IMG/VR virus record: IMGVR_UViG_3300032194_000093
Location: 1-43,037 of that record
Origin: a virus
Length of the DNA stretch: 43,037 nt
Strand: one strand, 5' to 3'
In this document: in pieces, positions 1 through 43,037 of the stretch
How the letters are laid out: the number at the start of each line of letters is the position of its first letter
How positions within the stretch are numbered: the stretch's first letter is position 1
Position numbers and translations under genes: made by a program
The notes under the pieces: generated by a model
The model's database searches: none
Told to the model about the DNA's origin: nothing
What the model saw: the letters and a program-made list of their open reading frames with translations, nothing else

Positions 1-811
1 GAGTTAGACAGATATAATAATCTTTTTTGTAAGGTATAACGTGAGATCCTCCTCTAAAATCAAAATCTAGTTTTTTGTATGTAGATTCATCTAGATGTAC
101 ATTAGTTGTTTCTTTTTTCTCTGGGCAGTATTTGACAACCTGTACAGGATTACACCACTTTACATAATGAAATGGTTTATCTACGATAGGCATCCAATTT
201 TTTTCACAATAGGAAGGTCCTGTATCAATAGCGTCTATATGTTCTCCTGGAATAGGAATTCTTTCTCTACTTACTTCTTTCCACTTGCCGTTTTGATTTT
301 GTAGAATACGAGACAACTCCATCCTACCAACACCATTCTTGGTAGTGTCTCGTCTTACTCCGGTAAGATATAAAGATCCATCCCACTGAACTAATCTAGC
401 ATCTTCTAATCCAACAAAATCCCACAGAGGATCGACATCCCATGTACTAGTATCTACTTTAGAATAGGAAGAAAATCCATCAAAGTTTTCATTGACAGTT
501 CCTATAAAATTATTTGTCTTTAGTCTCCAGTCATTTTCGGGGTGTAGATATACTACCGGACCCCATGGGTGAGCATACTTTACTTTTTCAGCATGATACA
601 AAGTATACTCTACGTGCCTTAGATTAACAAGAATTTTGTCGTCAACAACAGCAATAGATCCATTGGTCAGACCAGTTCCTCTAGTTTCACTTGAATCTAC
701 ATACAGCGGTGTGATATCTCCTCCGTTTTCCAGCACCGATTTTACAAAATAAGGGCGCTTGATAGGACGAACGGGAGCAAACCCTCGTCCCCATGATGAA
801 TCTAATGCCAT
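1..811 (-). CDS. GH130-like beta-propeller glycan-active protein, 3' end cut by window edge
   Basis: I translated this by hand: an open frame from ATG at 811 runs leftward off the window, giving about 270 residues with no stop. The start reads MALDSSWGRGFAPVRPIKRP. Around residues 134-150 is GLEDARLVQWDGSLYLTG, which resembles the G-x-E-D-P/A-R blade motif of GH130/GH43-type five-bladed propellers (mannoside phosphorylases and relatives). Further on are KNWMPIVDKPFHYVKW and FRGGSHVIPY, which look like active-site-rim motifs of the same broad group. Membership is inferred from motif resemblance only, and the catalytic residues cannot be confirmed without the missing C-terminus. The gene follows the fibre cassette after a 33-nt gap and has its own late-promoter-like box. 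It may process or bind host surface glycan, or modify glycan during infection. There is no signal peptide and no clear Shine-Dalgarno. A glycosyltransferase role is the main alternative. Confidence 0.6.
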   Translation of the reverse strand, partial: MALDSSWGRGFAPVRPIKRPYFVKSVLENGGDITPLYVDSSETRGTGLTNGSIAVVDDKILVNLRHVEYTLYHAEKVKYAHPWGPVVYLHPENDWRLKTNNFIGTVNENFDGFSSYSKVDTSTWDVDPLWDFVGLEDARLVQWDGSLYLTGVRRDTTKNGVGRMELSRILQNQNGKWKEVSRERIPIPGEHIDAIDTGPSYCEKNWMPIVDKPFHYVKWCNPVQVVKYCPEKKETTNVHLDESTYKKLDFDFRGGSHVIPYKKDYYICLT

Positions 812-836
812 GAAATAAAGTTCAATCAGTTTCTAG

Positions 837-844
837 TATTTATG
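837..844 (-). promoter_or_regulatory. Late promoter box CATAAATA upstream of the GH130-like gene
   Basis: The minus strand reads CATAAATA, a match to the NATAAATA late-promoter element of T4 and T4-like cyanophages. It lies directly after the TAG stop of the 295-residue gene and 26-33 nt before the ATG at 811. That spacing is like the box before gp25. It would let the leftmost gene be transcribed independently of the fibre genes. Confidence 0.6.
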
Positions 845-1732
845 CTAGATCAAATAACCCCTATTTTGTGGTTCGTATGGGTTGATCAACAAAGTATTTA
901 CGTAGAGCTCTACACCCCAAATTCTAGGAAAAGATCTTCTGTTGTTACCACCGGCATTTCCGGCAATTTGGTTGATAAAAATATTGACATTCTGAAATCT
1001 TCTAGACCCTAGGTTGGAATAATCCAATGCTGATGGAACAGTAAACTCATATGTAAATTCAGTTCCTAGTCTTCCACTTCCTAGTGGGGTAGTGTTTCTA
1101 ACTATATCCAAAGGGTTTCCATTTGGTAATGGTAAAGTAGCAATAGGAGTTCCTATTGTGGTCGCTGTAGCGCCATATCGTAATGATACTTCTAGTGTAG
1201 CAACAGTAGCAGACCCTCCACCCGTTGCCCCTCCTAGTTGATCACCAAACGTACTGTTGACTGGATCGACAAGTAATCTAACAATATGTGTAGATGGTAA
1301 GGCACTACCGGCAGGAGCGGTGGATACAATACCAGCATCAGGAATTTCTGATAACGAAGGAAATCCTAATAGCATAGAGGCAAGGTTTTGTCCATTTCCA
1401 TTATAAACAATAGGTCCATATCCCAATGTATTAAAACCGGTTGGAGCGTCTAAGTTTGGTTGAGACGTTCTTTGATTTGCTACAGCATTGGGAGGATTTT
1501 GAGATGATCCACCTCCAAATCCGGACAAAGGAGTGTTGGCAGTTGGATCTACAGAGTCTTCAAATAATCTATTTAAGTTAGTGTTATCCCAATCATTTGC
1601 CAATACACCAACTCCGGGTGTTAAATTATAGTCAAGAGTTCCATTTAAAAGTCCTACGCCAAGAAAAGCATTGGGTCGTAAAACTCTATAATTATTTGGA
1701 GATACATTGGTAAGATCAATATAATAAGTCAT
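845..1732 (-). CDS. Hypothetical virion structural protein, 295 aa
   Basis: I do not recognise a family. The protein is rich in Gly, Asn, Pro, Thr and Leu, has no cysteine, and shows no membrane segment or signal peptide. The middle (about residues 70-180) is low-complexity and Gly/Pro/Asn-rich. The last 120 residues look like alternating beta strands (ATVATLEVSLRYG, GTEFTYEFTVPSAL, RFQNVNIFINQIAG, RIWGVELYVNTLLI), as in a beta-sandwich fibre tip. It starts 6 nt after the stop of the 521-residue fibre-like gene and is the last gene before a new promoter box, so it is probably translated from the fibre transcript. A role as an accessory fibre or tip protein is inferred from position and composition only. 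No Shine-Dalgarno is visible before the ATG. Confidence 0.75.
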   Translation of the reverse strand: MTYYIDLTNVSPNNYRVLRPNAFLGVGLLNGTLDYNLTPGVGVLANDWDNTNLNRLFEDSVDPTANTPLSGFGGGSSQNPPNAVANQRTSQPNLDAPTGFNTLGYGPIVYNGNGQNLASMLLGFPSLSEIPDAGIVSTAPAGSALPSTHIVRLLVDPVNSTFGDQLGGATGGGSATVATLEVSLRYGATATTIGTPIATLPLPNGNPLDIVRNTTPLGSGRLGTEFTYEFTVPSALDYSNLGSRRFQNVNIFINQIAGNAGGNNRRSFPRIWGVELYVNTLLINPYEPQNRGYLI

Positions 1733-1738
1733 AATTTA

Positions 1739-3304
1739 TTAGGTCAGTGAAGCAGGTCTCAAGATCATACTGATTGTGGCAAATGTTGAATTGAATGGAC
1801 CATTTCCCAAGTTAAACTCTAATACATCGCCATTTGCTAGAGAAGTCCCGCTGATTCCATTATCTGTGGTGATAGCACCACCAGCATTATTTGTAGCAGA
1901 TCCAGACACTGCCGAACCAGCGTTAAAAGAATATAGTAGTGTAGCGTTAGATCCGTTAAAAGCTCCAGCAGATGCTCTGTTGATAGTAACAGATGGACCA
2001 TCTGTAGGATCTTCTAGTACAAGACTTACACTTTCTATTACATAACCTTCTTCTAAGAAAACTCTATAAAATCCTTTTAATCCTTGCTGTAGAGTTGTGG
2101 TCCCGCCACCATCCATAGTAAAGTTTAGAGTTTTTCTATCATCAATAAATGTAGCATTGTAACCACTATTAAAACTCAATGCCATTCCATTTCTAGGAGT
2201 GGTGATGCTCGCTGGCAAAGTCAGGGTATACGATGTACCTGCGTTAGCGGGTACATCTATAGCAACAGAGTTTGGTGTCGGCTCTTGATCTTCAATCTCT
2301 ATTCTTCCTACGCCAGCTCCATTAGTACCCTGAATAACAACAGCAGCTGCTCCAGTACCCCCGGCGTTTAGTATTAAATCGCCAGCAGATTCAACAGTGT
2401 TGTTGACTTCTATCCCATTACCGCCGCTAGGTAAAACTTTTGCTTGTACTCCTACACTAGTGAGACTAGAGGATAAAACAGTAGATCCTAAACCAGTTCT
2501 AGTAAGAACCTCATCTGTCCCAATCTCAATGGATCCGATGGGTGGCGTAATTGTTAAAGTTCCATCTGGACTAGCTACATCACCATCTGTAAAAGTATAA
2601 ACTAATGCATTAGTGGAATTGTAAGCAATCAGATCAGTAGCAGAAGCAAACTCACCAGCAGCATCACCTGCTATTTGTACAGTAAACTGAGCTCCTTGTG
2701 ATTGGTTGTCTCCAGTAATAGGAGGACCCCACTCTAATACAGCAGTGGTGTCACCAGGAACAGATTGATCACTATGAGAGGCAATTTTAAGTACATATCC
2801 TACAGAATCAGTGGTGTCTGTTGTTCCTGGAATCAGTGCTGGTAAATCTACTGTATAATTTCTAGTAATATCGGATGGTGCTTGGAAAGCAGCGAAGTTT
2901 GCAGTAGGAGTATCAGCATCCAACCATCTAATTGGAGTTGGAGTTGCTCCGTTATATACAAGATCAATAGATTGATTTGAGTCATTGTATAGGGCATAAT
3001 CTGCGCCTGCCTGAGCACCTAAATTATTTCTATACTGAATAGCACCGATCGCTGCTCCACCCGGAGTAGGAGTGTTTTCAATAAAAGAAGCAGTTCCATC
3101 TGTTTGGAAAGATAAGATATAACCAGACACTGCTGGTGGAGCAGCAGGCAATATGATATCGTAATTACTAGTTACATCATCCGGTGCTTTAAAAGTAATC
3201 TCATTACTTAGATTTAAATCTCTAAGAGTGATAGATCCACCAGTAACACCATCGTTATCTTGTACTACTGGTTGTGATAGAATTTGTCCTCTAGTTAATG
3301 CCAT
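1739..3304 (-). CDS. Fibre-like virion protein with YTxxLP repeats, 521 aa
   Basis: This is a probable phage fibre or adhesin component. Three copies of a beta repeat are visible: residues about 35-77 (EITFKAPDDVTSNYDIILPA, then GYILSF), 137-179 (FQAPSDITRNYTVDLPA, then GYVLKI) and about 345-385 (IDVPANAGTSYTLTLPA, then GMALSF). Such AP-x-Y-x-LPA-GxxL repeats are common in cyanophage fibre-like proteins. The last 110 residues form a separate beta-rich domain starting LKGFYRVFLEEGYVIESVSLVLED and ending at NLGNGPFNSTFATISMILRP. There is no cysteine. The ATG overlaps the stop of the upstream gene by one base (TAATG), and a strong Shine-Dalgarno lies 10 nt upstream inside the end of that gene, so translation is both coupled and independently initiated. 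The exact position in the particle is unknown. Confidence 0.8.
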   Translation of the reverse strand: MALTRGQILSQPVVQDNDGVTGGSITLRDLNLSNEITFKAPDDVTSNYDIILPAAPPAVSGYILSFQTDGTASFIENTPTPGGAAIGAIQYRNNLGAQAGADYALYNDSNQSIDLVYNGATPTPIRWLDADTPTANFAAFQAPSDITRNYTVDLPALIPGTTDTTDSVGYVLKIASHSDQSVPGDTTAVLEWGPPITGDNQSQGAQFTVQIAGDAAGEFASATDLIAYNSTNALVYTFTDGDVASPDGTLTITPPIGSIEIGTDEVLTRTGLGSTVLSSSLTSVGVQAKVLPSGGNGIEVNNTVESAGDLILNAGGTGAAAVVIQGTNGAGVGRIEIEDQEPTPNSVAIDVPANAGTSYTLTLPASITTPRNGMALSFNSGYNATFIDDRKTLNFTMDGGGTTTLQQGLKGFYRVFLEEGYVIESVSLVLEDPTDGPSVTINRASAGAFNGSNATLLYSFNAGSAVSGSATNNAGGAITTDNGISGTSLANGDVLEFNLGNGPFNSTFATISMILRPASLT

Positions 3305-6279
3305 TATGAGTGTGCCTCCTTCCAGGATAATACGATATCGAAAGATACGAGATCGGTCGATTTATTTGTAATCGAGAGGGCAAGAACTTCTGGTCCGTTT
3401 GGATATAATCCATTTCCACCTAAGATAGAGTTCTCTAAATTTTTAACATTAGTTAGATCAAAAATTTCAGAACGGTTAGCAGTAGTAAATTTAAATAAAA
3501 GTTCTCCCCCTTCTGGTTTTGCAATAGTAGTAGTTTCGTACTGAGCAAATGATGGTTGATAACCTAAAGATGGAACTCCGTTGTCAGCATACTCTTGAGA
3601 TTGAGCACTCTCCCAAATAACTGTTTCTGGATCTATACTTGATGGATTTAAAACTCCTGCTAATTCATATCTACGAGGGGCAAAACTATTAGTGGAATCC
3701 TGAGTTGCTACTTCGATAGATGTTAATGTAATTCTAGATCTATTAAGAAGTTCTCTCTCGCCAACTTCTCCAGGTAATCCATTACTTACAGCCGGAGCTG
3801 GTCTGAATAGAAGAACAGTTTGTGATGTTCCGCTGGGAATACTAATCGTATCTTTAGCTGTTGTAAATTTAAATCCAGGATCAGATTTAAACCCTCCGTC
3901 TAAGATAACAGAAGAACCCCAGTGTGAAATCTGAGGGGCAATATTACATCCAATGAATTGAACGGAAGAGTTCACTGGATGATCTAAACCGCCAACCGTA
4001 GTATCTCCACTAAAAGTTCTATTTGATCCAGATAAGAATCTTGTATAAGATGCTCCTCTTTGGGATAGGCTAATTTGATTACCGGTAATACCATCATACT
4101 CTACTACTTCAGTAAGTATGTCTGGTCCCTGAACACTCTTAATAGTTAAAAGTCCTCCATCAGTAGGGAACAACTTGTCGGCATTGGCTACTTCAATGGT
4201 GACATTTCCTGTGCCAGTAGAACTACCAATAACTTTACTATGGCGACATGATGTTACAACTTCATACCTTGCTGGTAGGTTGCCAGATCTCATATATGCT
4301 TCTGTATTGAAGTTAGAGTTTCCGATACGATGAGCAACAATCCAATCTCCTAGAGGACCTCTTACCATATAATCAATATATCCAGCACCGTACCACGACC
4401 ATTGAATACCGACCATTTGCATCCTATCGGGATGTAAGAAATAACCAGATGGTCCTTCTCCATCAAGAGTATCTGAATTGAATTCAGATTGTGGAATTCT
4501 TAATTCTGTAATTAAAGATATCTTGGAATTGCTGCTGTCTACACCTCTGTATGCCGGATTGACATACATCTCTGTGGAACTAGCTACATTAGTTACTTCG
4601 TAAACTTGTCCTTTAATTTGAACTTTATTTCCGGCAGTAAATTGATCTCCAAACCTTGTATTGGTTCCTGTAATGATATTACTTCCATTTGTTAACGCTA
4701 CAGTCCCTGTAACTTGTGTTGTACTGGATCTAACACAGGCGTATAAAGATACACCATCATATTCCCAATATGGACCATTAGCATCATCAAACATACCTGT
4801 ACGGACTGCTGCTCCACTCCATTCAGTAACTACCACTTTCGGAGATATACCTAAAGAAGCAGTTGTTCCTGCTACTAGTCCAATATTCAATCCATCATTT
4901 AACCCACCAGGACCAAAGTCTGTAATTTCAAAAGTATTGCTATCGATAATAGCTGTAATTGTATATGGAGTATAGATGTAGTTGTTGATGGGTGAGTTGT
5001 ATCCCGTAGTTGTTATATCAGATAAAGCAACTTTTACACCTACTTGAAATCCATGAGCAATATCAGTAGTGACACGTAATTGGTTTGATGCTGTGTATTC
5101 TGCTCCGGTAATATCATATGCTGGTGTGAATAAAGCTCCTGTTGAGAAATTTACACCTTTACCGGACTGATATCTGAAATATTTCTTGGTCTGTCTCTTT
5201 GCTTCAAGACCTGCTATTGGATAGAATGTATTGATTAAAATACCACCATCAAAAGGTCTGTGGGTAAATGTAGAATTAGAAATAGCGTATACAATTACAG
5301 TTTGTGCTGCTGGTGGAGCTGGGTTGATTACAGTGGAACTAGCTGCTACTCCATCAGGGATTTCGTATCTAAATGAAAGTTCATTAATTACCTCAGTTAC
5401 AAAGAAAGGACCTTCTTCTTCCTGTGAACCTGCTGTAGTATCTACTAGTAAAAACGGAGATCCTGGGAACAATCCATGGGCTTCTCTAAAAGTTAATACG
5501 GCGTCATTGGTAGCCGAGTTAGAATCATATCTCTCTAGATTTAATGCTGCTTGATCAAAAATAGAAGCAGGTCTTAAAGTAGTAACGGGAGTGACTGATA
5601 CACCAGCAACACTATCTTTTGCTTTATATCTAAAGTTACTAGCGTCAACTTGCTCACTTACAACGAAAGATCCTTCAGCATCTGAAAATCCTTCAGATAA
5701 TCCAGTGATAGTAAAAGCAGTATTTGCTGCTAGAGCAGCACTATTAGCGACTGTAACAGTAACTGTGTTTCCTACTGCTGATACACTTGTAACTTCCAGA
5801 GGAACACCAATTCCTTCCGAGAAAGATGGATACCCTGTATTGAATCCTACATTGTGCCATTTTGAACTTTGTAATCCATACTCAAAATCAGCATCAATAA
5901 GAGTCTCTGGATTGGATACTTTGATCCTTTCTACAGCATCAACCGCTGCATCGAAAGGTCTAACTACAAGACCTTTTCTTTCATCTTCAACAAAGATAAT
6001 TAATTCGTCTGTGTCCTGACCATTGATACTAGTATCGTAAAGTAAATCAAATGTACAAACACCATCAATAGACCACGGGAAGTCTGGATCATCTCCTAGT
6101 AAAGGATGTGAGTGAACTTTACTAACAAAAGTTTTTGCTGGATCCCCTAGAGTATAGATAGTTTCGCCAGTGGTTACATTAATGATAGAAAGTACATCGT
6201 TAATGTTCAAATGACCAGGAACTTTTACCGTTCCGGTAGTAGCATTAAATACGTATTGTTCTTCTTTTCTTCTTGCCAT
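3304..6279 (-). CDS. Large virion structural/fibre-like protein, 991 aa
   Basis: The N-terminus (MARRKEEQYVFNATTGTVKV) and the core at about residues 620-675 (MQMVGIQWSWYGAGYIDYMV, then GDWIVAHRIGNSN and GNLPARYEV) resemble structural proteins I know from T4-like cyanophages. Three related beta modules precede the core, each with a G-F or H-G-F/L element followed by a SFRY or TFEI strand: about residues 165-225, 255-315 and 400-465. A fourth module around residues 695-750 (VEVANADKLFPTDGGLLTIK, then VEYDG and SQRG) matches the 'RG' module found repeatedly in the gp7-like protein. Only four cysteines are seen. The start is 9 nt after the collagen-like gene. A tail-fibre or baseplate-rim role is inferred from similarity and position; the enzymatic or binding target is unknown. 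No Shine-Dalgarno is obvious. Confidence 0.8.
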   Translation of the reverse strand: MARRKEEQYVFNATTGTVKVPGHLNINDVLSIINVTTGETIYTLGDPAKTFVSKVHSHPLLGDDPDFPWSIDGVCTFDLLYDTSINGQDTDELIIFVEDERKGLVVRPFDAAVDAVERIKVSNPETLIDADFEYGLQSSKWHNVGFNTGYPSFSEGIGVPLEVTSVSAVGNTVTVTVANSAALAANTAFTITGLSEGFSDAEGSFVVSEQVDASNFRYKAKDSVAGVSVTPVTTLRPASIFDQAALNLERYDSNSATNDAVLTFREAHGLFPGSPFLLVDTTAGSQEEEGPFFVTEVINELSFRYEIPDGVAASSTVINPAPPAAQTVIVYAISNSTFTHRPFDGGILINTFYPIAGLEAKRQTKKYFRYQSGKGVNFSTGALFTPAYDITGAEYTASNQLRVTTDIAHGFQVGVKVALSDITTTGYNSPINNYIYTPYTITAIIDSNTFEITDFGPGGLNDGLNIGLVAGTTASLGISPKVVVTEWSGAAVRTGMFDDANGPYWEYDGVSLYACVRSSTTQVTGTVALTNGSNIITGTNTRFGDQFTAGNKVQIKGQVYEVTNVASSTEMYVNPAYRGVDSSNSKISLITELRIPQSEFNSDTLDGEGPSGYFLHPDRMQMVGIQWSWYGAGYIDYMVRGPLGDWIVAHRIGNSNFNTEAYMRSGNLPARYEVVTSCRHSKVIGSSTGTGNVTIEVANADKLFPTDGGLLTIKSVQGPDILTEVVEYDGITGNQISLSQRGASYTRFLSGSNRTFSGDTTVGGLDHPVNSSVQFIGCNIAPQISHWGSSVILDGGFKSDPGFKFTTAKDTISIPSGTSQTVLLFRPAPAVSNGLPGEVGERELLNRSRITLTSIEVATQDSTNSFAPRRYELAGVLNPSSIDPETVIWESAQSQEYADNGVPSLGYQPSFAQYETTTIAKPEGGELLFKFTTANRSEIFDLTNVKNLENSILGGNGLYPNGPEVLALSITNKSTDLVSFDIVLSWKEAHS
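3315..3323 (-). promoter_or_regulatory. Strong Shine-Dalgarno for the 521-residue fibre gene
   Basis: The minus strand reads GGAAGGAGG, ending 10 nt before the ATG at 3304. It lies within the last codons of the 991-residue gene (the W-K-E-A stretch). Most other genes in this window have no recognisable Shine-Dalgarno, so this one stands out and supports the chosen start. Confidence 0.7.
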
Positions 6280-6288
6280 GGTATTATG

Positions 6289-9200
6289 TTATACTCCGAA
6301 GATAATAGCGTTAGTGATGGATTGTTCAACAGTGGCAAAGATTGTTGTAGGGTTGCTCGTTTTCATGAACATAACACCAAAGAATGATTGACCACTTTCA
6401 GGTACTTCACTGAAGTGAATACTAGTATTTCCTGTGTTACTATTTAGTCTAAATCCTACTGTACCTCCTGCTCCAAATCCACTAGAATCTGGATCTTGAA
6501 TAATGCCACCAAGAGAAATCATCAAACGTGCTACTTCTCCTAACAGATCATCATTTACAACTCTAGTGTAACTACCTGGAGTACCAAAATAGACATCAAA
6601 TATATTTTCAACTCCATCAAAAGCACTAGCATTGATAGGATCTACGTCGGGGTCATCACCGGAAGCAACGAGAGTAATGTTTGTAATTTCGTCAGGTGTA
6701 GATGCTTCCGGTCCAGTAAGTCCCTGAGCACCAGTGTTTCCGGTTGTTCCTAATAAACCTTGAGTACCTTGAACACCTTGTCCACCAATAGTTCCAGTAG
6801 TTCCTTGATTACCCTGTGTTCCTTGATCCCCTTGAAGACCCTGTGTTCCTTGGTCTCCCTGGAGACCTTGTGTTCCTTGATCTCCTTGAATACCTTGTGT
6901 TCCCTGGTCTCCTTGAATACCTTGGATGGAAAGTCCCTGGATACCCTGTGTTCCCTGGTCGCCTTGGATACCTTGAGTTCCTTGATCACCCTGGATACCT
7001 AATGTACCTTGGATGCCTTGGAGACCTTGCTGACCTCTAAGGTTTCCAGAGTTCTGCCAATCTCCACCTCTTAAGATATAAAGATCACCTGTAGCGTTAT
7101 CGATAACAGCGTCACCAGCAGCTGCTGTGACACCTTGCCCTGCCAGGTCAGCATTAATTTCATTGTTGATATCAGTTTGGGTAGTGCCTGACGCCTGAGC
7201 ATCAGTAACATTAGCGATAATCTCAAGTGCCTTACCTAGTTCACCTTGAATACCTTGAGAACCCTGTGTTCCAGTCTCTCCCTGGACACCTTGAACACCT
7301 TGGGGTCCGAAGTCACCTTGAATACCTTGAGTACCCTGTTCACCGAATATACCTTGGGTTCCCTGGTCTCCTTGAATACCCTGATTGCCTTGATTACCAA
7401 GATCACCGGTTCTGGCAAATGTAACTAAGATATCATCAGTGTTTAAGAATGTAGCTCCGGAACCAGATACAAAAGATACACTTATAGTCCACCAACCAAT
7501 ATTATTCGTTAAACTGTTAATAGCATAGAAGTTAAATCTAGATGGATCTCCATTTTCGGAAATCTTAACATGACCTTTGATTAACGATGTAGAACTATCA
7601 ATCGTTACTAAGAAGTTATCAATAAAGGCTGAGTCATCATCTTGTTGATCAATGTACAACTCGGTAGCACTATTTTGAGTGGCATTATTTAAACGTAATA
7701 ATCCAGCACCGGGATCAGCAGCGGTAGTTGTACTGGAGAATGTATAGTTAAAAGTAGCACCACCGAAGTTACCAGTGGGACCTTGAATACCAGTGAAACC
7801 TTGGACACCTTGATCTCCCTGGATACCTTGAATACCCTGATTACCTTTAATAGCACCAACGTTATTAAACTCGGTGCCATTATATACCCAGAGATTACCA
7901 GTAGCTTCATCAATGATGCCTTGGTTCTGTTGAATTAGTGGTTCGGGATCACCATCAAATACAGAAAGTAAATAGTTACTAATCTCTGTATCAGATGCTG
8001 GAGCTCCAGCAGCAAATCCACCAGCAATCGCTTCGGCCTCGGCATCAGTAACAGATCCTACGATAACTAGGGATGTACCTTCATTACCTTGGACACCTTG
8101 ATCTCCTTGGATACCTTGAATACCCTGAACAGAAAGTCCTTGGATACCTTGAGTTCCCTGGTCTCCTTGAATACCTTGTGTTCCTTGATCTCCTTGAATA
8201 CCTTGAGTTCCCTGGTCGCCTTGAATACCTTGTATTCCTTGATCACCTTGGAGACCTTGTGTTCCTTGATCACCTTGGACACCCTGAATAGAAAGTCCTT
8301 GAATACCCTGTGTTCCTTGATCACCTTGAAGACCTTGTGTTCCCTGTTGTCCTTGGACACCTTGAATACCCTGAGCACCGGTTGGGAAAAACTGAAGAAC
8401 AATTTCGTCATTGGCAGCAAAAGATTGTCCAGTACCATTGATTACATCAATTTCTAACCACGATCCATTATCAGTAACGTTAGTAACTGTAAACTGATTA
8501 GAAGTTGTTCCGGAATTTAAATACTGAACAAAGTTTAATGTTCCTCTATTTCCAGTATAACCATAGGTATTCCAATTAGCAATAAAATCGCTAATGTTTA
8601 TATTAACCGCTGTTAAAGAAGAAATAGCAATAATGGTGGTAGCGGCAGGAGAACCACTAAGTCCGTTAAATCTTATAGCACCTGCTCCAGGATCTGCAAT
8701 AATCGCGGAAGCATTCCACTCATATGGATAACCTGCTTTATCTCCCTGGAAACCTTGGATACCTTGAGTTCCCTGGTCGCCTTGAATACCTTGAATTCCC
8801 TGGTCTCCTTGGAGACCTTGAGTTCCTTGAGTACCCTGGAGACCTCTTAAGTTACCAACGTTAACCCAAGTTACTCCATCAAACTGTAAAACGTAAATAT
8901 CACCCGTTGCTTCATCAATAATACCATCATTAAATCCAGCAGTAGGTCCTGGTCCAGTAGCAGAGAAATAATCACTTAAGTAAGCACTGATTTCTGCATC
9001 AGAAGGAGTTGGTCCAGCTGAGAAACCTTCGGAAATAGTGTTAGCAATAACATCATCATTACTGCCGATGATAATAAAGTCTCTACCTCTTGATCCTTGG
9101 ATACCTTGAATTCCCTGGTCTCCTTGGATACCTTGAATACCTTGTGTTCCCTGGTCTCCTTGAATACCTTGTAATCCGGTATTACCACGATTACCTTGGA

Positions 9201-10494
9201 GACCAGTAGGACCTTGAATACCAGTTTCACCCTGCTCACCTTGAATACCAAAATCACCCTGTACACCTTGGAAACCTTGACTACCTCTAGTTCCCTGGGC
9301 ACCTGTAGAACCCTGGATACCAAGTTCACCTTGAATACCCTGAGCACCTTGAGGTCCTAAATCACCCTGGATACCTTGAGTTCCCTGGTCGCCTTGGATA
9401 CCCTGTGTTCCTTGAGCACCTTGAGGTCCTAAATCACCTTGAACACCCTGAATACCTTGTTCGCCAAATATACCCTGGGTTCCTTGATCACCTTGAATAG
9501 AAATTCCCTGGATACCTTGATCACCCTGGATACCCTGTCCACCTCCACCTTGAACACCTTGCTGACCTTGTGTTCCAGTCTCACCTTGAACACCTTGATT
9601 AGAGATACCCTGAGTACCTTGGAATCCTAAATCACCCTGTATACCTTGCTCACCATCAGTGCCTTGGACACCTTGGAATCCTCTAGTACCCTGAAGACCT
9701 TGAGTTCCTGATTCACCCTGAACACCTTGAGTTCCCTGGTCTCCTTGGAGACCTTGAGTTCCTTGAGGTCCTAAATCACCTTGAATACCCTGTGGACCAA
9801 AATCACCCTGAATACCAAGTTCACCTTGAATACCTTGAGATCCAGTCTCTCCTTGGGCCCCATCGTTGCCTTGGAGACCTTGAATACCCTGTCCACCACT
9901 ACCTTGAATACCTTGGATGGAAAGTCCCTGGATACCTTGGATACCCTGTGGTCCTCTAACTGGTCCTACGTTGACCCATACAGCACCATCGTATACCCAA
10001 AGATCTCCAGTTGCATCGTCAAGGACACCATCACCGGCCGATGCTGGAATCCATGAATTTCCTGGATCATTTAATGTTGCTTGTGGATCACCAATTACGT
10101 TTACATCAGGAACAGATCCAACAATCTGAACCGAAGATCCATCTACACCTTGAATACCTTGAGCACCATCACCCTGGATACCCTGGAAACCTTGAATACC
10201 CTCACCCTGAATACCTTGAATACCTTGATTCCCGATACCTTGTAGACCTTGTGTACCCTGTGGTCCTTGGACACCCTGAATACCTTGACCACCTTCTTCG
10301 ATAAGAGTCCATGCTCTAATGCCATTCACATCAGAAGTCAGGACATATACCTGACCCGGTGGTGGGGGATTAGAAGGAGCTCCTAAATTGGGTTCCGCTT
10401 CTTCTAGAGCAAGGTAAGCGTATCTACCAGGACTGACACTTAACGGTCCTGTTACCTTTACTCTATTACTAAGGAGTCTACTGATTTCGGACAT
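6289..10494 (-). CDS. Collagen-like fibre protein with interspersed globular modules, 1401 aa
   Basis: Long G-X-Y tracts dominate the protein, with Gln almost always in the third position and almost no Pro (GIQGDQGTQG style), so it should form a trimeric collagen-like shaft. The N-terminal 70 residues are globular and presumably attach to the particle. Four copies of module A interrupt the shaft at about residues 118-182, 468-554, 807-885 and 1087-1155. Each starts with a VIGS or IIAN strand and ends ID-x-ATGDLWVYDG-x-W-x-NVG-x-x-RG-x-QG. Two copies of module B lie at about 585-707 and 908-1030, each with DPGAG-x-x-R-x-N near its start. The C-terminal 140 residues after GLTGPEAS are non-collagenous and may be the trimerising or receptor-binding tip. 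There is no cysteine. A side-fibre or whisker role is inferred from architecture and neighbours. The start is 7 nt after the 112-residue gene. Confidence 0.88.
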   Translation of the reverse strand: MSEISRLLSNRVKVTGPLSVSPGRYAYLALEEAEPNLGAPSNPPPPGQVYVLTSDVNGIRAWTLIEEGGQGIQGVQGPQGTQGLQGIGNQGIQGIQGEGIQGFQGIQGDGAQGIQGVDGSSVQIVGSVPDVNVIGDPQATLNDPGNSWIPASAGDGVLDDATGDLWVYDGAVWVNVGPVRGPQGIQGIQGLSIQGIQGSGGQGIQGLQGNDGAQGETGSQGIQGELGIQGDFGPQGIQGDLGPQGTQGLQGDQGTQGVQGESGTQGLQGTRGFQGVQGTDGEQGIQGDLGFQGTQGISNQGVQGETGTQGQQGVQGGGGQGIQGDQGIQGISIQGDQGTQGIFGEQGIQGVQGDLGPQGAQGTQGIQGDQGTQGIQGDLGPQGAQGIQGELGIQGSTGAQGTRGSQGFQGVQGDFGIQGEQGETGIQGPTGLQGNRGNTGLQGIQGDQGTQGIQGIQGDQGIQGIQGSRGRDFIIIGSNDDVIANTISEGFSAGPTPSDAEISAYLSDYFSATGPGPTAGFNDGIIDEATGDIYVLQFDGVTWVNVGNLRGLQGTQGTQGLQGDQGIQGIQGDQGTQGIQGFQGDKAGYPYEWNASAIIADPGAGAIRFNGLSGSPAATTIIAISSLTAVNINISDFIANWNTYGYTGNRGTLNFVQYLNSGTTSNQFTVTNVTDNGSWLEIDVINGTGQSFAANDEIVLQFFPTGAQGIQGVQGQQGTQGLQGDQGTQGIQGLSIQGVQGDQGTQGLQGDQGIQGIQGDQGTQGIQGDQGTQGIQGDQGTQGIQGLSVQGIQGIQGDQGVQGNEGTSLVIVGSVTDAEAEAIAGGFAAGAPASDTEISNYLLSVFDGDPEPLIQQNQGIIDEATGNLWVYNGTEFNNVGAIKGNQGIQGIQGDQGVQGFTGIQGPTGNFGGATFNYTFSSTTTAADPGAGLLRLNNATQNSATELYIDQQDDDSAFIDNFLVTIDSSTSLIKGHVKISENGDPSRFNFYAINSLTNNIGWWTISVSFVSGSGATFLNTDDILVTFARTGDLGNQGNQGIQGDQGTQGIFGEQGTQGIQGDFGPQGVQGVQGETGTQGSQGIQGELGKALEIIANVTDAQASGTTQTDINNEINADLAGQGVTAAAGDAVIDNATGDLYILRGGDWQNSGNLRGQQGLQGIQGTLGIQGDQGTQGIQGDQGTQGIQGLSIQGIQGDQGTQGIQGDQGTQGLQGDQGTQGLQGDQGTQGNQGTTGTIGGQGVQGTQGLLGTTGNTGAQGLTGPEASTPDEITNITLVASGDDPDVDPINASAFDGVENIFDVYFGTPGSYTRVVNDDLLGEVARLMISLGGIIQDPDSSGFGAGGTVGFRLNSNTGNTSIHFSEVPESGQSFFGVMFMKTSNPTTIFATVEQSITNAIIFGV
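6709..7034 (-). repeat. Collagen-type repeat tract preceding the C-terminal domain
   Basis: About 108 residues of G-X-Y triplets, with repeated GDQGTQGIQ or GDQGTQGLQ units that become less regular near the end (GTTGTIGGQG, then GLTGPEAS). It links the fourth module A to the terminal non-collagen domain. Confidence 0.88.
8077..8371 (-). repeat. Collagen-type repeat tract between module B1 and module A3
   Basis: About 98 residues of G-X-Q triplets with very regular GDQGTQGIQ nonapeptides. Adjacent 27-nt units are close to identical, which suggests recent tandem expansion. GLSIQG and GLSVQG breaks occur here as in the other tracts. Confidence 0.9.
9094..9945 (-). repeat. Longest collagen-type repeat tract of the fibre gene
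   Basis: About 284 residues of G-X-Y triplets lie between the first and second module A. At DNA level the tract is a degenerate array of 9-nt units, often grouped into 27-nt units encoding GIQGDQGTQ. Some triplets are broken, for example GISNQG and GISIQG. The low complexity also leaves several other frames open in this tract. Confidence 0.9.
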
Positions 10495-10501
10495 TTAAAG
10501 A

Positions 10502-10840
10502 TCAAGCGGATGTTTCTAGGATACTTGCAATAAACTTAAGATCATTACCAGTAGCATCAGAACCAGAAACTTGAATAAAGTCTCCAGTTTCTAATACTAG
10601 TTTACCTGTTAGTAGATTTAAAGTATCATTTGCTGGGATGGTGAAGTCGGAAACAACATCTGTCGTTACGGCACCTCTACCAAACTTAAACGTTACTTCA
10701 TATGGAGTTCCGCCCGTATTAGTAATCTGTGCCAAAAGGAATACAGATTTAAATCCAAGCGGTGCTTCGTAGACTTGAGTATCTACAGTTGTAACATCTG
10801 ATGTAATTGTTTTAAAATTATTTAGGGGTAAACCAGCCAT
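10502..10840 (-). CDS. Small beta-rich virion protein, 112 aa
   Basis: The pattern (NNFKTITSDVTTVDTQVYEA, then FLLAQITNTGGTPYEVTFKF, FTIPANDTLNLLTGKLVLETGDFIQVSGSD and LKFIASILE) is one I associate with a small structural protein found beside fibre genes in many T4-like cyanophages. It looks like a single beta-sandwich domain of about nine strands, with no cysteine and no signal peptide. It sits between the 2512-residue protein (9 nt) and the collagen-like fibre (7 nt), which suggests a connector or decoration role; that is inference. The start is the only plausible ATG (MAGLPLNNF). No Shine-Dalgarno is clear; the leader is AT-rich. Confidence 0.75.
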   Translation of the reverse strand: MAGLPLNNFKTITSDVTTVDTQVYEAPLGFKSVFLLAQITNTGGTPYEVTFKFGRGAVTTDVVSDFTIPANDTLNLLTGKLVLETGDFIQVSGSDATGNDLKFIASILETSA

Positions 10841-10849
10841 TGTTTTTAA

Positions 10850-13800
10850 TTAGGATAGGGCGAGGATGAAGGGGGTTACTGTAACAAAGAGTGATCTTTG
10901 GAACGAGTCTCCAGATAACGTACCAGTGTTCTGGTTGATCTGTAGACCTTGACCAATACGGAAGTTACCTAGTTGGTCTGTACTGGTAAAGGCGACTTTA
11001 CCGCCGTTAAGTTCAACAACTTCATTTGCTTGGATGGGAACACCACCTCTAGCAGGGATAGCTTCTTGAATCTTAGTTCCGGCACCCACATATTCCATAC
11101 AATGTGAGTTAGCGATGATTCTAGTCTGCTGGAAGAAGAAGACTTCATCACCATCATTCAGGTCAAAGGCAATATTTTCATCAGTAGTGATTGTAGTCTT
11201 GCCATTAACAGGATCAGGTATCTCTCCGGTAACAATACTGTAATACTGAGGATACATCTCTGGTTCTACTGTTGCTGTAACAGTAGGAGAACCACCAACC
11301 AATACAATATTTGGAGGATTAATAAACTGAGAACCAGAGGAGATAAGAGTAATCGAAGTTACGACACCATTAGTTAAGTTAGCGATAGCCTGAGCAGGAA
11401 TACCACTAGGACCAGTTGGGTCATCAATTACAACAGATGGAGGAGAGGCATAACCACTGCCACCATTGGTTATATTTATCTCTTCAATAAAGAAGTAAGG
11501 GTTGCCATTATTACCAATCGTGATGCCCTGACCAATATATGGCTTCTTCGGGCAATCTCTTAGATTGATAGTAGAACCTGGATTCTGATTGCCATCAACG
11601 AATGCTGTATATTGTAGTGGCGATACACCATCAGCAACTAGTCCGAAGTTACCAAAGTCAGTGTTAGAGTTCGTGATAGAGCAAGTAGAACCAGCAGTTA
11701 GATATACAGCACGGTTACAGCAGATCTCGAAGATAGACACTAACTGAGTATATCCACCGTTAACAATCGTAATACCGTCGCCACCTTGGTTATACTGGGT
11801 ATAAGAGTCAAGAACGAACGAGGCAGTTCCCTCGGCAAGGTTTCCGTCTACAATTAAACCACTACCAGTAGTAGTTAGAGAAGTACAGTTCTGTACATAT
11901 GGAGATCTGGTAATGTTACCAGCGTTACCAATGTAGTAGTCGAAGTTGAGTTCGATATTGTTAAAGTCTAGTTCGTTGGCGGTTGATAAAGTGATGACCT
12001 TATCTTGAATGCTAATAATGACAGCAGCAGTTGCCACACCGCCAGTTAGAGATCCTTCTGGAATGTTCTTAACAGTGACATACATTCTAGGTTTGAGACC
12101 TTGTGTAGCAGATCCTGGTTTGCCAGGTAGATCATCTAGAGTAATCTGGTATGATCCCTTGATACCGGTTCCTGTTCTAGTGAAGGTTTCTCCAATCTTT
12201 GTCTTGGGGAACGAGCAGGTGTAGGATGGGAATAGGTGTCCGGAGAATGTAACGTTAGTGATGTATCCACCGTTCTCACAGTAGATTAGATTCTGTGTAG
12301 GATCACTTGGGTAGATGCTAACATCACGGAGGTTATCACCAAAGATACCTGTGTTTGGAGGTAGAACAATAGGAGTCTGCTCTGTATATACACCAGACTT
12401 GACAAATACAGTTGTCTTGAAGGATGGTAACTGAACCTGTACAGAATCCTTACCACCTTCTAGTAACATGAACTCGATGATATTCCAGTAATTGTCGATA
12501 GCAGCATCAACATCAGTACAATATGGATACTCGAAGTCTCTAATGACTTCATTGTCGAAGTATAATGGTTCTAGACTATACTTTGGTTCGTATAAATCAT
12601 TGGAAGGACTTATAAGCCACTGATTAGATGCCTTCTTCATGATGTCCCTGGCAAATCTATAAGCAAGGATTGATTGCTCTAGTTCACCATCAATGTAGAT
12701 AAGTCTTCCGTTGTCGTTATCGAAGTAGAAGTTAGCAATATCAGTAGTATTGACATTACCACCAACCTTAAGGTCTGTAGCAATACCTACAACAACATAT
12801 CCCGTATCACGGAAGCAGAGAGATTCAGTCTTCTTCCATCCCTTTCTACCATAGTTTTCGGTAACTGTGTTGAGATGCTCTAGAGTTCCATCTGTTATAA
12901 CTTTCTCTAAGATAGCAAATAAGTTATCAACAGCAAATTGTACATCAATACATACCTTCTCGGATCCAGACTTCGTGTAATCTCTTGGTTCAAAACTTAA
13001 ACCATATTCTTCGGGACCACGGAATAGTTCTAGATCCTTGGCAAATAATTGATTAGTGAGTGCTTTCTTGATATATCTAGCAGCAGCTTTATAAGCAGTA
13101 ATAGATTCTGCCTCTTCTCCAACAATACCATTGGCGAGAGCATCTCCGTTATTGTCGAAGTATCCTCTAGCAACTTTAATAATGTTGACATTGCTGTTGG
13201 CATAGAGATCTTCAGCAATAGCTCTTACAACATACGAGATATCTCTACGACACTTAGTTTCATTGATAGATGGTTCACCATTGTCAACTGTAATACCATC
13301 CAAGAATGTTTCTGGTTGGGCATTTTGTAAAGTATCTGTAACGATAGTAACCAAAGAAGCAATCTCATTCTGAACATCAATACATTTGTTGGGATAGACA
13401 TTACCATCATCAGTGATAGTAAGATCTCTCTTATAAAGAACATTCTGAATGGCATCCTGCATCACTACGATTGCTTGACCGAGAGCAGATACTGTCTGGG
13501 GAACCTCTCCGGAAATCTGTGGAATTAGGATATCAGATCCAGTAACAATGTAAGTTCTTGCTGCTGAAATAATACTAGTGTTACTTCTGTTCTTGAGATC
13601 AGTCATGACAGCATCAACGATGAGTCCTAGATCTCTACGGCAAATCTTACCACCAGGAGTATCGGCAGAATCTGTGTCAAGGAAGATGCCCTCGTTCAAA
13701 GGAGGTACATTTTCATTAGTTCCAGTCAAGAAAGCATCAGAAGAGATTGCCGTTAAGTTGTCGATAGTAGTTCTAACATCAGCACAAGATCTAGGATCAG

Positions 13801-16800
13801 TGTTGCTCTGTGTTGCTGGATCAGGAGTGACAGTTAGATCCTTGACATATCCTGTTAGATCTGCTGTAACATATACAGAACCAGAAGTAACAGCAGTGCT
13901 GATGTCAAGAGAATCTTGGTTTGTGATCGCTGCTTTCATTAACTCAGAAGCAACTCTAAATGTAAATACAGATTCAGATTCTTCTCCGAGTACCCCATCG
14001 GTGATTGGATTACCCTCTTCATCAAAGTAGAAGTTGGTGAAGTATCTGATATATCTGTTACCTCTTGTGAATACATCAAGAGAGATAGCGTCAATGAAAT
14101 ATCCTAAGTCGCGCTTACACTTAGTTTCTACAGCAAGAAAATCAAATGCGCTGTACAGTGGATTTAGAGTGGCAGCAGTGAAGGCATCATCAACAATAGA
14201 TGCCTTGTTTTGCTGAATGAGACGATAAGAATCAGCATACCTGCTGTTCTCTGTAGTTACCTCATCACCATTAAAGTTGAAGTCTGGGAAATCAATAGCG
14301 ATCTGAGCAAGAGATTTGTCTAGAATTTCATTCTTATTGAGACCAATCAATCCAGCAGCATCATCAAAACGATCTTGCTGATATTGTGTCTCGACAGGTA
14401 GAGAACTTAGATTGCCACCAGCAATAACATCAGTGACAATAGTAGTCAGTGAAGCGATAGAGTTCTGAACATCAATACAAGCAGCAGCATTACCAGATTC
14501 AAGTACAGGTTCATCGGGGTTGCCATCGCCGTATACTGGTTCACCTGGAGAGATAGTTAAGTCTTTTTCGAATAACTGGTTCGTTACCGCTTTCTGCATC
14601 ATATCTCTTGCCATATTGAAGGCAGTGATAGACTCTGCTTCCTCTCCTAAAAGACCAGTATATAGAGGTACATCAGGAGAGATAAAATAGTTTTGGGCAA
14701 GTTTACGTGTATATCTGTTACCAGCACCTAGGAAGATATCAAGAGAAATAGCATCAATAAAGAATCCAATATCTCTACCACACTTAGACTCATTGAATAG
14801 AGGGTTGCCGTAGTTGACATCAATAGCATTGATGTTTGTTAGTGCTAATGCTGGATCAGTAATTGCTGTATTGATGGCATCAGAAGTAATACCAACCAAA
14901 GTTTGGATAGTTGCTCTTACAGCAGCACAGGAAGCAGGATCTTTGTTATCTCCTGTAGCAGGGTCTGCTAAGATCGATAGATCTTGTCTGAACAACTGGT
15001 TAGTTACCGCTAACTCCATAGCATTAGCAGCGGCATTGAAAGCAGTAACAGATTCTGCCTCTTCTCCAATGTCACTATAGACACCACCTGGGAAGTATCC
15101 TAAAGCATTAGCAATAGACTTGACATTTGCTTCATTGTAAAGATCATCTACAACAGCATCGATTACATATCCTAAGTCACGCTTACACTTGTCCATACCG
15201 GCATTATAGTCGCCGTTATTGACATAAGGGAGAAGATCGATATCATCAGAAGCAAATACATCGATAACAATCGTTGCTAGGTTATCGATAGTAGTCTGTA
15301 CATCAGAACAAGCACTAACATCTGTTCTAGATACATCTGGTTCTCCACTGCCAAATTCGGCAGGACCTTCTACAACGGTGAGATCAGTAAATGCTAATTG
15401 GTTAGCAACTGCTAACTTCATAAGCTCGGCAGCTCTATTCCAAGCAAACTGAGATGCTAGTTGTTCTTCATCGTCTAGTTGTGGAAGTCTAATTCCGAAT
15501 TCATCAAAATGGAATAGAGTAAAGTCTCTGGTATATCTGTTTCCTCTAGTAAATACGTCTAACGATACGGCATCAGTGAAGTATGAAATATCTCTACGAC
15601 ACTTAGCTTCTACAGCAGCAAGATTAGCAACTACACCAGCTCCAGCATGGAAGTTAGGGAACAATGCTGGATTAGCAGTCACATAAGCAGCAGTGCCATT
15701 GTATGTCTCATCATCAATGTCATTCTTATTCTGTTGAATCAAACGATAACCGTCATAGTAACGATAGTTTTCTTGGTTACTAGCAGGATCGCCAGGAAAC
15801 ACAAAATCGGGATGGTCGATAGCAATCTGTGCTAATCCTCTATCAGCGATCTCATTCTTATTGGCAAATACCAAGTTAGAAGCATCTTGGTATGTTCCTT
15901 GGGGAACATTAAACTCATCTGGGATGACAGCGAAACCACTGTTAGCAAGAGCAATCTCAGCATTGAGTACATCAACAACTGCTGTTACTAGTGTATTAAT
16001 TGTGCTCCTAACATCAGCACAAGCAGTGGGATCTGTATTAGGAACATCACCGCCAGGATTATTAGGATCGTATGTAGGATTACCAATAAGGACTGTTAAA
16101 TCTCTGTATAGAGTTAGTCCTCTGTCGAATGCTTCACCGGCAGTGTTGGTTCCATCATCTAATGTATAAGATCTAGTTGTTGGGAGAGTAACAGATAACT
16201 GATTAGTAATTACTGCTTCCATGATCGCTTCTACATTCTGGAAAGCAACAATAGAAGCAGCTTCTTCTCCCTCTAATCCATTTAGAATAAACTCATTCGA
16301 GTCGTTGTAATAACCTAAAAGAAACTTTCTGGTATATGTGTTAGCACCACCCAAGAACATATCTAGAGAGATGGAATCAACAAAGAATCCAATATCACGC
16401 TTACATTGTTCTGGAGTTCCTACTGTAGCAAGACCCTCTAGAATCATATCGTCGTATGCTAACTCAACGATTAGAGTTCTGTTCTGTTGGACCAAACGAT
16501 AAGCATCTTTATATCTGGAATACTCGGTCTCTACAGGATCACCAGGATAAGAGAAATCTTCATGCTGATTAGCAATTTCGGCAAGAGATCTATCTACAAT
16601 CTCTCTACGGTTTTGTTGGATGAGACGATAAGAATCTCTATATCTGGAGAATCTATCTTCCTGGTTAGATCCTGGGAAGAAGAAGTCGGGATGCTCAATA
16701 GCAATCTCGGCAAGTGCTCTGTCCTGAATCTCTTCCATGTTGGAGAAGATTAGGTTTCTGGCATCCTTCCATCTGCCAGATTCAGCAGGAGAGTCGGGGA

Positions 16801-18388
16801 ATACGAAACGATTGTTGCTAGTTCTGGTGATACCGTCTAAGTTACCGGGGGTAGCATCACTACCGATTGCTTGTAGATAGATTAGTGTTAGACTCCAAAT
16901 AGCAGAAGCAACGTCAGTACAACCATATCCATACTGGGTAGCAGGATCCGGAGGAGTTGCAACTGTAGTTACAGTTCCTGGACTGCCATCGATGCCAATA
17001 CCTTCTGCTAAAATACTTTGGAAAGCAGCTAGAGCAGATTCAACTTCTACACAGTCGGCGGGGGCCCCATCTGCTAGTGTATATGGATCGGTAATTTGAT
17101 CTAATCCGGTAGTATCGAATCCTAGATTACCAGTCTCATCATCAGCAGCAGTCTGTAATAAAGAAAACTCTCTGTTGTTGATTACTTCGATAGAAATATC
17201 ACGAACCTTTTCAAATACAAATAAGGTCTCTGTTCTATTCTGAGGATCAATAACGTCCTGCTCATATAATGTAGCCGCCTCTACTACCTTATCATTTCCA
17301 CCATGCTGTAAATTGTAGATAATAGTATCTAATACATCAAGTACATCATCTATACAATCTTCTTTTGTTCCTGGAGCTACTGGGGAAAAAGATCCACCGG
17401 CAAAAAATGTAAGTTCGTTATATGCTTTCTTAGCAATATATTCTTTATTGATTTGAATAAGCCTAGCAGACTCAGCAAACGCGTTCTTTCTTTCGTATGT
17501 GTCACCTGCTAATCCGAGAGGATCTAAAACGATAGTATTATCAAATACTGGAGTGAGACCATGAGCACCAACTAGATTAGGTGGTTCTGCTCCAGCAATA
17601 GCAATATCAGGATCTTGTCTCATCACCTGCATCATTGTGTAGGCAACTTGCTGATATACATTGATGGAGTCGTCTCTCTCGCCATCAATCAGATCGCCGT
17701 ATTCTGGTCTTGTATATACTTCAGCGAAATCATATACTTTCTGGTTGCCGTCATACTTGACATTGAATGCTACGGCATCGATGAATAGTTTTACATCATC
17801 AATACATCCCTCACGCCCATCACCAGGAGGCACGAAAGGAGAAATTTGTTGTGCTCTATCGTATCCTTCTTCGGCAATAAAATCTTTGTTGGCAATGATG
17901 GTGTCATAGGCATCAATCCATCTGTTGCCTCTGGCATAATCCTTGTACTCAGTTAAAAGTTCTCCAACTACTTCATCCTGAATAAGTTTCTTGTTTAGTA
18001 GAATATTGTTAGCACCATCACACAACTTACCGAAGTATCCTCTTTGTGCTGTTCTTAGTGCTGCTCCGATAGATGCCTTTGCTGTCTCTTGACTTAAACC
18101 ATCATTTGTATCGTCTCCGTCTTTGGATACAAATAATACGTTCTCAATCGTAAGAGATTTCCAAAGAAGTTTTCCTTCTTTATTAACTTTAAGAAACTGT
18201 CCGTCTTCACCAGTGCTACCAGTAGAATCAATAATAGCGCCAGGTTGAATACTACCATCAATTAATAATCGATCAATAGATTCTTGACCAGTAGAAATGT
18301 CAAATAGATCCTGTGCTACCTCATTAATCTTTACCCTTTGATCCTCAAAGGTATCTGTTCTAAAAACTTCCTTACGATTAATTGCCAT
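10850..18388 (-). CDS. Giant virion protein with paired-cysteine repeats and beta-helix-like C-terminus, 2512 aa
   Basis: Residues 1-100 are a globular head (MAINRKEVFRTDTFEDQRVK). From about 195 to 1990 runs a long repeat array: a first half starting C-[KR]-R-D-[IL]-G-[YF]-[FV]-[IV]-DA-[IV]-S-LD, then RGNRYTR and GEEAESITAF with a helix ending in TNQL, and a second half with [AS]-C-x-DV-x-x-x-I-x-x-L. A helical motif LI-x-x-NK-x-x-I-x-D is interspersed. Residues about 1990-2290 (TVFVKSGVYTEQTPIVLPPN, then GIFGDN) resemble the pectate-lyase-like right-handed beta-helix of phage spikes. A GSGY motif follows at about 2311, and the C-terminus (about 2460-2512) resembles other cyanophage fibre-like proteins. 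No catalytic residues were identified. The start overlaps the 68-residue gene by 11 nt. A baseplate-associated adhesin is the best guess. Confidence 0.82.
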   Translation of the reverse strand: MAINRKEVFRTDTFEDQRVKINEVAQDLFDISTGQESIDRLLIDGSIQPGAIIDSTGSTGEDGQFLKVNKEGKLLWKSLTIENVLFVSKDGDDTNDGLSQETAKASIGAALRTAQRGYFGKLCDGANNILLNKKLIQDEVVGELLTEYKDYARGNRWIDAYDTIIANKDFIAEEGYDRAQQISPFVPPGDGREGCIDDVKLFIDAVAFNVKYDGNQKVYDFAEVYTRPEYGDLIDGERDDSINVYQQVAYTMMQVMRQDPDIAIAGAEPPNLVGAHGLTPVFDNTIVLDPLGLAGDTYERKNAFAESARLIQINKEYIAKKAYNELTFFAGGSFSPVAPGTKEDCIDDVLDVLDTIIYNLQHGGNDKVVEAATLYEQDVIDPQNRTETLFVFEKVRDISIEVINNREFSLLQTAADDETGNLGFDTTGLDQITDPYTLADGAPADCVEVESALAAFQSILAEGIGIDGSPGTVTTVATPPDPATQYGYGCTDVASAIWSLTLIYLQAIGSDATPGNLDGITRTSNNRFVFPDSPAESGRWKDARNLIFSNMEEIQDRALAEIAIEHPDFFFPGSNQEDRFSRYRDSYRLIQQNRREIVDRSLAEIANQHEDFSYPGDPVETEYSRYKDAYRLVQQNRTLIVELAYDDMILEGLATVGTPEQCKRDIGFFVDSISLDMFLGGANTYTRKFLLGYYNDSNEFILNGLEGEEAASIVAFQNVEAIMEAVITNQLSVTLPTTRSYTLDDGTNTAGEAFDRGLTLYRDLTVLIGNPTYDPNNPGGDVPNTDPTACADVRSTINTLVTAVVDVLNAEIALANSGFAVIPDEFNVPQGTYQDASNLVFANKNEIADRGLAQIAIDHPDFVFPGDPASNQENYRYYDGYRLIQQNKNDIDDETYNGTAAYVTANPALFPNFHAGAGVVANLAAVEAKCRRDISYFTDAVSLDVFTRGNRYTRDFTLFHFDEFGIRLPQLDDEEQLASQFAWNRAAELMKLAVANQLAFTDLTVVEGPAEFGSGEPDVSRTDVSACSDVQTTIDNLATIVIDVFASDDIDLLPYVNNGDYNAGMDKCKRDLGYVIDAVVDDLYNEANVKSIANALGYFPGGVYSDIGEEAESVTAFNAAANAMELAVTNQLFRQDLSILADPATGDNKDPASCAAVRATIQTLVGITSDAINTAITDPALALTNINAIDVNYGNPLFNESKCGRDIGFFIDAISLDIFLGAGNRYTRKLAQNYFISPDVPLYTGLLGEEAESITAFNMARDMMQKAVTNQLFEKDLTISPGEPVYGDGNPDEPVLESGNAAACIDVQNSIASLTTIVTDVIAGGNLSSLPVETQYQQDRFDDAAGLIGLNKNEILDKSLAQIAIDFPDFNFNGDEVTTENSRYADSYRLIQQNKASIVDDAFTAATLNPLYSAFDFLAVETKCKRDLGYFIDAISLDVFTRGNRYIRYFTNFYFDEEGNPITDGVLGEESESVFTFRVASELMKAAITNQDSLDISTAVTSGSVYVTADLTGYVKDLTVTPDPATQSNTDPRSCADVRTTIDNLTAISSDAFLTGTNENVPPLNEGIFLDTDSADTPGGKICRRDLGLIVDAVMTDLKNRSNTSIISAARTYIVTGSDILIPQISGEVPQTVSALGQAIVVMQDAIQNVLYKRDLTITDDGNVYPNKCIDVQNEIASLVTIVTDTLQNAQPETFLDGITVDNGEPSINETKCRRDISYVVRAIAEDLYANSNVNIIKVARGYFDNNGDALANGIVGEEAESITAYKAAARYIKKALTNQLFAKDLELFRGPEEYGLSFEPRDYTKSGSEKVCIDVQFAVDNLFAILEKVITDGTLEHLNTVTENYGRKGWKKTESLCFRDTGYVVVGIATDLKVGGNVNTTDIANFYFDNDNGRLIYIDGELEQSILAYRFARDIMKKASNQWLISPSNDLYEPKYSLEPLYFDNEVIRDFEYPYCTDVDAAIDNYWNIIEFMLLEGGKDSVQVQLPSFKTTVFVKSGVYTEQTPIVLPPNTGIFGDNLRDVSIYPSDPTQNLIYCENGGYITNVTFSGHLFPSYTCSFPKTKIGETFTRTGTGIKGSYQITLDDLPGKPGSATQGLKPRMYVTVKNIPEGSLTGGVATAAVIISIQDKVITLSTANELDFNNIELNFDYYIGNAGNITRSPYVQNCTSLTTTGSGLIVDGNLAEGTASFVLDSYTQYNQGGDGITIVNGGYTQLVSIFEICCNRAVYLTAGSTCSITNSNTDFGNFGLVADGVSPLQYTAFVDGNQNPGSTINLRDCPKKPYIGQGITIGNNGNPYFFIEEINITNGGSGYASPPSVVIDDPTGPSGIPAQAIANLTNGVVTSITLISSGSQFINPPNIVLVGGSPTVTATVEPEMYPQYYSIVTGEIPDPVNGKTTITTDENIAFDLNDGDEVFFFQQTRIIANSHCMEYVGAGTKIQEAIPARGGVPIQANEVVELNGGKVAFTSTDQLGNFRIGQGLQINQNTGTLSGDSFQRSLFVTVTPFILALS
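12419..17806 (-). repeat. Protein repeat array with alternating conserved cysteines
   Basis: First-half cysteines are at residues 195, 345, 662, 930, 1068, 1203, 1424, 1583, 1713 and 1858. Second-half cysteines are at 446, 490, 790, 1027, 1154, 1304, 1535, 1669, 1813 and 1957. From residue 662 on the two kinds alternate strictly, 86-128 residues apart within each pair. The first two units are more divergent (CIDDV in place of CKRD). Confidence 0.85.
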
Positions 18389-18584
18389 TTTCGATTAACT
18401 GACGGAGTAAACTTTTGATTTCTGACACGTCTTCCTTTAAGTTATTTATGTCAGTAGTGATTGTAGAAAACCTATTAGCAATAGTGTTTTTCGTAGGTTG
18501 CTCTGTGTTTATAATAGCACCCGTGTTAGGATCACGATACAATCCTTCGTGACCCTTTACTTTGATATAATGAATTTCACTCAT
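18378..18584 (-). CDS. Small conserved-type protein with C-terminal coiled coil, 68 aa
   Basis: The N-terminal half (HYIKVKGHEGLYRDPNTGAIIN) resembles a short protein family I know from T4-like cyanophages near large structural genes. The C-terminal half (ITTDINNLKEDVSEIKSLLRQLIENG) has heptad-spaced I/L residues and should form a short coiled coil. The start lies 1 nt after the stop of the 2690-residue gene, and the end overlaps the 2512-residue gene by 11 nt, so the three are probably translationally linked. It may be a minor virion component or assembly factor; the function is unknown. A late-promoter-like box lies inside it. Confidence 0.72.
   Translation of the reverse strand: MSEIHYIKVKGHEGLYRDPNTGAIINTEQPTKNTIANRFSTITTDINNLKEDVSEIKSLLRQLIENGN
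18443..18450 (-). promoter_or_regulatory. Late promoter box CATAAATA inside the 68-residue gene
   Basis: The minus strand reads CATAAATA, matching NATAAATA, 55-62 nt upstream of the ATG of the 2512-residue protein. It lies inside a coding region, so a chance match is possible, but the position just before a 7.5-kb gene makes it a reasonable late promoter. Confidence 0.45.
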
Positions 18585-18585
18585 A

Positions 18586-21500
18586 TTAGAAAGATGCTAC
18601 TGCTCGGAGATCTTGTACTTTTGGTGGTGAAGCAGGGTCATCTGTCTTCATGATAATTTTGACAGCATAGGAAGAAAATTCTACCAAGTTGCTTACACTA
18701 TATTTAAACTCCTGGTAAGACGATTGAGATTCGTAGTTTCCGGAAATAGAGTTTGATGATGTAGCAATATCACTATTATCTGGGTTGCCATCGCTATTGA
18801 ATCCAATCCAGTTAATGTCATCGAAATTTTCCTGACTGGAAGATTTCTTGAATTTGTAGAACACTTTAATATTTTCTGTATCTTTGACAGTTGCGGTTAT
18901 ACGAACATCTATTGATGTTCCTGGGGAGTTAATAAAGACTTCCTTGGAAACATACTTAGCAATAGAAGAACTATTCTTAGATTCTGTGTCAGATACATAG
19001 TCAACGCCAGGGGCGAAGATCATACTTCCTATTTGTAGATATTTGCCATCGGTAGACTCAATGATGTCTCCAACCCTAAAGATGTCTTGCTGCTGTTCTG
19101 TAGTGTCAGGTTGTCTAACATAAACAGATCCAGCAGTAATTTCATCTTCAAAATTAGAATTGATTGGTTGGTAAGGAGTGTCAACCAATAAAACATTTTT
19201 CTGGGAATCCCACTCAACCACTCTACCATTAATGGTGTTGTCGTATGTTGTAGTTACTTCTAAAGGATAAGAAGCAACAATATTAGAACCTTCCGAGAAA
19301 TCATAATCTAGTTCTTGAATATCATTAATAGTTGATGTAACTGATGTAATAGTTACTCCAGCTGCTGTTGCTAGAGTAGCAGTTTCTCCAATAATATAGT
19401 TGGAGGATGTTGATATATTAATAGTTGCTCTGCTTACTCCATCCCATTCGATGATTGTTCCCAAAGCACCAGAATTATTTCCTAAAACAGTGACCCCTAC
19501 TTCAATGTCGGCAGGATCTCCGACAAATATAAAGTCAACTGTGTAAGAAGGAAGGAATCTTAGTTCTTGATACCTCTTTCCGTATCTTGTTTCTGTGCCA
19601 GTAGCATTTTCTACTCTGTTAGAAACTGTCTTCACCGAAGCAGCATTCAAATCGATGACAGGAGATAAATTTGGATTAGAAGAAGACAAAGCAATCTTAT
19701 ACTCCAGTGAGTTATCTACCGAGTTAATAACTTGGTTGATTCTAGAAGCAATAACTTTCTGATTTAAGAAATAATGCTGCTCATTCAAGAATGTCTTCTC
19801 ATAAGGAGAAACTTGATATGACGTATAATTTTGTGTGTTGGAATCAACAGGAACAATGTTAGTAGTTTTTACCATTGCTTCAATAGAAGTCTGATCTAAC
19901 TGTAGATAAGATACTTGAGCATATAATCTTTCGTACTTTCTATTGTAAGATGCTAATACTCTAGAACCACCACCAATAATATTTGAACCTGCTCTACTTG
20001 GACTTGTAATGTTGTAAGTATCAACACCACTATTAGAAACCTCAAATAGTTCGGAATTTAAAGTTACGGAAGAGATTCCACCAACATCCTCTGCTTGTTT
20101 GAAGAAGACGTATGACTTCTCTCTATCCTCGAATCCGTTATCTCTATGAGAAACCTTTACGATAGCATTGTTTCCTTTGAACAGAGAAGAAGTAGCATTG
20201 ACTGGAGATCTTACGCTAGTTTCAAAAGGAGAAGCATCTAACAACTCATATCCTAAGTTTTCATTTGTTAGTAATAGCTCAGCAGGTTGATCTGTAATAA
20301 ACGATGCTTTATATAGTGTAAACTTGATGTCTTCAAACAAGTCTTCTGTAAAGTTTCCTGTATTTTGAGACTTGTAAACAGATCCTAGGAGAGGTTGTGT
20401 AGTTACAGACGAGTTAGTTGTAATCTCATTTTCTCCTAACTTAGAAGACCAGAGTTCATAATCAATAGAATCTGTTTCGATAGACAGGGCATACTCAGTA
20501 TTATTTTGTAGATATACTGGATATTTAAACTCAAATCTACTAGCAACTGTAGATCTGTTAGTGTCGGTATCTACAGCAACACCCATACTAACTGCTGGGG
20601 TGTCAATCTCAATAATAGATTCTACAAATGCCCCAGAGGCACCTGTACCAATACCCTTGACAATAACAGCAGGAGCTTCTGTATATCCTTTACCGGATAG
20701 AACCAAATCTACATTAAATACAGATCCGTTAGAAACCTGGATATCAGCAGATGCTGTACTTCCTCCTGGCAACTGAGGACTTTCAATAGTGATAGATGCC
20801 CCGTTATACTTCTCACCAGTAGCAGTAACCCTGAGATCTACAACTCTTCCAGAGTCCTTAGCAATAGAAATCTTAGCGTTTCTATTTGTTTGATTATTTG
20901 ATAAAGTAACGCTATCAAATCTTAGATCTTCATTCTGTATGAAAGAAGTTCCATTGTGGTTTGATAGTATTAATGTATATGTCTGCTCTTTGTTTAGAGT
21001 AAACGTAGTGCTCAACTGATCTCCCAAAGAGATGCCATTTTTGTCTAACACATCTTCAACTGGACCAGAACCACTCGATATTACTCCAGTAGCGTTTTCT
21101 CCTTTAGCAATCGTTACAGTCTCCGTATCACCAGTTAAGTATACCTTTAACTTAGTTTTGGGAGATAGCGTAGACTGTGATCCTGGAAGAATGTATTTGC
21201 CGGGAACTCCAGATTCTACGTTTGTTAAGTATACTCTAATAGGTACATCAGAACTCTTCTTAGTGAAGAAAAGATCAACGCCAGTGGAGAATACACCACC
21301 ATTGAAATTCTCAATCTTAAATGTCTGTGCTAGTGGATTTGGTTTGATCTCTTGATCTGTATTGCTGTTGGCGAGTTGTACACCTTCATTTGCCTTGAAG
21401 TAGGAAATTCCAGTGGAGATAATGCTTTGTGGATTAGCGGGGATAATACCAGAAGCATAGAACTGAACCTCGGCATATGTGTCTAGATCTTCTTTAGGGG

Positions 21501-24500
21501 CATTAGTTTCACTAGAGGAGAATAATAAATTCTTAGATCCTTCAGTAATTCTAACTTCACCAGCAGATAGATCATACTGTACTGTCTCTACATCACCAGT
21601 CCATGTAGTATTAAGTCTAGGTGGTTGTCCGGCAGGAACCAGAACAATGCCACTTAAACTACCATTACTGTCGGTGATTAGTTCATTTCCGAAAGTAGTT
21701 AAAGAGTTTCCGGCAACACCTGTATATGTAATATCTGGATTTGCCCATCTACCAATATCAACACCATCCAAATATAGATAAACTTTAGTGTTAGACTTAA
21801 GTCTGTTTATAGTAAATTTGACAGGGATAGATCTAGCGAAGAACTGAACTCCTGTAGAGACTGCTTTTCCATTTACAATCTTTGAGTTTACGCCTTTTCC
21901 TAATTCGTTATTCTGTGGACTTACATTAGAAGAACTGGCGACAGTAGCAGCTGCTGTAGACGAAACAACATTCTCACTAGTGATATCTGCTAAAGAATCG
22001 ATGTTAAACAGTGTCTTATCTGTTCCCACCCAGTTAACAATGAAAGATTCAAACAAACTGGATAAAGACTCTTTTGGATTTTCTTTTGCTAGTAAGATAG
22101 AATTTAATTTTGTATTAGTGTCAACAACTAATGGTTCTACCGAAGTATCATACCACTGGTCGATAGTAGGGGAAATAGAGGCATCTCCAACATACTGAAT
22201 CACAACAAATGGATTTGGATTGATTGTATCAGTAGCATTATCATTTCCTAACAGTCTTTGCTTCTCGTATGGAAGAGTTACTACACCGTTAGAAATTGTA
22301 TATCCAGAAATGTTTCTCTGGTCTTCTCTTGTGTTTACTTCTTTTAAAATAAAACTATCTTCTTTGGATTGTGGTCTTAAAACAGACTGCTGTGAATCAA
22401 TAGCACACTGATAATCAATAGATCTTAGATTACCAACAGAGTGTGCTTCAAAAGCATCTACAAAGAATCCTGACTTAAATCTATCAATACCTAGATCATC
22501 CTTAACTTGCATGTTAAGTGCTTGCTGCTCTAAGATGCTTAGAGTGGTATATAACTCAAGACGTTCAATACGCTTCTCAAGTTTACCAATATCTCTCATG
22601 GTATAACGCTTATTGTCAACGGGAATGACACGTACATCTTTGGAGGTGTTAGTAAATGCTGGGATGTGTAGATAAGCAATAGCAATCGAATCATCAATAA
22701 TCTCAGGTTTGCTAGGATTCAATGATGGATTTCCTTTCTCTACGATAACTTCTCCATTCTTGGACAAGAAGATTCCATCCATTCGATCTAGATACTGCTT
22801 TTCTGAGAAAGAGAATGTATATTCTAAGTTCGAATCAATAGCAGGGGTGAGGGTAGGAATACCTCCGGGTCCTGTAAAGGAAAGAGAAGCAGACTGGTTC
22901 AAGATAGAAGTATCTTGGAAACCAGTAATGGTAGATTCTGAATCAACTTTAGGTCTAAAATCAATGACATCTTTCAAGCTTACTGTTCCGAATACGGAAG
23001 AGTTGAACGTAGGAATTTCACCTGCTGGTACACCTGCCTGGTGTACATAAGAATCTACAGTTGAGAAGTCCCCTAAGGAATGCTCAAAATAGTCAAAAGC
23101 AATTAACAGTTGACCAGCTGGAGGATCAAATCCTGGTTTTAATACAATTCTAGATACATCATAATAGGTATCTCTTTGACCATCATCAAAAGTATACTTG
23201 TAGGTAATGTCTGTTCCGCTTACAAGATTACCGGCAGCATCAGCATCGGGTGGATTTGATGTGGTTCCTTCATAAACATATCTTAACTTATATACATCAG
23301 AATATGTTAAACTCTCGATGGTGTTCTCATCATAGTTTGTTCCTCTAAGAGGAATAACTCTATCTCCACCAGAAACAACAGAGATTCTTCTGTTTGTAAT
23401 AGATGTCTTTAATCTAGGTCTTGCTTTATCAATCTCAATGGTAGCAGTTAGTTTTAGTTTAGGGAATACAGTTAAAGAACCTTGACCCTCACCTAAGAAA
23501 TAGGAAGTTGGTAAACTAATAACAAGAGATCCAGCAGTTACTTCTGTAGATGTAGCAACACTAGAGTTAATCTGTACATATCTTTCTGGGATGTATACAA
23601 TATCTCCGGTACTGACAGCTGTAGAATCTCCAGCATCTAGAACTGTTACGATAAAGTTCTCTTCGTTGTATCTAGCAAACCTTTGAGTTCCTGATGTTAA
23701 CTGAGCACTAAAAGTAATGACTGATCCACTAGCAGCGAGATCAGAAACAAAGTCTTTTCTAATGAAATATTTGAATCTAGTATCAGCAGTATCTTTTACT
23801 AAAGATGCTACTTGTTTGCTTCCTGTTGGGAAGACAAGACTAGATTTAGTGGCATTCGAAACAAAAGGACGAACTACTACGACAGTAGCATTAGTTACAT
23901 CTGCTGGTAGAGTGTAATCCAAGAAAATTGTTGATTTAACAACTCCTCCGGAATCAGTATATGACTGTACGATATTTTTGATAATCGTTCCGTTATCATC
24001 TGTATACTGAATTAAATCTCCGTTGGTAATATTTTGAGATAAATCAGTTCCAAATCCATTACATGTGATAAATTTAGTTCCTTTCTTTCCACTAAAAGTA
24101 AAACTAGTAACCTGAGAAGAGGTAGCATACTCGGAAGATGTAGTATCAATATCAGCAGTGAATCTATATGTGTTGTATACAGATCCAAATGATTTAATGT
24201 TCTGATTATTATAAGTCTTTACGGTATCTTTATTAAGAACAGCAGTAACTCTAGCATTGTTAACTCCACCTTGATCTGGTGTTACAGAAACAATAGGAGT
24301 TGCTACATACTTTTCATTGAATCTGTTTCTATCTACGATATCTACAGCATAGACAGTGCCGCCAAATACTCTTGCTTCTACTACAGCTGTATCTAATTCT
24401 CTACCATTAACAACAATCTTTGCTCTAGTTGCTCCACTGTCTGTATAACCAGAACCTCTAAAGTTTACTACGAAGTGGGAAATAGTATTTTCATCAGCAA

Positions 24501-26658
24501 TCCTAGCACCAAATCCATCTTCATCTAGAAGAGACTCTCCTGGTTGGAACGTTCCTGATAGAGTTGTTACAAAAAGATTTCTTCCGAAACTATAGTTATT
24601 AGTTTCGTCAGACTCAATAACGCCATATGCTTTACTATCACGACCTACAACATACTTTCCGGATGTAAATCCTAATTGAGGACGTTTTTCTAGTTTAATT
24701 TTAGTGAAATATCTAGGAGCAAAATAAGAGAAATTAAAAGTGCTATTGTATGGTTCTAGACCACTTTCTACTCTACCCTTAGATAGAACAATGTCTAGAT
24801 CTTCATTAAAACCTTGCCCTCTTTGTACAAGAGAATAATTTTTGGGTTTTGCTGTTCCAACAACAGGATGTAGAGTTTCGTTGTAATCAGCAACAAAAGC
24901 ATATGGGTTGACGTTGAAAGCATCTACTTCTGATTTCCATACATATCTAAACTTACCATCACCACTTTCGTCATACTCAAATAGGTAACTGTCTAATAAA
25001 GATTTTTCACCAATGACTGTAAGTTCGGCAAATAGCTGTAACTCATCTGGATTTACTTCTAATCTATTAACGATAGACTTACCAATAACATCAACTTTAT
25101 CAACAGTGGTTGGAGTTCCAGAACCATCGGTAGTTTTAGAGAACCATAATTCATCAGGAAGATCCTGTAAAATAGGAGATTCGTTTAGAAGTTGAATGTA
25201 AATTGTCTTGACACCTAGATCTAGACCAAATGGAGAATATCTTCTGCTAACTGTTGTCTTAAAAGACCCAGCGGATTCCAGTCCATTCGATCCAATAGTT
25301 CCATCATTGAATAAAGAACTAAAGTAGACATCAGGATATGAAGTAAGTTCTCCACCAACTGTATTGAGAGGAACTGTTCCGGCAATATTGGTAATTTTGT
25401 ATGAGGAAAGACCTTCAGACTTCAATAATACATTATCTCTTTCGATAGTATCTCTTGCCTTATCAACCTCTACGTTTTTAGTAGACTTGTTAACAATCTC
25501 GTATCCTCTAACGTATGCTTTACCAGATCCAACAGACAGAATCATTTTAGAATCTGCTTCTGTTTCAGACAATCCATTTACTGTTCCTTCATCGGATAAA
25601 GGATAGATACCAGAGTTGCCATCTTTTTGATAAAACTCTCTAATTTCTGTAGTGAAGTTATCTACAACATAGTCTCCAGACTCGTCGTAAGTTCTTCTTG
25701 CTAGCGTATCTTCTAGTAATGTGTAATCTGCTGGTTGTACTTCTTTCTCAATTACACCCTGATTAACTCTCACCAACTCAATAAAGTTGTTATCTGTAGA
25801 TTGATTATAATCAACTCTGGTTAAATCTAATACAATCTGTAGTCTATGTGCTCCGGGAGCAGAACTGTTCGAGTATCCTCTTGCGTTATCATATAACGTA
25901 GAATCTTGTTCCGGGGTTACTACATTTTCTTTGATGCTAAATCCAACCTTTGAAGAGGTTTGATCAGAATACTTATCAATGACTAGAATCTGTTTCTCAT
26001 TCCTTACAAAGTATCCATTTACAAAATAAATTCCTTCTTCTACTTCTACTGCGCTAGCAAATCCCATCGCTGGACTTGCTAAAATAGTTCTATCCCCTGT
26101 TACTGGGTTCTCCAAAGTAATAGAAGTTGGTAGAACGCTTCCATCTACACCAACAACTAATAATGGAGTATTAATTCCTCCAACAACTTCTAGTGTTTCT
26201 CCTTGTCTAAAAGTTGTTTCGTTATTTGAGTCACCACTATTAATATAGTTTATGAATAAAGTATCAGATTCATCGCTAGTAGCATACGATGCTTCTACGA
26301 CAGTTCCCACAACACCAGAAGTAATACCTCGTAGTTGTTCTCCGATTAAAAGTTTAATATCATATCTTTGGTAGATAATACTACCATCTTCTTGAGCAAT
26401 ACCGACTTCAGATATTGAAGACAGTTTGACATAATCAAGTCTCTTATTAAGACCTACTTCCCCCGGTACTACCTGTTGTCCCTGCTTAAAAGAATACTTT
26501 CCAATACTCTCAATCTGGTTTTGTAGAACAGATTGTAAAGTAGTTAGTTCTCTAGACTGAATAGAATATCCAGGTCTAAAGAGAACTTTGTAGAAGTTCT
26601 TACCAGCATCAAAATCATCAAAATAAGGAGCTGCATTAATGTTAGTCTTCTGTGGCAT
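18586..26658 (-). CDS. Giant DUF4815-type virion structural protein, 2690 aa
   Basis: The N-terminus (NAAPYFDDFDAGKNFYKVLF, then RPGYSIQSRELTTLQSVLQN) is a clear match by eye to the DUF4815-type start of large T4-like cyanophage and pelagiphage virion proteins. Typical further motifs are LARRTYDESGDY at about residue 315 and GKAYVRGYEI at about 376. A coiled-coil segment MRDIGKLEKRIERLELYTTL lies near 1350. Two GSGY-like beta modules sit near 730-795 and 1935-2005. The C-terminus (EFSSYAVKIIMKTDDPASPP) is typical of the group. Only two cysteines are seen, in contrast to the next large protein. It follows gp8, so a wedge-periphery or baseplate-rim role is likely, perhaps replacing T4 gp9/gp10 functions; that is inference. 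A terminator lies between gp8 and this gene. AGGAAA about 15 nt before the ATG is a weak Shine-Dalgarno candidate. Confidence 0.85.
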   Translation of the reverse strand: MPQKTNINAAPYFDDFDAGKNFYKVLFRPGYSIQSRELTTLQSVLQNQIESIGKYSFKQGQQVVPGEVGLNKRLDYVKLSSISEVGIAQEDGSIIYQRYDIKLLIGEQLRGITSGVVGTVVEASYATSDESDTLFINYINSGDSNNETTFRQGETLEVVGGINTPLLVVGVDGSVLPTSITLENPVTGDRTILASPAMGFASAVEVEEGIYFVNGYFVRNEKQILVIDKYSDQTSSKVGFSIKENVVTPEQDSTLYDNARGYSNSSAPGAHRLQIVLDLTRVDYNQSTDNNFIELVRVNQGVIEKEVQPADYTLLEDTLARRTYDESGDYVVDNFTTEIREFYQKDGNSGIYPLSDEGTVNGLSETEADSKMILSVGSGKAYVRGYEIVNKSTKNVEVDKARDTIERDNVLLKSEGLSSYKITNIAGTVPLNTVGGELTSYPDVYFSSLFNDGTIGSNGLESAGSFKTTVSRRYSPFGLDLGVKTIYIQLLNESPILQDLPDELWFSKTTDGSGTPTTVDKVDVIGKSIVNRLEVNPDELQLFAELTVIGEKSLLDSYLFEYDESGDGKFRYVWKSEVDAFNVNPYAFVADYNETLHPVVGTAKPKNYSLVQRGQGFNEDLDIVLSKGRVESGLEPYNSTFNFSYFAPRYFTKIKLEKRPQLGFTSGKYVVGRDSKAYGVIESDETNNYSFGRNLFVTTLSGTFQPGESLLDEDGFGARIADENTISHFVVNFRGSGYTDSGATRAKIVVNGRELDTAVVEARVFGGTVYAVDIVDRNRFNEKYVATPIVSVTPDQGGVNNARVTAVLNKDTVKTYNNQNIKSFGSVYNTYRFTADIDTTSSEYATSSQVTSFTFSGKKGTKFITCNGFGTDLSQNITNGDLIQYTDDNGTIIKNIVQSYTDSGGVVKSTIFLDYTLPADVTNATVVVVRPFVSNATKSSLVFPTGSKQVASLVKDTADTRFKYFIRKDFVSDLAASGSVITFSAQLTSGTQRFARYNEENFIVTVLDAGDSTAVSTGDIVYIPERYVQINSSVATSTEVTAGSLVISLPTSYFLGEGQGSLTVFPKLKLTATIEIDKARPRLKTSITNRRISVVSGGDRVIPLRGTNYDENTIESLTYSDVYKLRYVYEGTTSNPPDADAAGNLVSGTDITYKYTFDDGQRDTYYDVSRIVLKPGFDPPAGQLLIAFDYFEHSLGDFSTVDSYVHQAGVPAGEIPTFNSSVFGTVSLKDVIDFRPKVDSESTITGFQDTSILNQSASLSFTGPGGIPTLTPAIDSNLEYTFSFSEKQYLDRMDGIFLSKNGEVIVEKGNPSLNPSKPEIIDDSIAIAYLHIPAFTNTSKDVRVIPVDNKRYTMRDIGKLEKRIERLELYTTLSILEQQALNMQVKDDLGIDRFKSGFFVDAFEAHSVGNLRSIDYQCAIDSQQSVLRPQSKEDSFILKEVNTREDQRNISGYTISNGVVTLPYEKQRLLGNDNATDTINPNPFVVIQYVGDASISPTIDQWYDTSVEPLVVDTNTKLNSILLAKENPKESLSSLFESFIVNWVGTDKTLFNIDSLADITSENVVSSTAAATVASSSNVSPQNNELGKGVNSKIVNGKAVSTGVQFFARSIPVKFTINRLKSNTKVYLYLDGVDIGRWANPDITYTGVAGNSLTTFGNELITDSNGSLSGIVLVPAGQPPRLNTTWTGDVETVQYDLSAGEVRITEGSKNLLFSSSETNAPKEDLDTYAEVQFYASGIIPANPQSIISTGISYFKANEGVQLANSNTDQEIKPNPLAQTFKIENFNGGVFSTGVDLFFTKKSSDVPIRVYLTNVESGVPGKYILPGSQSTLSPKTKLKVYLTGDTETVTIAKGENATGVISSGSGPVEDVLDKNGISLGDQLSTTFTLNKEQTYTLILSNHNGTSFIQNEDLRFDSVTLSNNQTNRNAKISIAKDSGRVVDLRVTATGEKYNGASITIESPQLPGGSTASADIQVSNGSVFNVDLVLSGKGYTEAPAVIVKGIGTGASGAFVESIIEIDTPAVSMGVAVDTDTNRSTVASRFEFKYPVYLQNNTEYALSIETDSIDYELWSSKLGENEITTNSSVTTQPLLGSVYKSQNTGNFTEDLFEDIKFTLYKASFITDQPAELLLTNENLGYELLDASPFETSVRSPVNATSSLFKGNNAIVKVSHRDNGFEDREKSYVFFKQAEDVGGISSVTLNSELFEVSNSGVDTYNITSPSRAGSNIIGGGSRVLASYNRKYERLYAQVSYLQLDQTSIEAMVKTTNIVPVDSNTQNYTSYQVSPYEKTFLNEQHYFLNQKVIASRINQVINSVDNSLEYKIALSSSNPNLSPVIDLNAASVKTVSNRVENATGTETRYGKRYQELRFLPSYTVDFIFVGDPADIEVGVTVLGNNSGALGTIIEWDGVSRATINISTSSNYIIGETATLATAAGVTITSVTSTINDIQELDYDFSEGSNIVASYPLEVTTTYDNTINGRVVEWDSQKNVLLVDTPYQPINSNFEDEITAGSVYVRQPDTTEQQQDIFRVGDIIESTDGKYLQIGSMIFAPGVDYVSDTESKNSSSIAKYVSKEVFINSPGTSIDVRITATVKDTENIKVFYKFKKSSSQENFDDINWIGFNSDGNPDNSDIATSSNSISGNYESQSSYQEFKYSVSNLVEFSSYAVKIIMKTDDPASPPKVQDLRAVASF

Positions 26659-26686
26659 GAGAGTACATTATTTCCTGGGGAGTGAA

Positions 26687-26711
26687 AAACGGTCCCCCGG
26701 AGGGGACCGTT
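26687..26711 (-). terminator. Rho-independent terminator downstream of gp8
   Basis: A perfect 10-bp inverted repeat (AACGGTCCCC / GGGGACCGTT) with a 4-base loop is followed, on the minus strand, by TTTTTC. The stem is GC-rich in an AT-rich context. It lies 12 nt beyond the gp8 stop and 28 nt before the next start codon. The T-run is only on the side expected for leftward transcripts. Confidence 0.85.
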
Positions 26712-26723
26712 ATAATATTTAGA

Positions 26724-28763
26724 TCAGAACTCGATGACGAGTTTGATATCTTCAATCTGGTCAGGAGCACGGGTGATTAGTCTTCTGTTCTCTAGGTAGA
26801 GGATGTCTCCAGTATTAGGAGCAATCTCAGAAGCACGTAAACCATTTACGAACTTAGTAGGAGCATCGGTGATGTTATCAACGTCACCAACTTCTCCGCT
26901 ACTAGCACCAGTGATAGGACCAACACCAACAACAGTAGCATCTTCGAAGTCTCTTACAACACCCTTGTCTGTATGCTCAGTAACAGACTGGTAGTAAGAA
27001 ACGATACCAGTGGTAGCGCCAGTTGATTCGAAGGAAACAACACGACCCTTAGCAACACCAGATCCAGAAGAACGAGGTTGTGTGATTAACTCATCAACAT
27101 CGAAACCATCATCGGTTAGGTTGGTAACAGCAATCTGCTTGAGGTTGCTGAGAGTCTCTTCTCTTGCTGGAGAAAGAGTATCGGAATCAGGATCCTTGAG
27201 AATACCGATTCTTCTGAAATCGTTATCTACAGGGAAGTCTCCGTCACCTTCGGCATAAGTTAGGCGGATGTTTGCCATAACACGCTTAACATTAAACTCA
27301 CGCTCAATGCTACGAGCAGGAGCAACTGGGATGCTGTTTCCACCGGCACCATGACCACCCTTAGGCGAGATGATGAACTCTAGAGCAGTTTCTAGATCTC
27401 CAACTGCTACGCCAGTTGTAGCAGAAGCAGCGAATGTGTCGGTGAGGAAAAGACCAGCAGGAGAACCGTCATAAGTAATGCCGTCTTCTAAAGAGATGTA
27501 AGCATATGTATATCCCGATCCAGGATCAACAATACTTACATTAGCGATTCTAGCACCATTCGATGTGAAAGATACAACACCACCTGTACCATCTCCTAGG
27601 ATAGGGGAGAAGTAAGGTTGTCCAATGTCAGGAAGTGTAGTTGCTCCGTTTTCAATGACAACAGATTGAATACCACCATCGATGGCATTTTGCTCGGTTT
27701 GAATTCTATCAGAACCATTGTTGATCTCAGCTAGAGATACAGGCAAGAAGTCTGTAGAGAGGAAACGTAGAACGTCGTCAATAGGAAGCTTGTACATAAA
27801 CTTCCAGACATATCCTTCACTTGGGTCATAGATGACAGGAGCAGGAGCAACAGCTTGTCCGCCACCTAGGTTCTCAAGGAAAAGACCTTGCTCAGCCTGT
27901 CCACCGACAGCAGGATCTCTGTAGAGACCAGCAGCAGGTGCTCTAGAAGGTTCTCTAGTAGCAGCGATACCATCGGGGTTTAGGTCATCCGAACCATTAT
28001 AGAGACACTTGAATACTTCGTAGTCTCCATTCATTACATAGAACTTCATGTTACCTAGAGAATCCTGCTGAGGAATGCTAGAACCTCTATCAGTAACAGC
28101 ATTAGAACCAGGCTTACCAACTGTACCGTTGTTAGGAGCGGGATTTGTGGAATAGTCGTTCTTGTACATATCATATACGTCGGTTCCGGCACCAAGTTGC
28201 CAGTTGTAACGACGAATAACGCCTCTGGTGAAGGCAATAGTCATTCTCTTAGCGGCGATGATATCATCGAACACTTCGAAATATTCCTTATCGTTGTCAA
28301 ACGCTACAGGAACGGTTGTGTCATCGTTAGAATAACGATATACACCAGCAAAAGCTGTAGAGTTGGTAGCATCGCCAGCATCACCAGCACCGGTAATAGT
28401 AATTTCTTCCCCGGTTCCAGGTGTTGTGTTGGTGAAGACATCACCACCTACGTTAGTTAGTAAAAGACCGTTCTCATAAACTTCAGCAATAGTAGCCGTG
28501 AAGTTGAAGGAGTTGGCAACGCTAATGGTAGCACCTTTAGCGCCAACATCCCATCCAGCACCAACGTTTACACGACCATATGTTTCTAGGAAGACTTCCC
28601 ATCTTTGGGGACGACCAACGAAGAAATACATAGTATTTCTTTCTTCAGTCGGATCGTAAGTACCAATGGGGTTGCCATCATCATCATAGAAATCATCACC
28701 TAGAGCACTAATAAATTGCTCGGCATTATAAATTCTAAACTTATCAGAAATGATTGCACTCAT
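26724..28763 (-). CDS. 8: Baseplate wedge protein gp8, expanded form, 679 aa
   Basis: This is a homologue of T4 gp8, a wedge component that contacts gp7 and gp10. T4 landmarks are present in order: KFR near the start (residues 8-10), MYFFVGRPQRW (45-55, T4 has YVTFGRSEPW), YVMNGDYEVFKCLYNG (242-257), EGYVWKFMYKLP (316-327, T4 GYVWEYLFEIP), DFRRIGILKDP (515-525) and GDILYLENR with PDQIEDIKLVIEF at the C-terminus (T4 GEMIYMENR, DQTEEINILFTF). It is about twice the T4 length of 334; the extra sequence lies mainly at about 75-190, 345-470 and 540-640, and one insert carries a GSGY module. It has a perfect late-promoter box and a strong Shine-Dalgarno, and a terminator follows, so it could be a separately regulated single-gene unit. 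Confidence 0.93.
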   Translation of the reverse strand: MSAIISDKFRIYNAEQFISALGDDFYDDDGNPIGTYDPTEERNTMYFFVGRPQRWEVFLETYGRVNVGAGWDVGAKGATISVANSFNFTATIAEVYENGLLLTNVGGDVFTNTTPGTGEEITITGAGDAGDATNSTAFAGVYRYSNDDTTVPVAFDNDKEYFEVFDDIIAAKRMTIAFTRGVIRRYNWQLGAGTDVYDMYKNDYSTNPAPNNGTVGKPGSNAVTDRGSSIPQQDSLGNMKFYVMNGDYEVFKCLYNGSDDLNPDGIAATREPSRAPAAGLYRDPAVGGQAEQGLFLENLGGGQAVAPAPVIYDPSEGYVWKFMYKLPIDDVLRFLSTDFLPVSLAEINNGSDRIQTEQNAIDGGIQSVVIENGATTLPDIGQPYFSPILGDGTGGVVSFTSNGARIANVSIVDPGSGYTYAYISLEDGITYDGSPAGLFLTDTFAASATTGVAVGDLETALEFIISPKGGHGAGGNSIPVAPARSIEREFNVKRVMANIRLTYAEGDGDFPVDNDFRRIGILKDPDSDTLSPAREETLSNLKQIAVTNLTDDGFDVDELITQPRSSGSGVAKGRVVSFESTGATTGIVSYYQSVTEHTDKGVVRDFEDATVVGVGPITGASSGEVGDVDNITDAPTKFVNGLRASEIAPNTGDILYLENRRLITRAPDQIEDIKLVIEF

Positions 28764-28770
28764 TTAAAAA

Positions 28771-28780
28771 ATCTCCTTTT
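28771..28780 (-). promoter_or_regulatory. Strong Shine-Dalgarno of gp8
   Basis: The minus strand reads AAAAGGAGAT, with GGAG ending 9 nt before the ATG at 28763. It is one of only two strong Shine-Dalgarno sequences seen in the window. Confidence 0.8.
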
Positions 28781-28802
28781 GTGGTTGATATTTTTATACT
28801 CT

Positions 28803-28810
28803 TATTTATA
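28803..28810 (-). promoter_or_regulatory. Late promoter box TATAAATA upstream of gp8
   Basis: The minus strand reads TATAAATA, the exact T4 late-promoter consensus, 40-47 nt before the gp8 start. It lies in the 52-nt gap after the gp7-like gene. Confidence 0.8.
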
Positions 28811-28815
28811 CAAGA

Positions 28816-31800
28816 TTACCCGATAGTTCTTACGTAAGATGTAGCAGAAGCATGAGTCTGAACCGTAGTTCCATTGACGCCTCTGGTGATTCCAATAAGA
28901 GTTGTTCCGGACAATCCAGTGTACTCAATTTCTTCAATGATATGGTTAGCAGGATCAGGATCTGATGTATCACCAATCAAGATTCTACCAGAAGTTGGCC
29001 AATCTAAATCAGTCAAGTTTACAGTAGAATTGATAGTGACAGCAATAGTTTCGGTATTTAACAGATCAACACCAAGAGTACCACCTATTTCATTAATAGA
29101 TGGGAAACCAAGATTGAACGTTGATCCATTAGGTCTAATGCTAGACTCTCCTCGTTCAAACTCTTGAATCTCATAGGAACCTAAAGTTTCGAATAGGTTA
29201 GCGTTAATATTTAACGAACCATTGGAGAGGAAAACATTTCTCTCGTATTGAGCAAAGCTTCCTCCTAAGGTAGTTTGTAAGTAACCACCCGATGCTAGAT
29301 CACCCTCATTTAGATAATCAACAATACCAGTCGAAATTTCAAGTTTTGTTTCTTGAGTCTCACCTTCGACTACAGCAGCACTGGCGAGATCAGATACTAC
29401 ATCAATCTCTACCTCTGTATCAGAAGATACAAGTGCTAAGTCTTCTGTTGGTCTAATGTCAACTGGGGCGATAGCACCGGCACCAAATGGTCTGACGATT
29501 TCCTGGAAGACATTGACATCAACCTGGGCAGTTCTGATAATGTTACGAACAATGTTGGTGGAAATATCTTGTGGTTCGAAGGCAACAACTTCGATGAACG
29601 AAACAAAGACTGGGGGAGTCTCATTAGGATCATCAGGGATGCTGTCAAGGTTGGTGACAATGCTAAGCATTCCAACATCACCATATAGTGTTCCGCCTTC
29701 TGTAGGTTCACCGATAGTTCTAACGATTTCGGTCTTGCTTCCGAATTCAGTAAATGGCGTGATTTCAATAGTCTTATCGATGAAGATCTGTAGAGAAATG
29801 TCCTGAATAAGAACTTCTCTAGGAATAATAAGCTGTTGATCAGGATCTTCGGGATCAGCACCAGGAACAGTCTCTGTAAAGAATACTTCGAATGGGAATG
29901 CCGCCGTTGGCATGTTGTATTCGGCATAGAATCCTTGACCGTTAGGTACACCGAGGGAATCCAAGTGACTATTGGGATAATCTCTTTCGATCTGTTTCTC
30001 AATGCTGAGAGAAGTTTGATCATGCTCAATCTGGAAGATTCTCTCGTTGTTCTGAACAACGCCAAGTTCATCACCCTGGAATGGGGTAGCAAGGAAGAGT
30101 GCCTCACCAGAGATATCTCTTGGGAACTCACCGCTTCTTTCTTGAGCACCACCGGACCATAGACGTACAAACTTAGGAACATCATTTGCTTCGACTGGTG
30201 TTCCATCGCCATATGCTCTAACATCACTTCCGTTGAGGAAAGAGGTGACTGGAGTTTCTGGATCAAAGGCAATAAAGAGTTCCTGACCATTAATCTTGGA
30301 TCCACCTATGAGAATCTCAGCAACAATACTCTTAATTGTTTCACTGAACTGGAACTGGAAGATACGCTCATCATTATGTACAAGGTTAATATTATCACCT
30401 ACAAATGGGGTATCTAACGTTAGTATCTGACCATTTTCGCCTATAGCAGTCTGTCCTCTGTATTCAGCACCACCAGACCACAGAGGAACTTCATAAGTTC
30501 TCTCAAATGTAACTGTGGATGGATCTACAGCAGGAGAAACGACTTGAAGTTGAGATACAACAGCATCATCGATTTCAACAATTTCAGGACCAATAAGTTC
30601 AGTAACAATACCATTGAGAAGAACCTTCTCGAATGGATTAATAGTTAGAGTGATAAACGAATCTACAACCTCAACAGAATCAAATTCAGCTTCATAATCA
30701 ACAGGAAGAATTTTGTCATAGAAGAATTCGGCACTTAAATCTGTCTGGAAGTGCTGAATCTGGAAAATACGTGTATCGTTGTGTACAACTGCTAAAGGAT
30801 CAAACGTAGCGGTGACTGTAATCTCAACAGGTTTAATCTTGTCGTAGGAGAAGATTACATCCAACATACGAACTTCATCATCTAGATTAATTCCAGTGAC
30901 GGAAGTAGAACCTAAGGCAATATCTACAATAGAAGTATCAGGTGTTACAACTTGTAACTGGGATACAACAGCATCATCGATCTCAATTACTTCAGGTCCG
31001 ATAAGTTCAGTAACAATACCATTGAGAAGAACCTTCTCAACTGGATTAATAATTAGTTTGACAAAACTCTCTACCTCCTTCATGTCGGATAGAGATAGAG
31101 CACTCTCAGACTTAGTGATGTACTCGGAACTTAAGTTGATATCTACAACAGAAGTATCTTCAAACTCTCTTACAATCTGTAACTGAGATACAACAGCATC
31201 ATCAATTTCGACAACCTCAGGACCGATTAGTTCAGTAAGAATACCATTGATAAGAACCTTCTCGAATGGATTGATAATAGATGTTATGAACGATTCTACA
31301 TTTTTAACATCAACAGGTGGAGTCTCAATTTCTAGAGGATAGAATTTAAAGAGTTCATACTCAAAACTAATCTGAGCAGATAATGGAGAATCTACGAATG
31401 CTGTAACCTGTAAGAACTCAGTGATCTGTGTCTGAGAAATACTTAGATTCTGAGATTCTATTGGGAGCTGTAAAGTAGATACAATACCCTGGTTGTAAGA
31501 AGCTGCTAAGGATCCTTCTGGGTAGAAACTACTCTGTGGAAGGTCAAACTGACCTACAATTTCATTTTCAAATACAGCGATTGTCTGTACAGGAACAATA
31601 GCACCAGGAACAACGATAATACCACCAGACTGGAATTCAACACTAATGTCTTCAATACCTAAGAATACAACACTATCGAAGTCATCAATGATTTGAACAG
31701 TGACAACAGAGTCTAAAGATCTTAGGGCAAGATCATCTGCCTCATACTGGTTCTGGACCTGCTTACTAATAGGAGTGAAGTTTTCTTCGATGACTGGCAT

Positions 31801-34800
31801 CGAAACATCACCGAAGGCAGAAGCACTAAATCCATCAAATAGTTCTGGTGGCTGAATAATCGTCTCGATATCAGCATCACGAACATTGAGAAGAGCAGGT
31901 TCTAGTCTGGCAAATGATCCAGCAAAGTGATCTGCTTCAAAGGTGCTACCAACACCAGATCGAGGTGGATCCGCTACGCCCCTATCTACAATAAAGAAAC
32001 GATCTTCAGTTCTTCTATCATAAATTACTCTTTCATAATCAATAATAAGCTGTCCTTCATCTGGGAAGTGAGAAGCACTGTTTACGTAAAGGATAGTATC
32101 GCCAATCAAGAAGTCGGCATCAAGTCTAGCGACCTGATTTGAATCAACAGGAACAGGACTCAAGAAGAATTTATCTGTTGCTACCTGCTGATAGAATAGA
32201 GTAATTTCACTTCTTTCGATGAAAGGATCATCTAATACAGCGAAATTGACAGTCTGAGTGATTGTCTTAATAACAATCTCTTCCTTGGACAGAGCATTGA
32301 AGAATACTTCTGTAGGATCAAACTCAGTGATTCCGGCGTTGATTTGAAGATCAACCTCAACCACAGAAACATCGGATTCGATTTGGATGATAACAGTAAT
32401 TTCATCACTGATATCCTGGAACTCAGGTGCCGATACATTAACAATAGTAGCCTCGATAAGTGCCTGAGAACCTTCGTTGAGGATAAAGATACTATCAATC
32501 TTGGTAAGAGATGGTTGAATCTTTAAATCATTAAACCTTGCTAGAGATACAGTATTGATATATCTGTTTGGATTTCTGTAAACCTCATATCGTTTTGCTA
32601 CCACAACTTGTGGAGGCACTTCATATCCATATCCAGGTTCTAGTAAGTTAACACTTACAATACCTCCAAACCAAGTAACAGATGCTCTAGCACCACCACC
32701 AGCAGGAGTTTGTGGAATGAAGTATAGTTGGGGTGCATCTACGTATCCTTTGGCATACGTTGTCCTTCTGGTGTATTCTTCATTCCATTCTGGTTGATTC
32801 CAGAGTAATTCTGTAACTCTACCCTCAGCATCGATATTAGCAAATATACCAAGACCTTGACCGTTTTGTGGTCCGTTGTAAGCAGAAGTACGTAGTTTTA
32901 CAAAATGATCCTTAGTGACATTTTTACCAACATTTTGCTGAGTCGTAAAACCTTTTCTGTCAATTTCTAATACTTCTCTAAATTTATTTTCACCGGAAAT
33001 TCTAATCTTATCTTGCGGATGTAAATTTTCAAAGAGTTTTGTTCTCTCATAATAACACTTGTCATCATTAGTCCCATCCAACCAGTTAGTGACAAATCTA
33101 CTAACAGAAGTAAGACCATCATTGTTTGTTTCTTCTACAAGAGTATTAGTATAATCGAGACCTCTAATAACATAAGTTTTGGTGTCAATACGACCTATCT
33201 TCTTGATTAATAAAACTTTGTTTTCGAGAAAATCATTATAGTATTGTATATTTGAAGTAATACGGAGAGAAACAGATCCATCAATACCTTGTTTGAAGTC
33301 CTTTATTCGACCTAAAGCAACCTCGGTATCCGGAACAGCAGCATCATATTGTTTGTATTCGAAATCTGCCTGAATAATAATAGGTGATGTACCATTTCCA
33401 TCATAACCACTAAATCCAACAGTAGAAAGCTGTTGTCCGTCTTGTACTCTTTCACCTATATTAAGTCTACCAAATTTAAATTCAACCTGACCCAAGTCTA
33501 AGATCTTAATGTAATCAGCTCTAACATCATAGGCATAAGATCCTTCTGGTCCAACATTTAGGTTAATTAGTCCTGTTGAAATACCATTAGCAGTATTAGA
33601 ATACTCAATGACACCAGACCCCGTTGGTGCTTCTGGGAAAATAATTAAATCAACAAAAGCATCAGGTTCGCCTGGTGTTCCGATATTTTCTTGACGAATA
33701 AATTCAGAACCACCGGTATGTTGGAATACCAATGTCTGATTGAACATAGTGGGGTTAGATACATTGAAACGATAAGTGTTTCCTGGTACAAGGTCTAACG
33801 TCGGCATCAATACCGTATCAATTAATAAATCACCACTTCCATCCTGTCCTACTACGAAAGACTGTGTTGGAATATTGTAGAATGGAATATTACCATATTC
33901 TCTGTCTACTGTGAAGTTTGTTCCTCCATCAACTAATACGTATTGAGCACTCTTTAAGTAAGTTAATCTTTGGTCAATATCTGCTCTGTCGGCAACATAC
34001 AGGGCGCTAATATATTCTGGATATAGTTCAGTATCATAATACCAGTTTAAAGCTTCATCACCATATACAGTACCAGTTATGTTGACATCGAAATCTCTCT
34101 TATACGTATCAGTTTCAAAATTGTGTATTGTATAAAACTGATCCGTAGTCTTACCATAAACGTAGATAATCTCTACCGAATATGATTCGATAGTACCATC
34201 TTCTTGCTCAACGAATGGAATATCTTGTCTAAACGTGATTAAAGGACCAGTGATATTGTACGATTTTCTTGGAATCTGTAACACATTGTTGACAAAAACT
34301 AAAGCATAATCGGGATCTGGTACACTAACAACAGTGCCATCGACACTATTAACAATAGGGAATGGACCTCTTGGTTTTGTTTTTACGTTATCAGTTTCAA
34401 TAGTACCAGAGAAGTAGTTGCCAATACTATAAATGTAACATTTTTGTCCAAGTCGTAATACACGATCTTCTCTTGGATCCTCGGAATCATATAGAGGATC
34501 TTCTACTTCTGGTCTTTCTAAGAAAACAATCTTATCGGGTGTAGAAGGATCCTCATATCTTGTAATTATATAAGATTGTCCATAGCGTTGCTTAACACCA
34601 TCAACAACAACAATTAGTAGTTCGTTATCTTCTGTCTTGGCAATAGATCCATCATCATAGTATAGATCAAAATCACTAGTGATGCTATCAAATTGATCAC
34701 TAATATCTTGGAACTTTCTTAGATATTGAGTATTAAGAGCATCATCAATATATTTCAGATGTTTTCCGTAGAACTTCTGTGCTTCTACAATCTGACCTTC

Positions 34801-37800
34801 AGCAACGCGTTCTCCTAAAGGAGCAGTAGCAAATTCGATTTGATTTCCAGAAACAATATATGCTTCTCCTGGTTCTTGTACAATACCATCGAGAGTTACA
34901 AAAATTTGTTGTTCGTTGAAAACATCAAGAATGAGATTTGAATTTTTCTCAAACATTGTGAATGTTGTAGTTCCTATTCTCTTTCCGGTATCAGGATCAA
35001 TAGTCCCATCAAACTCAGGTACTAGTCTAATGTCCTGGAAGTTAGTTTGGGATAGATCAACATCAGAAACACTAATAGCACCACTACCTCTTATTACATT
35101 AAAGTCTTGGAAAGTAGCAACTTGCTGAGTAATAACTCTAGATGTATTAATAGTATCAACAGCTTGAAGTGTTACACCAAGTTGCTGATAAGTTTCTATT
35201 GGTTTTTGACTTGGTGCTGGCATTGGAGTTTCGCCAACACTGGAAATATTAACTTCACCGAATAACTGGAATCCAGCAGGATGAGTTGTTTCTAGGATTA
35301 AATCCCTCCATGTCTCAATAGGTGTTTCTGATTCTACAACATAAGAATAATCTTGATAGAAGAAAGAATCTTGAATTCTGTTATTACTATCGTTGATCTT
35401 ACCTTTGTTAGAGGCAAAGTAACCATTTTGTGAGTAAGATCTAATGTCTTCATCAAAGTCTGTTGTTAGAACGTGTTTAACAGTAGCACTACTACCACCT
35501 AGACCTACAACATTTTGACCTGCTTTAAACTCCCCTTCGAGATTGAAGAGTTTTAATAGGTTAGATCCTTTCTTCCAGAAATTAATATCTACATTTGCCG
35601 TGGCATTTGTAGATGGTTGTGTTACTACATTCCCTGGAGTAAACAAATCAGCATCTTCTAATACCAATACAGTTTTACTCTTAAAGATAGGAGTGGTGGA
35701 ATAATCGTTAGTAAATCCAAATCCGTTGTATGTAATTTCTACATCCCTAGGAATACCAATATTAGTAGACTCTAGATAGATCGTATTATCTGTCTCAACA
35801 ACAGAAGCAGTTGTATCTTCTGTATATCCAGAACCTTGCTTAGATACTCTAACTCCGGAAATTACTCCGTTAACTACAACAAGACCAAGTTCAGCACCTG
35901 TTCCTGGTCCAGATAACACTAAATTTGGTTTTGAGTAACTAGATCCACCACTTAAGACTTTAACCTCTACAATTTTACCATTGGAAACAACTGGTTCTAA
36001 AACAGCTTTGTTTCTGGTTGCCGGGAAGACACCAAATACAATAGGAACAGATTCTAGAGATGTTTGACTGTTACGAATGCTAATTTCTTGAATTACACCA
36101 GTTGTACTATTTGATGTGGTGGTATACTCGATAATACCCGAACCGTCATACTCCACAGGATTATCGAGATCATAAACAAACTTAGTATCTGTAATGTGGG
36201 TAACTCGCTTTCTTCCTGTTAATGGATCAGGAATAATGCTTAATCTAGCTTGCTCGGTATCTACACCGGATGCTTTAATGAAATAATAGAAAGTGGAATA
36301 CCTTACATCTACTTTCTCTTGTGTTGTTCCAAAAATATCAGGAGTAAATCCAAACTTAACTGATACAAAAGATCCTGGGGATCCTGGAGCAACAGAACTA
36401 ATCTCCTTTCCATCTACTAAGATGTTATAGTTGATACTAGGAGAAATATCCAAGAAAGTATCAGTCATGGAAAAATGACTGGTATCAAACTTGTAACTAT
36501 AGAACCTTACAATATCAAGCGAGGGGTTAACAACAAAGTTATCCTGATTATCTTTTGATAACTCTAACTTATTTGCTGCTGGTTGTGTATTAGTAAGAGA
36601 TACTACTTTTCTTGGTACACTTTGATCAAAAAATACACTAGAGTCTGATAATTCATTGATGAAGTTAATATCATCACCATACGAGTAAGAAACATTAATT
36701 TCTCTAGTTTCTTCGTTATAAGTGTTAATTACTGGTTGTAAGGCATTGTTGTCGAATGGATAATATCCAGCAGAAAGTCTGTATGGAATATATTCACCTA
36801 CTACAATATTTCCTTCGTAATGGTTTACGGCACTAGTTCCTTGTTGTGCTCTATTTACTGTTACGAACTTATTAGCTAGGTTTACTCCTTCAATCTCAAC
36901 AATTTCATCTCCAATCTTTAAACGGTCTCCATTTGATAGGTTGTTTAGATTAGAAAGGAATAGTTGTCTGTTTTCTGCTGCAAAACCAACATGATCAACG
37001 GTGAAAGCAAACTTCTGTGTATTTGTTGGGGTGACATCTGGAATAGGATCTCCTTGGATAATAGTAAGAATATCTTCTTTTCTATATCCAGATCCCTTAG
37101 ATGTAATAAGAACTTGTGATACAGGACCGAATCCAACCCCATTAGGATTACCTACGACAATAGTCGCTCTAGCGTTACCAGGATCGCCTGGAAGACCCAC
37201 TCCGGGTCTTGCTTGGGTTTGGTCACGGAATACTAGTTCAACGTCGTTGTAGGTCCCTGAGACGTAGGATAGACCAGTGCCAATGACATCTCCACTACCA
37301 ATACCAGTATCAGTAATGAGAGATTTATGCTCTAGTGTTCTAGCAGTGGTCTCTTGATAAATTTTCTTTCTTACGAAGTAAGTTGTTTCGGTAACAAAGT
37401 CATTTGGTGTAATATCAACTTCTACAAAATCACCAACAGACATGTCATGATTTTCGTTTGTTTCTACAATAGCAATATCTTCGTTAGAAGAGAATAGTTC
37501 TATGTTCTTACTCAAATCAATGATAGAAATCAATGTAGATCTAGAAGTATCAGAAAGAGTGTTACTTCTTAAGAAATATTGATCTCCTACCTCAAACGTA
37601 CCGCTGGAAACCCTTACTATGACTGAGTTTTGGGCGCTAGTAGATTCTAAGACAGTTCCTTCGGCAACTACTTGCTGTAAATCACCATCAACTAGTTGTA
37701 CAGTAGTTCCTAATGTATATGTTGAGGATTCATCTAAAATAAACCTTTGAACGACAATAGAAGCGTTTAAAAGATCTTGATCATTAAAAATAGGATCTTC

Positions 37801-40800
37801 GGGAGAAGCATTGATATCTTTGATAACTTGTCTTAAGACAAAGTTATTAGTATTGAATGCATCAGTTACAATTTCACCAAAACTTCCATTACCTTGTACA
37901 ACAGTATCGCCAGCAAATAGATAAACAGTTTCTTTTGTTGTGATCTCTACTGCTTTTGTTTGTTCTGATTCGATACCAACTACAGTTTTTCCTTTGAGGG
38001 AAGATACAAAAGCATCTACGCTATTGTTTTGAACTAGTAGCGTAGATCCAACTTCAAACGTATCAGGAGATGAAATGACAGAAGCAGAAGTTACAGATCC
38101 GGATGTTACTGTTTTTACTCTTGCTTTAAGTTCGGTGCCGGAAGATAAGAATCCAGGAGACTTTAATCTTTTTATATCTCTTGGTAAATCTTTTTGAGTA
38201 ATAGGAGTATTGTAATTAGAATCTACTGGTAGAGAATAGAAGTTAGATCCTACGACATATGGAAATACTGGATCGTTGTTAGCGTCAATAGTTAAGAAGT
38301 AAGCATAAACCCCTTGTGGATAATCAGGAGTTACACAAAATCTGCCATTATTAGCATCTAGTTCTGTTTTTTCACTATCAACAGATGGTTTCCACTCATA
38401 ATCATCTACAAATGTACCAATCGGGTTGGTAATGGTAGATGGTCCATTGACTCTTGTGGTTTTTAACTGATAACCTGATTTTAACCTCTCGATAGGACTG
38501 GCAGGATTTAATGGGTTGCTATGCCCATAAGGACCGTAAATAGGGTTTCCATCATAAGCATATCCTAAAATAGGAGAGTGCTCAAAGGGGAAAGTCTCTT
38601 CATAAACAGCATTAATACTATCAAGTAGTCTTCTTCTTAAAATAACTGGGTTAGCAACTACACCGTACCCATATCCTACCTTACCTGATCTAGATTTAAA
38701 AGTATATCCGTTGTTAGTATCTAAAACAGTTTCGAGTAACTTATACCTGTCTTTGACCCATCTTCTTACTTTTGCTTTTACTACAGCACCAGTGCCTACC
38801 GGTACAGCAACAACTGATGTAAGTCTGGAATCATATAACTTACCGCCGTTGATCTTGATAACTTCAGTAATCTGACCATTAGATACGTTAGCTTGATATT
38901 CAGCAAACCCACCTCTACCTGTCACATCGGTGATAACAATGGCGGGAGGAGAAGTATAATATCTTCCTGGTTCATCAACTCTAATACTAGTAATGACACC
39001 ATCAGTGACAATAGCGGATAATCTCGCTCCTTCTCCTGAAGTTATTCTTACTTCAGGATCTTCTTCATAAATCTCGGGAATTGTAATCTCAACACTAGAA
39101 AGAGTTTCTCCAGATAAAACTGCTCTTGCTTTGTTTGGTTCTTCGTTGATCAATACTGTAGGTGGTAGAGCATAGTTTCTTCCCTTGTTAAGAACTTGGA
39201 AAGACTCAATATTACCATAAACTACTTCTTCTTCAGATCTAATGCCATAGACAGGAGAACCATCTACTAGAATACCTACATCTTTGTTTCCTGTGCTATA
39301 AACTTCAGTTGTTGTAATAGGTTGCTTTCTGATAAGTTTTAGCAACTCTTGATCTTCTAGTGGGACGTTAACGTCAATCGTTAACAGATCACTATTAGAA
39401 GGGAAAGAAGAGGTACAGATATAATAGTATTGCTCATCTTCAAATACAGCACTGATATCAGCAACAACACTATCCAAGGTGATGTTGGGGTGAATACTAT
39501 TAGGCTCGGTGAAATTGGAATTCAACAACCATCTAATATTGTTTTCTGGAGTTTTGATAACAGGGGAAAATGTATCAAATCCATCTCTGGATACTTGAAT
39601 CTGATCTCCAGTGGAGGCATATGGTTGTGGGTTTCTAGGAACTAAGTTGTAAACTACACCAGAAACTAAAAATGTTACTGTACTACCATCCGATGTCGTA
39701 GATGTTACTAGATCACCGGAAAATATCGAAGTACCTACAGGATAGTTGGTATTTGTTTGATCTCTGCTAAAAAGTGAAAATTGATTTACATTTTTGGATC
39801 TATACTCAAGTTTTGTGTTACCAATGTACAAAGTTCCTTGAGGATCAAATCCTTGAGTAGAAAATACAGAAATCTTGTAACCATTTCCATATGATGCTAA
39901 TAAGTCTTCTTTTTCTAATCTAGTCCTGTTTGCAACAGAAAACTCTCCAATAATAGTCTCGGGTGCTAGAATAATGTCAGTACCTACTACGTTATCAACA
40001 ACAGCACTGTTAAACCCTTGCTCAATTCTTTCTCCAATAAGTTTCTTAGGATCTCCAGATAACACATTGATTTTTAATGTGTAAGTAGAAATCCAGTCAG
40101 AAGTAGATGCCTTGTAAGTATTATCTTTTGGATTATATACACTAACCTTCTCTTCTGGGTTAGAAGATACAATCGTCTTAAAAAGGAACTGAATAGATCT
40201 ATCAGTTCCTTTTGCTCTGTAGAAATCTCCAATATTCTTAATTAGAGTTCTTTTGTCTACTTCGCCTTTTAAAAATTTCTCGGGAAATGATTCTAGATAT
40301 TCAACTTCGAAATTTCTTACAAAAGCATATAAAAATAGATTACTGATGTTTAGAACATCTTCTCCGGTTGAATGAGGAGATGCTTCTGTAGAAACAAACT
40401 CACTCTTGTTATAAAGATCACCAAGGGTGTTATTGCCGCTAACTCCTCTTGATACCTCTAAAAATTGAGTATCTGTTCTCTCTTTGTAAAACAGAATTTC
40501 ATCATTGATCCTGATATATCCGTTTCTATCAGGAAAAGACGTAGCATCATTTACTGTAATGGTAGTATCACTAGCTAATACTGCCGAAGATAACGTTGTC
40601 TTTTCCTTGAGGATATTTTTGTTGTAAAAATCAATATTACGATATTGTGTAATATTGCTAATAATATCTAATGGCTGTCCACGAAGTTCCTGCTGTTCAT
40701 AGTAAGACTCTATGAACGTCTTCATCATTCCATAATCTTCAATAATAAACCCAGGTAACTGGCTTTCGATTAATGTAGAAATATTTCTTGTCTTAGCGGC

Positions 40801-40803
40801 CAT
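28816..40803 (-). CDS. 7: Giant gp7-like baseplate wedge protein, 3995 aa
   Basis: The position between gp6 and gp8 matches T4 gp7. Residues about 24-265 resemble the C-terminal region of T4 gp7: FIESYYEQ (30-37), IGDFYRAKGTDRSIQFLFK (191-209; T4 FYSTKGIEASYKFLFK) and LIGERIEQGFNSAVVDNV (255-272). T4 gp7 is 1032 residues, so this is about four times longer. Added parts include an RG-type module (77-122, and again near 1291, 2900 and 3938), several GSGY modules, a YHYH-type domain near 741-900 (YAYDGNPIYGPYG, then GVYAYF), a cupredoxin-like segment near 2330-2420, and a late repeat region at about 3170-3600. Few cysteines occur. It starts 6 nt after gp6. It probably forms the wedge arm plus an extended outer apparatus. 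The gp7 assignment rests on synteny plus a limited motif match. Confidence 0.85.
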   Translation of the reverse strand: MAAKTRNISTLIESQLPGFIIEDYGMMKTFIESYYEQQELRGQPLDIISNITQYRNIDFYNKNILKEKTTLSSAVLASDTTITVNDATSFPDRNGYIRINDEILFYKERTDTQFLEVSRGVSGNNTLGDLYNKSEFVSTEASPHSTGEDVLNISNLFLYAFVRNFEVEYLESFPEKFLKGEVDKRTLIKNIGDFYRAKGTDRSIQFLFKTIVSSNPEEKVSVYNPKDNTYKASTSDWISTYTLKINVLSGDPKKLIGERIEQGFNSAVVDNVVGTDIILAPETIIGEFSVANRTRLEKEDLLASYGNGYKISVFSTQGFDPQGTLYIGNTKLEYRSKNVNQFSLFSRDQTNTNYPVGTSIFSGDLVTSTTSDGSTVTFLVSGVVYNLVPRNPQPYASTGDQIQVSRDGFDTFSPVIKTPENNIRWLLNSNFTEPNSIHPNITLDSVVADISAVFEDEQYYYICTSSFPSNSDLLTIDVNVPLEDQELLKLIRKQPITTTEVYSTGNKDVGILVDGSPVYGIRSEEEVVYGNIESFQVLNKGRNYALPPTVLINEEPNKARAVLSGETLSSVEITIPEIYEEDPEVRITSGEGARLSAIVTDGVITSIRVDEPGRYYTSPPAIVITDVTGRGGFAEYQANVSNGQITEVIKINGGKLYDSRLTSVVAVPVGTGAVVKAKVRRWVKDRYKLLETVLDTNNGYTFKSRSGKVGYGYGVVANPVILRRRLLDSINAVYEETFPFEHSPILGYAYDGNPIYGPYGHSNPLNPASPIERLKSGYQLKTTRVNGPSTITNPIGTFVDDYEWKPSVDSEKTELDANNGRFCVTPDYPQGVYAYFLTIDANNDPVFPYVVGSNFYSLPVDSNYNTPITQKDLPRDIKRLKSPGFLSSGTELKARVKTVTSGSVTSASVISSPDTFEVGSTLLVQNNSVDAFVSSLKGKTVVGIESEQTKAVEITTKETVYLFAGDTVVQGNGSFGEIVTDAFNTNNFVLRQVIKDINASPEDPIFNDQDLLNASIVVQRFILDESSTYTLGTTVQLVDGDLQQVVAEGTVLESTSAQNSVIVRVSSGTFEVGDQYFLRSNTLSDTSRSTLISIIDLSKNIELFSSNEDIAIVETNENHDMSVGDFVEVDITPNDFVTETTYFVRKKIYQETTARTLEHKSLITDTGIGSGDVIGTGLSYVSGTYNDVELVFRDQTQARPGVGLPGDPGNARATIVVGNPNGVGFGPVSQVLITSKGSGYRKEDILTIIQGDPIPDVTPTNTQKFAFTVDHVGFAAENRQLFLSNLNNLSNGDRLKIGDEIVEIEGVNLANKFVTVNRAQQGTSAVNHYEGNIVVGEYIPYRLSAGYYPFDNNALQPVINTYNEETREINVSYSYGDDINFINELSDSSVFFDQSVPRKVVSLTNTQPAANKLELSKDNQDNFVVNPSLDIVRFYSYKFDTSHFSMTDTFLDISPSINYNILVDGKEISSVAPGSPGSFVSVKFGFTPDIFGTTQEKVDVRYSTFYYFIKASGVDTEQARLSIIPDPLTGRKRVTHITDTKFVYDLDNPVEYDGSGIIEYTTTSNSTTGVIQEISIRNSQTSLESVPIVFGVFPATRNKAVLEPVVSNGKIVEVKVLSGGSSYSKPNLVLSGPGTGAELGLVVVNGVISGVRVSKQGSGYTEDTTASVVETDNTIYLESTNIGIPRDVEITYNGFGFTNDYSTTPIFKSKTVLVLEDADLFTPGNVVTQPSTNATANVDINFWKKGSNLLKLFNLEGEFKAGQNVVGLGGSSATVKHVLTTDFDEDIRSYSQNGYFASNKGKINDSNNRIQDSFFYQDYSYVVESETPIETWRDLILETTHPAGFQLFGEVNISSVGETPMPAPSQKPIETYQQLGVTLQAVDTINTSRVITQQVATFQDFNVIRGSGAISVSDVDLSQTNFQDIRLVPEFDGTIDPDTGKRIGTTTFTMFEKNSNLILDVFNEQQIFVTLDGIVQEPGEAYIVSGNQIEFATAPLGERVAEGQIVEAQKFYGKHLKYIDDALNTQYLRKFQDISDQFDSITSDFDLYYDDGSIAKTEDNELLIVVVDGVKQRYGQSYIITRYEDPSTPDKIVFLERPEVEDPLYDSEDPREDRVLRLGQKCYIYSIGNYFSGTIETDNVKTKPRGPFPIVNSVDGTVVSVPDPDYALVFVNNVLQIPRKSYNITGPLITFRQDIPFVEQEDGTIESYSVEIIYVYGKTTDQFYTIHNFETDTYKRDFDVNITGTVYGDEALNWYYDTELYPEYISALYVADRADIDQRLTYLKSAQYVLVDGGTNFTVDREYGNIPFYNIPTQSFVVGQDGSGDLLIDTVLMPTLDLVPGNTYRFNVSNPTMFNQTLVFQHTGGSEFIRQENIGTPGEPDAFVDLIIFPEAPTGSGVIEYSNTANGISTGLINLNVGPEGSYAYDVRADYIKILDLGQVEFKFGRLNIGERVQDGQQLSTVGFSGYDGNGTSPIIIQADFEYKQYDAAVPDTEVALGRIKDFKQGIDGSVSLRITSNIQYYNDFLENKVLLIKKIGRIDTKTYVIRGLDYTNTLVEETNNDGLTSVSRFVTNWLDGTNDDKCYYERTKLFENLHPQDKIRISGENKFREVLEIDRKGFTTQQNVGKNVTKDHFVKLRTSAYNGPQNGQGLGIFANIDAEGRVTELLWNQPEWNEEYTRRTTYAKGYVDAPQLYFIPQTPAGGGARASVTWFGGIVSVNLLEPGYGYEVPPQVVVAKRYEVYRNPNRYINTVSLARFNDLKIQPSLTKIDSIFILNEGSQALIEATIVNVSAPEFQDISDEITVIIQIESDVSVVEVDLQINAGITEFDPTEVFFNALSKEEIVIKTITQTVNFAVLDDPFIERSEITLFYQQVATDKFFLSPVPVDSNQVARLDADFLIGDTILYVNSASHFPDEGQLIIDYERVIYDRRTEDRFFIVDRGVADPPRSGVGSTFEADHFAGSFARLEPALLNVRDADIETIIQPPELFDGFSASAFGDVSMPVIEENFTPISKQVQNQYEADDLALRSLDSVVTVQIIDDFDSVVFLGIEDISVEFQSGGIIVVPGAIVPVQTIAVFENEIVGQFDLPQSSFYPEGSLAASYNQGIVSTLQLPIESQNLSISQTQITEFLQVTAFVDSPLSAQISFEYELFKFYPLEIETPPVDVKNVESFITSIINPFEKVLINGILTELIGPEVVEIDDAVVSQLQIVREFEDTSVVDINLSSEYITKSESALSLSDMKEVESFVKLIINPVEKVLLNGIVTELIGPEVIEIDDAVVSQLQVVTPDTSIVDIALGSTSVTGINLDDEVRMLDVIFSYDKIKPVEITVTATFDPLAVVHNDTRIFQIQHFQTDLSAEFFYDKILPVDYEAEFDSVEVVDSFITLTINPFEKVLLNGIVTELIGPEIVEIDDAVVSQLQVVSPAVDPSTVTFERTYEVPLWSGGAEYRGQTAIGENGQILTLDTPFVGDNINLVHNDERIFQFQFSETIKSIVAEILIGGSKINGQELFIAFDPETPVTSFLNGSDVRAYGDGTPVEANDVPKFVRLWSGGAQERSGEFPRDISGEALFLATPFQGDELGVVQNNERIFQIEHDQTSLSIEKQIERDYPNSHLDSLGVPNGQGFYAEYNMPTAAFPFEVFFTETVPGADPEDPDQQLIIPREVLIQDISLQIFIDKTIEITPFTEFGSKTEIVRTIGEPTEGGTLYGDVGMLSIVTNLDSIPDDPNETPPVFVSFIEVVAFEPQDISTNIVRNIIRTAQVDVNVFQEIVRPFGAGAIAPVDIRPTEDLALVSSDTEVEIDVVSDLASAAVVEGETQETKLEISTGIVDYLNEGDLASGGYLQTTLGGSFAQYERNVFLSNGSLNINANLFETLGSYEIQEFERGESSIRPNGSTFNLGFPSINEIGGTLGVDLLNTETIAVTINSTVNLTDLDWPTSGRILIGDTSDPDPANHIIEEIEYTGLSGTTLIGITRGVNGTTVQTHASATSYVRTIG
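30543..31290 (-). repeat. Three recent internal repeats in the gp7-like gene
   Basis: Three copies (about 31175-31290, 30955-31070, 30543-30660) encode F-[IV]-x-x-x-INP-[FV]-EKVL-[IL]-NGI-[LV]-TELIGPE followed by IDDAVVSQLQ. The order on the transcript is INPFEKVLINGILTELIGPE, then INPVEKVLLNGIVTELIGPE, then INPFEKVLLNGIVTELIGPE. DNA is also closely similar, for example gatacaacagcatcatcgat in two copies, suggesting recent duplication. Related LWSGGA (twice) and N-[ED]-x-RIFQ (three times) motifs surround them. Confidence 0.85.
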
Positions 40804-40809
40804 TTAAGA

Positions 40810-42606
40810 TTACTCGGGATATGTAGTAAATGTACTCTTTGTAATGTCAACATCCAAGTAAACATTACGAATAGCATTCAAATCTTGATTGAATGGGTCA
40901 ACACGGACTTCAATCTTGTTATCAAAGAATGATCCTTTGATGATGGTTAAGTTATCGATGATAACTTCTCCTTTTTCATAATCGATTCTACCAATAGAAT
41001 CTCTAAGGACCACTTTCTCATTAGTTTGCCCTAATGTATATAGGACGATTTCACCATCGTTATCTTCAAAATACACAGTTATATTGGGAAATTCACTGAC
41101 AACAAATCCGGTTGATCTTACTACCGGATCACCACAGTATTCAGCAAATCGATTCTGATAACAAATTTCATAGTATGACTTTGTATTGATCTGAGGATTG
41201 AAGTCTTTCCTCATTGTTACCTTAGTTTCATTTGAGTTGATTACTGTATCAGCGTTATCAATCACAGAAACATACTTACTATAACGAAACTTACCATTGA
41301 ACTGTTCAGTGTCTGATTGGGCGGTGTAGTCCTCTACAGCAGCGATAACTTTCTTTTTGATGTCCTCGGGTCTTGCTGTAGTAATAGATTTGTTGTAATA
41401 CACCTTACTGTCTAGTTCTACGTACAAAATAGAAGGGTCAATTAGTTCTGGAGTAACAGATGCTACAGAGTAAGGTCTTAGCTGCTCAATGATCTGATTT
41501 TTTGTAAATGTTGTTAACAGGGCAGCATTTTTAGGTTTGATTACGATCTTGACCTTGCCATACTCAGGATTTACCTCTTCTTCTCCCCCGTAAGTAATGA
41601 TATCAGCAACAGAAGGATAGATGTTCCTAATGATAGCAGCATAATCATCTGCTGTTACGGCACGATCTTGTGTACCAAAGTATTTTGGAGCATTGTACTT
41701 GATTGAAGAAATCGATTCGATATCTTCACCACCATCAGATGCTACAATCGTACTTAATACAATGTTTCTAGGATAGTTACTATTTCCATTAATATCTTCT
41801 AAAATTCCAGCAAAGGTAAATGATCTTGCTCCATTTGTTGCTGGTCCGTTTGTAATTACATACGAAATCTCAATAACGTTTCCGTTATCCAACGATGATC
41901 CCAAAACACCATCACCAAAAAAGATCTCATAACGTTCATCTTCAATCTCCTCTACAAAATACACAGGAGAGTTTGAATTTACATTTAATATATTGTCGGA
42001 GTATTCGTAGTCGGTAAATCTAGTAGACTGATTACTTTCGAAAACTCTTACTCTAATCGTATTGGTATCAACTTTGTTGTTGTCAATGATGAATCGTTGA
42101 TTACCAGATGATGTATTTGCTGTATATGTATTAGTGATTAACTTACCTTCGTATACAGGTACTTCCTCAAAAGAAGCAAAGTTTGCTGAAACAGGTACAG
42201 TGATGTCATCAGCAGCAACATACTGATACAGTGTATCATCAAATATCGTAGTAAAACCTGTACCTTTCTTTAAAGAAATCGTATTTGGTGCTGTTCCCGT
42301 AAAATTAACCGAAAAGTTTACATAAGCAACAGGAGCACGTCTAGATTTTGGTTGATACCCTAAAGTCTTTGCTATACCAATTACATTCTCTCTTAATGTA
42401 GCGGAGTCGAGAAATAACTCATTCGCCACCATATTGGTGTTGAATGCGGTGTAATACGTATTATACGCTAATACATCCAGTAAAACACTAATAGCAGATC
42501 CTTCGAAGTCATAATCTGTAAAATCAGACTGTGATCTTAGGTATTCTTTTAATGTGGTCTTGATTTCAGCAAAATCTAAATTTGCTAACTGTACATAAGA
42601 TGCCAT
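40810..42606 (-). CDS. 6: Baseplate wedge protein gp6, 598 aa
   Basis: This is a homologue of T4 gp6 (660 residues) in the baseplate J-like family, which forms the continuous ring joining adjacent wedges. The N-terminal block DYDFEGSAISVLLDVLAYNT at residues 31-50 and NELFLDSATLRENVIGIAKT at 62-81 with the following LGYQP is characteristic of the family. RYEIFFGDGVLG (225-236) and the SIKYNAPKYFGTQDRAVTAD segment (301-320) with DYAAIIRNIYPSV are the other conserved blocks. It starts 1 nt after the gp25 stop and ends 6 nt before the gp7-like gene, so gp25-gp6-gp7 should be co-translated. No Shine-Dalgarno is seen; coupling from gp25 is likely. No unusual feature was found. Confidence 0.95.
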   Translation of the reverse strand: MASYVQLANLDFAEIKTTLKEYLRSQSDFTDYDFEGSAISVLLDVLAYNTYYTAFNTNMVANELFLDSATLRENVIGIAKTLGYQPKSRRAPVAYVNFSVNFTGTAPNTISLKKGTGFTTIFDDTLYQYVAADDITVPVSANFASFEEVPVYEGKLITNTYTANTSSGNQRFIIDNNKVDTNTIRVRVFESNQSTRFTDYEYSDNILNVNSNSPVYFVEEIEDERYEIFFGDGVLGSSLDNGNVIEISYVITNGPATNGARSFTFAGILEDINGNSNYPRNIVLSTIVASDGGEDIESISSIKYNAPKYFGTQDRAVTADDYAAIIRNIYPSVADIITYGGEEEVNPEYGKVKIVIKPKNAALLTTFTKNQIIEQLRPYSVASVTPELIDPSILYVELDSKVYYNKSITTARPEDIKKKVIAAVEDYTAQSDTEQFNGKFRYSKYVSVIDNADTVINSNETKVTMRKDFNPQINTKSYYEICYQNRFAEYCGDPVVRSTGFVVSEFPNITVYFEDNDGEIVLYTLGQTNEKVVLRDSIGRIDYEKGEVIIDNLTIIKGSFFDNKIEVRVDPFNQDLNAIRNVYLDVDITKSTFTTYPE

Positions 42607-42607
42607 T

Positions 42608-43000
42608 TTAACTTAATGCTTCTAGGAATAGTTCAGTCTTAATTCTGTTTTCTCTACCACTAATAACATACTCTAATTCAACTTCATATCCATTCTCTGC
42701 TTGATCAGGAAACACATCTAATCGAACAATAGTAATCCTAGGTTCATAAAGTGCTAATACATCCCTAATCTCAGTTTCAACAAGAGAAGCACTAGCAAAG
42801 TCTAATGGTTCAAATAGCACTTCTCTTAATCTTGTGCCAATATTACTATTGAACAATCTTTCGGTCTTTACTGTTAGTAGTAGTGAACGAATTGACTGCT
42901 TAATTGCATTATCATCTTTTGCAACCTGTAAATCACCCGTGACAGGATGAGATTTAAACGTCAAACTAAAATCTTTAAATGTGTTGACTTTGATGGGCAT
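42608..43000 (-). CDS. 25: Baseplate wedge/sheath-initiator protein gp25, 130 aa
   Basis: This is a homologue of T4 gp25 (132 residues), the small lysozyme-like-fold protein that sits at the junction of the wedge and the sheath and helps start sheath assembly. KTERLFNSNIGTRLREVLFE at residues 45-64 and the following helix to the EPR motif (86-88, in LYEPRITIVRLDV) are the family hallmarks. The length is normal. It is the first gene of the gp25-gp6-gp7 run in this window, and a late-promoter box lies 24-31 nt upstream of its ATG. No Shine-Dalgarno is visible. Confidence 0.96.
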   Translation of the reverse strand: MPIKVNTFKDFSLTFKSHPVTGDLQVAKDDNAIKQSIRSLLLTVKTERLFNSNIGTRLREVLFEPLDFASASLVETEIRDVLALYEPRITIVRLDVFPDQAENGYEVELEYVISGRENRIKTELFLEALS

Positions 43001-43023
43001 TTAAAAACAAAGTTGCTTTTATA

Positions 43024-43031
43024 TATTTATC
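43024..43031 (-). promoter_or_regulatory. Late promoter box GATAAATA upstream of gp25
   Basis: The minus strand reads GATAAATA, matching NATAAATA, 24-31 nt before the gp25 start. It would drive the gp25-gp6-gp7 run. The window ends 6 bases further upstream, so nothing can be said about its wider context. Confidence 0.7.
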
Positions 43032-43037
43032 ACATAT

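Follow-up and report, generated by a model that had tools for sequence, protein, structure and literature searches.

A two-cysteine repeat of cyanophage virion proteins with local likeness to the bilin attachment site of phycocyanin

The bilin of phycobiliproteins, an open-chain tetrapyrrole, is held by Cys84, Arg86 and Asp87, and the counterparts of these in the viral repeat described here are its first cysteine (C1), R(+2) and Asp(+3). The CpeT protein of cyanophage P-HM1 reportedly binds phycoerythrobilin tightly and is said to give no transfer to the host beta subunit tested, a behaviour that would fit a different substrate. Lyases of the CpcT/CpeT type act on beta subunits, where Cys153 is their site (PMC2246261, PMC10452541). 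Cysteines are also employed in the tail of phage Milano, which has an extensive disulfide network that includes the receptor-binding proteins (PMC10811340).

The DNA analysed here, referred to as the window, is a stretch of 43,037 nucleotides from the IMG/VR virus record IMGVR_UViG_3300032194_000093. Its minus strand carries, in order, gp25, gp6, a gene for a 3995-aa protein at the position of gp7, gp8, and genes for a 2690-aa DUF4815 protein and the 2512-aa protein that is the subject of this work, followed by those for proteins of 112 aa and 1401 aa, the latter a collagen-like fibre, and for four more of 991, 521, 295 and 270 aa. The gp6 protein shares 59-60% identity with gp6 of S-PM2 and other Synechococcus phages, and S-PM2 has a similar gene order (gp8, then a 'virulence associated' protein of great length, structural proteins, a repeat protein of 10 kb and, after it, neck genes). 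Thus, the window comes from a T4-type cyanophage, and the record is probably an incomplete genome. The 3995-aa protein (28816-40803) has 4 Cys and no repeat units, and the giant protein of the gp7 region bears the repeat in several related cyanophages (P-HM1, S-ShM2, Syn19 and P-RSM6). It also contains, at 38761-38994, a 36% identical copy of a 76-residue C-terminal module of the 2512-aa protein (residues 2301-2376). At the edge of the tail cluster, the 270-aa protein (2-811) has only two phage relatives, in DSL-LC02 (beta-mannosyltransferase) and S-SCSM2R (MGP protein), and is possibly a glycosyltransferase encoded beside the fibre genes.

The 2512-aa ORF contains 29 Cys (1.15%), compared with 13 Cys in 11,412 aa for 10 other proteins of the virion region (Fisher 5e-13). 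The preliminary description of this DNA, made from the sequence alone, had reported cysteine-poor neighbours, and indeed the collagen-like 1401-aa protein and the 521-, 295- and 112-aa proteins have no Cys and the DUF4815 protein has 2. The region it singled out, 12419-17806, corresponds to residues 195-1990 of the one ORF. Two types of cysteine, both at the start of a helix, recur along the protein (Table 1). The first type, C1, is found in the context K-C-[KR]-R-D-[IL]-G-[YF], in a helix that ends 18-20 residues after its start, typically at G-G-N, and the second type, C2, in the context S-C-A-x-V-x-x-x-I-x-x-L. A repeat opens with the C1 helix and its last helix is the one starting at C2. 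C1 and C2 are 86-128 residues apart, and 41-49 residues separate C2 from the C1 that follows, rising to 120-140 where extra helices are inserted. Ten cysteines of each type, strictly alternating from residue 662, had been described. Ten of each are present in total, though reaching this number requires residues 195, 345, 446 and 490, which follow one another in the non-alternating order C1, C1, C2, C2, and the alternation itself involves eight of each, an arrangement with a chance of 1.6e-4. Of the motifs given at that time, C-[KR]-R-D is exact at 6 of the 10 C1 positions (C-x-R-D at 8) and C-x-D-V at 8 of the 10 C2 positions. The array exceeds chance, and its cysteines are kept across hundreds of homologous units.

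Table 1 Features of the 2512-aa protein, with positions in the window.
Feature	Positions	Strand	Remarks
2512-aa repeat-bearing virion protein, tail fibre type	10850..18388	-	PHROG 4527, 5342, 701, 17885; relatives annotated as tail fibre / baseplate
Unit 1	17519..17806	-	C1-type Cys195, CIDD variant; without C2
Unit 2	16847..17356	-	Cys345, CIDD variant; two C2-type Cys, 446 and 490
Unit 3	15947..16405	-	Cys662 (C1) and Cys790 (C2)
Unit 4	15236..15601	-	Cys930 and Cys1027
Unit 5	14855..15187	-	Cys1068 and Cys1154; modelled by AlphaFold2 jointly with the C2 helix before it (pLDDT 87.8)
Unit 6	14405..14782	-	Cys1203 and Cys1304
Unit 7	13712..14119	-	Cys1424 and Cys1535
Unit 8	13310..13642	-	Cys1583 and Cys1669
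Unit 9	12878..13252	-	Cys1713 and Cys1813
Unit 10	12446..12817	-	Cys1858 and Cys1957
C-terminal non-repeat part, residues 2000-2512	10853..12391	-	PHROG 17885 tail fibre match, residues 2157-2511

Profile matches to PHROG 4527 and 5342 (E 0 and 3e-151), together with the neighbourhood of tail genes, place the 2512-aa protein in a tail-fibre/structural family of T4-type cyanophages. The preliminary description knew of no named family for the repeat, which holds in part: Pfam was found to have no family that covers it, but it is contained in PHROG 4527, 5342 and 701. A Pfam match of the 2512-aa protein to DUF1415 was under the cut-off, and weak matches of its relatives to K-cyclin, SYF1, DUF7917 and Harpin were set aside as unrelated helical noise. 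The literature found on its homologues neither names nor characterises the repeat. When other phages were searched, relatives were found widely among cyanophages. Relatives of the whole protein were present by tblastn in 312 phage records, for the most part from phages of Synechococcus and Prochlorococcus, with all identities below 60%, and a single unit retrieved 96 records, every one of them a cyanophage or a marine virus. Named isolates reach about 35-39% identity over the protein at best, with a varying number of units. A pattern-based search of bacterial and archaeal genomes gave no relatives of the unit, and no host copy or prophage was seen.

Genomes of the named phages carry the repeat in a single giant ORF or in more than one, of about 3000-4800 aa for the fibre type and about 4400-8600 aa for the gp7 region. 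Direct homologues with the repeat include S-PM2p091 (T4-GC 830) and Syn19_088 (T4-GC 969), and an ORF of 6180 aa bears it in S-SM1. As T4-GC 969, the cluster of the Syn19 repeat protein, was detected by proteomics in purified S-SM1 virions (PMC3037559), the homologues are virion proteins.

Conservation of the cysteines was determined with a profile in which both Cys columns were masked, by searching 122 loci and removing units more than 80% identical. C1 was Cys in 287 of 288 nonredundant units and C2 in 244 of 264, so that the cysteines are kept in homologues, and the masking excludes that this is an artefact of the model. In the motif C-x-R-D, which is that of bilin sites, Cys and Asp(+3) are each kept in 99.7% of the nonredundant units, and R(+2) is found in 67-79% of units (79% of nonredundant ones) and replaced, often by Asp, in 20-30%. 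Named-phage units retrieved without a Cys-containing pattern gave 99% for C1, 99% for Asp(+3) and 84% for C2. The repeat family and its Cys conservation are beyond doubt, and cysteines so extraordinarily conserved in homologues have a function. A third Cys, in helix 3 (alignment column 64, A-R-D-L-C-K), is present in 30 of 328 nonredundant units and has no conserved partner.

In the preliminary description the two cysteines were assigned to an intra-repeat disulfide or to a metal site. An intra-repeat disulfide, or a metal site made of two Cys, requires both residues, yet the units covering both positions comprise 213 with both, 16 with C1 only, 1 with neither and 0 with C2 only, and hence the cysteines are not kept or lost together as in an obligatory intra-repeat disulfide. 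In a few of these 16 units a C2 follows later, after an insertion, or helix 3 holds another Cys, and several are without any second Cys. C1 is therefore independent of C2, which speaks for separate functions of the two and against a C1-C2 bond being obligatory. Disulfides of a less strict kind, joining C1 and C2 of the same or neighbouring repeats or formed between chains, with inter-chain C1-C1 bonds as one possible form, would arise after lysis in oxygenated water and stiffen a loose helical fibre. They are the main rival to the bilin site proposed below and appear somewhat unlikely. The strong conservation of C1 and C2, the location of each at a helix start, the equal numbers of the two in many arrays and the precedent of Milano are all as disulfides would have it, but the 16 C1-only units are without C2 and no unit loses C1 alone, and C1 outnumbers C2 in several proteins (6:2 in L109, 5:1 in L112, 5:2 in L115). 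As for metal, C1, Asp(+3) and C2, or residues of neighbouring repeats, would have to bind an ion such as zinc. The Cys together with the invariant Asp at +3 might provide two ligands, but the most conserved columns include no conserved His, C2 is dispensable and no match to metal-binding families was obtained, so that metal sites are highly improbable.

A third option, that of a bilin attachment site, had been missed, and it is the one to which profile searches point. With a profile of three repeats, the first 27 matches in the PDB were phycocyanin alpha (E 0.006-0.2), and with a profile of 117 segments searched against 177,635 PDB sequences the top 25 were again phycocyanin alpha (E 0.005-0.1), the next family being triosephosphate isomerase (E 0.096). 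The match extends over about 38 residues centred on the chromophore Cys84, the repeat side reading ssLpaenegsfsageskCkRDigyivdavakDlflg. Comparison of the repeat with CpcA by hhalign gave a probability of 92.8-93.7% (P 2-4e-7) and a score of 47, whereas 60 column shuffles reached 16.4 at the highest and the reversed profile 14.3. The K-C-x-R-D match could have been an artefact of the search pattern; this was excluded, as named-phage units retrieved without the CxRD pattern gave the same result (91.5%, P 8e-7).

Beyond these residues the likeness is not significant. The regions before and after the motif, tested separately against phycobiliproteins, scored no better than shuffled columns, extension of the likeness to other helices was tested and found unsupported, and the helices found ahead of the bilin helix in phycobiliproteins are absent from the repeat or substituted by others. 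C2 aligns to beta-Cys153, the second bilin Cys of beta subunits where the last helix starts, in the best local (forced) alignment, with a score not above that of shuffles. No match to PF00502 was found in the 2512-aa protein or in the six frames of the window record, and the weak ones in 20 of 52 related segments (best E 2e-4) were accompanied by equally weak matches to unrelated families. The whole 2512-aa protein had no match in a sequence search of the PDB. A confident AlphaFold2 model spanning one and a half units (Table 1; pTM 0.72), compared with the PDB by Foldseek, matched phycocyanin beta (5ook_B) with a TM-score of 0.42, a probability of 0.20 and an E of 6.5, which, like every other match, is not significant. 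This was the best TM-score and probability among the matches listed, the others having a query-normalised TM of 0.29 or less, and the support that it lends to the likeness is suggestive only. A three-unit model (pLDDT 75.7, pTM 0.54) gave no useful fold match in Foldseek, and the significant matches in a viral structure library were structural and fibre proteins of cyanophages, confirming the family only. Since the likeness is confined to about 38 residues and the evidence for the globin-like fold of a full phycobiliprotein domain is weak, the repeat is not filed as a phycobiliprotein, and what is claimed is that C1 may work like a bilin site.

The same observations leave room for a purely structural role, in which Cys and Asp cap helices or pack the core, the likeness to phycocyanin is convergent or reflects descent without pigment, and the cpeT gene considered next serves host phycobiliproteins only. 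The local extent of the similarity and the non-significant fold match fit such a role, but packing rarely fixes Cys at 99.7% across units that are 30-40% identical, where Ser or Ala would be expected, and we consider it doubtful.

The repeat and the bilin-lyase gene cpeT were found to occur together. The 16 cyanophages of PMC3037559 comprise 13 with both and 3 with neither (P-SSM2, S-SM2 and S-SSM7), and 0 are discordant (P 0.0018; as the genomes are not independent, co-occurrence P values are only guides). In this test cpeT was scored over the Pfam cut-off, 11 of the 16 genomes were picked before their state was known, and two of the cpeT calls, in S-ShM2 and P-SSM7, are weak. Extension to 30 named genomes gave 26 with both, 3 with neither and 1 (B23) with the repeat and without cpeT, so that cpeT is present in 26 of 27 repeat-bearing genomes and in 0 of 3 that lack the repeat. 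In a tree of gp17, S-SCSM2R, a phage with both, falls into one group with the three negative phages, as the sister of P-SSM2 (moderate support); thus at least two joint changes are needed. IMG/VR contigs with terminase or gp6 were left out of this comparison, nearly all of them being too short to judge absence. No cpeT was found in the 43-kb window, the genome of which is incomplete.

The two genes are also close to each other. In all 7 named genomes with a long cpeT that were examined closely, this gene is upstream of a repeat ORF, at distances of 60 bp (AG-345-P14), 705 bp (Syn1), 953 bp (S-RSM4), 1064 bp (S-CAM1), 1286 bp (S-WAM2), 1448 bp (S-PM2) and 2018 bp (S-MbCM7). A cpeT lies within a few kb of repeat matches in S-CAM3, S-CAM4, ACG-2014e/i/j, Sf-CH11, Sf-FP1, S-RIM32, S-RIM44, S-H9-1 and S-H9-2 as well, and four IMG/VR records agree. 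Short divergent cpeT genes are not beside repeat ORFs. Inheritance of gene order may account for part of the adjacency, which would suit a structural role of the cysteines, but such a role leaves the 13/0/0/3 co-occurrence together with the adjacency unexplained. Disulfides likewise leave unexplained the link to cpeT, the phycocyanin match and the invariant Asp(+3).

Some further features were seen in the genomes compared. P-SSM4 (NC_006884), which a review describes as being without cpeT, has a divergent one at 16642-17064 that was found by profile. S-SCSM2R carries a gene for NblA (phycobilisome degradation) at 17659-17826, between neck and terminase genes. The gene for the terminase large subunit of B23 (MN695335, 152177-154801) is a frame of 900 aa matched in two parts with a gap between them, which hints at an in-frame insertion, for instance an intein, and that of S-ShM2 (NC_015281, 108576-110220) matches two frames that overlap, as a split or a frameshift would produce.

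The reading that we favour, with a probability of about 0.4, is that a bilin is covalently bound to C1, which works in the manner of a phycobiliprotein site. The array, a series of some ten helical repeats in a fibre protein of a T4-type cyanophage virion, would then offer in every repeat, at C1, a covalent attachment site like Cys84 of phycocyanin, and C2 would perhaps be a second one, like Cys153/155 of beta subunits. Inside the cell, the phage lyase CpeT and lyases of the host would attach a bilin that is drawn from the host or made with phage pebS, after which the pigmented fibre would be assembled into the virion. A broader and more tentative proposal is that most T4-type cyanophage virions have many CpeT-loaded covalent bilins in fibre or baseplate repeats, the pigment acting in the particle, for example as a light sensor or a sunscreen. 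No report of a pigmented virion was found in the literature, and to our knowledge no coloured virion has been described.

Light-dependent adsorption is a process in which the pigment of the fibre might serve as the direct light sensor. S-PM2, said to be among the cyanomyoviruses that adsorb in this manner, and P-HM2 each carry the repeat and cpeT. Light-dependent adsorption is reported for several cyanomyoviruses and for AS-1, with Jia 2010 cited for it. P-HM2 shows no adsorption in the dark, and the podovirus P-SSP7 is able to infect without light (PMC7112961). The literature found offers no established mechanism for light-dependent cyanophage adsorption, and the same data may be explained by host effects. 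We infer the covalent bilin, CpeT as its loader and any role in adsorption from the evidence above. If C1 does hold a bilin, the virion would be pigmented, phage cpeT and bilin-synthesis genes such as pebS would gain a direct substrate in the particle of the phage itself rather than in the antenna of its host, and light-dependent adsorption of cyanophages would gain a physical basis. Even without pigment, the two-Cys repeat stands as an unnamed module that is widespread in virion proteins, among them some of the largest of viruses from the ocean and from lakes.

Comparison with the known systems shows what is shared and what differs. Milano and the phage of the window both have cysteine chemistry in tail parts of the virion, though the cysteines of Milano, an Agrobacterium phage, are spread over many tail proteins and those described here are concentrated in a single protein, the rest of the set being poor in Cys. 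For the T-type bilin lyases, CpcT and phage CpeT, two structures (PDB 4o4o; 5hi8, 'antenna protein') are both matched by the cpeT product of S-RSM4; the lyase is the proposed partner, separate from the repeat protein, on which it would act. Phycobiliproteins (PF00502; Cys84 site of CpcA) have in common with the repeat the sequence K-C-x-R-D-I-G-Y at a helix start and G-G at +18/+19, while the repeat is a tandem array in a virion protein, for which the bilin is proposed from sequence. A universal C1 and an optional C2 in the repeat parallel the alpha and beta subunits of phycobiliproteins.
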